The notes beneath the pieces were generated by a model that saw only the letters and a program-made list of their open reading frames with translations, ran no database searches and had not been told where the DNA came from. Shown here piece after piece: positions 1 through 47,614 of a stretch of 47,614 bases of DNA. This DNA is from Melioribacteraceae bacterium (GTDB lineage Bacteria > Bacteroidota > Ignavibacteria > Ignavibacteriales > Melioribacteraceae), in NCBI GenBank assembly GCA_021740785.1, contig JAIOZI010000037.1:1-47614 (forward strand), in the 5' to 3' direction. A program made the translations under genes and the position numbers. How positions within the stretch are numbered: position 1 is the stretch's first letter; every line of letters begins with the position of its first letter.

Positions 1-140
1 ATTTTGAAATTCGTTATTTGAGTAAAATATTTTTCTTACAAATTGTCGGGGTTAATCCCGCAACATAAAATGTTTTAATAAAACATTTTATGAGCGGCCA
101 ACGGCAAAAAATTTATTTCCAATGAATTTTTTGGGATTAA
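1..140. repeat. Dispersed intergenic repeat, family A, copy 1 (left end outside window)
   Basis: Matches copies at 1729-1913 and 36584-36726 in base sequence and order. It contains a 13-bp perfect stem with a 3-base loop (64-76 with 80-92) and a second inverted pair, ttaatccc at 52-59 with gggattaa at 133-140. No reading frame is conserved among the copies, so it looks like a non-coding structured repeat. The left part is cut by the window edge. Confidence 0.75.
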
Positions 141-172
141 TAATTAACACGACTCAAAAAATGACTATCCGG

Positions 173-200
173 AATCAATCAATCAATCAATCAATCAATC
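173..200. repeat. AATC microsatellite, 7 copies
   Basis: Seven perfect tandem copies of the tetramer aatc lie about 30 bp beyond the stop codon of the ATP-grasp gene. The related octamer array at 44471-44542 (caatcatt/caatcatg) shares the same core word. Confidence 0.95.
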
Positions 201-231
201 ACTTATGCTATCAGGCATGGTAATTACCATC

Positions 232-1446
232 TCAACTTGTCGGTTTATCTTGCATAGGCTGTGTGGCAAAGAAATCATCATAAAATCTTTTTGTGTAATC
301 AATAATGAGTTCCTCAACTCTTTTCTGTGAAGAGGATGCGACTACAAGTCCGGCGTGATTCTTTTTATCTAATCTCCACACAATTTCAGGGTCATCGTAC
401 TTTTCCATATCCGGCCATTCCTGTCTAGCAAGAGATAAGAGAATGCCAGCCGACTGTGGGATTTCGGACGGTACTTCGTATGGTTCTTCTCCTTTAAGCA
501 CTTCAATCTTTGCCCATTCTTCCCAAAGATTAATCCCGGTTGCGGCTTTTACTAACTCGTGAAGATTTGCCCCGCCTACCCGTGCGGAAGTTTCGAGGAA
601 ATAATATCTGCCGTCTTCCTTCGCTTTAATAAACTCGGAATGAGAGACGCCCATTTTTAATCCCATTGCATGAAGCACTTGTTTGTTCATAAGTTTAAGG
701 GATTTATCATCAACGGAATTTCGTTCAACTGTACGGCTGGAGAATATGCGTCCGGCATGAGCAACTTCCATCGGGGGGAGCCCGTATTTACTAACCACGG
801 AGAAGGAGACAATATTTCTGTAAACGATTGAATCAACGTGAAATATTTCACCCGGCACAAATTTTTCCATTAAATAGAATGATTGCTCATCACCGAGATC
901 ATCGAGTGTTTGCCAGAGTTCTTCTTCGTTAAAGATTTTTTTCATTCCTATTGCGCCGGCATGCATTCTGGGTTTTAATATCCAGGGCGCAGGTACGCTG
1001 CTCATGAATTCCCGTATCCTGTCGTAGTTGAGGATGTGAACAAACTCCGGTACAAGTATGCCGATTTCCTTTGCACGTGTGCGCATCGCAAGCTTATCTC
1101 TGAAATATCTTGCGGTTGTATCACCCATACCGGGCACACGCAGATGTTCACGAAGACGTGCTGCTTTTTCTACATCGTAATCATCGAGGGCAATAATCCG
1201 GTCAATCTGTTCCGTGCGGGCAAGAAAACTGACGGCGTAGGTTACATCATCCATATTCCACTCTTTATTCTCATCGGGGATGTAGAATATTTCATCGATA
1301 CTGTCGTGCGGCCAATTTGCATTTTCCAAACTTTGTGATGTTAAAAGAATAACACGGCAGCCGAGCTGCTTTGCTTGTCGTAAAAAGTCGCTCCCTTTTT
1401 CATAACTGGCGATGCAGAGAAATGTCAGTTGCTTTTCGTTGGACAT
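232..1446 (-). CDS. ATP-grasp domain protein (carboxylate-amine ligase type)
   Basis: A 404-residue cytoplasmic protein. Residues 1-110 form a Rossmann-like pre-ATP-grasp domain. From about 113 comes an ATP-grasp fold, with the lysine-containing strand PWILKPR (K158), the FVPGE segment around 196-200, and the metal-binding end of the fold at FLETSARVGG (E285). ATP-grasp enzymes form an amide or peptide bond through an acyl-phosphate intermediate, but the substrates cannot be read from this sequence. The ATG is preceded by GAGGGG at good spacing. The gene stands alone, with a microsatellite and repeat copy on its 3' side and a hairpin island on its 5' side, so context gives no pathway. The superfamily call is firm; specificity is unknown. 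Confidence 0.85.
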   Translation of the reverse strand: MSNEKQLTFLCIASYEKGSDFLRQAKQLGCRVILLTSQSLENANWPHDSIDEIFYIPDENKEWNMDDVTYAVSFLARTEQIDRIIALDDYDVEKAARLREHLRVPGMGDTTARYFRDKLAMRTRAKEIGILVPEFVHILNYDRIREFMSSVPAPWILKPRMHAGAIGMKKIFNEEELWQTLDDLGDEQSFYLMEKFVPGEIFHVDSIVYRNIVSFSVVSKYGLPPMEVAHAGRIFSSRTVERNSVDDKSLKLMNKQVLHAMGLKMGVSHSEFIKAKEDGRYYFLETSARVGGANLHELVKAATGINLWEEWAKIEVLKGEEPYEVPSEIPQSAGILLSLARQEWPDMEKYDDPEIVWRLDKKNHAGLVVASSSQKRVEELIIDYTKRFYDDFFATQPMQDKPTS

Positions 1447-1728
1447 ATTTACCCCTCTAATTATTAGGTCTAAGAGTCTGACAAATATAACTACAAGTGA
1501 TCAAAAGATAAACTACGTTTTTGCCGGTGAATTGTATTGTACTTAATTACAAGGGTGTCACGGTCCCATGCTCGGGTGTCGGGAACCTTTATCCGCCGTA
1601 ACTGATAAATGTAGGCGGGACTTCCTGACACTTGCGTTATGTTTTATCGTCAAGGCGTGGGCCTTGACGTCCAGAGGTATTGATTCTCGAACATCGTAGA
1701 TGTTCAAATTTTTGTAGAGAACTTCGGG

Positions 1729-1913
1729 CCGACAATTTGTAAGTAAAGAAATATCAGATATTTAGCCATATAGAAATTTTGGAATTTGTTATTTAAGTAA
1801 AATATTTATCTTACAAATTGTCGGGGTTAATCCCGCACCATAAAATGTTTTATTAAAATATTTTATAAGCGGCCAACGGCAAAAATTCATTTCCAATGAA
1901 TTTTTTGGGATTA
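1729..1913. repeat. Dispersed intergenic repeat, family A, copy 2 (most complete)
   Basis: The left part (1729-1824) is bounded by a perfect 15-bp inverted pair: ccgacaatttgtaag at 1729-1743 and its reverse complement at 1810-1824. The right part repeats the 1-140 copy, including ttaatccc (1828-1835) and gggattaa (1906-1913). The bounded units suggest a folded RNA or DNA element or a small non-autonomous mobile unit. Confidence 0.75.
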
Positions 1914-2346
1914 ACAATCAGATCATTGGAGATGATCAATAAAATCATATTCACAAATTGTTTTCAATTATAAATCCTCTACAAGGATTAAATCAAATGG
2001 TTATTTGATCAGTCTACAGTAATTTCAACCACTACGAGGTTGGGAGTTCTTACAGTGTTTTATAGTCAAGGCGTGAGGCTTGATGCCCAAGATATAAAAG
2101 CATGAATGAGCGAACGGTTATTCAGTTGTGTAGAGCCGATCGCCTGATCGGCTCTAAAAATTCTTTCATTCAAATTAATTTTAGCGATTCAGCGAATCGC
2201 TCTACAATTATGCGATATGTTTTATCGTCACGGCGTGAGTCTTGATGCCCAGGATATTCAACCACTCCGTGGTTGTGTTTCTTTTCTCAATGTAGGCTAT
2301 TCACATTGAGCCCCTGTCGGGGTTCAAAAACATTTTAACCCAGCCT
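1911..2346. repeat. 436-bp direct repeat, copy 1
   Basis: Aligns without gaps to 2511-2946 at a constant offset of 600 bases. I count about 13 substitutions, several clustered near 2308-2318. The unit contains at least seven short hairpins and no convincing gene. Confidence 0.92.
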
Positions 2347-2510
2347 CTCTATGCCTTTGCTCTCTGCTCCCTCCCTTTTAAAAAACATCTGATAGGGTAG
2401 GTCGAAATGACAATTTTTGATTTTGAGACACCCGCCATGAGCCTTGACGTCCAGAGGTATTGATTCTCGAACATCGTAGATGTTCAAATTTTTGTAGAGA
2501 ACCATATTCA

Positions 2511-2946
2511 TTAACAATCAGATCATTGGAGATGATCAATAAAATCATATTCACAAATTGTTTTCAATTATAAATCCTCTACAAGGATTAAATCAAATGG
2601 TTATTTGATCAGTCTACAGTAATTTCAACCTCTACGAGGTTGGGAGTTCTTACAGTGTTTTATCGTTAAGGCGTGAGGCTTGATACCCTAGATATAAAAG
2701 CATGAATGAGCGAACGGTTATTCAGTTGTGTAGAGCCGATCGCCTGATCGGCTCTAAAAATTCTTTCATTCAAATTAATTTTAGCGATTCAGCGAATCGC
2801 TCTACAATTATGCGTTATGTTTTATCGTCACGGCGTGAGTCTTGATGCCCAGGATATTCAACCATTCCGTGGTTGTGTTTCTTTTCTCAATTTAGGCTAA
2901 TCACATTGAACCGTAATCGGGGTTCAAAAACATTTTAACCCAGCCT
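2511..2946. repeat. 436-bp direct repeat, copy 2
   Basis: Second copy of 1911-2346. Most hairpins are kept. In this copy the caacc/ggttg stem is one base pair longer, because a becomes t at 2631 opposite an a. The region between the copies carries a second copy of the 62-bp block also found at 1661-1722. Confidence 0.92.
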
Positions 2947-3031
2947 GCCTTTGCTCTCTGCCCTCTGCTCTTCGCTTTTGCTTTTGCCTTTGCCCTCTGC
3001 GCTATGCTCTATGCCCTTTGCTCTCCGCCTT
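2941..3031. repeat. Pyrimidine-rich degenerate tandem tract
   Basis: An irregular array of words such as tgccctctgctct and gcttttgcctttgc. It has no coding appearance. It abuts the broken 5' end of the gene remnant that begins at 3033. Confidence 0.7.
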
Positions 3032-3032
3032 T

Positions 3033-3191
3033 AAACTCGATCAACTTGAAGATCGAAGGGATATAGAATATTGGTTAAGCCGCCCTTCATCCGAAAGATT
3101 CGAAGCTGTGGATTTACTGAGGAAACAAATGTATGGAAATTCAAAAAGACTTCAGAGAGTTCTTAGAGTTACTAAACTCAAATCAAGTTGA
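3033..3191 (+). pseudogene. Remnant of the small partner gene upstream of a nucleotidyltransferase
   Basis: An open frame without a usable start ends at the tga 3189-3191 and encodes about 52 residues. They include EYWLSRPSSERFEAVDLLR and then GNSKRLQRVLRVTKLKSS. From memory of the family, this resembles the short protein often encoded immediately upstream of DUF-type nucleotidyltransferases in FCB and cyanobacterial genomes. The 5' end is missing and replaced by the pyrimidine tract. I read it as the C-terminal part of a decayed gene, moderately sure. Confidence 0.55.
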
Positions 3192-3234
3192 TTATATGAT
3201 AATCGGCGCATGGCATTATTTATACCGCACATAA
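3133..3234 (+). pseudogene. Truncated nucleotidyltransferase (first about 27 residues)
   Basis: ATG 3133 opens a 33-codon frame beginning MEIQKDFREFLELLNSNQ and continuing VDYMIIGAWHYLYRT before taa. The start matches the N-terminus of MNT-like nucleotidyltransferases, whose next element would be a Gly-Gly/Ala-Tyr-Ala segment and then the Asp-x-Asp metal site. Here the frame ends just after IIGA, so the catalytic site is gone. It overlaps the preceding remnant by 59 bases in another frame. The nitroreductase gene ends two bases beyond its stop, so the break coincides with a junction. Confidence 0.55.
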
Positions 3235-3236
3235 AC

Positions 3237-3899
3237 TTAATAAAACGCAGCTATTTCCTTTAATTCCTTCCTTTTTATATTGGGCACTTTTACATTTTCT
3301 TCCGGGTAACCAACAACGAGCAGCAGAAAGGGTTTATCGTTATCCGGTCTTTGCAGAATATCGTTGAGAAAGTTCATCGGACTCGGAGTATGGGTAAGTA
3401 CAGCCAGCCCGGCGTTGTGCAGAGCCGTGATTAATAATCCGCTTGCTAATCCTACGGATTCTTTTACGTAATAGTGTTTAATAATCTCACCATTTTCCGT
3501 GTGATTCTTCTGTTCGAATATTGCAATAAGATGCGGGGCGGTTTCAAGGAAAGGTTTGTTTGCATCAGTATCGAATGGTTTAAGTGCATTCAGCCATTCT
3601 TCCGGTGCGCGGTTTTCGTAAAACTCGCGTTCTTCCTGCTCGGCTGCAAGTCTAATTTTCTTTTTTACCTTGGGATCGGAAATAACAGCAAAATACCACG
3701 GCTGCATATTAGCGCCGCTCGGGGCGCTTCCTGCGGTTTTAATACATTCTTTTATGATATTTATATTTACAGGTCGGGAAGAAAATTCGCGCACGGTTCT
3801 TCTGTTCTGCATCAGAATATTAAACTCGGCAGCACGCTTAAGCATTTCGGTTTCGGGGTATTCAGTAAAGTTCAGTGTTATAAAATTGGATTTAGACAT
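3237..3899 (-). CDS. Nitroreductase-fold flavoprotein, iodotyrosine deiodinase-like
   Basis: A 220-residue FMN-dependent oxidoreductase. The FMN-binding start is RRTVREF (33-39), followed by [13 protein letters not shown] (58-70) and the C-terminal VVGYP. A tyrosine-zwitterion-binding set matches iodotyrosine deiodinase: E90, Y94 and K115, with the same spacing (4 and 21) as E157, Y161 and K182 of the human enzyme as I recall it. Family members reductively remove halogen from halotyrosines; bacterial substrates may differ. The ATG lies 5 bases after the stop of the permease gene, so the two are probably co-transcribed, and an amino-acid carrier is a fitting partner. The nitroreductase superfamily is firm; the deiodinase-like subgroup is likely. 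Confidence 0.85.
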
Positions 3900-3904
3900 T
3901 TGCT

Positions 3905-6025
3905 CTACCTTGATTTTGGTCCTTTTGTAATTTCACCTGCTCCCAAAAATCTCAACTGCAATTGTTTCATACTAATGGGATCGCCGATGATCGTCAGCCT
4001 GTCGCCGAAATGAAGATCGGTATCTCCCTTTGGTACAAATGTTTTTCCGCCACGGCGAATAAGAGCAACGAGACAATTCTGGGGAAGTTTGCAGTCTTGA
4101 ATTCTTGTATTATCCAGTTGTGCTGTTGCGTCATCTTTACGAATAGATAATGACAGCCATCGTTCATCATGAATTAATGCATTTTTAATTTCCTGTTCCG
4201 TTTTGGCATTAAGCCAATCTTCCATAAAACTATCCTCATCCACTCGTCCGGCTATCTGAGCCAGTAACCTAAGGTGCTGTGTCGGGTTACTTTCCGGGCT
4301 TACCAAATAGAAAATTGCATTAACGGTTTGTTCTTCTTCTTTGTCATTGATCATTGGATTTTTAAAACATATCTGCGTGCCTTTACTGCACCTTACTAAA
4401 AACAATTCCGATTGTTCAATTCCTTTAATCCGTAAATGAGGCAGCGCCATTCCATGTGTAACAGGAGTGATTCCAATTCTTGTCCCCTCCATAAATTGAT
4501 TTTTTATTTCCTGTTTACTGTATGGCAGCGACTTTGAAAGTATTTCCGAAACCTTATCGGTTATATCATCAAACCTGCTTACTTCATCAATATCCAAAAC
4601 ATTACTCCGTGAAACAATATCATCGAACGGATCATTTTCTCTTAATCCTTTTTCCTTTAGTATTCCCCGCAACTCAACGTCCAGACCATGATATCTCTGT
4701 CTGCCTAATCTTTCAAAGATATGAAAAATTGCTCCGGCTCTTGTTACCCGCTTGTGCGCATAAATCATGTACCAAGTAATACCGGCAATTATCAACCCGG
4801 CTGAAAATGCAATAGTTATAAATCCCATCTTTACGATTAAGAATAACGGCAGGATCACACCCAGTATTTGCATCCACGGGTATAACGGTGATTTGTAGCC
4901 GGGATCATATGAATCGATTTTACTTTCGCGCATTACAATAACCGCAACACAGACGAGTGCAAACATCAGCAGTTGAAATGCACTAGCGAGCTTAGCGATT
5001 TTCATTGGGTCGAATAAAATCAATATTAGAATAATTGCAGTTGTCGTAATTATTATTGCATATACAGGAGTTCCTCTTGAACTTAAGTTTTTGAAAATAG
5101 CCGGGAGTAGATGATCTCTGCTCATAGCAAACGGATAGCGGGAGGCACTTAAGGTTCCCGCATTTGCAACGGAAATAAAAGCAACAAGGGCGGCAATGGT
5201 TACAAGTCCGACACCCCAAATACCGGAAAATTTAAAGGCAGCATCTGCAACAGGAGTTAAACTTCCGGATAATTCATCCATCGGGAGAACGCCCACCATA
5301 ATTGAAATACCCAGGATGTAAACCAGTACGGCAATACCGAGGGCAGCGAAAACACCAACAGGTAGATTCTTATCCGGATTTCTAACTTCCTCCGAAAGAC
5401 TTGCAACCTTGGTTAAACCGACATAACTAATATATACGAATCCGGCTGTAGCCAAAATTGAATCGAAACCGGACCCGAAGAAATCATTAAAGTGGTTAAA
5501 ATTAACACTCGGCGACCCGGTAATAACAAATATTGCTAAAATTACGAGCAGTACTGCAACCAAATAAGTTTGAAATTTCCCGCTCCTCTGAGTTCCGAAT
5601 ATATTTAATATACCCAGCAGCACGGCGAATCCTATTGCAACGGGTAAAATCGGAAGATTATCGATGAACAGACTGAGATATGCGCCCATCCCGATTAACG
5701 CAAACGCAACTTTAAGGATTAATGCAAACCAGGTTCCAATTGCGCCGATCGTACCGAACATTGGTCCCAAGCTTCTATCCAAAAAGTAGTAAACGCCGCC
5801 TGCCCGAGGCATTGCAGTTGATAATTCAAGAATGCTGAACATTGCAGGTATTAGAGGTAAGACAGCAATAAAATATGCTAATGCAACAGCCGGACCCGCC
5901 ATTTTTGCCGCAAGACCGGGAAGCAGAAAAAATCCCGCACTTAAGGTTGTGCCGGCTGCAATTGAAAAAACTCCGAGCAAGCCCAACTCTTTATTTAGTA
6001 CCTTTGTTTTTTTCTTTTGAACCAT
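3905..6025 (-). CDS. APC-superfamily amino-acid permease fused to EIIA-type and RCK_C-like domains
   Basis: A 706-residue inner-membrane protein. Residues about 15-430 form an amino-acid/polyamine/organocation transporter with roughly 12 hydrophobic spans. The N-terminus carries the substrate-loop pattern [17 protein letters not shown]. Residues about 480-610 resemble a PTS EIIA type 2 domain, with the phosphorylatable histidine in GMALPHLRI. The last about 75 residues resemble a TrkA-C/RCK_C ligand-binding domain (LVALIRRGG, then GDRLTIIGD). Cytosolic domains of this type usually sense nucleotides or phosphorylation, suggesting gated amino-acid uptake. It is first in a two-gene minus-strand operon with the deiodinase-like flavoprotein, behind a sigma-70-like promoter. 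The substrate is unknown. Confidence 0.88.
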
Positions 6026-6061
6026 TCCGCAGGATATCGCCTGTTGTTTGATTAATAAATC

Positions 6062-6090
6062 ATTATAATTTTTTTTTTGATTAAATACAA
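6062..6090 (-). promoter_or_regulatory. Sigma-70-like promoter for the permease operon
   Basis: On the minus strand, TTGTAT (complement of 6085-6090) is followed after 17 bases by TATAAT (complement of 6062-6067). The -10 hexamer lies about 37 bases before the ATG at 6025. The A-run in the spacer is A10. Confidence 0.6.
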
Positions 6091-6174
6091 TAAGTGTGAT
6101 TATCAGCGAATAGGGATGTAATAGTGCGGTTCATTTGTTAATTTTGTATAAATCGAAAAATAAGGAATGAGATT

Positions 6175-6534
6175 GTGGTTGATACAGCAAAAATCATAGT
6201 AGTAGGAGATAAGGTGTTAATTCGCCCGCAGGATGAAGATGAAAAATCACGCGGGGGATTATATCTTCCGCCCGGAGTTAAGGAAAAAGAGAAGGTTCAC
6301 GGCGGTTACATTTTGAAGGTGGGACCCGGATTCCCCATTGCAAACCCGGTTGAAGACGAACCATGGAAAGAAAAAAAAGAGACGAAGTATATTCCTCTAC
6401 AGGTAAAAGCCGGTGATTATGCCGTATTCATGAGGCGTGATGCAATTGAAATTGAATTCGATAACGAGAAATTGGTTATCGTTCCGCAATCAGCTATTTT
6501 AATGGTTGTAAGAGATGATGAACTTACTAATTAG
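6175..6534 (+). CDS. GroES-like co-chaperonin domain protein
   Basis: A 119-residue cytoplasmic protein with the GroES beta-barrel pattern: VVGDKVLIRPQDEDEKSRGG at the N-terminus, a mobile-loop position around GLYLPPGVKEKEK, and a C-terminal strand with LVIVPQSAILMVV. It is longer than classical GroES (about 95), owing to an insertion after GPGFPIANP. No GroEL gene is nearby, so it is an orphan family member rather than the standard groES. The start is GTG 6175, with AAGGA at 6162-6166 as ribosome binding site (8-base spacing). Its TAG stop overlaps the first possible start of the peptidase gene, so the two are translationally coupled. Confidence 0.8.
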   Translation: MVDTAKIIVVGDKVLIRPQDEDEKSRGGLYLPPGVKEKEKVHGGYILKVGPGFPIANPVEDEPWKEKKETKYIPLQVKAGDYAVFMRRDAIEIEFDNEKLVIVPQSAILMVVRDDELTN

Positions 6535-6536
6535 TG

Positions 6537-8162
6537 ATGGAGATAAGAAATTTTATGCTTAATGATTTTCTGAAATTTTTGATTGAATACGAAAATAAAG
6601 TCGTTGACTTATCAAAAGAAACCAACCTTGCGTATTTTAACGCAACCATAAGCGGTAAACCCGAAGATTATCAAAAAGCCTCTGAGCTGCAGCTTAAGCT
6701 GAGTAAAGTATATTCTGATAAAGAGGATTTTGAAAGAATTAAGAAATTTAAGGAATCAAATGAACTGGATGATCAGGTGCTGAAACGCCAGGTTGAATTG
6801 ATCTATAACAATTATGCATCATATCAATTTAATGAAGAATTGTTGAAGGAAATAATTTCTCTTTCAACAAAGGTAGAGGAAAAATTTTCTACTTATAGGG
6901 CGGTTGTTAACGGAAAGAAAATGACGGATAATGAGATTGATGAATTATTAAAAACTTGTACTGATTCAAAAGAACTTGAGGATACATGGAATGCAAGCAA
7001 ACAAATCGGCAGGGAAGTTTACGTAGATGTAATTAAGCTGGTTAAGATGAGAAATCAAGCTGCAGCCGAATTGGGTTACGATAATTTTCACCAGATGAGT
7101 TTGAAACTTAGCGAGCAGGAACCCGAAGAACTCGATAAATTATTTGATCAGTTAAATGATCTGATCGAAAATGAATTTGATGTATTGAAGGATAGAATCG
7201 ATACCGAACTTTCATCAAAATATGAGATTGATAAAAGTGAATTGATGCCGTGGCATTACCAGGATAAGTTCTTTCAGCAGGGACCGAAAATTTACAAAGT
7301 TGATTTGGATAAATATTTTAAAGAACATGATCTCGTAAAAATAACCCGTGATTATTATAACGGAATAAATTTATCAATCGATGACCTGCTTGAAAACAGC
7401 GACCTATTTGAAAAGGACGGTAAATACCAGCATGCCTATTGCGTTGATATAGACCGCGAAGGGGATGTGCGGGTTTTGTGCAATATCAAACCAAACTATA
7501 AGTGGATGGGAACGATGCTGCATGAATACGGTCATGCTGTGTATGATAAATACATAAACCAAGACCTCCCATGGCAGCTCAAAGAACCGGCACATATTTT
7601 TACAACCGAGGCTATTGCCATGCTGTTCGGACGCTTTGCATCAAATCCCAATTGGATTCAGGATGTTATTGGAATCACCGATGCGGAAAAGGAAGAGATT
7701 AAAGAAAATTGCTATAATTCCTTAAAGTTGGAGCAGCTTGTCTTTGCTAGATGGGTTCAAGTTATGTACAGATTCGAAAGGGAAATGTACTCTAACCCGG
7801 AGCAGGATTTGAATAAACTTTGGTGGGATTTGGTTGAGAAATATCAAAAGTTGAAGAAACCCGAAGGCAGAAACGAACCCGATTGGGCGGCAAAAATTCA
7901 TGTTGCACTCTACCCGGCTTATTATCACAATTATATGCTGGGCGAACTATTGGCATCGCAGTTGTTTTATTATATAGCGGAAAAGGTAGTGAAATCAGAG
8001 GATGCGGAATCCGAATGCTTTACCGGTAAAAAGGATGTCGGAGAATATCTGAAACACCTCTTCTTTTCGTACGGATCTTTATATAAATGGGATGAATTGA
8101 TTAATAAATCGACCGGGGAAGATCTGAATCCGAATTATTATGCCCGGCAGTTTGTTTCTTAA
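6537..8162 (+). CDS. M2/M3-like zinc metallopeptidase (peptidyl-dipeptidase type)
   Basis: About 541 residues, with no signal peptide, so probably cytoplasmic. The zinc motif HEYGH falls near residue 329 (MLHEYGHAVYDK). The third ligand is probably the glutamate of TTEAIAMLFGR, about 28 residues later, as in gluzincins. The helical N-terminal half (LAYFNATISGKPEDYQKASE, and TDSKELEDTWNASKQIG) resembles the bacterial M2 (ACE-like) family more than OpdA/PepF of M3. The expected activity is removal of dipeptides or cleavage of short peptides. Start choice is open: GTG 6534 overlaps the upstream stop, ATG 6537 follows, and ATG 6555 has GGAG at 6539-6542 upstream. The GroES-like gene sits directly upstream. 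Confidence 0.88.
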   Translation: MEIRNFMLNDFLKFLIEYENKVVDLSKETNLAYFNATISGKPEDYQKASELQLKLSKVYSDKEDFERIKKFKESNELDDQVLKRQVELIYNNYASYQFNEELLKEIISLSTKVEEKFSTYRAVVNGKKMTDNEIDELLKTCTDSKELEDTWNASKQIGREVYVDVIKLVKMRNQAAAELGYDNFHQMSLKLSEQEPEELDKLFDQLNDLIENEFDVLKDRIDTELSSKYEIDKSELMPWHYQDKFFQQGPKIYKVDLDKYFKEHDLVKITRDYYNGINLSIDDLLENSDLFEKDGKYQHAYCVDIDREGDVRVLCNIKPNYKWMGTMLHEYGHAVYDKYINQDLPWQLKEPAHIFTTEAIAMLFGRFASNPNWIQDVIGITDAEKEEIKENCYNSLKLEQLVFARWVQVMYRFEREMYSNPEQDLNKLWWDLVEKYQKLKKPEGRNEPDWAAKIHVALYPAYYHNYMLGELLASQLFYYIAEKVVKSEDAESECFTGKKDVGEYLKHLFFSYGSLYKWDELINKSTGEDLNPNYYARQFVS

Positions 8163-8170
8163 ATGATGAA

Positions 8171-10114
8171 ATGAATAAAATCAAAAAATATCTCGCCCAA
8201 TACGTAAACCGGTTGGTTGAACTTTGGTCGATTGGCAGTCTTGTTATCGATCAACAGTTTAAAATAGTTGAGTTGTATAAAATCGACAAAACCAAACTCG
8301 GCTTTTCAAATAAGTCGATTAATACAAATTTCATCGATTATCTGAATATACATGATGCAGAACGTTTGAATAAAATGATCATGAAAGATGAAGATGAGAT
8401 CATTATTAATGCTGTAAATATTAATTTCAGTACAACTGTGTTCAAAGGTGATTTAATTATCCTCAAAACCGGTGACGGAAATTATTTGGTAGTTATCCCC
8501 GGGTACAGCCGTCACTCACGTGAAAATTTTCAGAAGTTATACAAAGCCATTGAGCAAATTCAGGATCACGTGTTCGTTACGGATAAATTCGGGAAAATTG
8601 AATATGCGAATCCTGCCTTCCGTAGACTTACAGGTTTCAGCAATGATGAAATAATAGGAAAAACATCGGGTGATTTGGTTAAATCCGGTTTTCATAGCGA
8701 TGAATTTTACTCTAATCTAAAAGAAAAGTTGAAATCAGGAGAATGCTTCACTGAAGTTTTTATTAATCGAAAGAAAAACGGTGAGATTTATTACACTGAA
8801 GAATATATCTCCTCGATCAAGAATTCGAAAGGGGAGATTACTAATTATATCTCAACCGGGCGAGATATTACCGAAAAGATTAACATAGAAAAGGAGAGGG
8901 AAAACCGGCGGAAAGAATTAGAGGGACTTGTACAGGAAAGAACCAAAGAACTTACGCTTGCTAATAAGAAATTACAGAATCAAATTCTTGAATATGAATT
9001 TATGGAAGAAGAGCTTCGGTTCAGTGATGAACGTTTTAACCTTGCTGCGGACGCTTCAAATCAAGGGCTCTTCGATTTCAATTTTACCGAGGACACTGTT
9101 TTCTTTGATGAGCGTTTTGAAAACCTCCTGGGTTACGGTTTAGCCGGTGTTGAGATTAATTTAATAAATTGGCGGACGTTTGTTTATCCCGGGGATCTTC
9201 CGCGTTTAATCGAAACAGTTAAAGAGCACATGTTCAATAAAACCGATTCATTTGTAAGCGAGGTTAGATTAAGAACAATTGATAATGATTGGAAATGGTG
9301 CCTTGTGAAAGCTAAAACAATCGGGCTGGCTTCCTTTGATCGTCCTTCAAGAATTATCGGAACGGTTCAGGATATTTCCGTAAGGAAGAAAATGGAAGAC
9401 GAATTGATAAAAGCTTTGGAACGGGAAAAAGAGTTGAGTAAAATTAAGACAGATTTTGTTTCGATGGTCTCACATGAATTCCGAACACCGCTATCCACAA
9501 TTCAATCTTCTGCCGGACTTTTGGAATTATTTGCCGGTGAATGGTCTCAAAAAGAATTGGAAGAGCATACGACGAAAATTGAGAAATCGATTAAACACCT
9601 TACAAATATTTTGGATGATGTTTTGACGATTAATAAAGTTGAATCGGGAAAAATTGAAATCGAAAAAGAAAATATGGATCTTGTTGAGATTTGCGAAGAT
9701 ATTTTACGCGATGTAAAGGATGAATATATTATTTCACCCGAAATTAAATTTAAACATGGTTTGAACAGTTTTTCAATAAACAGCGATAGAAAGTTGGTGC
9801 GGTATATTTTCGGCAACTTACTCTCTAATGCAATTAAATATACATCCAAAGAAAAAAAAGTGGATATTTCACTTGAAAGAGACGGTGATTACTTCACAAT
9901 CACATTCGCTGATGAAGGAATTGGGATTAAAGATAAAGACAAAACAAAGATATTTGATGCGTTTGTTCGGGGCACAAATGTCTCCAATATACACGGAACT
10001 GGTTTGGGTCTGATGATTGTAAAAAAGGCTGTTGATTTGCTTCATGGAAAACTGGAGTTTTATAGTGAAGAAAACAAAGGATCGAAATTTATTGTTAATC
10101 TGCCGGTAAATTAA
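8171..10114 (+). CDS. PAS-domain sensor histidine kinase
   Basis: 647 residues without transmembrane spans, so a soluble sensor kinase. After an N-terminal region of about 125 residues comes a PAS/PAC domain (DHVFVTDKFGKIEYANPAF to GRDITEKI). A coiled coil rich in E/K follows, then a second PAS-like domain with a PAC end (GTVQDISVRKKMED). The HisKA box is MVSHEFRTPLS, and the HATPase has an N box (NLLSNAIKYT), G1 (DEGIGIKD) and G2 (GTGLGL). The kinase should phosphorylate the response regulator that starts 2 bases after its stop codon. The signal is unknown; PAS domains bind small ligands, haem or flavin, and nothing here decides which. Confidence 0.93.
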   Translation: MNKIKKYLAQYVNRLVELWSIGSLVIDQQFKIVELYKIDKTKLGFSNKSINTNFIDYLNIHDAERLNKMIMKDEDEIIINAVNINFSTTVFKGDLIILKTGDGNYLVVIPGYSRHSRENFQKLYKAIEQIQDHVFVTDKFGKIEYANPAFRRLTGFSNDEIIGKTSGDLVKSGFHSDEFYSNLKEKLKSGECFTEVFINRKKNGEIYYTEEYISSIKNSKGEITNYISTGRDITEKINIEKERENRRKELEGLVQERTKELTLANKKLQNQILEYEFMEEELRFSDERFNLAADASNQGLFDFNFTEDTVFFDERFENLLGYGLAGVEINLINWRTFVYPGDLPRLIETVKEHMFNKTDSFVSEVRLRTIDNDWKWCLVKAKTIGLASFDRPSRIIGTVQDISVRKKMEDELIKALEREKELSKIKTDFVSMVSHEFRTPLSTIQSSAGLLELFAGEWSQKELEEHTTKIEKSIKHLTNILDDVLTINKVESGKIEIEKENMDLVEICEDILRDVKDEYIISPEIKFKHGLNSFSINSDRKLVRYIFGNLLSNAIKYTSKEKKVDISLERDGDYFTITFADEGIGIKDKDKTKIFDAFVRGTNVSNIHGTGLGLMIVKKAVDLLHGKLEFYSEENKGSKFIVNLPVN

Positions 10115-10116
10115 TT

Positions 10117-10872
10117 ATGCACAGAATACTTATTATTGAGGATGAACAAAGCGTTAGGGAAAACATCAGGACGCTGCTCAAAAAGAAAAACTATAAGGTT
10201 CTTGATGCAGAAAATGCCGAGAAGGGAATTGATCTTGCAAAAGATTTTCAGCCGGATCTGATAGTATCGGATATTATGCTTCCGGATAATGACGGGTATT
10301 ATATTTTGGAGGAACTGCAAAAAGATGACTCGACTAAAAATATTCCCTTTATATTTTTAACTGCGCTTGCCGATATGAGCGATTTACGTAAGGGCATGAA
10401 TCTAGGCGCTGATGATTATTTAACTAAACCTTTCAGCGTAAAGGAATTGCTTTTGGTTATTGAGAAAAGAATTAAAAAAAATGAAGAACTGCGGAGAGAC
10501 GATAGCGCGGTGCCGAATGAGGAAAAAGAATTAGACCTTGAAGATAATTTTGTGTTTACCGATTCGGGAAAGATGAACTTTATAAAGGTGAAAGATATTG
10601 AATGTATCCTAGCCGATGGAGTCTATACTGAGATTTATATGGAGACAGGTACAACTCATTTAGTTAGAAAAATAATTAAGGAGTGGGAAAAAATTCTCCC
10701 GTCGAAACATTTTATCAGGATACACCGCTCATCGATCATCAATTTGAATTATGTTTTAAAAATTGATAAATGGTTTCAAAATACATATAAAGTAAAGCTC
10801 AAATCATACCCGAAAGAACTCGAAATAAGCCGCAGATACTCCGCGAAGTTAAAATCCGCATTTTCACTGTAA
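10117..10872 (+). CDS. LytTR-family response regulator
   Basis: 251 residues. The N-terminal receiver domain has the acidic pair at E9/D10, phosphoacceptor D52 in IVSDIMLP, the threonine in IFLTALAD and the lysine in LTKPF. From about 150 to 250 comes a LytTR DNA-binding domain (KDIECILADGVYTEIYMETG, then FIRIHRSSIINLNYVLKIDK). It is the partner of the PAS histidine kinase just upstream, the start being separated from the kinase stop by 2 bases. LytTR proteins bind promoters as dimers; the targets are not visible. The 127-base gap before the sigma factor gene suggests its own promoter there. Confidence 0.93.
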   Translation: MHRILIIEDEQSVRENIRTLLKKKNYKVLDAENAEKGIDLAKDFQPDLIVSDIMLPDNDGYYILEELQKDDSTKNIPFIFLTALADMSDLRKGMNLGADDYLTKPFSVKELLLVIEKRIKKNEELRRDDSAVPNEEKELDLEDNFVFTDSGKMNFIKVKDIECILADGVYTEIYMETGTTHLVRKIIKEWEKILPSKHFIRIHRSSIINLNYVLKIDKWFQNTYKVKLKSYPKELEISRRYSAKLKSAFSL

Positions 10873-10999
10873 TCTAAAATTACCGCTAATTACAAATACT
10901 AACCGCTTATTACAAGACACTGACTCTCATTTCATATTGGTCTGTAATACGAAACCCTGTTAATATATTTGACAAACAAAAAAAAGTGATGAGGTTAAG

Positions 11000-11602
11000 A
11001 TGTTGGCAGAAATAAAAAGTATGGTTGATAACGAAACATTGCAATTTTACAAGGATTTTGAAAACGAAGCGTTACCACATATAGATGCTCTTTATAATTT
11101 TGCTTTAAAAATGACAGGCAGTGAAGATGATGCAGATGATCTAGTACAAGAAACCTACTTAAAAGCATTTCGATTCTTTGATAAATTTGAAAAAGGAACG
11201 AATTGTAAAGCATGGTTGTTTAGTATTCTGAAAAATTCATTTATCAACGAATATCGAAAAGTTAGTAAACAGCCTAACAAAGTAGACTACGATGATATTC
11301 AGAATTTTTATGAAAATATAAAATCTTCAGATGTAAAAACTCAGCACTACGAAGAGGATTCATTTGCAAATTTTCTTGATGATGATATATCAAAAGCGAT
11401 TTCCGATTTGCCTGATGATTTCAGAACGGTAATTATATTAAGCGATATTGAAGGTTTTACATACGAAGAAATTGCCGACTTCGTCGATTGCCCGATAGGA
11501 ACTGTTAGATCGCGTCTGCATAGAGCAAGAAAAATGCTTTATGCAAAGCTTTATGATTATGCAAAAGATAAGGGTTTTGTGTCGGAAGAATCGATGGCTT
11601 AA
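11000..11602 (+). CDS. RNA polymerase ECF-type sigma factor
   Basis: 200 residues. Sigma region 2 covers about 28-95 (LYNFALKMTGSEDDADDLVQ, then KAWLFSILKNSFINEYRK), and region 4 covers about 130-185 (LPDDFRTVIILSDIEGFTYE, then GTVRSRLHRARKML). The architecture matches extracytoplasmic-function or SigH-like sigma factors. The ATG is preceded by gatgagg. An alternative ATG at 11021 would remove seven residues before region 2. A putative anti-sigma gene follows 17 bases downstream, the usual arrangement. A TATATTTG sequence at 10964-10971 could be part of its promoter but lacks a well-spaced upstream element. Confidence 0.92.
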   Translation: MLAEIKSMVDNETLQFYKDFENEALPHIDALYNFALKMTGSEDDADDLVQETYLKAFRFFDKFEKGTNCKAWLFSILKNSFINEYRKVSKQPNKVDYDDIQNFYENIKSSDVKTQHYEEDSFANFLDDDISKAISDLPDDFRTVIILSDIEGFTYEEIADFVDCPIGTVRSRLHRARKMLYAKLYDYAKDKGFVSEESMA

Positions 11603-11619
11603 TTTATGAAGAGAGAGAA

Positions 11620-11874
11620 TTGGATAAATATCAAAAAATACTTGAACAGATCACCAGCCTTGTTGACGGAGAAATTAGTAATAAAAAGGATTCCGAATAT
11701 TTAATCAGGTTAATCGATTCGAACGATCATTTCAAAGAAGAATATCAAATACAAAAAACAATTAAAAATCTGGTGAAGACCAAAGGGGCTAAAATGAATG
11801 CCCCTTGCTGTCTAATTCATTCAGTCATTTCTATAACCACCGGGAAAACCGATCAAAAAAAAACAAAAGAATAA
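11620..11874 (+). CDS. Putative short anti-sigma factor
   Basis: 84 residues from a TTG start with a purine-rich upstream gagagaga. The first half (ILEQITSLVDGEIS) resembles the helix opening of anti-sigma proteins that sit next to ECF genes, where LVDGELS is common. The usual HxxxCxxC zinc site is absent; only a CC pair appears near residue 65. No transmembrane segment is present, so it would be a soluble antagonist. The call rests mainly on position after the sigma gene and on the first 20 residues, and it could be a degraded member. Confidence 0.55.
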   Translation: MDKYQKILEQITSLVDGEISNKKDSEYLIRLIDSNDHFKEEYQIQKTIKNLVKTKGAKMNAPCCLIHSVISITTGKTDQKKTKE

Positions 11875-12189
11875 TTATCCCCAAAGTCAATTCTTGAAAA
11901 CATCTCATATTTATTACCACATTTTTTACTGAAGTTTTTAAAACGGTATAGAAAGGCTTTATTACACAGCTTAAGTTTGAATCTATATCATAATTTTAAG
12001 ATCAAAATTTTGATTGAGAATGAAGACAAATATTGATAAATTATCCCTCGTTGTCTTGCAAAAATATTCACCGAACTAAAATATATTAAAAGAAGCAAAT
12101 TGATTTAAAGTACACCGGTAAATCGATTTAGAAATTATATTTCTCTAATAAATATTCGATAATAAGTGGTTCTTTTAATAAAAGTCAGA
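11875..12189. other. Intergenic region without a recognised gene
   Basis: AT-rich, 315 bases, between the putative anti-sigma gene and the propeller kinase. I see no ORF of note, no strong terminator hairpin and no repeat shared with other regions. It presumably contains the promoter of the kinase gene, but I could not identify one. Confidence 0.6.
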
Positions 12190-15100
12190 ATGAAAATTAT
12201 TCTACAATTTTATAAATATGGTTTGTTTTTACTTCTTGTTGTTTTGAATTCACCGGCTTTTTCTCAATACCTGGATTTCAAACGATATTCCCTTGAGCAG
12301 GGACTCAGTTTAACTCAAACAACAGATCTGCTCCAATTAGATAACGGCTATCTCGTGGTTGGAACTTACGGCGAAGGATTAAATTTTTTTAACGGTTCTA
12401 AGTTTACAGAGTTTGATAAGGAAGACGGACTGTCGGATGATTATGTCTATTCATTGCTGTTAGATGATGACGGAAAAGTATGGATTGGCACATCCAACGG
12501 TTTGAATGTTTTTGATGGTAAGTCATTTACCGTATATACCAGTCAGGAAGGTCTTTCGGATAATGCAATTTGGTCACTGGCTAAATTAAATGATCAAATA
12601 CTTATTGGTACGGAATACGGCATAACCATTTATAATAAATCGGACGAAAAATTCTCTCAGATCAATAATGAAGATATAAATAATAGTGTGATATGGGATA
12701 TGTATTACGGGGCGGATAATGTATTGTATATAGGAACAGATAATGGGCTATATACTGCTGAAGAAGGAAATTTATCGAACATAAAAAAAACAGATGATTT
12801 TAATACTCTGATGATCTATAAAATCACTCAAGATAGTGATACAAATTTACTTCTCGGCAGTTCGAACGGTGTTTATATCCAAACAGGTAATACCTTTAAA
12901 AACATCACTAACAAAAACGGTCTGCCGGATAACGAGATTTATGATATCAAGGAAGAAGAAAAGGGTATGTTTTGGATTGGTTCTTATAAAGGACTTTCAA
13001 AAATAGTTGACGGCAAGGTTGCGTTCGTTTCACCTAGATTCCAAAACAACAGCATTTGGACAATCATATATGACAATGAACAGAATCTTTGGATATCGGG
13101 TGACGACGGACTTTATATACTCAAAAATGATAATTTTATTGCTTTCGGGAATCAATACGACAGAAAAATTAGTGCATGGGAAATTGACCAGACAAAGGAT
13201 GGTCGTATTTATGCAGCAACACAGAATGAAGGTATTCAAATATTAGATGGAAATAAATTTTACCCGGCGCCTTACAATGAAGAATTTAGTAAAGAAATTT
13301 TTAATTCTATCGCAGAAAAAGACGGCATGATGTATTATGGTTCGGAAACCGGTCTGTATCGATATGATGGAACAAATGTTGCCAAATTAATGCCGCCTGA
13401 TGGTTATAAAAGTATTGATGTGCTGAATCTTTTTAATGATTCCCAAAATACCTTGTGGATTGGGTCAGGTTATTCCGGGATATTTTTCTTGAAGAATAAC
13501 GAAATAAAATCTTTATCTGAAGTTAGCGATTTATATATGGGATCGCTGAACGCAGCGTTGGAAGATAAATCCGGTACGCTCTGGTTTGCGACATCATACG
13601 GTTTGTTTTACAGGGATAGCACAGGTGAATTTAAGCAGAGTGACCTGTTGAAGAATTCAGATGTTATTAGCCTTTTGGAAGATAGCCGGGGAAATTTCTG
13701 GGCTTCAATTTATGACCAAGGCGTTGTCTTTATTGACCGGACAAATAATATATCCGATACAATCTCAGCGGATGATGGTTTAAATCATATTTCAATTTTA
13801 TCAACTGTTATTGATAATCAAGGTTATCTTTGGATTGGTACTAACCATGGATTAAATAGATTTGACTTAGAGAAATATTATGAATCCAAAGAAATCGATA
13901 TTCTTGCTTATAGTATTAAAGATGGTTTCCCGGGGAGTGAGTTAGTTGAAAACACATTGCTGGTTGATAATGATGGATTTATTTGGTATGCATCCGTTGC
14001 GGGAATCATCCGGTTCAACCCAAAGGAAATAGAACCCGTTCATTATTCTCCGCCAATATATATCACTTCAATAAGTATAAACAACCGACCTTATAAAGAG
14101 AAAGAATCAATTAACCTGTTATCTGAAAAAATTATTGTTAAGGATAAAATCGAGCTGCCTTCATTTGATGCGGCATTGTCACTTTCTTTTCAGGCAGTTT
14201 CATACTACGAGGCTGAGAAATTAAAGTATAGTTACAGGATGTCTGACGGAGAATGGTCTGAACCAACCGAAAGGAATTATGTCGATTATTATAACCTCTC
14301 ACCGGGCACCTATACGTTTGAAGTGGCGGTATTAGATAACCGGGGAGTAAGGGAAAACAGCACTTCGGTAATGTTAATAGTTCCGTCGCCTTTCTGGAAA
14401 ACTTATTGGTTTTATTTACTAATTATTTTGTTTATGGTTTCCGCCGCATATTTATTTTACAGGATGAGAACGCGAAAAATAAAATTGAAAAACAAGGAAC
14501 TGGAAAAAAGGATAAAGGAAAGAGAGGAATATGAACAGCAATTACGAGCATCGAGAGATGAACTTTTAATTGCAAAAGAAAAAGCGGAAGCATCCGAGAA
14601 ACTAAAAATGGAATTTCTTGCGCAGATGTCGCATGAAATCAGAACCCCGGTGAATTCTATTTTAAGTTATACCAATCTTCTGAAAGAGGCTGTAGGCAAT
14701 TCAGTGCCTGATGAGTTAAAAGATTCTTTTGTAATAATTGATAACGGCGGCAGAAGATTAATTAGAACTATTGATTCTATTCTTAACATGTCACAGTTTC
14801 AGTCGGGGCATTACGAAATAAATCCAAAAGAACTAAATCTTCAAAAAGTTATTGAAGATCTCACTGCGGAATTCTGCACAGCGGCTGAAGATAAAAAATT
14901 GAAGTTGACCACTAAAGTATTAACAATCGATTCGAAAGTTGTTGCAGATGAATATTCATTAGGACAACTATTCGCCAACCTGATCGATAATGCAATTAAG
15001 TACACAAAAAAGGGTGATATTGAAATCAAAATATACCGGGAATATCAAAAGTTAATTGTTGACGTTAAGGATACCGGGATAGGAATTTCCGAAGAATACA

Positions 15101-15291
15101 TTAAGAATATTTTTAACCCGTTTACACAAGAGGAGACTGGTTATTCCAGGAGGTTTGAAGGTACCGGGTTAGGGCTGGCGCTGGTTAAAAAATATGCAGA
15201 GGTGAATAATGCCAAGATCGCTATTGAGAGCATTAAAGGTAACGGGACTATTTTTAGAGTAATATTTGAAGATAAATCCGAACCGGATTAG
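12190..15291 (+). CDS. Periplasmic two-component-regulator propeller histidine kinase
   Basis: About 1033 residues from ATG 12190, which directly precedes a signal peptide (LFLLLVVLNSPAFSQ). An upstream in-frame GTG at 12166 would add eight residues before the signal and is less likely. A long periplasmic region of Reg_prop repeats (for example DDDGKVWIGTSNGLNVFDG) should form two seven-bladed propellers. A Y_Y_Y domain follows, then one membrane span (YWFYLLIILFMVSAAYLFY), a coiled coil, HisKA (MSHEIRTPVNS) and HATPase (NLIDNAIKYT, DTGIGIS, GTGLGLALV). Unlike Bacteroides hybrid systems, it lacks the receiver and AraC domains. Such sensors often detect polysaccharide breakdown products. Its 3' end is duplicated at 17788-17861. 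Confidence 0.93.
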   Translation: MKIILQFYKYGLFLLLVVLNSPAFSQYLDFKRYSLEQGLSLTQTTDLLQLDNGYLVVGTYGEGLNFFNGSKFTEFDKEDGLSDDYVYSLLLDDDGKVWIGTSNGLNVFDGKSFTVYTSQEGLSDNAIWSLAKLNDQILIGTEYGITIYNKSDEKFSQINNEDINNSVIWDMYYGADNVLYIGTDNGLYTAEEGNLSNIKKTDDFNTLMIYKITQDSDTNLLLGSSNGVYIQTGNTFKNITNKNGLPDNEIYDIKEEEKGMFWIGSYKGLSKIVDGKVAFVSPRFQNNSIWTIIYDNEQNLWISGDDGLYILKNDNFIAFGNQYDRKISAWEIDQTKDGRIYAATQNEGIQILDGNKFYPAPYNEEFSKEIFNSIAEKDGMMYYGSETGLYRYDGTNVAKLMPPDGYKSIDVLNLFNDSQNTLWIGSGYSGIFFLKNNEIKSLSEVSDLYMGSLNAALEDKSGTLWFATSYGLFYRDSTGEFKQSDLLKNSDVISLLEDSRGNFWASIYDQGVVFIDRTNNISDTISADDGLNHISILSTVIDNQGYLWIGTNHGLNRFDLEKYYESKEIDILAYSIKDGFPGSELVENTLLVDNDGFIWYASVAGIIRFNPKEIEPVHYSPPIYITSISINNRPYKEKESINLLSEKIIVKDKIELPSFDAALSLSFQAVSYYEAEKLKYSYRMSDGEWSEPTERNYVDYYNLSPGTYTFEVAVLDNRGVRENSTSVMLIVPSPFWKTYWFYLLIILFMVSAAYLFYRMRTRKIKLKNKELEKRIKEREEYEQQLRASRDELLIAKEKAEASEKLKMEFLAQMSHEIRTPVNSILSYTNLLKEAVGNSVPDELKDSFVIIDNGGRRLIRTIDSILNMSQFQSGHYEINPKELNLQKVIEDLTAEFCTAAEDKKLKLTTKVLTIDSKVVADEYSLGQLFANLIDNAIKYTKKGDIEIKIYREYQKLIVDVKDTGIGISEEYIKNIFNPFTQEETGYSRRFEGTGLGLALVKKYAEVNNAKIAIESIKGNGTIFRVIFEDKSEPD

Positions 15292-15319
15292 TTTGTAGTT
15301 CCTTTCACTTTTTTATTCG
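15246..15319. repeat. 74-bp direct repeat bracketing the secreted propeller gene, copy 1
   Basis: Identical to 17788-17861 except for three substitutions (71/74), offset 2542. It covers the last codons and stop of the histidine kinase plus the complement of the last few codons of an AlkD-like gene. The ancestral junction between two convergent genes therefore appears duplicated on both sides of a 2.5 kb segment. Confidence 0.92.
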
Positions 15320-15339
15320 CTTGATATTTTTTTTATATA

Positions 15340-15415
15340 TTATATCATGAACAGACCTTCTGTTAAATTCTTCTTTTTCTGCATGCTCTATTACAATCGG
15401 ATAATCCGGGTTTAA
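15340..15415 (-). pseudogene. Possible C-terminal remnant of an unidentified protein
   Basis: Immediately past the stop of the secreted propeller gene, a frame of about 25 codons on the minus strand reads LNPDYPIVIEHAEKEEF and then NRRSVHDI before taa at 15340-15342. The composition is protein-like, and it has no start of its own. It may be the broken 3' end of a gene carried in with the inserted segment. I do not recognise the family, and chance cannot be excluded. Confidence 0.3.
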
Positions 15416-17463
15416 CGAAGCAGGATCATCTTGCCGGTTTTGGTAAAATGTTTACTTGAAACTTTTGATCGTACTTCCAGCCTGTAAAAGTAAATTCCGC
15501 TTGCCAATTGATAGCTGTCCGTTGAAAATTGAACATTGTAAGTTCCCGCAGCTTGTTCTCCGTTGCGTAAAATAGCTATCTCACTCCCTAACAAATCATA
15601 TACTTTTAACGATACATTTGATGCCTCGGGAATTTGATACTTTATCGTTGTTGATGGATTGAAGGGGTTTGGGTAGTTTTGGTAAAGGATAAAATCAGTT
15701 GGTGGAATATTCTTATTATCTCCAACCGAAACTACGCCGCCCTCATTATAAACTGAAAGTCCGCCGCCTTCAGTCCCAATCCACTTATTCCCGTTCCCGT
15801 CTATCGCGAGGGAATTAACAGAATTAACCGGCAAGCCGGAATTGGAAGTATTGTAAACAGTCCAGTTTGTCCCGTCAAATTCTGCCAAGCCGCCCTCCCG
15901 AGTCCCAATCCACTTATTCCCGCTTCCGTCTATCGCGATTGACCTAACAACATTAACCGGGAAGTCGGAATTAGAAGTATTGTAAAGAGTCCAGTCTGTG
16001 CCGTCGAATTCCGCCAGTCCCCCGCCTTCAGTCCCAATCCACTTATTCTCGCTGCCGTCTATCGCGAGGGAAATAACAACATTATGCGGCAAGCCGGAAT
16101 TAGAAGTATTGTAAAGAGTCCAGTTTGTTCCGTCGAATTCAGCCAGTCCGCTGTCATAAGTTCCAATCCACTTATTCCCGCTGCCGTCAATCGCAAGAGA
16201 CAAAACAACATTATGCGGCAAGCCGGAATTAGAAGTATTGTAAACAGTCCAGTTTGTTCCGTCGAATTCAGCCAGTCCGCTGCCCCAAGTCCCAATCCAC
16301 TTATTCCCGCTGCCGTCTATCGCAAGGGATCTAACATAATTATCCGGCAAGCCGGAATTAGAAGAATTGTAAACAGTCCAGTTAGTTCCGTCAAATTCTG
16401 CCAGCCCGCCGCCATAAGTCTCAATCCACTTATTCCCGCTTCCGTCTATCGCGAGGGACATAACATAATTATCCGGCAAGCCGGAATTAGAAGTATTGTA
16501 AAGAGTCCAGTTAGTTCCGTCAAATTCTACCAGTCCGTTCCAAGTCCCAATCCACTTATTCCCGCTTCCGTCTATCACGAGGGAACTAATATAATTATCC
16601 GACAAGCCGGAATTAGAAGTATTGAAAATAGTCCAGTTAGTTCCGTCAAATTCTGCCAGTCCGTTCCAAGTCCCAATCCACTTATTCCCGCTGCCGTCTA
16701 TCGCGAGGGACCTAACAACATTATCCTGCAAGCCGGAATTAGAAGTATCGTAAACAATCCAGTTAGTTCCGTCAAATTCAGCCAGTCCGCCACCCAGTTT
16801 GTAACCCGTCCCAATCCACTTATTCCCGCTTCCTTCTATCGCGAGAGAATTAACAACATTATGCGGCAAGCCGGAATTAGAAGTATCGTAAACTGTCCAG
16901 CTTGTGCCGTCAAATTCAGCCAGTCCGCCGCTATATGTCCCAACCCACTTATTCCCGCTCACATCAATCGCGAGGGACAAAACAGTATTGACCGGCAAGC
17001 CGGAATTAGAAGTATTGTACACAGTCCAGTTTGTGCCGTCAAATTCAGCCAGCCCACCCTCAGTTCCAATCCACTTATTCCCGCTTCCGTCTATCGAGAG
17101 TGAATAAACCAAATTATGCGGTAAGCCGGAATTGGAAACATCGTAAACAGTCCAGTTTATTCCGTCGAATTCTACCAGTCCACCATAAGTCCCAATCCAC
17201 TTATTTCCGCTACTGTCTATCGCGAGGGACCTAACAACAAAATGCGGCAAGCCGGAATTAGAAGTATTATAAACAGTTATCTCACCGGTTGTTTTATCCA
17301 ACTTAACTAAACCACCTACTTTTGTTCCCACCCAAACTATATCTCCATCAATAACAACAGAGCGAACATAATCACTATTTGTGTAATTAATCCATTCCGG
17401 GTGTTGTGCATAAAGTAAATGAGATATTAATAAACAAAAAATTATTAAATACAATTTTTTCAT
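15412..17463 (-). CDS. Secreted propeller-repeat protein with T9SS C-terminal sorting domain
   Basis: 683 residues with a signal peptide (LYLIIFCLLISHLLYAQ). About 13 near-identical units of 42-43 residues follow, each containing GSGNKWIGT, LAEFDGTNWTVYNTSNSG and LAID. These are Reg_prop-type blades, enough for one or two beta-propellers. The final about 85 residues are a type IX secretion sorting domain (YPNPFNPSTTIKYQIP, then KVYDLLGSEIA and KMILLR). It should be exported and attached to or released from the cell surface; the ligand is unknown. It has the same repeat type as the periplasmic part of the neighbouring kinase but no signalling domains. The gene lies inside a segment bracketed by 74-bp direct repeats. 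Confidence 0.9.
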   Translation of the reverse strand: MKKLYLIIFCLLISHLLYAQHPEWINYTNSDYVRSVVIDGDIVWVGTKVGGLVKLDKTTGEITVYNTSNSGLPHFVVRSLAIDSSGNKWIGTYGGLVEFDGINWTVYDVSNSGLPHNLVYSLSIDGSGNKWIGTEGGLAEFDGTNWTVYNTSNSGLPVNTVLSLAIDVSGNKWVGTYSGGLAEFDGTSWTVYDTSNSGLPHNVVNSLAIEGSGNKWIGTGYKLGGGLAEFDGTNWIVYDTSNSGLQDNVVRSLAIDGSGNKWIGTWNGLAEFDGTNWTIFNTSNSGLSDNYISSLVIDGSGNKWIGTWNGLVEFDGTNWTLYNTSNSGLPDNYVMSLAIDGSGNKWIETYGGGLAEFDGTNWTVYNSSNSGLPDNYVRSLAIDGSGNKWIGTWGSGLAEFDGTNWTVYNTSNSGLPHNVVLSLAIDGSGNKWIGTYDSGLAEFDGTNWTLYNTSNSGLPHNVVISLAIDGSENKWIGTEGGGLAEFDGTDWTLYNTSNSDFPVNVVRSIAIDGSGNKWIGTREGGLAEFDGTNWTVYNTSNSGLPVNSVNSLAIDGNGNKWIGTEGGGLSVYNEGGVVSVGDNKNIPPTDFILYQNYPNPFNPSTTIKYQIPEASNVSLKVYDLLGSEIAILRNGEQAAGTYNVQFSTDSYQLASGIYFYRLEVRSKVSSKHFTKTGKMILLR
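15760..17390. repeat. Intragenic tandem array of about 129-bp units
   Basis: The propeller blades are also near-identical in DNA. On the plus strand, words such as ccaatccacttattcccgct and gccggaattagaagtatt recur about every 129 bases, roughly 12-13 times. Third-position differences are few, which points to recent expansion or ongoing homogenisation by recombination. The opposite strand is open for long stretches because of this periodicity. Confidence 0.9.
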
Positions 17464-17787
17464 GTCTAGCCTCTGCTTTTTTTAATGAAAAACATATCAT
17501 TGTTAAAACAGCCTACTTATATAGGTACTACTTACCTACGTTACACTAACTCGTATTTTGAATGAGCGAGATAAATCTCGCTCTACATTTTTCACACAGA
17601 CTCTTTATGGCACTATTCAACACCAACTTTTGCGGTTTTTATTGTTTCAAAAAAAATACATTGGGATATTATGTTTTGTGTGTGTATCAATACTTGTCTC
17701 AAACCTCCTAATACCCTAATTATATCCATTAAAATAATTAGAGTATCCATAAAAGTCAAGCTGGTACTAAAGGATCAAAGTCAATGC
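17464..17787. other. Upstream region of the secreted propeller gene, with a hairpin repeat
   Basis: No gene seen. A perfect 8-bp hairpin gagcgaga/tctcgctc lies at 17564-17583. Its flanks (cgttacactaactcgtattt on the left, ctctacatttttcacacaga then a stretch like cactattcaacacc on the right) resemble the outer arms of the composite element at 20981-21380. It is probably a shorter, internally deleted relative of that element. Confidence 0.6.
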
Positions 17788-17861
17788 GACTATTATTAGG
17801 GTAATATTTGAAGATAAATCCGAACCGGATTAGTTTGCAGTTCCTTTCACTTTTTTATTCG
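17788..17861. repeat. 74-bp direct repeat bracketing the secreted propeller gene, copy 2
   Basis: Copy of 15246-15319 with three substitutions. It begins with a duplicated fragment of the kinase's 3' end, in which the stop codon is preserved, and ends inside the true 3' end of the AlkD-like gene (last five codons and stop). Confidence 0.92.
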
Positions 17862-18524
17862 AGAAATAATTTTTTCATTTGTTAATTCTCTTAGAGCATC
17901 GCTGCCAATCCACCTGGCAGATTTAGATTCCGCTTCGGTTAATTTTATAGCTAATTTCACTGAGTGATGATGTAAATAAAGTGACCTTTTCCCGATCTGT
18001 CGCAAAGCCCAATTAACAGCCTTTTTAACAAAATTTCTATTATCAATTGATTCCTTTTCAATATAAGGGAAGAATTTCAGGAAGTCTTCATCAGGCGTTG
18101 TTTTTTCATGAACCGCCAGAACAGCCATTAAAGCAAATCCGGCACGTTTTACAAATTCCTCATTTCTGCCGCACCATTCAAAAGCTTTTTCCCATGCATA
18201 TGTTGTTCGTTTAAATAAATTGTTACAGCATTGATCACAAACATCCCACGAGTTAAAATCCTTTGCCCAATTATTCATTTGAGATTTTGTTACTTGCCCC
18301 GGGTCATCAATCATGCTTGATAAAATTCTTGCATCATGAATACCAGTGTTCCATAATGAAATCGCGAGCTGGTGATCCGTCCCGATTTTCTTTGCAATTT
18401 TACGCAAATCCGGAATAGAAACTCCGAAAGCAGTCGATGTATTAATTCCAAACCGCGCCATTCCAATCAGTGCATCCGGGCGTGTTTTTGATCTTAGTAA
18501 TTCAATTATTTCGGTTGTCTTCAT
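17847..18524 (-). CDS. DNA alkylation repair protein, AlkD-like glycosylase
   Basis: 225 residues of HEAT-like helical repeats, cytoplasmic. The residues that cradle the damaged base in Bacillus cereus AlkD (W109, D113, W187) correspond to W93 and D97 in SWDVCD and W172 in NWALRQ, with nearly the same spacing. The expected role is excision of N3- and N7-alkylated purines. The start ATG lies 5 bases after the stop of the DUF6544 gene, so it is the last gene of a minus-strand operon. Its final codons lie in the 74-bp duplicated segment, which places its 3' end at the junction where the propeller gene was inserted. Confidence 0.9.
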   Translation of the reverse strand: MKTTEIIELLRSKTRPDALIGMARFGINTSTAFGVSIPDLRKIAKKIGTDHQLAISLWNTGIHDARILSSMIDDPGQVTKSQMNNWAKDFNSWDVCDQCCNNLFKRTTYAWEKAFEWCGRNEEFVKRAGFALMAVLAVHEKTTPDEDFLKFFPYIEKESIDNRNFVKKAVNWALRQIGKRSLYLHHHSVKLAIKLTEAESKSARWIGSDALRELTNEKIISRIKK

Positions 18525-18529
18525 AGTGT

Positions 18530-19366
18530 TTATTTGTAATCAATTTTAGTTATTGAAAATTTACCGTATTGAAAGTTCTCTCCCGGAAGATTCCATTCAT
18601 AAACCAATTTGGTGGGAATTAGAAAACCGTCGAATTTTTTATAATCATCGAGGTGAATTGTATGTTTTGTTTTTGTATAACCAATTTTCGTAGTACGGAA
18701 TTTATCCATTGTCTCAATTTTTTGAATCTTCCCTTCACTATCGAAACTGCAGACAGCGTTAACTGTTATTCCATCATTTGAAAATCTTAAATTTGCGGTG
18801 GAACTATCAACGGCTGACCAGGTTAACTTTTCCGATGGGAGTAAAGCAGTAGGAAATAATACAGCTTCGGAAATAAATCGAACTAAAGCCGATTGATTCA
18901 CCTGATCACTTCTCACATCAGTGATCGTAATGCATGAATTCAGCTTAATGATCATTCCCCCTTTTCCGTTTAAATAGCTATCCACGGCTTTCATGAAGAA
19001 GAAGGAATTAATCTTCAAGTCGCCAATCCATACGAATCCCGGCATAACAGTTGAATAATACTGTTCGGCGGTTGCTTCTCTCCAATCTGTATTCTGCTCC
19101 AGTTTGAACTCACCTTTAAGTTCAGTATGAACAATTTGAGGATTTCCGGCGCCGGGGGAAATCACCAATTGAAAATATTTTTTTACGGGAGTTGGAAGCG
19201 TATCAGTGATAGTGACTTCATTCTTAATGTATTCATTAACTGTGGAGGCTTCAATTTTTCCGGTTGTCTCGTTGATCAACTGCTGCGTAAATAAATAACC
19301 CACAAATAAAAAGGAAAAGAATCCGATAAATGTAACCCCGATGACAATTAAAACAGTTTTTTTCAT
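18530..19366 (-). CDS. DUF6544-like membrane-anchored protein
   Basis: 278 residues with one N-terminal membrane span (VLIVIGVTFIGFFSFLFVGY); the rest is probably outside the cytoplasm. It resembles proteins labelled DUF6544/DUF6920, recognised by LPTPVKKYFQLV near residue 57, PGFVWIGDLKIN, and the ending FQYGKFSITKIDY. No catalytic residues are known to me. It sits between an SdiA-regulated-type lipoprotein and the AlkD-like gene with short spacers (38 and 5 bases), so it is likely co-transcribed with them. Function unknown. Confidence 0.7.
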   Translation of the reverse strand: MKKTVLIVIGVTFIGFFSFLFVGYLFTQQLINETTGKIEASTVNEYIKNEVTITDTLPTPVKKYFQLVISPGAGNPQIVHTELKGEFKLEQNTDWREATAEQYYSTVMPGFVWIGDLKINSFFFMKAVDSYLNGKGGMIIKLNSCITITDVRSDQVNQSALVRFISEAVLFPTALLPSEKLTWSAVDSSTANLRFSNDGITVNAVCSFDSEGKIQKIETMDKFRTTKIGYTKTKHTIHLDDYKKFDGFLIPTKLVYEWNLPGENFQYGKFSITKIDYK

Positions 19367-19404
19367 TGATTATGTTGCTCTCTTTTATTTCAATTTCTGC
19401 TGCG

Positions 19405-20148
19405 TTAATCTACTAATTTGAATGTGTAAAGAGATTCCGTATTATCAGAAATTAAATATGCGGTATTATTTTCAATGTCGATATGAATACCTTCAATCTG
19501 GGGTAAATGATGTTCGTAAATTTTTATTAAGTCGCCATCGAGTGAACATTTTGCAATCAGAGCGGATTCATCGCTGTTTATCCAAAGGTTGTTGTTTATT
19601 TCATCGTAGTAAATAGATGAAAAATCTTTCGCAAATGTTAATTCTTTTTTATCGAGAATATTCAGCTCATAATCCAGTTTAATTAGCAGCCCCGGATCTT
19701 TTTCATTTAACAGGTAAAAACAATTATCGTTCGGATTAAACGCAATTCCCTCCAAACCGGAATTAAGTTTTCCTTTCAAATCCAGTTTCTTTCTTTTCAA
19801 TTCTTCGCCGTTTGTTTTTAATATCAACACTTCTCTTTCACGTTCAAACATAACAGCAAGAGTTGTATCGTCAATAACAGTTATCCCTTCAAGATCATAT
19901 CCGTTTGTTGTAATAGTTTCAACCGGCTTACCGGATTTATCAATTTTATATATTGTGCTGTTTTCGTCACTCACAGTCCAAAAATAATTTCCATCTTTAG
20001 ATAATGCTAATCCGGATGGTTCGGCAATACCTAATTCTAAACAGTTCAGCTTTTTTAATTTGGCTGATGAATTATCATCACTCTTTTTGCAGCCCAACAA
20101 GATGAATAATGAAAATAAAAAATACATTGGGAATAAAAGTCGGTGCAT
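19405..20148 (-). CDS. SdiA-regulated-type (YjiK-like) propeller lipoprotein
   Basis: 247 residues. The N-terminus is a lipoprotein signal with lipobox LLGC (FSLFILLGCKKS). The rest is a small beta-propeller with NHL-like repeats (EPSGLALSKDGNYFWTVSDE, LEGITVIDD, LEGIAFNPNDNCFYLLNEKD, IEGIHIDIEN). E. coli YjiK belongs to this family and is regulated by SdiA; the biochemical role is unknown. It lies 50 bases downstream of the peroxiredoxin gene on the same strand, in a probable four-gene operon (peroxiredoxin, this gene, DUF6544, AlkD-like). Confidence 0.8.
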   Translation of the reverse strand: MHRLLFPMYFLFSLFILLGCKKSDDNSSAKLKKLNCLELGIAEPSGLALSKDGNYFWTVSDENSTIYKIDKSGKPVETITTNGYDLEGITVIDDTTLAVMFEREREVLILKTNGEELKRKKLDLKGKLNSGLEGIAFNPNDNCFYLLNEKDPGLLIKLDYELNILDKKELTFAKDFSSIYYDEINNNLWINSDESALIAKCSLDGDLIKIYEHHLPQIEGIHIDIENNTAYLISDNTESLYTFKLVD

Positions 20149-20198
20149 AATTTTCCCGGAACATTAATTAACACAACGTTATGGAAATGTGAAAGTTT

Positions 20199-20849
20199 TT
20201 AGTCAAGACTCTTAAAAGTAAACCACCAATCATAACCTTCTTTTGATTTCAATCTTTCTGCCGCAGTTGCAACATCTTTTGGCGGAGGAATAATAACTTT
20301 ATCTCCGATAATTTCATTGTTAGGCCAATTCTCCGGCATTGCCACCTTGTTAGCATCGGAAATTTGAAGAGCTTTTAATGCACGCAGAACCTCATCAATT
20401 TGCCTTCCTATTTCCTGTGGATAGTAAATCATTAATCGAATAATTCCGTTAGGATCAATTATAAATACTGCTCGCACAGTATTTGTTCCTTTGCCGGGAT
20501 GAATCATACCAAGTTTCATTGCAGTCCGTCCCATATCATCGGCGATAACCGGAAATGGAATTCTTGTATCGAGTTTTTCTTCAATCCATTCAACCCATTT
20601 AATATGAGAGAAAACCTGATCGATCGAATGACCTAATAATTCCGCATTCAATTTCTTGAACTCATCGTTTCTTTTTGCAAATGCTACGAATTCAGTCGTG
20701 CATACAGGTGTAAAATCACCGGGATGACTAAATAATACGAGCCACTTACCTTCATAATCTTTTGGAATATTTTTAATTCCGTGTGTCGTTTGTACTTCCA
20801 TCTCCGGAAGCTTTTCGCCAAGTAAAGGAATGCCGCTTTTGTCTTCCAT
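20199..20849 (-). CDS. Peroxiredoxin, Prx6/1-Cys type
   Basis: 216 residues, cytoplasmic. The peroxidatic cysteine is in the signature [13 protein letters not shown], and the Prx6-type C-terminal domain follows. Relatives in archaea and many bacteria carry a resolving cysteine pair near the C-terminus (around YDWWFC); here the sequence is GYDWWFTFK and no second cysteine exists in the protein, so it should act as a true 1-Cys enzyme needing an external thiol. It reduces hydrogen peroxide and alkyl hydroperoxides. A near-perfect ribosome binding site (AAGGAGGT) precedes the ATG. It is first in the minus-strand operon ending with the AlkD-like glycosylase, a plausible damage-defence grouping. 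Confidence 0.95.
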
Positions 20850-21043
20850 TATTACCTCCTTGTAATTTTAAAAATCATATAAATGATCTGATCTATCTTA
20901 GCAAAATTGATAACTTAAAAATATGGTTTTAGATATCCTTTTCCAATTATGATTTGGATGCAGATCATCCTATAGATTAATAACTCACGTTACGCAAACT
21001 CATATTTAAAATTGCCACGACCTTTGGAGGCTGTGTGAAAATT

Positions 21044-21312
21044 GTAGAGCCCGTCTGCTCATCAGAGTCCGACGGGCGGAATCCCGACAGGGTGCCTCGG
21101 TGTCCAATGTTGTCAACTTAAGATAAAAAATGTGGCTAAAGCCACATTGGGTTTAATTTTTTAGCCCGTTGCCTAAAGGCAACGGCTATTATGGTTTTAT
21201 AATAGCCGTTCGCTTTAGCGAACGGGTTTAATATCCGAAAAATCATTCGGCTTTAGCCGCATTCTTAGGTGTACTAAGTTGACAGCATTGCTCGGTGTCA
21301 GACGGGCTCTAC
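21044..21312. repeat. Hairpin element interrupted by the MITE-like insertion
   Basis: Arms gtagagcccgtctg (21044-21057) and its perfect reverse complement cagacgggctctac (21299-21312). Removing 21105-21290 and one copy of the 9-bp repeat restores a compact hairpin with a loop of about 55 bases that itself contains gtccgacgggcggaatcccgac-like sub-structure (described by position 21067-21088). Confidence 0.75.
21105..21290. mobile_element. 186-bp MITE-like element with 9-bp target duplication
   Basis: Terminal inverted repeats caatgttgtcaactta (21105-21120) and taagttgacagcattg (21275-21290) match at 15 of 16 positions. Directly outside lie identical 9-bp repeats, ctcggtgtc (21096-21104 and 21291-21299). 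The interior is four short palindromes built around ctaaag/ctttag: 21130-21147, 21166-21185, 21206-21225 and 21248-21259, plus ggctattat/ataatagcc. No ORF, so it would need a transposase in trans. Confidence 0.8.
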
Positions 21313-21438
21313 AATTAACATTTTCACACAAGCTCTAACTATCGGGGTCATTCAATACAAACTCTGCGTAACGTGAGTTAATAATTTTAATTGGACAATA
21401 GATTTTGCTATTTTTGTATAAATGAATTTGGAGCATTA

Positions 21439-21651
21439 ATGATTAGTAAAGAGTTGCTGGATATTCTCTGCTGCCCGGAATCGAAAGCCGATCTTGTTTT
21501 AGATGGTGAATTTCTAGTTTCAACAGATAAAGCCACTCGCAGAAGATACAGAATTGAAGATGATATCCCGGTTATGCTGATTGATGATTCAGAAGTATTG
21601 AGTGAAGATGAATGGAAGGAAATAATGAAAAAATACGGGAAAGAAGTTTAA
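21439..21651 (+). CDS. Trm112-like (UPF0434) small protein
   Basis: 70 residues beginning MISKELLDILCCPESKADLV and containing DDIPVMLIDD, the typical core of Trm112/YcaR-like proteins. In eukaryotes and archaea Trm112 activates methyltransferases; the bacterial role is poorly known. The zinc ligands are reduced to the CC pair; the second Cys pair of eukaryotic Trm112 is absent. I chose ATG 21439 because it starts at the conserved family N-terminus and has GGAG at 21430-21433. A longer TTG-initiated frame from 21391 would run into promoter DNA. It is first in the run leading to clpX. Confidence 0.85.
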   Translation: MISKELLDILCCPESKADLVLDGEFLVSTDKATRRRYRIEDDIPVMLIDDSEVLSEDEWKEIMKKYGKEV

Positions 21652-21677
21652 TCCCGGTTTTATTATCTCATCATTAT

Positions 21678-23150
21678 ATGATTATAAAAAACAATCCCGA
21701 AGAAATACAAACCTATCTTGTTGACGCCGCTAATTACAAAGGCTTTTGTGAAGAAGTCGTTTTCCCTGAATCCGAAAATGATATTATTAATATTGTAAAG
21801 GAGGCGAATAAGACCGGTAAAAAGATTACCGTTGCCGGTAATGGTACGGGACTCACAGGCGCACGTGTACCGGAAGGTGGAATTGTAATTGCAACCGATA
21901 AACTAAACAGCATTATTAATATTGATTGCGACAATCAAAAGGCGCTTGTTCAGCCGGCTGTGCTGCTAGCAGATTTTCAATCGGAATTGAAAGAGAAAGA
22001 ATTATTCTATCCGCCGGATCCGACGGAAACCAATTGTTTCATCGGCGCAACAATTGCTACCAATGCTTCGGGTGCGAGAACATTTAAGTATGGACCAACA
22101 CGAAACTTCGTGAATAAATTGAATGTGATTCTTCCAACCGGTGAAATACTATCAATTGAAAGAGGGAAAAATTTTGCTGAAGATAATAAGTTGACTTTAT
22201 TAACCGGTACCGGAAGTGAAATTATTGTAAATGTTCCAAAATATAAAATGCCCGGAACGAAACACTCAGCCGGTTACTATGTTAATCCCCGAATGGACGC
22301 AATTGATTTATTTATTGGGGCAGAGGGAACATTGGGAATTATAACGGAAGTTGAATTAAAAGTTTTGCCCCTTCCTCAAAATGTTTTTTCGAGTGTTATA
22401 TTTTTCTCAAATGAAGATGATGCGCTAAGTTTTATTTCGGCAGTTCGAAACAAGAGCAAAGATAACCCGGAATCAATTATTGATGCATCAGCGCTTGAAT
22501 ATTTTGATGAGAGAGCTTTAAAATTCTTAATCGATGATTTTCCGAACATACCTGCAGAAGCAAAAGCAGCGGTTTGGTTAGAAAATGAATTTGAAAAAAA
22601 GGATGAGGAAATATTATACAATAAATGGATTGAATTGATAGAAAAATTCAACGGAGATATTGATAATGCGTGGTTTGCTTTCGATAATGTAGAAAGAAAG
22701 TCTTTTCAGGATTTCCGTCATGCAGTTTCCTGGAAAGTGAGTGAATATTTGGTAAAGAATAATTTGAAAAAAGTCGGGACAGATACTGCAGTACCGCATG
22801 AAAAATTTAAAGAGTTTTATTACTCATGTAAGGATTTGGTTGAGAATGCCGGGATTGATTACATTGCATACGGTCATTTCGGCGATTCGCATCTTCACCT
22901 TAATATGCTGCCTAAATCCGAAAATGAATATTCTGCGGCTAAGGAATTATATGCCGATATTTGCAGGTTAAGCGTTTCTCTTGGAGGAACAATTTCAGCT
23001 GAACATGGTATAGGTAAATTGAAAAGAGAATATTTGCTGGAAATGTACGGGGAGAAGTATATCATAGAAATGGCAAAGGTAAAAAAGATGTTGGACCCAA
23101 ACTCAATAATGAATATCGGTAATATTTTTTCCGAAGAATATTTGAAATAA
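21678..23150 (+). CDS. FAD-linked oxidase, GlcD/D-lactate dehydrogenase type
   Basis: About 490 residues, cytoplasmic or membrane-associated. The FAD_binding_4 domain contains TVAGNGTGLTGARVPEGG and the PPDPTE loop. The FAD-oxidase C-terminal domain carries the metal and active-site histidines in YGHFGDSHLHLNM and SAEHGIGKLKR. Family members oxidise 2-hydroxy acids such as D-lactate or glycolate; exact substrate not decidable. ATG 21678 fits the family start; an upstream in-frame ATG at 21612 would overlap the Trm112-like gene in another frame by 40 bases. No GlcE/GlcF subunit genes follow. A TPR protein gene begins 6 bases after its stop. Confidence 0.92.
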   Translation: MIIKNNPEEIQTYLVDAANYKGFCEEVVFPESENDIINIVKEANKTGKKITVAGNGTGLTGARVPEGGIVIATDKLNSIINIDCDNQKALVQPAVLLADFQSELKEKELFYPPDPTETNCFIGATIATNASGARTFKYGPTRNFVNKLNVILPTGEILSIERGKNFAEDNKLTLLTGTGSEIIVNVPKYKMPGTKHSAGYYVNPRMDAIDLFIGAEGTLGIITEVELKVLPLPQNVFSSVIFFSNEDDALSFISAVRNKSKDNPESIIDASALEYFDERALKFLIDDFPNIPAEAKAAVWLENEFEKKDEEILYNKWIELIEKFNGDIDNAWFAFDNVERKSFQDFRHAVSWKVSEYLVKNNLKKVGTDTAVPHEKFKEFYYSCKDLVENAGIDYIAYGHFGDSHLHLNMLPKSENEYSAAKELYADICRLSVSLGGTISAEHGIGKLKREYLLEMYGEKYIIEMAKVKKMLDPNSIMNIGNIFSEEYLK

Positions 23151-23156
23151 ATACAC

Positions 23157-25007
23157 ATGAAAAATTTCGTTTACATATTAATTTTGATCTCGTTTGGTTT
23201 TATTTCCGGACAAATCGATCAGCTTGATCAGGAGAAATTGAAGCTCGCCCAAAAATATGAGCAAGCCGGACAATTAGAAAAAGCTGAAGAGATTTACAGC
23301 GGACTGCTTCAAAAGTATCCATGGAATCAACAGTATATAGATAATTTAAATAAAGTTTACCTTGCGCAGAAAAATTATCAAGCGTCAATTGAGTTATTAA
23401 AACGAAGGCTAAATAATTCACCTCAGGATTTAAATACTTACGGTTTGCTCGGCAGCACATATTACATAATGAATAAAGAAGATGATGCTTTCAGAGTTTG
23501 GGACGAAGCAATTGAGAAGAGTAAAAGTCAATCCGTAGCATATCGTGTTATTGCCAATTATGCGATTAGAAACAGGGCGTTTGATAAAGCGACAGACATT
23601 TTAGAAAAAGGTAAGGAAAACGCCAAAGATCCGAAAATGTTTTCGTATGACCTGGCTAACATTTATTCAATCACAATGAATTATAAAAATGCTGCCGAAG
23701 AATATTGTGAAGTAATTCTTGATGATCCCAAGCAATTTAATTCGGTAATTGCACGGATGAACAATTACCTGAATTCAGCCGGAGCTGTTGATGAATCAGT
23801 TGATGCAATAAAAAGTTATGTGGATGAATACGAAGACAACCCGGAATTGCTGAACCTTCTGGTTAATGTCTATCAAAGCGGGGGATTGTATAACGAGGCT
23901 TTCGAATCAGTTAAGAAACTTGATACGAAAACAGAAAATAACGGAGCTCGGATTTTCAGTTTTGCACAGTCCGCATTCAATGACGGTGAATTTACAACTG
24001 CAGTGGAAGCTTTTAAATTGGTAATCGAGAAATATACAGAGGCGCCGTTTTATTCTTATGCAAGAATTAAATATGTGAGAACAGTTGAGGAATTATTAAA
24101 CAGAAGTGAATCAAAAGAAAGATGGAAACCCATTTCTATTCCGGGGGTCGGTTCAGATAGATATAAAGACATTTTGCAGACGTATAATGAATTGGCTGTA
24201 GATTTTTCGGGAACTGAAATCAGCAAGGAAGCTGTTTATAGAATGGGCGTTATTCATTATCAAAAATATTTCAACATTGCTGAAGCAGAGAGTTTATTCA
24301 CAGAAGTAATATCAAATAAACCTCCAACACAATTTGATAATCATGCATTAATTAATCTTGCGGAGATATCAATTGTTCAAGGGGATTTGAATAAGGCTGA
24401 GGAGTATTATCAAAGAGTCTTCAGCGCACCTCAGAATTTAAATGATATAAGAAATGCCGCCGTGTATGGGATGGGTAAAATAGATTTTTGGAAAGGAAAT
24501 TTTGAAGGCGCGCTTAAAATGCTGGGTGGTTTGACTAATAAACTGCAGGATGATTTTGCCAACGACGCCCTGGAACTTGCCGTCATGATTAATATTTTTC
24601 GTAAAGATTCAATCAATCTCTCTGCATTTGCAAAGGCTGATTTTATGGCATCAAGATATCAATTAGAAACTGCATCAAAAATGTTTGAATCGATCTCATT
24701 AAATGAATCGCTGATGGTTTTGAATGATCTTGCAAAGTATGAAAACGCAAAATTACTTATTGCAAGCAACCAGTATACAAAGGCAGAAGCAGTTCTAAGG
24801 GAAATTATTGAAAGTGAGAAACCGAATTTAAAAAGTGACGATTCATATTTCCTATTGGCAAAGCTCTACCGTTACGGATTATCCGATAATGTGAACGCCG
24901 TCAAGATTTATGAGAAATTGCTTGAAAAATTCCCCGCTTCGTTATATCTTTCCCAGTCTAGGCAAGCATTAAAAGAATTAGAGAACAATCAAAGTGAAAC
25001 TATATGA
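23157..25007 (+). CDS. Exported tetratricopeptide repeat protein
   Basis: 616 residues with an N-terminal signal peptide ([16 protein letters not shown]). It is nearly all helical TPR-like repeats, beginning [20 protein letters not shown] and continuing to a C-terminal TPR around [20 protein letters not shown]. Such periplasmic TPR proteins act as scaffolds for envelope complexes; no specific partner can be named. It overlaps clpX by 4 bases (atga), so the two are translationally coupled, and it lies 6 bases after the oxidase gene. Confidence 0.88.
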
Positions 25008-26260
25008 AAGAGACAGAAAACAATCAGAAATCGATTAAATGTTCATTCTGCGGAAGGTATGGAACTGAAGTTGCAAGCATGGTTGCAGGTCCCGATGTTT
25101 ACATCTGCGATATATGTATTAAAACCAGTGTTGATATTTTAAAGAATAATCTCGCTGCTTACAGCACGAAGTCATCACCGAAGGGATTGCTGACACCGGA
25201 AATGCTGAAGAAGAAATTAGATGAACATGTAATTGGGCAGGATCAGGCGAAGAAAGTTTTATCCGTTGCCGTTTACAATCATTATAAAAGAATAAATTCC
25301 GCATCCTCATTTTTTGAACTGGATGATGTGGAAATTGAGAAGAGCAATATTATGCTTATTGGTCCGACCGGTGTCGGTAAAACACTGGTAGCTCAAACCT
25401 TGGCAAAAATTCTTGATGTACCTTTTGCAATTGCCGATGCAACAACATTAACCGAAGCCGGGTATGTAGGTGATGATGTTGAAACAGTTCTGGTAAGACT
25501 GCTTCAGGCTGCCGATTATAATCTAGAGAAAGCCCAAAAGGGAATTATCTATATCGATGAGATTGATAAGATTGCCAGAAAGAGTGAGAGTACTTCTATC
25601 ACACGTGATGTTTCGGGCGAAGGCGTTCAGCAGGCATTACTAAAAATATTGGAAGGTACGGTTGCTGGAGTCCCGCCGAGAGGCGGCAGAAAACATCCCG
25701 AACAGAGTCTTATAAATATTAACACGAAAAATATTTTGTTCATTGTAGGCGGCGCATTCGACGGTATTGATCCCATTATTGCCCGTAGAATTAACAAGAA
25801 TACAATGGGATTCGGATCGGATTCGCTGGAAAAAAGTAACCTGGGAAGAGATGATTTGATTCAACAGACTCAACCTGAAGACCTGCTTAAATTCGGATTG
25901 ATTCCTGAATTAATCGGCAGGCTGCCTATCATTGCGCCTCTCCATTCGTTGAATGAGGAAGCGATGAAGGATATTTTGACCCAGCCGAAAAATGCTATCA
26001 TCAAACAGTTTAAAAAACTTTTCTTGATGGAAGGCGTTGAATTAGAATTTGATCCGCTGGCGTTGGACGAAGTTGTTAAAGATGCAATTTCAAGAAAAAC
26101 CGGTGCAAGGGCATTGAGATCGATAGTAGAAGGAATTCTGCTTGAAATAATGTATGATCTTCCTTCACTTGAGAATGTTGAAAAATGTTTGATTACAAAA
26201 GACACTGTTACAAAGAAAGCAAAACCGATTTATTTCGACTCCGAAAAAAAATCTGCATAA
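25004..26260 (+). CDS. clpX: ATP-dependent Clp protease ATP-binding subunit ClpX
   Basis: 418 residues, the normal length. The N-terminal zinc-binding domain has CSFCG and CDICI. The AAA+ core has Walker A GPTGVGKT, the pore loop GYVGDD, Walker [11 protein letters not shown], and the second pore loop in GGRKHPEQ. The loop that docks ClpP reads MGFG where IGF/LGF is usual. ClpX unfolds tagged proteins and feeds them to ClpP in the cytoplasm. No clpP lies in the window. It overlaps the TPR gene upstream and ends before a clear terminator, so it is the last gene of the Trm112-oxidase-TPR-clpX run. Confidence 0.98.
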
Positions 26261-26270
26261 TTGAAAAACT

Positions 26271-26311
26271 AAAAGCTCAGTCAATTGTATAAAGATGAAC
26301 TGAGCTTTTTT
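26271..26311 (+). terminator. Rho-independent terminator after clpX
   Basis: The 11-bp stem aaaagctcagt (26271-26281) pairs with actgagctttt (26299-26309), loop of 17 bases, followed by a T run. It lies 10 bases after the clpX stop. Confidence 0.85.
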
Positions 26312-26334
26312 GTATCTATTCGAAGGAAAATTAT

Positions 26335-27588
26335 ATGCGTAATCTTCTTGTGATTATTCTTGTTTCGGTGATTCAATTATACGGACAATCAAAAATTCTT
26401 ATCTACATGGATCTAAATCAATCCGACCACCTAAAAGCTTATGGAATTACGTTTAATGCACTCCACGAAGGTATGACTTCCGACTGGCTCCTTAATTATC
26501 GCGGGGGCTCTTTTATGTTCGATTACTCTGAAAGTCTGGCGCTAAAATGCAGGGTGAAGGGCGTCAGTTTTGAAAATCTCAGCAACAGTCAGGCGGTGCA
26601 AATCTATTCATTAGTTCAAAGTGAAGATCAGAATATGGAAGTCGTGAGGTTAGAAAAAGCTCCGGAAATAGCCGTATACGTTCCACCGGGTTTTCAGCCT
26701 TGGGATGATGCGGTAACACTTGCAATGGAATATGCTGAAGTTCCTTATGAAAAAATATGGGTGGAAGAAATTTTACGCGGCGACCTAAAAAAATATGATT
26801 GGCTTCATCTTCATCATGAGGATTTCACCGGGCAGTACGGAAAATTTTACGCAAGCTTCAGCGGCGCGCAATGGTACCAAGAGCAGCAGCTATTATATGA
26901 AAACGAAGCAAAGAAACTGGGTTTCAAAAAAGTTTCCTTAATGGAATTAGCCGTTGTTGAAACGATCAAAGAATATGTAGGGCATGGTGGATTTTTATTT
27001 GCAATGTGCTCGGCTACGGATTCGTATGATATAGCTCTCGCAGCAGAAAATATTGATATTGTTGATAGAATGTATGATGGCGATGCACCAGATCCTGATG
27101 CTCAAAGCAAACTGAATTTTTTAAATACATTTGCATTTGAGAATTTTAGTATTGAGATGAATCCTTATGTTTATGAATACAGCGACATTGATATTCAGCC
27201 GGAGGAAATCGGGAATGAGAATAATGATTATTTCACTCTGTTTGAATTTTCTGCCAAATACGATCCTGTCCCAACAATGTTAACACAAGATCATGTGAAC
27301 GTTGTTAAAGGATTCATGGGTCAAACAACAATGTTCCGGAAAGAATTGATTAAAAATTCCGTTTATGTTTTAGGTGAAAGAGCCGGTTCGGATCAAGTGA
27401 AATATATTCACGGAAATTTCGGCAGGGGAACATTCACATTTTACGGCGGTCATGATCCGGAAGATTACCGTCATGCCGTCGGAGATCCGCCGACCGATTT
27501 GAGTCTGCACAAAAATTCTCCTGGGTACAGATTGATTTTGAATAACATTCTTTTCCCGGCGGCAAAAAAGAAAAAACAAAAAACATAA
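26335..27588 (+). CDS. Conserved exported protein commonly labelled asparagine synthetase B
   Basis: 417 residues with a signal peptide (LVIILVSVIQLYGQ), so periplasmic or secreted. I recall nearly co-linear proteins throughout Bacteroidetes, sharing LKAYGITFNALHEG, WLLNYRGGSF, KYDWLHLHHEDFTGQYGKFY, GGFLFAMCSATDSYDIALAA and the ending ILFPAAKKKKQKT. The traditional label is doubtful: asparagine synthetase is cytoplasmic and needs an N-terminal cysteine amidotransferase domain and a synthetase domain, neither seen here. The FAMCSATDSYD segment could be the nucleophile elbow of a class I glutamine-amidotransferase-like fold, which is my inference. It follows clpX's terminator, and the FAH gene follows 36 bases later. 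Confidence 0.85.
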   Translation: MRNLLVIILVSVIQLYGQSKILIYMDLNQSDHLKAYGITFNALHEGMTSDWLLNYRGGSFMFDYSESLALKCRVKGVSFENLSNSQAVQIYSLVQSEDQNMEVVRLEKAPEIAVYVPPGFQPWDDAVTLAMEYAEVPYEKIWVEEILRGDLKKYDWLHLHHEDFTGQYGKFYASFSGAQWYQEQQLLYENEAKKLGFKKVSLMELAVVETIKEYVGHGGFLFAMCSATDSYDIALAAENIDIVDRMYDGDAPDPDAQSKLNFLNTFAFENFSIEMNPYVYEYSDIDIQPEEIGNENNDYFTLFEFSAKYDPVPTMLTQDHVNVVKGFMGQTTMFRKELIKNSVYVLGERAGSDQVKYIHGNFGRGTFTFYGGHDPEDYRHAVGDPPTDLSLHKNSPGYRLILNNILFPAAKKKKQKT

Positions 27589-27624
27589 CTGCAACCAATT
27601 TAATTGGGAGGCATCAAACGAAAA

Positions 27625-28281
27625 ATGAAAACTCTAAAATTTAGAAACAGCAATGAAGAAGTTGAAGTCGGAAAACTTGTTTGTGTCGGCAGAAATTATG
27701 TAAAACATGCAGAGGAATTAGGGAATGAAGTTCCGGAATTCCCATTGATTTTTTTGAAACCTGCATCATCTTTGATTTCACCGGAAGCAAATATAATTCA
27801 TCCCGAATATTCGACTGAAATGCATCACGAAGTTGAACTGGTTTTATACATTGGCGAAACAATTAAAAATGCTGATGATAGATTAGCAGAAGAGGCAATA
27901 AAAGGTTATGCGGTTGGGCTTGATATGACTTTACGTGACGTCCAGTCAAATTTAAAAAAGAAAGGTCATCCTTGGACGATCGCAAAATGCTTTGATACTT
28001 CTGCGGTTATTTCCGAGATTGTTGAGAAATCCGAGTACAGGTTAAAAGGAGACGAAAGAATATCTCTTTCAGTCAATGATGAAGAGAAACAGAATTCGAA
28101 ACTTGATACAATGATTTTTTCCCCGGTTAATATCGTTAAATATATCTCAACTATCATGACGCTGGAAAAAGGTGACTTAATTTATACGGGCACCCCTGAA
28201 GGAGTTGGACGCGTAAACCGCGGCGATATAATTTCTGCTTCGATTGAGAATATTGCTGAATTTAAAATTAACGTATTGTAA
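27625..28281 (+). CDS. Fumarylacetoacetate hydrolase family enzyme
   Basis: About 218 residues, cytoplasmic, from ATG 27625; a TTG at 27604 preceding GGGAGG would read through the ribosome binding site. FAH signature segments are present: LVCVGRNYVKHAEELGNE, FLKPASSLI, the metal-binding glutamates in HHEVELVLYIG, the aspartate in GYAVGLDMTLRDVQ, and GDLIYTGTPEGVG at the end. Small single-domain members act as acylpyruvases, oxaloacetate decarboxylases or fumarylpyruvate hydrolases. The specific reaction is not decidable. The FmdB-like gene begins 16 bases later. Confidence 0.93.
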   Translation: MKTLKFRNSNEEVEVGKLVCVGRNYVKHAEELGNEVPEFPLIFLKPASSLISPEANIIHPEYSTEMHHEVELVLYIGETIKNADDRLAEEAIKGYAVGLDMTLRDVQSNLKKKGHPWTIAKCFDTSAVISEIVEKSEYRLKGDERISLSVNDEEKQNSKLDTMIFSPVNIVKYISTIMTLEKGDLIYTGTPEGVGRVNRGDIISASIENIAEFKINVL

Positions 28282-28297
28282 AATAAGTGAGGTAATA

Positions 28298-28546
28298 ATG
28301 CCTGTATTTGAATACCAATGTTCGGACTGCTCTAGCAAATACGATGTTTATCATAAATCATTAAATAACATGAGCGATATAATTTGTCCTTCATGCAATT
28401 CCACAAATCATAAAAAACTTCTCTCTAGTTTCAGCGCTTCAACTCAGGATAATTATAGTGTGAGCAGCGGATGTTCAGACGGATCATGCGGAGTACCTGC
28501 AGCACCTGCCGGAGGATGTGCATCGGGAATGTGCGGGTTAAATTAA
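28298..28546 (+). CDS. FmdB-family zinc ribbon protein
   Basis: 82 residues. ATG 28298 follows a gtgagg ribosome binding site and gives the family start MPVFEYQCSDCSSKYDVY. The zinc ribbon is two CxxC knuckles (CSDC and CPSC), followed by HKKLLSSFSAS. The C-terminal tail is rich in Gly, Ser and Cys (CSDGSCG, then CASGMCGLN), common in family members. FmdB-like proteins are putative regulators or small metal-binding proteins with no proven general function. It lies between the FAH enzyme and the rhodanese gene, probably in one transcript. Confidence 0.9.
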   Translation: MPVFEYQCSDCSSKYDVYHKSLNNMSDIICPSCNSTNHKKLLSSFSASTQDNYSVSSGCSDGSCGVPAAPAGGCASGMCGLN

Positions 28547-28562
28547 AAGAAAGGTAATTATT

Positions 28563-28639
28563 ATGAAACAGTTTGGATTTTGGTTGTAATATTCTTTGCA
28601 ATGTTCGTTTAAGCTTGTGCTCAAAAATCAGAAAACTCG
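28563..28639 (+). pseudogene. Broken lipoprotein signal sequence of the rhodanese gene
   Basis: ATG 28563 has a good ribosome binding site (aaaggt) but stops after MKQFGFWL. In the rhodanese frame the DNA reads VWILVVIFFAMFV, then taa (28610-28612), then ACAQKSENS leading straight into the domain. Together these look like one former lipoprotein signal with a lipobox ending in Ala-Cys, interrupted by a frameshift near the start and by a nonsense codon. The remaining gene can start only at ATG 28640, which lacks a visible ribosome binding site. Confidence 0.65.
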
Positions 28640-28942
28640 ATGAGTATAACAGAGTTCACGCAAATAATGAAAACGGATTCAACATTGGTTATTCTTGATG
28701 TCCACAATCCTTATGAACTGGAAGGTCCTTTGAGTCATTTTGCCGGCACGGTTAATATTCCTGTTCAAGATCTTGAGAAGCGTGTTGGTGAACTGGATAA
28801 ATTTAAGAACAATAACATTGTCGTAATTTGCAGAACCGGAAATAGATCTACACTCGGCACAAAAATATTACGAGATCATGGATTTAAAGCAAAAAATGTG
28901 CTTGGCGGCATGACTGAATTTCGGGAAGAAGAAAATAAATAA
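28640..28942 (+). CDS. Rhodanese-like domain protein (5' end damaged)
   Basis: 100 residues covering a complete single rhodanese domain (ILDVHNPYELEGPLSHFAGT, then the active loop CRTGNRS and GFKAKNVLGGM). The cysteine that would carry persulfide is present. If translation starts at ATG 28640 the protein is cytoplasmic, whereas the upstream DNA indicates it was once exported as a lipoprotein. Reduced expression or pseudogenisation is likely, since no ribosome binding site precedes this ATG. The neighbours upstream are the FmdB and FAH genes. Confidence 0.8.
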   Translation: MSITEFTQIMKTDSTLVILDVHNPYELEGPLSHFAGTVNIPVQDLEKRVGELDKFKNNNIVVICRTGNRSTLGTKILRDHGFKAKNVLGGMTEFREEENK

Positions 28943-28996
28943 CACACATTGAATTTAATTGCATAATTGCTATTTTAACAATTATATAAACCCATT

Positions 28997-29311
28997 ATGA
29001 AAAACGACCTAAAAATAGTAAAAGAAATCAAGAAAAAATTGATCCATGACTATAGTGGTTTGATTGAGCATGTTATATTTCATGGATCACGCTTGAGGGA
29101 AAAAAAAGATTCTGACCTTGACCTTTTAATTATCGTATCGAAAAAAATTAACTGGCAAAAGGAATCGGAAATATTCAGTATCATTTATGAATTCGGACTG
29201 AAGTATAATATAGTCTTCGATCCAAAATTTATAACAAGAAATGATTTTGAAAATGAACACAAAAACATGCCGTTCATTCAGAGTGTAAGATCTCATGGAA
29301 TTTACGCATGA
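28997..29311 (+). CDS. MNT-type minimal nucleotidyltransferase (antitoxin of an MNT/HEPN pair)
   Basis: 104 residues. The nucleotidyltransferase core motif reads FHGSRLREKKDSDLDLLII: GS then, after eight residues, DLD (most relatives have nine or ten). A further aspartate, in IVFDPKF, could be the third metal ligand. In type VII toxin-antitoxin systems such enzymes AMPylate and silence the HEPN RNase encoded next to them. The stop codon overlaps the ATG of the HEPN gene by 4 bases (atga). The gene itself looks intact, though its partner is frameshifted. Confidence 0.85.
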   Translation: MKNDLKIVKEIKKKLIHDYSGLIEHVIFHGSRLREKKDSDLDLLIIVSKKINWQKESEIFSIIYEFGLKYNIVFDPKFITRNDFENEHKNMPFIQSVRSHGIYA

Positions 29312-29716
29312 ATTCAGACAAAAGTAAATTAGATTATGTTCAATACAGGAGGGATAAAGCACATTCCACCATTGATGAAATAAAAATTCTGTTTAAAAAT
29401 GATCTCTACACAAATGCCGTGAACAGAATTTACTATGCCGGATTTTATATTGTGAGCTCGCTTTTACTTCTTGATGATTTTTCAACCTCTAAACATATTC
29501 AATTGATAGGCTATTTTAATAAAAAATATGTCAAAAGGATTGATTTCCAGTGAGATCGGGAAAACATTAAATGAGGCGTTCAAATATCGTGCTGCGCTTG
29601 ATTATCATGATTTTGCTAAGATTTCAAAAGCAAATGCAAAAGACTTATATAAGAACATGAAAATTTTTGTTGACACTGTTGATAAACTCATTTCACAAAA
29701 AATAACCTCTTCTTAA
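29308..29716 (+). pseudogene. HEPN-domain toxin gene with a frameshift
   Basis: The first frame (29308-29553) gives the N-terminal HEPN helices, including YTNAVNRIYYAGFYIVSSLL and then SKHIQLIGYFNKKYVK. The C-terminal half continues in the next frame: KGLISSEIGKTLNEAFKYR and RAALDYH. The Rx4-6H RNase motif (R-AALDY-H) lies after the shift. The break is in the run gtcaaaagg near 29528; removing one A, or adding two, joins the halves into an ordinary HEPN protein of about 135 residues. It may be a real mutation disabling the toxin or a sequencing error in a homopolymer. The frame-1 product would end with KRIDFQ and lack the catalytic motif. Confidence 0.8.
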
Positions 29717-29772
29717 CATCTGTCGGATTGAATAAAATAACATTCTTCACTATTATTACTGATTGAAATTCA

Positions 29773-29797
29773 GGCAGTTCGCGCTGCCATTTTTTTA
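29773..29797 (+). terminator. Probable terminator between the HEPN gene and fba
   Basis: Stem ggcag (29773-29777) pairs with ctgcc (29784-29788) around ttcgcg, followed by a run of seven T. It lies 56 bases after the HEPN stop and 29 bases before the aldolase ATG, so it could also act as an attenuator of fba. Confidence 0.5.
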
Positions 29798-29825
29798 TCA
29801 GCACATTTAATAAGGAGAATAAAGT

Positions 29826-30857
29826 ATGCCTGTTGTTGATTTTATTAAGTACAAAGAAATGTTGGAAAATGCCAAGACTAACAAATTTGCATATCCCGCG
29901 ATTAATGTAACATCCGAATTGACTGCCAATGCCGTTTTGGAAGCGCTGGCTGAAACTAATAGTGATGGTATCATTCAAGTCTCAACCGGTGGCGCTGAAT
30001 TTGCATCCGGACAAAAATTAAAAAGTATGCCTCTTGGCGCAATGACTATCGCACATCATGTTCACTTGATGGCTGAACACTACCCGGTAAACGTTGCGCT
30101 GCACACGGATCATTGTCAGCCCGGAAAAGTCGATACATTCGTCCGCCCGCTGATTGCCGAATCTCGAAAGAGAGTGGAACAGGGTTTGAAGCCATTATTC
30201 AATTCGCATATGTTTGATGGCAGCGAACTTCCATTGGAAGATAATATGAAAATTGCTGTTGAACTTTTAAAAGAGTGTAAAGAACTTGGTATCATTCTCG
30301 AAGTTGAAGCCGGTGTAGTCGGCGGTGAAGAAGACGGTGTGAGTAATGAAAACGCGCCTGCTGAAAAACTTTATACCACACCTGAAGATATGCTCTACGT
30401 TTATGAAAAGCTATCGGAAATTAAGGGTGCGGAATATATGTTCGCTGCAACTTTCGGAAATGTTCACGGTGTTTACAAACCGGGAAATGTAAAATTAAGA
30501 CCGGAAATTTTGAAAAAAGGTCAGGATGCTGTTGTTGCTAAGTACGGCGCTGAAGCAGCTTTTTACTTGGTGTTCCACGGCGGAAGCGGATCTTCACTTG
30601 AAGAAATAAGAGAAACACTGGAATACGGTGTTATCAAAATGAATGTTGATACCGATACCCAGTATGCTTTCACCAGACCGATTGTTGAACACATGTTTAA
30701 AAATTACGACGGAGTACTGAAAATTGACGGTGAAGTCGGCAATAAGAAATTTTACGATCCGAGAGGTTACTTGAAGAAAGCCGAAACCGGAATGAAAGAA
30801 AGAGTAATTGAAGCGGTTAAGAATTTAAAAGCCGATGGTAAATCGCTCGGAGTTTAA
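29826..30857 (+). CDS. fba: Class II fructose-bisphosphate aldolase
   Basis: 343 residues, close to the usual 340-360 of class IIA enzymes. Zinc ligands are in ALHTDHCQP and further in TFGNVHGVYKPG and VFHGGSGS; the substrate and active-site loop contains EVEAGVVGGEEDG. It cleaves fructose 1,6-bisphosphate to dihydroxyacetone phosphate and glyceraldehyde 3-phosphate in glycolysis and gluconeogenesis, in the cytoplasm. A strong AAGGAG lies 8 bases before ATG 29826. The gene is monocistronic: a terminator-like hairpin precedes it and a bidirectional terminator follows. Confidence 0.97.
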   Translation: MPVVDFIKYKEMLENAKTNKFAYPAINVTSELTANAVLEALAETNSDGIIQVSTGGAEFASGQKLKSMPLGAMTIAHHVHLMAEHYPVNVALHTDHCQPGKVDTFVRPLIAESRKRVEQGLKPLFNSHMFDGSELPLEDNMKIAVELLKECKELGIILEVEAGVVGGEEDGVSNENAPAEKLYTTPEDMLYVYEKLSEIKGAEYMFAATFGNVHGVYKPGNVKLRPEILKKGQDAVVAKYGAEAAFYLVFHGGSGSSLEEIRETLEYGVIKMNVDTDTQYAFTRPIVEHMFKNYDGVLKIDGEVGNKKFYDPRGYLKKAETGMKERVIEAVKNLKADGKSLGV

Positions 30858-30876
30858 TTTTATTGATCTGATTCTG

Positions 30877-30909
30877 AAAAAGCCGTGCAACAAGATGTAC
30901 GGCTTTTTT
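30877..30909. terminator. Bidirectional terminator between fba and the CDF exporter gene
   Basis: aaaaagccgt (30877-30886) pairs with acggctttttt (30899-30909), with an A run on one side and a T run on the other. It serves the two convergent genes; the stop codon of the minus-strand gene touches it. Confidence 0.88.
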
Positions 30910-31819
30910 AATGGCGGTCAATTAAATCACTCTCTTTACACTGATCGCTCTCAAACTGCAAGGTTATGTGAGTTATGCCGAAATGTTCGGTAATTGATTT
31001 TTCAATTCGCATTCTGAGATCATCACTTTTACTAATCAGCATATCGCTAACATTTACATGCGCTTCAAGATGTACATCATTTTCCCCGATCATCCACATG
31101 TGAACGTGGTGAATGTCGTCAACCTCATCAAAGCTTTCAACTACTTTTTGAATTTCATCAATCGAAATATTTCCCGGCGCTCCCTCCATTAGTATATGTA
31201 CGGCATCACCTAATATGTGAATACTTTCTCTGATGATATAAATTCCGATTAAAATTGTTAGTAGCGGATCAATCCAATAAATATCTAAATAGAGAATTGC
31301 GAGTCCGCCCAAAATAACAGCCACGGATGAGACGGCATCACTAAGCAAATGTAGATAGGATGATTTTATATTCATGCTGTGTTTTGAATCGGCATATAAT
31401 AGTAATGTGCCGATAATATTTGCCGCCAATCCGATTGAAGCTACTATGATCATAAGCTCGGCATTTATTTCGGATGGATCAGTAAATCGCTTTGCAGCCT
31501 CATAAAAAAGATACACCGAGATTACAATCAAAACGGATGAATTAATAACAGCGGCTAATATTTCAGCACGCTTCAACCCGAAGGTATGTTTAAACGTGGT
31601 TTCCTTTTTGGTGAGACGAATGGCGATGTAGCTTATTATCACTGAAATTCCGTCGCTGAAATTATGAAGCGCATCGGAGATGAGTGCAAGCGAACCTGAA
31701 AGAATTCCGCCGATAATTTCCGCCGCTGTAATAATAAAGTTCAGCAGCATTGTTATAGCCAGCCGGATAGTCGTTTTACCTGACCCGTAATTATTGTGTG
31801 AATGTATATGCATGAACAA
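30908..31819 (-). CDS. Cation diffusion facilitator metal exporter
   Basis: 303 residues, inner membrane, six predicted spans. The two metal-binding HxxxD sites typical of zinc/cadmium CDF carriers are present: HNFSD in TM2 and HLLSD in TM5. The N-terminus is His-rich (MFMHIHSHNN), and the cytosolic C-terminal domain contains DDIHHVHMWMIGENDVHLEA. The protein exports Zn(II), perhaps Cd(II) or Co(II), in exchange for protons. It lies downstream of the copper-centre assembly genes but 118 bases away; joint control is possible but not shown. Confidence 0.94.
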   Translation of the reverse strand: MFMHIHSHNNYGSGKTTIRLAITMLLNFIITAAEIIGGILSGSLALISDALHNFSDGISVIISYIAIRLTKKETTFKHTFGLKRAEILAAVINSSVLIVISVYLFYEAAKRFTDPSEINAELMIIVASIGLAANIIGTLLLYADSKHSMNIKSSYLHLLSDAVSSVAVILGGLAILYLDIYWIDPLLTILIGIYIIRESIHILGDAVHILMEGAPGNISIDEIQKVVESFDEVDDIHHVHMWMIGENDVHLEAHVNVSDMLISKSDDLRMRIEKSITEHFGITHITLQFESDQCKESDLIDRH

Positions 31820-31937
31820 ATATATAAACTGATTTAAGAAAATAAAAGAATGATATAATTGCTAAATCAATCATTAAATAAAAATTACAACGGTGCTTCA
31901 ACAATTTTTTCAATAATACAGCCTCCTCTCCGGATTA

Positions 31938-32465
31938 TTATTCTTTCATTTTCCCTTGCTTTTTCATTCCCATGCCGGGCATATCTTTTACAATTCCTGT
32001 AAGTTCAACCGCCCCGCCATTTTTAAAGTTAAGCGTGAAAGAATGTTCGGTTCCTACTGTGACATCTTTTAGCAGCTGGATGAACATAACATGATAACTG
32101 CCTGGTTTTAGCTCTAATGTTCCGTTGGCTTCAACGGGTATTGCCGGAACGTGACGCATTCCCATCTGTCCGGATTCGGTTTCATAGGTTTCGTGAACCT
32201 CTATTAGTTCAGCTAAATCAGATGATGCGCCGATAAGAGTATCCGGTGTCTCGCTGTTATTTGTAATAACACAAAATGCGCCGGTGTTCATTCCCTCACC
32301 GCCGGGACGAATCCATACATCCGAAACGCTGATACCAGCCGGAAGTTCTTTCTGTATAATTTCCTCTTTCGGTACTTCTTTCGAATCTCCCTCGTTTTGT
32401 CCGCATGAGTAAAAAGTAATCGAGCTTGCGATCAATAAAATGAATATTGGTTTGAATGATTTCAT
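31938..32465 (-). CDS. PCuAC-type copper chaperone lipoprotein
   Basis: 175 residues. The N-terminal lipoprotein signal ends at C21 (SSITFYSCG), so it is anchored in the periplasm. The PCuAC domain has TGAFCVITNNSETPDTLIGA. The copper ligands follow the family pattern with His in LIEVHETY, Met in SGQMGMRH, and the pair in GSYHVMF. The tail is Met-rich (MPGMGMKKQGKM), possibly an additional Cu(I) site. These proteins deliver copper to the CuA centre of cytochrome c oxidase together with SCO. The SCO gene lies 14 bases upstream in the same operon, which supports the assignment. Confidence 0.92.
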   Translation of the reverse strand: MKSFKPIFILLIASSITFYSCGQNEGDSKEVPKEEIIQKELPAGISVSDVWIRPGGEGMNTGAFCVITNNSETPDTLIGASSDLAELIEVHETYETESGQMGMRHVPAIPVEANGTLELKPGSYHVMFIQLLKDVTVGTEHSFTLNFKNGGAVELTGIVKDMPGMGMKKQGKMKE

Positions 32466-32479
32466 TTTGCTCCTCTTAA

Positions 32480-33061
32480 TTAATCTAATGATTTTATTCC
32501 ATCAACAATTTCTTCAATGTTTGCTTTGCTGCCGAAATGATTTTTTCGTATAACACTTTCTTGATCAATTAAAGCAATTCTATCTGTATGAATATAATAT
32601 TGAATAACATTTCCTTTAGGAGTAACTGAAGAATCCCCTTTAACGGCAAATACTTGAACGGTTTTTAATAGAGAATGAATATCATCAATATCACCGGTTA
32701 AAAATTCCCAATTACTTAAGTCGAGTGACCGAAGTTCAGCATACTTTTTAAGTATAGCCGGCGTATCAAAATCCGGGTCGAAACTTAGTGATACAAATTG
32801 AACATTCTCAATTCCTTCTTCTTTCACTCTTTCCTGTATAAGCCGCATGTTGTTGGTTGTTAGGGGACAAATATCCGGACAGTTTGTAAAAATAAATCCC
32901 ATTACAACAATTTTGCCTTTGTACTTCTCCGGAAAATTAACTGCTGAACTATCCTGATTGATAAATTTATACTGATCATCCGAAAGATCTTCAATAACTT
33001 CTAAGTTGTTGCATCCCCAAACAAATAAACTCAAGCCGGTTAGTAATAATATCTTTTTCAT
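32480..33061 (-). CDS. SCO1/SenC-family protein
   Basis: 193 residues, with a lipoprotein-like signal ending FVWGCNN and a thioredoxin-like fold. The copper or thiol motif CPDIC (CxxxC) is in FTNCPDICPLT, and the distal ligand histidine is in QYYIHTDRIALI. SCO proteins insert copper into, or reduce, the CuA site of cytochrome oxidase from the periplasmic side. The downstream PCuAC gene is its normal partner. No oxidase subunits are in the window. It is divergent from the GluR0-like channel gene across 154 bases that must hold both promoters. Confidence 0.93.
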   Translation of the reverse strand: MKKILLLTGLSLFVWGCNNLEVIEDLSDDQYKFINQDSSAVNFPEKYKGKIVVMGFIFTNCPDICPLTTNNMRLIQERVKEEGIENVQFVSLSFDPDFDTPAILKKYAELRSLDLSNWEFLTGDIDDIHSLLKTVQVFAVKGDSSVTPKGNVIQYYIHTDRIALIDQESVIRKNHFGSKANIEEIVDGIKSLD

Positions 33062-33215
33062 GATTTATCTTTTTTATAAGTGAGATGATACTAAAGATAT
33101 TTGGTTTCGCTAATTCAAAACTAGATAAAAGCTGTTAAAATTTCCCACATTATTTGAAATAGTTTCCACGAATCTTTACTTTGATATTTAGCTATTCATT
33201 AAAAAGAGATTTCTT

Positions 33216-34271
33216 ATGAAGAAATTATTGTTTATACTTTCGCTTGTTTTGTTGGTCGAAAATTATTCTGCACAGGAAAAATTGCAGGTGGGAATTAAAA
33301 TCGCCGAACCGTTTATCATTAAAAATGCGGATTCAACATGGCGCGGTTTATCATGGTCGTTGTGGACGGAAATTGCCGACAACCTTAACCTGGAATATGA
33401 AGTAAAGGAATATACGCTTGAGGAATTACTTGCCGCTTCTGAAAATTCTAAAATTGATATTGCCGTTTCGCCATTAACAATAACTTCAGATCGAGAGAAA
33501 AAAATGGATTTCACTCATCCATATTTTGTTACGGGATTGAGTATCGCCGTTCCGCTAAAAACTGAAAGTGATTGGATAACGGTAGCAAAAAGAATTTTTT
33601 CGGGCGAGTTTATTAATGTCGTAGGCGCATTGATTGTATTATTATTTATTGTCGGATTGGTTACATGGCTATTTGAAAGGAAAAAGAATCCCGAACAATT
33701 TTCTGATGGGCATACAAAGGGAATCGGTTCAAGTTTCTGGTGGGCGGCGGTAACAATGACGACAGTCGGATACGGTGATAAAGCTCCCGTTACAACAGGC
33801 GGAAGAATAATAGCCTTGATTTGGATGTTTGCAGGAATAATTATTATCTCAAGTTTCACCGCTGCAATTGCATCGGCGCTTACCGTAACTCAATTAGATA
33901 CTCAAATCAGAAGCGTGAACGATCTTTATGATGTATCCGTTGGAACCGTTGCATCATCTTCAAGCGCCGGCTTTCTTAAAGAAAAACGAATTGATTTCAA
34001 CGAGTTTGATTCACCTTACGAAGCTTTACTCGCACTGAACAGCGGGATGATTGATGCGGTCGTTTATGATGCCCCGATTCTAAAGTACTTAGTTAAAAGT
34101 AAAAAATTGAGCGGTAAAATAAAGGTGCTGCCCGAAAATCTTGATCCGCTGTATTATGGATTTGCTCTTCCTTCCGGAAGCAGTCTGATTGAACCTCTGA
34201 ATAGACAAATTTTAGAACTAATTTCAAAAAAAGATTGGAACGATCTGAAGTTTGAGTATTTTGGAGAGTGA
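33216..34271 (+). CDS. GluR0-like ligand-gated potassium channel (bacterial ionotropic glutamate receptor)
   Basis: 351 residues with a signal peptide (LLFILSLVLLVENYSAQ). The order is that of GluR0: first half of a solute-binding domain (S1, about 22-120, containing SPLTITSDREKKMDF with ligand arginine R93), membrane span 134-153, a pore loop with the K+ filter TVGYGD (183-188), a second span (about 197-222) reading ISSFTAAIASALTV, which resembles the SYTANLAAF gating motif of animal iGluRs, then the second half (S2) with a ligand aspartate probably in DAVVYDAP. It should open a K+ pore on binding an amino acid in the periplasm; the ligand is not decidable. Confidence 0.92.
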   Translation: MKKLLFILSLVLLVENYSAQEKLQVGIKIAEPFIIKNADSTWRGLSWSLWTEIADNLNLEYEVKEYTLEELLAASENSKIDIAVSPLTITSDREKKMDFTHPYFVTGLSIAVPLKTESDWITVAKRIFSGEFINVVGALIVLLFIVGLVTWLFERKKNPEQFSDGHTKGIGSSFWWAAVTMTTVGYGDKAPVTTGGRIIALIWMFAGIIIISSFTAAIASALTVTQLDTQIRSVNDLYDVSVGTVASSSSAGFLKEKRIDFNEFDSPYEALLALNSGMIDAVVYDAPILKYLVKSKKLSGKIKVLPENLDPLYYGFALPSGSSLIEPLNRQILELISKKDWNDLKFEYFGE

Positions 34272-34338
34272 TATTGAATTAGCAATTCCTTTTAATTAAT
34301 TTTTCGATAGGTTTTTCATAAAACGGAGAGGTGTAGAA

Positions 34339-34680
34339 ATGAAAATTAGTGTAAGTGAAAAGTACAATTCAGTTGTTTTGGCATTTAAGGGTGATCTTAC
34401 CGGCGGTGAAGAGATTGTTGAAGAATTGGGAGATGTAATAAAATCTAATATCGATGTTGGAAAGAAAAATTTTGTTGTTGATCTTTCCGATGTAAAATAT
34501 GTTAACAGTTCGGGTATCGGCATACTTGTTAGATACTACACAACAATTAAAAATGCAGAAGGCGAAATGAAGCTTGCTGATTTGCCGGAAAGAGTTAAAG
34601 GCGTTCTCTCAATTACAAAATTGACTCAAATTTTTGAAATATTCCCGTCTGTTGATGAGGCTGCAGGTAGTTTTAAGTAA
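34339..34680 (+). CDS. STAS-domain anti-sigma factor antagonist
   Basis: 113 residues, a single SpoIIAA-like STAS domain. The serine normally phosphorylated by a partner-switching kinase is in DVKYVNSSGIGILV. Start ATG 34339 has ggagagg 8-14 bases upstream. No SpoIIAB/RsbW kinase or PP2C phosphatase is encoded nearby, so it works with partners elsewhere, either controlling a sigma factor or another switch. It is not part of an operon. Confidence 0.92.
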   Translation: MKISVSEKYNSVVLAFKGDLTGGEEIVEELGDVIKSNIDVGKKNFVVDLSDVKYVNSSGIGILVRYYTTIKNAEGEMKLADLPERVKGVLSITKLTQIFEIFPSVDEAAGSFK

Positions 34681-35379
34681 TTTTTGATTGTGGATTGTTG
34701 AGATGCTGAGTTAATCAGTGTAAACAACCGGAATGAATATTGGCAATAATTGTTCTCAGATTTTAAGCGCTGCTTACAACCGATGGATAATTTTGCGATT
34801 GTTCCAAACTACTTCTTAAGTTGATTGAATCGGATTTCAAAATAACATTTGAATGAAATATGTTATTCTGACATTTAATTTATTCTATATATAAATCTTT
34901 ATTACCACCCTCCCACCTAGCCAGCAAAAGAGAATCTAATATATTAAGTGTTACAGAATATATACTATTTGTTAATGATACTATTGATAATTAAATACAT
35001 TTGTTATAAATTGAATATAAATAAAAATTATTAGGGGAGCAGGTATTAAAATCTTATTATTTCCATTGTGCTTTTCATTAAAGGCAAAACCAGGCTATCG
35101 TAAATGCAATTATTTGTAAACTAATATAGAGCATAGCTTGTTTTTTTTGCTCAACTTATGTTAAAGATTTAATAGCCGGGTAAATAATAAATGATGGAAA
35201 AATTAATGTAAGGGACATTAATGACAAATTTAGTTGCTGACTGAATTTTGTATATCAACAAGTCCAAATCGGATACATTAAAATTCTTTATAAAAATATC
35301 GAGCCGATTTAATGAAAAAATATAATTGCATGCAGGCTTAAATAAATAATTATATACTAATTTAAATAAGGGTGTATTT
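34681..35379. other. 699-bp intergenic region, no gene recognised
   Basis: Very AT-rich. All frames are broken by frequent stops. The only structure I note is aataacat/atgttatt (34841-34848 with 34860-34867), about 160 bases after the STAS stop. I see no match to the repeat families of this window. A small RNA or promoter for the downstream porin-like gene cannot be excluded, but nothing supports it directly. Confidence 0.6.
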
Positions 35380-35979
35380 ATGAAAAAACTAGTGTTTGTA
35401 ATTTTTGTATTGTGTTTTTCAGTTTCGTTATTTGCACAGGGCGATTATTCCAAAACAACGGCAGTAAGTTTTAGTTTTAACGGGCTAAATCTCGGCAGTT
35501 TTTACGGCGGCGTGGGCGGCAGAACCTGGCTATCGGAAACTACAGTTTTAAATGTTAACATCGGAGGAACGATTTCCGAGCAGGAGTATGAAAAAACGGA
35601 TGTGCTGGATAAAGGATTAAATAAAACCAAACGACTGAATTTAGGAGTAGGTATTGAAAAACATTTCAGCGGTTCAACCCGTTTGTCACCATATTATTCA
35701 TTTCGATTATCGATTGGATTAACAGATAGTTATCACAGGTCTTCCAACAGTACATCGGAAAATGCAGAGAACAAAATGAGTTATAACTTCGATTTTGGTA
35801 TGGGTCTTGAATATTGGTTAGATAAATCAATTTCAATCACAGGGCAGCATTTATTCACGTTGGGTTACAAGACGGGAAGCAGATCATTCTGGAATGGTGT
35901 AAGCAATCAATCACAGGATTTGAAAGAATTTAATATCGGAACAGGTACCACATCAATAATCTTATCAATATACTTTTAA
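35380..35979 (+). CDS. Putative outer-membrane beta-barrel protein
   Basis: 199 residues with a signal peptide (LVFVIFVLCFSVSLFAQ). The mature part has alternating hydrophobic/polar strands, aromatic strand ends and many glycines (NGLNLGSFYGGVGGRTWLSE, LSPYYSFRLSIGLTDSYH), ending in IILSIYF, a terminal-phenylalanine strand as in barrels inserted by Bam. Probably 8 strands (OmpA-like porin domain). Ligand or function unknown. It is monocistronic with a terminator after it. Confidence 0.75.
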   Translation: MKKLVFVIFVLCFSVSLFAQGDYSKTTAVSFSFNGLNLGSFYGGVGGRTWLSETTVLNVNIGGTISEQEYEKTDVLDKGLNKTKRLNLGVGIEKHFSGSTRLSPYYSFRLSIGLTDSYHRSSNSTSENAENKMSYNFDFGMGLEYWLDKSISITGQHLFTLGYKTGSRSFWNGVSNQSQDLKEFNIGTGTTSIILSIYF

Positions 35980-35992
35980 TTGAATTGAAAAT

Positions 35993-36026
35993 AAGGCTGC
36001 CGCTTAATTGGCAGTCTTGTTTTTTT
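35993..36026 (+). terminator. Terminator after the porin-like gene
   Basis: aaggctgcc pairs with ggcagtctt (9 bp with one G-T pair), loop gcttaatt, followed by a g then seven T. It begins 13 bases after the stop codon. Confidence 0.75.
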
Positions 36027-36090
36027 AATACAATGTTTTTTGCAACTGTTGTTCCAGGAATAAGAATTGCGAAAAAAATAAAAAACGATC

Positions 36091-36342
36091 ATGCTAAAAT
36101 TTAGCTGCAATATTTTTTTACTACTTCTATTCAATCAGCATATTTTATCACATGAAGAAACAGTAAATACTCCGGCAAAAATTTTAATCCTTTCATCTGA
36201 TGTACAATTTATTGGCGAGAGAGTAACTAAATCCAACTCGAACACACCACCCGGCAGCAAAATATATGTTTACTTTAATCAGGCGGGAGTTAAACGGCGT
36301 TCAAATGTGAAATCAAAACAGCCGCCGGAAAGAAGGCTGTAA
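36091..36342 (+). CDS. Small hypothetical exported protein
   Basis: 83 codons starting MLKFSCNIFLLLLFNQHILS, which looks like a signal peptide. A middle section follows (ILILSSDVQFIGERV), then a basic tail (GVKRRSNVKSKQPPERRL). I recognise no family. No strong ribosome binding site is visible. It lies upstream of another short signal-peptide ORF and a dispersed repeat, a region with signs of decay, so it may be a fragment. Confidence 0.4.
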   Translation: MLKFSCNIFLLLLFNQHILSHEETVNTPAKILILSSDVQFIGERVTKSNSNTPPGSKIYVYFNQAGVKRRSNVKSKQPPERRL

Positions 36343-36351
36343 TCATAATAG

Positions 36352-36522
36352 ATGATCATTAATTTGCTTGAGCAAGTTATGAAACGGAAATATCGTCAAG
36401 TATTGTTTTGTCTTTTGCTGCTGATGAACGTGAGTGTAGCAGCACAGGAAAATAATTCCCATTCTACAAGCAGTTTTACATTTGGGCATTCTCATTTATG
36501 CAGTACCGTTGAGACTACTTGA
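36352..36522 (+). pseudogene. Short ORF with signal peptide, probably a truncated secreted-protein gene
   Basis: 56 codons from ATG 36352, or 47 from ATG 36379. From the second start there is a clear signal peptide (RQVLFCLLLLMNVSVAAQ), but only about 29 residues follow (ENNSHSTSSFTFGHSHLC) before the stop. About 60 bases later the family A repeat begins, so the 3' part of the gene may have been displaced by it. Confidence 0.4.
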
Positions 36523-36583
36523 AGCTTTCGTGGCAGCCGTCCTTATTAACCCAGATTTTCTATTGGAAAATCTGCCCTTCGAG

Positions 36584-36726
36584 CCGACAATTTGTAAGTT
36601 GAGAAATATCAGATACTTAGCCCTATAGAAATTTTGGAATTCGTTATTTGAGTAAAATATTTTAATAAAACATTTTATGAGCAGCCAACGGCAAAAAATT
36701 CATTTCCAATGATTTTTTTGGGATTA
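36584..36726. repeat. Dispersed intergenic repeat, family A, copy 3 (internally deleted)
   Basis: Begins with ccgacaatttgtaag exactly as copy 2 and ends with gggatta. Compared with copy 1 it lacks about 43 bases between gagtaaaatat and tttaataaaac, removing the inner cttacaaattgtcgg arm and half of the 13-bp stem. Confidence 0.75.
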
Positions 36727-36897
36727 AGATAATCAGTTATAAAATGTTGAAAATGTATAATGTGCTGAGCTATAGAGTTGCTTTAATTAGTTGAAATACA
36801 ATTCGAAGAATTTGGATTGATTCTGATATTGTTATTTCACGGAAAGCAATTCCTCGTTCAGTAAAGCATGGGACGCTTTACAAAATGTAAGGTTAAC

Positions 36898-36928
36898 TTG
36901 ACATAATGTAGCGAAAACTTTATATTTG
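36898..36928 (+). promoter_or_regulatory. Near-consensus promoter for the membrane protein/XRE pair
   Basis: TTGACA (36898-36903), 17-base spacer, TATATT (36921-36926). The -10 also reads TATATTTG, fitting the Bacteroidetes-type TAnnTTTG. Transcription would start near 36935, followed by gagg (36949-36952) and ATG 36961. Confidence 0.65.
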
Positions 36929-36960
36929 ATTCGTCTAAATTAATTGTCGAGGTTTCCATC

Positions 36961-37386
36961 ATGAAAAAAGCTATTTCGAATTTTTCGTTTCCATACTTTA
37001 ATGTAGTTCTAATATTTTCTACGGTAATGATTTTCACACCAATACTTTACCCGTTAATAATGGACGTTCCTGAATCGTTAGATACAAACCCGGAAATTTT
37101 TAGTACTACACTCCTCATAACATCACTGCTTGCAGCAATCGGATTTATATACTGCATACTCGGATTTCATTTTAAAATCACAAGGGGAGATGAACTTAAA
37201 TATAAGATTCATCTCGAAGCGCTGAATGTATCATTTACTTCAACCTTGGTTTTACTGTTCATACTGATTTTTATATTTGTCAATTTTGCTCCTACAATGC
37301 TCAACTGGATTATGTTGATTCTAGGAATTGAAGCGATTGTGGTGTACCTGGTTTCTTCAGAAATTTTAAAAGAAAAATACCAATGA
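36961..37386 (+). CDS. Four-span membrane protein paired with an XRE regulator
   Basis: 141 residues, almost entirely four hydrophobic spans (about 13-34, 48-69, 89-108, 112-134) joined by short loops. I do not recognise a named family, but small integral membrane proteins of this size are often encoded directly upstream of a compact XRE-type regulator, with a 4-base overlap (atga) as here. The regulator probably controls the pair and the membrane protein may be its effector or a sensor. It is preceded by a near-consensus promoter. Confidence 0.8.
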   Translation: MKKAISNFSFPYFNVVLIFSTVMIFTPILYPLIMDVPESLDTNPEIFSTTLLITSLLAAIGFIYCILGFHFKITRGDELKYKIHLEALNVSFTSTLVLLFILIFIFVNFAPTMLNWIMLILGIEAIVVYLVSSEILKEKYQ

Positions 37387-37574
37387 AAAATAATTTACAT
37401 GTACTGAGAGCAGAAAAAAGAATGTCTCAGGATGAATTGGCAAAATTAGCAAATGTTTCGCGCCAAACGATTAATGCTATTGAGCGTGAGAAGTATGATC
37501 CAAGTCTTAAGTTAGCACTTAAACTTGGAAACATTTTCAATAAAAAAGTTGAAGAGATTTTTTCTTTAGAATAG
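37383..37574 (+). CDS. Small XRE-family (Cro/CI-like) DNA-binding regulator
   Basis: 63 residues consisting of little more than one helix-turn-helix: LRAEKRMSQDELAKLANVSR, then QTINAIEREKYDPSLKLALK and the ending VEEIFSLE. This size and ending match the short XRE regulators found with small membrane proteins. The ATG overlaps the stop of the membrane protein gene, so expression is coupled. It may repress the promoter at 36898-36928, though I found no convincing operator palindrome there. Confidence 0.93.
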   Translation: MKNNLHVLRAEKRMSQDELAKLANVSRQTINAIEREKYDPSLKLALKLGNIFNKKVEEIFSLE

Positions 37575-37834
37575 GCTTGGAGTTATTCGTCAATAATTTG
37601 TGAGAAATATTTAAAGACAATTGTAAAGAACAATTTGTCGACGAAAGAAGATGCTAGAATCATACTTTGCGAGATTCAAATTATTTATGTGATAAAATCC
37701 GTACAACAGTTCAAGTATTAACAAAAACACTCCTTTTAGATAGTTGAATTACACCGGGTAAATTTATATTCTTTCATTTAAAACTCACTTCTCCTGAACA
37801 TGACATTTGAAAAATAAAAATAAAAGAGAAAAGG
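37575..37834. other. 260-bp intergenic region
   Basis: Imperfect inverted repeat gacaattgt/acaatttgtc near 37617-37641 could terminate the XRE transcript weakly. Otherwise AT-rich with no gene. The end carries the aagg that precedes the GH57 ATG directly. Confidence 0.4.
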
Positions 37835-40800
37835 ATGAAAAAATTAGTAATAATAATATTGCTGGCAATTTCATTATATATTTCAGCACAGGAAAAACCG
37901 CAGGAAAATCCACCGGTTTATATTGCTTTCTTATGGCACATGCATCAGCCGATTTACTGGCCGTACGAATCGATTGTTCAAACATACGAGAACAACCGCT
38001 ACAGTTATAACGTACTGGAAATTCATACTTCGCGCACCGGTCCCTACACCGATTGGCCGAAGAATGCTGTTTACAAAGGAATAAATGCCGGGCTGCCTCA
38101 TCTCGGCGCACAAGTGAGTTTTTCGGGATCATTGATTGAAAATCTGAATAATTTGGAAGATTATGGAGTAAGTAATTTTCAAAATTGGAAATCTAGCTGG
38201 AATGATATAATTAATCAAGAAACATCGCTTGGCAATCCGAGAATTGACATGGTTGCTTTTGGTTATCATCATCCTTTAATGGGATTGATTACCTATGATG
38301 ATATAAGGAAACAGATACAATCTCACAAACAATTTTTTTCTGATAATTTCACCGGTGAATATTCAAAGGGAATATTCCCGCCCGAAAATGCTTTTGCACC
38401 ACACATCATTCCGGCTTTAGTTGATGAGGGAATTGAATGGGTTCTGGTTGATAACATACATTTTGAACGTGCTGCTCAGTCTTATCCTTATAGTACAAGT
38501 GGTGCGATCTACGAGCCCAATAAATCCGATCAATTAAATCCGAATCCCAATGATTGGGTTCAATTGAATAATCTATATGCACCAACACCGGTCTCGGCTA
38601 AGTGGTCGCGCCAGTCGCATTATGTTGAATACGTTGACCCGGAAACGGGTGAGTCATCTCGCATAATTGCAGTTCCTACAGACACATATTTGGGAAATGA
38701 GGATGGGCGCGGCGGTTTCGGTGCACTACAATATGAGTCGGTAATGAGTCAGCTCGAAGGTTATAACACGGATGCCGAACACCCGATATTAATAGTGCTT
38801 CATCATGATGGCGATAATTACGACGGCGGTTCCGATGGATATTACGGCGCAAATTTTCAAGCTTTCGTAGATTGGCTGCAAGAGAATCCGGACCGGTTTG
38901 TTGCAACAACTGTGCAGGATTACCTGGAAATGTATCCACCCGATCCAAGTGATGTTATCCATATCGAAAAAGGAAGCTGGTTAGGTGCTGACGGCGGTGA
39001 TCCAGAATTTAAAAAATGGCTCGGTGATCCGAATAGTGAAAATTATTCACCTGACCATAATAGCTGGGGTGTAGTAACTGCAGCAAAAAATTATGTTAAT
39101 ACTGCGGAGAGTATCGATCCAAACAATGCGGACACAAAAAATGCAATAAAGTATTTACTAAATTCGGAAGCTTCCGACTATTGGTATTGGGATTTTTCAT
39201 TAGACGGTATTTGGGATGCACATCCGACACGTGCTTCAAATCAAGCAGTTCAATTTGCTCAGCAAGTTTATACAGGGGGAGAAGAGGAAGTGCCGCCAAC
39301 GATTTTTATGCCGCAGCGCGAACCTTACAACCCAGGCGGAACAGAATGGGGAATTTCACAATCCAGTGACTTTAAAATTTGGACGTACGTTTATGATGTC
39401 AGCGGTTTGCAGTCAGTTACTTTAAAGTACCGGTTGGATAATGATGGAGTAAATTCACTTTTGTCAGATCACAATGAAACTTATTCAGGCGGTTCGGATG
39501 TGGGTGATTGGGTTGAGTTGAATATGGCTGGTATTGAAATTACATCTCAGACCAATCCGATGCCGCTGGTAAAAGCCGAAGAATTTTCCGCTCAAATTAC
39601 CGGGCAGAATAATTCTCTTATTGATTACTATGTAGAAGCTGTTGATTCTTACGGCAATATTTCAAAATCACCAATTAATCATGTTTGGATTGGTGAAGGC
39701 GGCGGATCGACCGGTAATCCCGATGTATCATGGGAGCCGGTAAACCCAACAAACGATGATTTAATTACAATCACCGTTACGAATGCAGGTCAGAGTGCAA
39801 AACTTCACTGGGGCGTTAATAACAACGGCGGATCATGGGTAACGCCGGATGAAGTGTATTGGACGGACGGAACTGTGCCGTTTGATGGAAGTCCCGCGGT
39901 TGAATCACCGTTTACCGGACCTGATACAGCCGGAACATTAAAACTCGAACTTGGACCGTTTAACAATGATGCGCAGACAGTTAACCGGATTGCATTTGTT
40001 ATTCATTACGATGACGATTCATGGGATAACAATAACGGCAGCGACTATCATATTTATCTCGGTGATGATGTTCCAAGTGAATTTGTTATGGACGGAGAAG
40101 TCGATGCATCGGCTGTTAAAGTAATTAGCAATGATGGAATTGATTTGTATTTGGCGTGGGAAGAACCGATTTTGTATATCGCTACACAAAGCGCTTCCTC
40201 ACAAGCTAATGATATTTTTGTATTCTTTGCCGATGGACAGAATGAAATGATTGATGCGCCATGGGGTAAATCCGGTTTTGTTGCCGGATGGTCGGCTTAC
40301 ATGGCAAATGAAAGTGATAATAATTACAATAGCTGGTATGATAATACAGGTACAACCGGCATTGCCGCCGGAAATGTTTTGGAAGGTACAATCCATATTG
40401 AAGAAGAGTTTGGATTTATACCGGCTGAAATTTTTCTTTCTATTAGTGAGTACCAAACTGCGGATAATGGTGCGTTAATCGGACAATTGCCTGCAGGTAA
40501 CAACGACGGTAATATCGACCCGGATGAACTCTTTGAATTCAATTTTGTAATTACAGATTTGAAAAATTATGATAATGCCCCGACTGAATTTAGTTTATTG
40601 CAGAACTACCCGAATCCCTTCAACCCAATTACAACGATTAAATATACAATTCCTACCGCTGTAGGGGACGAAAATTTTCGTCCCCTACAAATGGTTATAT
40701 TAAAAGTGTTTGATATGCTTGGAAGAGAAGTAACAACCCTAGTTAACAAACCAATGCAGCCAGGCAAATACCAGGTAACCTTTGACGGCAGCAAACTTTC

Positions 40801-40873
40801 CAGCGGTGTTTATATTTATAGAATTACATCGGGAGAGTTTTCAGCAAGTAAGAAATTCGTATTAATGAAGTAA
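37835..40873 (+). CDS. Secreted glycoside hydrolase family 57 protein with T9SS sorting domain
   Basis: 1012 residues with a signal peptide (LVIIILLAISLYISAQ). The GH57 catalytic domain starts with AFLWHMHQP and carries a likely nucleophile glutamate in GIFPPENAFAPHI and the motif LIVLHHDGDNYDG. GH57 enzymes act on alpha-glucans (amylase, amylopullulanase, branching). Three beta-rich modules follow: about 490-620; 625-745, resembling a starch-binding module (WGVNNNGGSWVTPDE); and a DOMON/CBM9-like part around 750-900. The last about 85 residues are a T9SS sorting domain (NYPNPFNPITTIKYTIP, then VFDMLGREVTTLVNKPMQPG). A 30-bp perfect palindrome lies in frame inside that domain. Expected at the cell surface, degrading starch-like polymers. 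Confidence 0.92.
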   Translation: MKKLVIIILLAISLYISAQEKPQENPPVYIAFLWHMHQPIYWPYESIVQTYENNRYSYNVLEIHTSRTGPYTDWPKNAVYKGINAGLPHLGAQVSFSGSLIENLNNLEDYGVSNFQNWKSSWNDIINQETSLGNPRIDMVAFGYHHPLMGLITYDDIRKQIQSHKQFFSDNFTGEYSKGIFPPENAFAPHIIPALVDEGIEWVLVDNIHFERAAQSYPYSTSGAIYEPNKSDQLNPNPNDWVQLNNLYAPTPVSAKWSRQSHYVEYVDPETGESSRIIAVPTDTYLGNEDGRGGFGALQYESVMSQLEGYNTDAEHPILIVLHHDGDNYDGGSDGYYGANFQAFVDWLQENPDRFVATTVQDYLEMYPPDPSDVIHIEKGSWLGADGGDPEFKKWLGDPNSENYSPDHNSWGVVTAAKNYVNTAESIDPNNADTKNAIKYLLNSEASDYWYWDFSLDGIWDAHPTRASNQAVQFAQQVYTGGEEEVPPTIFMPQREPYNPGGTEWGISQSSDFKIWTYVYDVSGLQSVTLKYRLDNDGVNSLLSDHNETYSGGSDVGDWVELNMAGIEITSQTNPMPLVKAEEFSAQITGQNNSLIDYYVEAVDSYGNISKSPINHVWIGEGGGSTGNPDVSWEPVNPTNDDLITITVTNAGQSAKLHWGVNNNGGSWVTPDEVYWTDGTVPFDGSPAVESPFTGPDTAGTLKLELGPFNNDAQTVNRIAFVIHYDDDSWDNNNGSDYHIYLGDDVPSEFVMDGEVDASAVKVISNDGIDLYLAWEEPILYIATQSASSQANDIFVFFADGQNEMIDAPWGKSGFVAGWSAYMANESDNNYNSWYDNTGTTGIAAGNVLEGTIHIEEEFGFIPAEIFLSISEYQTADNGALIGQLPAGNNDGNIDPDELFEFNFVITDLKNYDNAPTEFSLLQNYPNPFNPITTIKYTIPTAVGDENFRPLQMVILKVFDMLGREVTTLVNKPMQPGKYQVTFDGSKLSSGVYIYRITSGEFSASKKFVLMK
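40660..40689. repeat. Perfect 30-bp palindrome inside the GH57 coding region
   Basis: Two uninterrupted 15-base arms, tgtaggggacgaaaa and its reverse complement, with no loop. It encodes AVGDENFRPLQ between the TIPT and VILKVFD segments of the sorting domain; related domains have only a few residues there. The reading frame is maintained. It resembles the intergenic hairpins elsewhere in this window in form (tgtag...ctaca ends). Confidence 0.85.
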
Positions 40874-41011
40874 GCACAAAGAGAAACATGATTGTAAAAT
40901 CAATGCGCCCTTGTCCTACTCTACGATATTTGATTTCTGTTTATTATAAATTGACTTAAGAAAATGGATGTTGGTTATCAATAACAATCGGAATTTTTAG
41001 TATTGAAATAC

Positions 41012-41060
41012 GTGTAAAGCGGGCAGTTCGCAAAACGGGATATACCTGCTCGCTTTACAC
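41012..41060. terminator. Long hairpin between convergent genes, possible bidirectional terminator
   Basis: gtgtaaagcgggcag (41012-41026) and ctgctcgctttacac (41046-41060) pair at 14 of 15 positions around a 19-base loop. There is no strong T run. A diverged left arm (acgtgtgaagcaggcagtcc) recurs near 44237, so it also belongs to a dispersed repeat family. It sits in the 211-bp gap between the convergent GH57 and T9SS-protein genes. Confidence 0.55.
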
Positions 41061-41084
41061 TAATAAACAATAATCGTCAAATAT

Positions 41085-43973
41085 CTATCGTAATAAAATC
41101 ATTTTCTTTACTGAAGTAAAACCACCTGCATTCAATCTATAAATGTAGACGCCGCTTGCTAATCCATCAGCATTAAATTCAACGGTGTAATTTCCCGGCT
41201 GCATTGGTTTGTTTAATAATGTTTTCACTTCGCGACCAAGAATATCATATATCTTTATAATCGTAAATACAGAGGCGGATTGTTTCATTTCCACATTAGG
41301 AATGATGAAACTAATTTTTGTGCTTGGATTAAATGGATTCGGGTAATTCTGATATAACTTAAATTCATTTACAACTTCACCTGTGTTAAATGAATTAACA
41401 ATATCCGTACTAAAGAAAATGGAATCCCCGGCGAGGAAAGGTTTGTATTGATAAATGTTCAATGTATCGCCCCCGGTTGGATCACGGAAAATATTATCAT
41501 AACCCAAGTCTAAATAAATCCAATAAGTAAATACATATCCAGTATCACACTCATCTAAAATTACTATTCTATCTCTATTAGCGCCTCTTGTAGTAAGTTT
41601 ACCGGGTCCACCTGTTGTATCCAATTCAATAAATCCAAATGGCAACTTGTCATCATTTATTAAACTACGAACTGTAAAATAAACAGGCATTGACTCGAAA
41701 GAATTAGAACCTATATCAATTGTTATGGATGTATCCACCACATCGTCAGCAAAAACAAACTGGTAATCGTCTCTTTTATTGATGCCGGAGTAGGAACCTG
41801 CTTGAAAAACATCGAAAACGTATGGTTTTATGTCTCCATTATTCCATGCGGAAATATTTTCATTAATAGAAAACGGATCATTACGAATCAATAATCTCAT
41901 TCCATCGAATTGAGGTCCTTCAACAATTCCGGTGTGCTCTTGCGAGTTAGATATCAATTGTGTGCCGGAAGTATAGTCATAAACATTGTAAGCTAATTCT
42001 TGTTCCTCACCTGTTTGATCAAACTCAAGTAAATAAGTATGACCGGTGAGTTGTGTTGAATCTACTACGTGATATTCTATATATCCGGTTGCCAATAATT
42101 CTTGAACCACATCGATATCATCGTCCTCTAAAATTATCCTGTCATTTTCAATGGTAAACGGAAATATTTCATAACTAGTAGTATCTGCATCATTATATAC
42201 AACAGCCTTCAACACAGCCTGATTAGAATTTGCCATACTAAAAGTGTTCCACAAATAACTTCCCGTATTATCAGTTGATGAATAGACTAATTCTTCTTCG
42301 TGTACCGGTGAACTCTTATAAAAAATTTCGGTGGTGAAATCATCGTCTTCTGCATCGCCTGCAAGCCATTCGATTGAATAGGTTTCGCTTACTTCTTCAT
42401 ATTTCGCGGGACTTGTAATTCTAATTTGCGGAGCGGCATTTTCACTATCATTATTAATTGTAAATACGTCGCTGCTAAAAACGCCTTTGTAACCGGAATC
42501 ATCAATAGTGTAAACCGCTAGTTTATTCAGAACTCCATCCGGAACAAGATTACTATTCCATGTTATGCTTTTATTTCCCAACGAGTCGATACCGATCATC
42601 TCCCAGCTATCTCCGAAGTCGGTTGACAGATAAACAAAACTAATTGTATTACCGGTTGTGCCGGTTTGATTCCATGAAAATTCAATTGTTCCGGAAATAA
42701 CCTCGCCAGCAGGATCGTCATTAGTGAGATTTAATTCAAAATCTGCACGTTGAAAATTAGCGTTGTATAATGCTTCGGCAACTAACTTTTTGTTTAGGAA
42801 TTTTGTGAATTTTTCTGTGTATGTATTACCGTTTGAAAAAATGATTGAAGTAACTAATTCTTCCGATTCACCGGGCATCAAATCAAAATATGATGATGAA
42901 AAAAAAGCATCATATTCCCCGGCAATAATAGGATAGGGCACAAAGAAATTGCCCGGAACCATAAAATCGTTCCACATCGTTTCATCGCTGTTAATATTCA
43001 AGCCGCCGGCAAGAACTTTTGCAGCAGCTGAAATCCCGGTTTCGCCGGAACCGTCAATTGATAAAGGAGTTCGTAAAAAGTCAACTCCGAACATGCCTAC
43101 GGGATCTAATCCGAAATTAGGAGCTCTACCATCTTGATCATGAAACCAAGCGAAATGATTTGTTGTATCGTATTCAACAATATCGTCCTGCGAATCGCCG
43201 TCGCCACCGACAAAATCTGCAATCCAGTTGGTAACACCCATTTTATTCAGTGGTTTTGTGCCGTCGTTTTTGATTTTGTAGGAATAGAAAATCATGTCTT
43301 GGAATGGAATTTCATCGAATTGAAAAGCACGGCACTCAACTAATAGTCCCAAACCTTTACGGGTTAAATCGGTTGAATCGGGATAATATTGAAAACGGTC
43401 GTAATAATCATCAGATGCCTTATAGTAAAGTTCTTCGCCGTTAATAAAATAGTCTTTTCCAAAGTAACTGTTCCATGATCCTGACCAACCGGGATCGGTT
43501 TCATCATTCATTTTATCCGGCCATGATTCCGGCCAAGTTTCAGGGTACTTACTGCTGGCGATTTGATACCTATTGCCTGTATTGCTTTCGTTAAAATATC
43601 CTGGTACAGGCTCAAAGTTCCATGATTCTCCTTCAGGTGATTGCCTGTAATTTCCCGTTATTATTATGTGCTTAACATCCCCGTTGTCATCGGTTACTTC
43701 AGCTCCTACAAATAACTGTGTTAATGCTAAATAAACTTGACCTGTGTTAAGATGCCACTCATATGGAGGCTGTACGCTAATAGGATATTCTCCACCATAC
43801 CTTCCGGTTTGTGTATGGTTGAATATGCCCGTTCTTATATTATTGGATTCCATAATGGAAATCCTTCGGTAAGTGTGATCGCCTCTTTCATCACTGGGAG
43901 TATGCTGCGCGAAATGATTTGCAACTAAAAAAAATAAAATGAATAAGACTGTTGTGTAAGTTAGTTTCTTCAT
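41085..43973 (-). CDS. Large secreted T9SS-sorted surface protein of unknown function
   Basis: 962 residues with a signal peptide (VLFILFFLVANHFAQ). The N-terminal 450 residues are rich in Trp, Tyr and Asp (GRYGGEYPISVQPPYEWHLN, YPETWPESWPDKMNDETDPG), a composition I associate with exported proteins common in Ignavibacteria but without a named function. The middle contains Ig/fibronectin-like segments (SGTIEFSWNQTG, IRITSPAKYEEVSETYSIEW). The end is a T9SS sorting domain (YPNPFNPSTKISFIIP, then IYDILGREVKTLLNKPMQPG), very like that of the GH57 protein. It is convergent with the GH57 gene and monocistronic. A glycan-binding or adhesive role is only a guess. Confidence 0.85.
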   Translation of the reverse strand: MKKLTYTTVLFILFFLVANHFAQHTPSDERGDHTYRRISIMESNNIRTGIFNHTQTGRYGGEYPISVQPPYEWHLNTGQVYLALTQLFVGAEVTDDNGDVKHIIITGNYRQSPEGESWNFEPVPGYFNESNTGNRYQIASSKYPETWPESWPDKMNDETDPGWSGSWNSYFGKDYFINGEELYYKASDDYYDRFQYYPDSTDLTRKGLGLLVECRAFQFDEIPFQDMIFYSYKIKNDGTKPLNKMGVTNWIADFVGGDGDSQDDIVEYDTTNHFAWFHDQDGRAPNFGLDPVGMFGVDFLRTPLSIDGSGETGISAAAKVLAGGLNINSDETMWNDFMVPGNFFVPYPIIAGEYDAFFSSSYFDLMPGESEELVTSIIFSNGNTYTEKFTKFLNKKLVAEALYNANFQRADFELNLTNDDPAGEVISGTIEFSWNQTGTTGNTISFVYLSTDFGDSWEMIGIDSLGNKSITWNSNLVPDGVLNKLAVYTIDDSGYKGVFSSDVFTINNDSENAAPQIRITSPAKYEEVSETYSIEWLAGDAEDDDFTTEIFYKSSPVHEEELVYSSTDNTGSYLWNTFSMANSNQAVLKAVVYNDADTTSYEIFPFTIENDRIILEDDDIDVVQELLATGYIEYHVVDSTQLTGHTYLLEFDQTGEEQELAYNVYDYTSGTQLISNSQEHTGIVEGPQFDGMRLLIRNDPFSINENISAWNNGDIKPYVFDVFQAGSYSGINKRDDYQFVFADDVVDTSITIDIGSNSFESMPVYFTVRSLINDDKLPFGFIELDTTGGPGKLTTRGANRDRIVILDECDTGYVFTYWIYLDLGYDNIFRDPTGGDTLNIYQYKPFLAGDSIFFSTDIVNSFNTGEVVNEFKLYQNYPNPFNPSTKISFIIPNVEMKQSASVFTIIKIYDILGREVKTLLNKPMQPGNYTVEFNADGLASGVYIYRLNAGGFTSVKKMILLR

Positions 43974-44470
43974 TTTATCCTCGGTTTATTTATAAAGAAA
44001 GTTTACTTTTTCTACATTTATAAAACATCAAACTCTTAATTAAGTTATCATATAATTTGTAAAATGTCAACTTGAAAAATAATTTATAATGGTAATTCTA
44101 TAAAATGTTAATTCAAGGATTTCGCTTCTTCACTTTTGTGAATAATTCAGATCTTGCAAAGATGTAGATAATATCAGTGTATTTACGGACTTACATCACA
44201 CGAGTTTTCGGTTGGTAAAATTTTTATAGTATTAAGTTACGTGTGAAGCAGGCAGTCCGAATATCTGGTTATCGGTGTTCACTTTATAGGTCACACGGAC
44301 ACCGTGAAATAGCATGGGGAATTGATTAAGTTATTGAGTTATTGGGTTATTAAGAGGGGGGAATTGGCTATTGAATATTGACAATTGACTATTGAAAAAC
44401 AGACAAACACGAAATAACGGGGTAAAATTCAAGGGATGAGAATTAAGGCAAAACGAAAAAATCAATTATT
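43974..44470. other. Upstream region of the T9SS protein gene and simple-sequence DNA
   Basis: No gene. It carries a partial copy of the 41012-41060 hairpin family around 44235-44256. Low-complexity words follow near 44330-44400 (ttattgagttattgggttat, and attggctattgaatattgac). The promoter of the minus-strand gene at 43973 must lie here but I could not pick it. Confidence 0.5.
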
Positions 44471-44542
44471 CAATCATTCAATCATGCAATCATTCAATCA
44501 TGCAATCATTCAATCATGCAATCATTCAATCATGCAATCATT
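44471..44542. repeat. Octamer tandem array, 9 units
   Basis: Alternating perfect octamers caatcatt and caatcatg, nine in total. The 124-codon open frame across 44436-44810 is only translation of this and the next array and is not considered a gene. Confidence 0.92.
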
Positions 44543-44601
44543 CACTTTTAACTCCCATAACTTTATTAAATCAATTTTTCACCTAATAATATTCAGCATA
44601 G

Positions 44602-44718
44602 GCAGTCATGCAGTCATCCAATCCTGCAGTCATCCAATCCTGCAAACATCCAATCCTGCAATCACTGAATCATCCAATCCTGCAAACATCCAATCCTGCA
44701 CCCATACATCCACTCATC
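44602..44718. repeat. Degenerate tandem array, 8/16-base period
   Basis: Repeats such as cagtcatccaatcctg and caaacatccaatcctg, an irregular relative of the octamer array 60 bases upstream. Non-coding in appearance. Confidence 0.85.
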
Positions 44719-45003
44719 TATGCCTCAGTTTATTCAGCAGCATTAGACTTTTATTTTTTTTTTTGAAAGATACAAATTTATATATTGACTTAGTTATCAA
44801 CTATTATTAATTTTAGCCCGTGATCACTTAAATATTTTAACGACTATTGCAGCAGTTTTGAAATAAATAACGGGGAGTTATTCATGATTAAAACTAGAAC
44901 AAGAATCAAATGATGCGGCATTACACAAAATATCTGTCATTAGCACTACTACAAGTAATTCATATTCATCTTACCTTACCAATAAATTCAAGAGAAAAGA
45001 TTT

Positions 45004-45759
45004 GTGAAACCATTTAATAGGAAATTCAATTTCTTCTTACTTCTAATATTTACGATAAGCCTGCTTCTTTTTACGGCGTTGAGCTGTGATACAACCGAAC
45101 CACCGGTTGAAATACCTCCGATTCCGACGACTGAAGTTGAAGGTCCAGGAGGTCCAGCCTATTTGTTCGGTTTTATTAAAGACTATGTTCATGACTCTAA
45201 AGTTGTTAGTAATACGCACATTTATATTATGAATCATCAGGATTATAATGATACTCTTCTACATGTTTTTGTAAACTCAACGGATGCCAGCTTCAAAATC
45301 ACTGAGATGCCCGAAGGTGTTTATGATTTAATATTTATGAATGATAAATACCTATGTGCAAAGCTTGGCAAATTACTATTTAAATTAGCTGGAAATACTT
45401 TTTACAATCCAAATAGCGGAGGATATTTTATTGATTCAACAATTTATATCACAAGTATTGCTGATTCTGTAGGAAGACCTGATGCACCTGAATTTGGTCT
45501 GCAAGGGTACGGACAAGCAATCACGGTTTATTTAAAGTCAGAGACAGCAGACAATATTGGATGGCAAATTGTTCAAGATTCAGGTTGTGATACATTAAGA
45601 GTTGATAGATATAATGATCCTGTTTTTGATCCTTTTGAAAATGACGTCTATTATTTGCATTGTCATAATATTGAAAATATAAAGAATAAGTTGATTTATT
45701 TCAATTACCAGGAAGCAATACTTATTGCTAGTCCAGTTTATAAGGTAATTGATCATTAA
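45004..45759 (+). CDS. Lipoprotein of unknown function
   Basis: 251 residues from a GTG start with agagaaaag upstream. Lipoprotein signal with lipobox ending TALSC (FTISLLLFTALSCDTTEPP). After a Pro-rich spacer, residues about 50-105 (YLFGFIKDYVHDSKVVSNTH, then ITEMPEGVYDLIFMND) look like a carboxypeptidase-regulatory-like beta domain, common in surface lipoproteins. The rest is unrecognised. It is first of four same-strand genes (45004-47209) whose products all carry export signals, with gaps of 29, -4 and 12 bases. Confidence 0.75.
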   Translation: MKPFNRKFNFFLLLIFTISLLLFTALSCDTTEPPVEIPPIPTTEVEGPGGPAYLFGFIKDYVHDSKVVSNTHIYIMNHQDYNDTLLHVFVNSTDASFKITEMPEGVYDLIFMNDKYLCAKLGKLLFKLAGNTFYNPNSGGYFIDSTIYITSIADSVGRPDAPEFGLQGYGQAITVYLKSETADNIGWQIVQDSGCDTLRVDRYNDPVFDPFENDVYYLHCHNIENIKNKLIYFNYQEAILIASPVYKVIDH

Positions 45760-45788
45760 AAGTATCATAAAATAGTAGGGGAGCATAA

Positions 45789-46319
45789 ATGAAAACTCGG
45801 ATTTTACAAAAGTTTAGTTTAGTCTTTTTAGTATTCTATATTTCATCTTCAAGTTATTCCCAAATGTTAAAAGTAGAACTTGAAGAAATTTCCACTAATT
45901 CACATTCAATAATCAGAGGTATAGTTTCTAACAAATGGTCTGAATTTGAAGAAAATGGGAGAGACATTATAACTATTATAGAATTTAACGCAATAGAAAC
46001 TATTAAAGGTACCACGCGAAGTTCGGAACAGGTTATAATTCCTGGAGGAGCTGTTGGAGAAATAGAAATGATGGTTTCTCATACTCCACACTTTTATTTA
46101 GGACAAGAAGTAATAGTTTTTATTACAAATGACTATAAAGGAAGACCAACTATTAACGAATGGATACAAGGTAAATTTCAGATTATTAACAAAAGAATAA
46201 TTTATGAAAATAATGAGATTTTGGCAGAAAATTTTATTTTAGGATTAAAAAACTTCATGCAAAAGGGTGAACAAGGTAAAATAGAAATAAAAATTATAAA
46301 CTTTTTGAGTTATAAATGA
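45789..46319 (+). CDS. Exported protein of unknown function
   Basis: 176 residues with a signal peptide (FSLVFLVFYISSSSYSQ). The mature part has the form of a small beta domain: SIIRGIVSNKWSEFEENGRD, ITIIEFNAIETIKGTT, PGGAVGEIEMMV, HFYLGQEVIVFITND and QGKFQI. This resembles the N-terminal domain seen ahead of some secreted bacterial metalloproteases, with its G-x-VG and GQ-x-VVVF pattern, but no protease domain follows. A ribosome binding site aggggagc precedes ATG 45789. It overlaps the next gene by 4 bases. Confidence 0.75.
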   Translation: MKTRILQKFSLVFLVFYISSSSYSQMLKVELEEISTNSHSIIRGIVSNKWSEFEENGRDIITIIEFNAIETIKGTTRSSEQVIIPGGAVGEIEMMVSHTPHFYLGQEVIVFITNDYKGRPTINEWIQGKFQIINKRIIYENNEILAENFILGLKNFMQKGEQGKIEIKIINFLSYK

Positions 46320-46720
46320 AAAAAATAACACTACTAATAACTATTATGTTATTAAACATAAACTGTGATGATAATCCTGTCGATGTTAAAGAAAATCAAA
46401 GACCTATAATCTTCTCTTTAACAGTATTTCCGGATACAATAGGTCCTTCAGATTCAGCTATCGTAATTTGTAATGCAACTGATCCGGATGGTGATACTTT
46501 GGTTTATGATTGGATTACAGATGGGAAATCAAGAATAAAAGGGACTGATTATCCAGACTGGAGCTTATATAATACATATGAAAATTGGCGTGTGGTTTAT
46601 CCTAAAAATCTTAATAATGTGCCGATAGATACATGTTGGGTTCAGGTCTTTGCACGTGATAGAAAAGGCAAATCCGATGTTGGGTTAGTAAACTTTTTTC
46701 TAATAAAAGATTCCTTATAG
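46316..46720 (+). CDS. Lipoprotein with a PKD/Ig-like domain
   Basis: 134 residues. The short lipoprotein signal ends NINC (ITLLITIMLLNINCDDNP). The single beta-sandwich domain contains CNATDPDGDTLVYDWITDG, a classic PKD/cadherin-like motif, and ends VQVFARDRKGKSDVGLVNFF. Probably anchored to a membrane and involved in binding rather than catalysis. Its start codon overlaps the stop of the preceding gene (atga), so the two are coupled. Confidence 0.78.
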   Translation: MKKITLLITIMLLNINCDDNPVDVKENQRPIIFSLTVFPDTIGPSDSAIVICNATDPDGDTLVYDWITDGKSRIKGTDYPDWSLYNTYENWRVVYPKNLNNVPIDTCWVQVFARDRKGKSDVGLVNFFLIKDSL

Positions 46721-46732
46721 GTAGTAAATAAT

Positions 46733-47209
46733 ATGAAATTCAATACTATTATTTTCATTGCTCTAGTCACGATTAGCTTTTGTCTTTTTACAAGAGTAGT
46801 TTCTGCTCAGCCTCAACTTTGGGAAATATACTCTAATTCAAATCAGTCGTTTATAAATGTAACTGTGGATAAATACGAGTCTGATTCTTTGTATATAAAA
46901 TCTACGGGTCAAATATTCATCCTCCATCAAGATTCAATTAAATATTTGTTAAAAAGAAGAGAGTCTAATTTTGGATTGGGGTTTTTATTTGGTGCTATTG
47001 CTGGAGGCGTACTTGGAGCTGCAAGCTCTTCAGGTTCCGATGGATTCTTTTCTGGAATAGGAGGGGGTTTGTCTATAGCTCTTGGGGCTTTAGTTGGCGG
47101 GGTTCTCGGAGGTGTTGTGGGTTTAGCATCTGGTGCTGACGAAAAATATAAGTTAGAAAAATTAAATACTGAAGATGAGAGGTTATTGTTAAAAAAGTTA
47201 TTTCATTAG
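46733..47209 (+). CDS. Exported protein with glycine-zipper membrane segments
   Basis: 158 residues with a signal peptide (FIALVTISFCLFTRVVSAQ). A soluble beta part of about 60 residues follows (LWEIYSNSNQSFINVTVDKY, then IFILHQDSIKYLLKRRES). Two Gly-rich hydrophobic stretches come next (GFLFGAIAGGVLGAASSSG, and GALVGGVLGGVVGLASGAD) of the glycine-zipper kind, then a charged helix. Glycine zippers mediate membrane insertion or oligomerisation. Last of the four-gene exported cluster. Confidence 0.75.
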   Translation: MKFNTIIFIALVTISFCLFTRVVSAQPQLWEIYSNSNQSFINVTVDKYESDSLYIKSTGQIFILHQDSIKYLLKRRESNFGLGFLFGAIAGGVLGAASSSGSDGFFSGIGGGLSIALGALVGGVLGGVVGLASGADEKYKLEKLNTEDERLLLKKLFH

Positions 47210-47474
47210 TGTAGGTTCTATCACTGTAATAAGGGATTTTCTAAAGGGGGATAAGTAACTGAACTTTTTAGTTGTTAACAAAATAGGATGTAATAATATG
47301 AAATTCATTAATTAAATCCCTCATGCTCTACACATGAAGGGACAAGTAGAAATAAAATGGATGTGTCCTTCACTAATCAGCAATGAAGCTGAAAAAGAAG
47401 CCATTCTATTTCCATACTAAATATAGACAGACGCAGACAAATAATAAATTTATTTTTAATAAAAGGAGTCTGTC
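47210..47474. other. 265-bp intergenic region
   Basis: No gene seen. gaagggac near 47335 and gtccttc near 47367 could form a weak stem. The very short frame at 47298 (MKFIN) is not considered. The end carries a strong ribosome binding site belonging to the ORF at 47475. Confidence 0.45.
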
Positions 47475-47594
47475 ATGGAACAAAAGTCAAACTTAGTTGA
47501 AATTATGAGACCCCAAAATAATCATGCAACTTTAGATTGCTCTAATTTCAATTCTTTTTTAATAGCAATTCTTAATAAATCTAGTTTTTGGTAA
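47475..47594 (+). CDS. 39-residue ORF with a strong ribosome binding site
   Basis: ATG 47475 is preceded at ideal spacing by AAAAGGAG (47461-47468), among the best ribosome binding sites in the window. The product begins MEQKSNLVEIMRPQNNHATL and continues DCSNFNSFLIAILNKSSFW. There is no signal peptide and no family I recognise. It could be a small protein, or the first codons of a longer gene ended by a nonsense mutation; the window ends 20 bases later. Confidence 0.4.
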   Translation: MEQKSNLVEIMRPQNNHATLDCSNFNSFLIAILNKSSFW

Positions 47595-47614
47595 TTGTTT
47601 ATTTTTCTCATTCG

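Follow-up and report, generated by a model that had tools for sequence, protein, structure and literature searches.

Nested elements with IS4-type and IS1182-type ends around a tetrad of small palindromes in a Melioribacteraceae genome

The locus and the 186-bp unit

We have analysed a stretch of 47,614 nucleotides (the window), which is contig C99 of a 4.85-Mb draft genome. The site under study lies between an ORF on the minus strand (20199-20849), which from its sequence we take to be peroxiredoxin-like, and a small ORF at 21391-21651. Three layers of inverted repeats are placed here one inside the other (Table 1), and when all of them were recomputed from the letters, the coordinates given in the earlier note were exact base for base. 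The outer inverted repeats are identical at 16 of 16 positions and the arms of the hairpin within them at 14 of 14. The hairpin is interrupted by a unit of 186 bp, whose terminal repeats CAATGTTGTCAACTTA and CAATGCTGTCAACTTA match at 15 of 16 positions and whose flanking 9-mers are the same on both sides (9/9). The unit had been described as devoid of an ORF, and indeed no ORF of at least 80 aa overlaps it. It had also been described as built of palindromes with a shared CTAAAG/CTTTAG centre; we found four of these, spaced 37, 40 and 38 bp. When arms of at least 5 bp are demanded, the 47.6-kb window holds three CTNNAG palindromes, all within the unit.

Table 1. Positions of the nested features in the window
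Feature	Position	Strand	Remarks
Layer 1, left outer 16-bp terminal inverted repeat, TAACTCACGTTACGCA	20981..20996	+	recurs in C34, C98, C21
Layer 1, right outer 16-bp terminal inverted repeat	21365..21380	-	recomputed
Layer 2, hairpin MITE, IS1182-type by its ends, AGGCTGTGTGAAAAT (on the right AGCTTGTGTGAAAAT); holds the unit	21028..21334	+	same ends at L191
Layer-2 hairpin, left 14-bp arm	21044..21057	+	recomputed
Layer-2 hairpin, right 14-bp arm	21299..21312	-	its first base also ends the right-hand target copy
Target-site duplication, left copy, CTCGGTGTC	21096..21104	+	
Target-site duplication, right copy, CTCGGTGTC	21291..21299	+	
Layer 3, 186-bp unit (type A), IS4-type MITE by ends and duplication	21105..21290	+	11 copies in own genome; IS4-family ends
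Unit, left terminal inverted repeat	21105..21120	+	
Unit, right terminal inverted repeat	21275..21290	-	
Palindrome P1, aatgtggCTAAAGccacatt	21129..21148	.	
Palindrome P2, ccgttgcCTAAAGgcaacgg, 9-bp arms, 2-nt loop	21166..21185	.	split by a layer-2 element in the C14 copy
Palindrome P3, ccgttcgCTTTAGcgaacgg	21206..21225	.	
Palindrome P4, cggCTTTAGccg	21248..21259	.	

Predicted folding is far stronger than in shuffled sequences, both for the unit as DNA (z = -9.3; 0 of 200 shuffles equal it) and for the whole nest as RNA (z = -14; 0 of 100 shuffles). An Rfam scan of the window gave no family reaching its gathering score, and a tRNA search of the window found none. With AACTCACG taken as the end, the outer elements in C99, C34 and L051 may, as judged by eye, have 3-bp duplications (AAT, ATT and ATT).

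Further repeats lie elsewhere in the window. Pieces resembling the longer sister of the unit (type B, see below) are found at 1-142, 1722-1913 and 36543-36726, and also at 2254-2378 and 2854-2985. The contig starts inside such a piece, so the assembly probably broke at a type B repeat. A 300-bp direct repeat, 98% identical, occupies 1910-2209 and 2510-2809, 600 bp apart, and related repeats of 42 bp and 65 bp surround it. At about 17530-17610 an end of the outer type, apparently decayed, precedes a layer-2 fragment; by eye, the two may be the remains of another nest. A perfect palindrome with 14-bp arms, tgtaggggacgaaaATtttcgtcccctaca, lies at 40660-40689.

The earlier note had considered the unit to be MITE-like, and it proved to be a genuine mobile element, present in several places and accompanied by target duplications. 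A DNA search with positions 21105-21290 returned 11 copies in the own genome (82-100% identity), so the objection that no other copies might exist falls away. They sit in C99, C106, C108, C40, C98, C100 (two copies), C83, C63, C14 and C54; some are cut by contig ends, the C14 copy is split, and uninterrupted copies measure 185-206 bp. Type B, found in C3, C18 and C21, is longer (461-675 bp), with the same ends as the unit and a different body. In the family, 18 of 79 genomes have a match to the unit. Among 27 loci fetched from these relatives, IS4 ends are present at eight, in four genomes (G001, G002, G004 and G005), and absent from 19. As a side observation, the copies at L004, L005, L006, L008 and L011 carry an extra palindrome of about 20 bp, GCCTGTCTGCCGATAGGCAGGC, within an outer palindrome of the unit, and the copy at C100:5629 has a palindrome of similar sequence as its target.

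Target duplications of 9 bp, like terminal inverted repeats, are typical of DDE transposition and not of single-strand HUH transposition, and for IS4-type MITEs the duplications range from about 9 to 12 bp. We compared the flanks of 20 two-ended copies, namely seven of type A and three of type B from the own genome, five from relatives and five IS copies. The 9-bp duplication seen in the window held up in this set: as drawn, the flanks match at 8 or more of 9 positions in seven copies, or in ten when a shift of one base is allowed, and 0 of 380 mismatched pairs reach 7/9. The type B copy of C18 has a perfect 9-bp duplication. The other ten copies (C108, C40, C3, four of the five units in relatives and three of the five IS copies) show none, which may be due to decay or to recombination among copies.

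The earlier note had proposed to look for a transposase gene flanked by such terminal repeats; relatives have one, and it belongs to the IS4 family. In the own genome, the exact unit end in C106 adjoins the last 38 codons of a transposase gene, where the contig of this draft assembly stops. At four of four loci in relatives (L070-L073), the same transposase C-terminus is followed by the unit end, exact at three and two bases off at one. Longer transposase genes lie between two unit ends in G079, with one altered base in each end, and in G132, where one end is exact, the contig beginning there, and the other is two bases off. The IS copies of G036 and G024 have the ends CAATGCTGTCAGGTTA on both sides (AGGTTA for AACTTA), and so does that of G014, with two further changes on one side. 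By eye, the G036 IS (L103, 611-2051) is flanked by 39-bp direct repeats holding a palindrome, instead of a 9-bp duplication.

Of five proteins scanned, four score above the cut-off of the NCBIfam IS4-family model NF033592, and the fifth, from a partial gene of G100, reaches 113.3 bits against a cut-off of 115, short by 1.7 bits. A Pfam scan of a 173-aa IS4 fragment gave no match, and NCBIfam matched it. The motif Y-2-R-3-E-6-K, the IS4 signature, is present in all six transposases checked. In G100, two partial transposase genes lie head to head, each adjoining an exact end; we rejected this locus as a plain IS on account of that arrangement, and its flanks match at 4-5 of 9 positions. PF01609 matched two transposases in the own genome, in C48 and C54, and these were rejected as partners as well, since no unit, layer-2 or outer end with up to 3 mismatches lies in the stretch read around them. 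A complete IS4-family transposase was not found in the own draft genome, a DNA search of that genome with the C106 IS end matched itself only, and no plain IS was seen to carry the exact 16-bp end on each side. Considering that the ends CAATGCTGTCAACTTA are those of IS4-family ISs in relatives, and considering the duplication, the unit classifies as an IS4-type MITE.

Layer 2 and the two nesting orders

With the joined flanks of the unit as a query, 47 matches were found in the own genome, mostly partial. The element that they outline, layer 2, has the ends AGGCTGTGTGAAAAT and a length of 117-193 bp if uninterrupted. We examined 16 two-ended copies, kept from 23 pairs after seven weak-ended pairs had been dropped by eye (two each at L053 and L054, and one each at L073, L129 and L130). 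Four of the 16 sit in a palindrome whose 6-bp apex is perfectly repeated (CTTTAG, CTAAAG, CTTTAG and CTGAAG), and in two more the apex repeat matches at 5 of 6 positions. The intact form of the palindromes entered by layer 2 is present in other copies of the unit. On this evidence, layer 2 inserts into the apex of small CTNNAG palindromes.

Matches to the IS1182 family occur in 40 of the 79 family genomes, and 30 loci were fetched. At one of these 30, L191, both ends are exact: the IS has the 13-bp ends of layer 2 on both sides, and its transposase scores above the cut-off of NF033551. Elsewhere, both ends are two bases off at L197, and one end is found, one base off, at L198. Based on the ends shared with L191, layer 2 is classified as an IS1182-type MITE, without a transposase gene. 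L191 itself sits in a palindrome with a CTTAAG apex (AACCCACGA-CTTAAG and CTTAAG-TCGTGGGTT). As CTTAAG is its own reverse complement, a direct and an inverted 6-bp repeat are indistinguishable at this locus, and the direct apex repeat is therefore argued from the copies in C14, C81, C35 and G002.

In the window, the apex repeat of layer 2 is poor (2/6), and its insertion into layer 1 is accordingly argued from the arrangements in C34, C21 and C98. C34 and the window are alike in the outer ends and in the right part of layer 2 and different in the left part. The empty target place postulated in the earlier note is present in the layer-2 copies of C34, C81, C48 and C37, which are paralogous copies. 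The proposed order of events, hairpin first and mobile unit second, holds at this locus, but it fails as a general history, because the reverse is found in C14, G002 and G004, and with one end in C54. On the one hand, the unit lies within layer 2 in C99 and C98. On the other hand, a layer-2 element lies inside palindrome P2 of the unit in C14, with the apex CTTTAG duplicated, and a single layer-2 end is seen at the same place of P2 in C54. Likewise, G002 has a layer-2 element inside the unit with CTAAAG duplicated, and G004 a weaker one without duplication. From both nesting orders, it appears that the two MITE families insert into each other.

In C99, C98, C40 and C83 the unit occupies one shared place of layer 2, adjoining AGACGGGCTC as judged by eye. 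This identity of position in four layer-2 copies would also be expected if layer 2 and the unit had moved as one composite, in which case the four occupied places would be copies of a few events and not a favoured site; moreover, the duplication is visible in two of the four, as the second 9-mer is missing from C40 and the contig ends within the C83 copy. We nevertheless consider this unlikely, since two of the four units point one way and two the other, and since the duplicated 9-mers differ (CTCGGTGTC and CTCGGCTGC), which together indicate at least two independent insertion events. By the sequence of these four copies, layer 2 has received the unit at this one place on more than one occasion.

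The palindrome tetrad and one clade of Y1 genes

The tetrad of CTNNAG palindromes, with a spacing of 37-40 bp, is present in four of the five type A copies listed, and the fifth has three palindromes. The own genome has three genes for Y1 (IS200-like) transposases, and one of them, in C100, is preceded by a tetrad of like order and about 40-bp spacing and followed by three of its four palindromes. Among the 19 unit loci of relatives without IS4 ends, five have a Y1 gene 58-83% identical to that of C100, and a sixth has 22 Y1 codons at the contig end. The eight unit loci with IS4 ends have no Y1 gene.

For a comparison that did not start from the palindromes, loci were fetched by protein family, and CTNNAG palindromes with arms of at least 5 bp were counted within up to 600 bp per side. 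The 32 loci fetched (L154-L185) are a subset of the many more matches listed; L159, L160, L169 and L173 gave no alignment to the C100 protein and were excluded ahead of the counts, which left 28. The clade of C100 was defined by at least 55% identity to its protein, a boundary set after the identities had been seen, the next value below being 43%. CTNNAG palindromes adjoin 9 of the 12 loci of this clade versus 0 of the 16 others (p = 3e-5), and 8 of 11 when C100, the source of the idea, is left out (p = 7e-5). L172, L174 and L175 were also matches of the unit search (as L079, L080 and L088), so the evidence from Y1 loci and that from the unit search overlap.

The size of the loop divides the loci further. 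Palindromes with a 2-nt loop and any apex lie beside 11 of the 12 clade loci versus 3 of the 16 others, and those with a 3-nt loop beside none of the 12 versus 11 of the 16. Over all 28 loci, there are 50 palindromes with 2-nt and 36 with 3-nt loops, versus 0.22 and 0.88 in shuffled flanks. On a tree of the 28 Y1 proteins, the 2-nt and the 3-nt labels need three changes each, as against means of 9.6 and 9.0 after shuffling (0 of 500 as low); the label "none" shows no clustering on the same tree (70 of 500 shuffles as low). These results show an association of the palindromes with one Y1 clade. Type B elements carry other loops: that of C18 has three palindromes with 3-nt loops and one with 4 nt, and that of C3 combines a single 3-nt loop with loops of 2, 4 and 5 nt. 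The 3-nt-loop palindromes of both are similar to the ones that lie next to Y1 genes of the other clade, among them the own gene in C14. As a separate observation, the region of C64:6563-6901 (L154) holds a Y1 gene of the C100 clade amid palindromes with ATTTAT/ATAAAT apices, and about 0.9 kb away a layer-2 copy sits in such half-palindromes.

The nest might instead be an ordinary stack of degenerate IS remnants, with palindromes that arose by internal duplication and resemble the Y1 hairpins by convergence. The unit does match its own reverse complement at 69%, as a large imperfect palindrome, and two of the palindromes could therefore be copies of the other two. However, 42 CTNNAG palindromes lie in 16.5 kb beside 15 clade Y1 loci (three of them chosen via the unit search), versus none in 17.4 kb beside the 16 other Y1 loci and none in 15 partly overlapping control loci (48.7 kb). 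The tetrad upstream of the C100 gene repeats the apex and the spacing, the relatives' units keep the apex despite other arm sequences, and L079, L080, L082, L088 and L095 contradict a tetrad that lies always inside IS4 ends and never beside a Y1 gene. A mere stack of remnants is thus improbable. It is more improbable still that a Y1 transposase moves the unit as an IS200/IS605- or REPIN-like element whose IS4-like ends are passive: its body does match Y1-associated hairpins, and HUH transposases use hairpin substrates in the known systems described in the accessible parts of PMC6006769, but the 9-bp duplications and terminal inverted repeats indicate DDE transposition, and the type B element of C18, with the same ends and other palindromes, is also perfectly duplicated at its target.

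The C100 Y1 protein has 144 aa, the sequence YIRNQEEHH and the HUH motif DHLH. It reaches 66.8 bits with the IS200 model NF033573 (cut-off 55), and with NF047646 it does not score as the TnpAREP type (39.1 bits, cut-off 80). Subclass 1.2 of TnpAY1 proteins has been described by Y---Q--HH, DH[IV]H and about 148 aa, and the same paper lists no REPs for it and, as a rule, no IS200 terminal structures (PMC6006769). By its motifs, the C100 protein would belong to this subclass, its HUH motif being one letter from the published one. The C100 lineage disagrees with the published absence of REPs and terminal structures, because 2-nt-loop palindromes lie beside nearly all of the loci of its clade. Neither GTAG nor CTAC occurs in the unit.

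Interpretation and related systems

Based on these results, we consider that three mobile elements are nested at this locus, an IS4-type unit within an IS1182-type layer 2, and that the body of the unit is a Y1-type tetrad that was probably captured; we assign this reading a probability of roughly 0.85. An IS4-family DDE transposase recognising the ends CAATGCTGTCAACTTA would move the unit in trans, as the ends and the duplications suggest, and the unit entered layer 2 with a duplication of 9 bp. Layer 2 itself is a non-autonomous IS1182-type element that inserts at the apex of small palindromes. The hairpin tetrad, of the type found beside one clade of Y1 (IS200/IS605-like, HUH) transposases, was probably captured between IS4 ends, and such enclosure may have happened on two or more occasions, once for type A and once for type B. 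The Y1 protein would recognise the palindromes. With its tetrad, the unit offers layer-2 elements a place to land, and layer 2 holds a site where the unit lands by preference, so that each family inserts into the other. The unit thus looks like a chimera of IS4 ends and a Y1-type hairpin tetrad, which is itself bait for IS1182-type MITEs.

A bolder version can be put forward tentatively, and we regard it as possible and far less secure. In this version, the chimera is used by two unrelated machineries: the IS4 ends serve for movement, and the tetrad is a true substrate of the subclass 1.2 Y1 protein. IS4 ends would have captured arrays at least twice, type A with 2-nt loops and type B with mainly 3-nt loops, matching two Y1 clades, and the hairpins would attract IS1182-type MITEs. 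The dual mobility of the unit and the function of the tetrad are what we infer from the arrangement of the sequences. No cellular role is needed to account for the nest, and the predicted folding would allow effects on transcripts.

Several parts of this picture are already known separately, namely MITEs, the targeting of stem-loops by IS1182-family elements and REP palindromes beside Y1 genes. The unit resembles the IS4 family (NF033592) and its MITEs in its ends, in duplications of 8-11 bp and in the relatives' DDE transposase with the Y-2-R-3-E-6-K motif, but its body is a Y1-type hairpin tetrad and not a shrunken transposase gene. Layer 2 resembles IS1272, which has been placed in the IS1182 family and targets stem-loops, in having IS1182-family ends and in landing in stem-loops. 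However, in the accessible sections of that work IS1272 replaces the stem-loop without a duplication, whereas layer 2 keeps the stem, duplicates the 6-bp apex (in four of 16 copies) and has no transposase; pathway c of the published model predicts duplication of the loop (PMC5678879).

As in REP/REPIN systems with TnpAREP, clusters of small palindromes flank a Y1 gene and are also found elsewhere in the genome (PMC6006769, PMC3733652, as far as their accessible text goes). The differences are that the unit has no GTAG tag and that the Y1 protein has the motif of subclass 1.2, listed without REPs in the part of PMC6006769 seen. QMITE2 of Coxiella burnetii, as described in the available part of PMC5896051, is likewise a terminal-repeat MITE with short duplications that holds a REP serving another element as a landing site. 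It differs in that its REP is of the GTAG type and its invader is IS1111, whereas here a non-GTAG tetrad and two MITE families are involved, with insertion in both directions. Other IS families also choose REP palindromes; a survey of them covers IS3, IS110, IS4, IS256 and IS5, and the term IS1182 is absent from its available text (PMC1525189). The main text of a review of prokaryotic MITEs is without the words "nested", "REPIN", "IS4" or "IS1182" (PMC10969869). In the mainly open-access literature searched, we found no description of a chimera of IS4 ends and a Y1 tetrad.

In summary, what is new here is the interlocking of these parts, in that IS4 ends appear to be joined to a Y1-type tetrad and two MITE families insert into each other. 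The split in loop size between the Y1 clades provides a candidate DNA substrate for Y1 proteins of the subclass 1.2 type. Our study suggests that hairpin repeats might spread without a transposase of their own, carried inside an IS4-type element.
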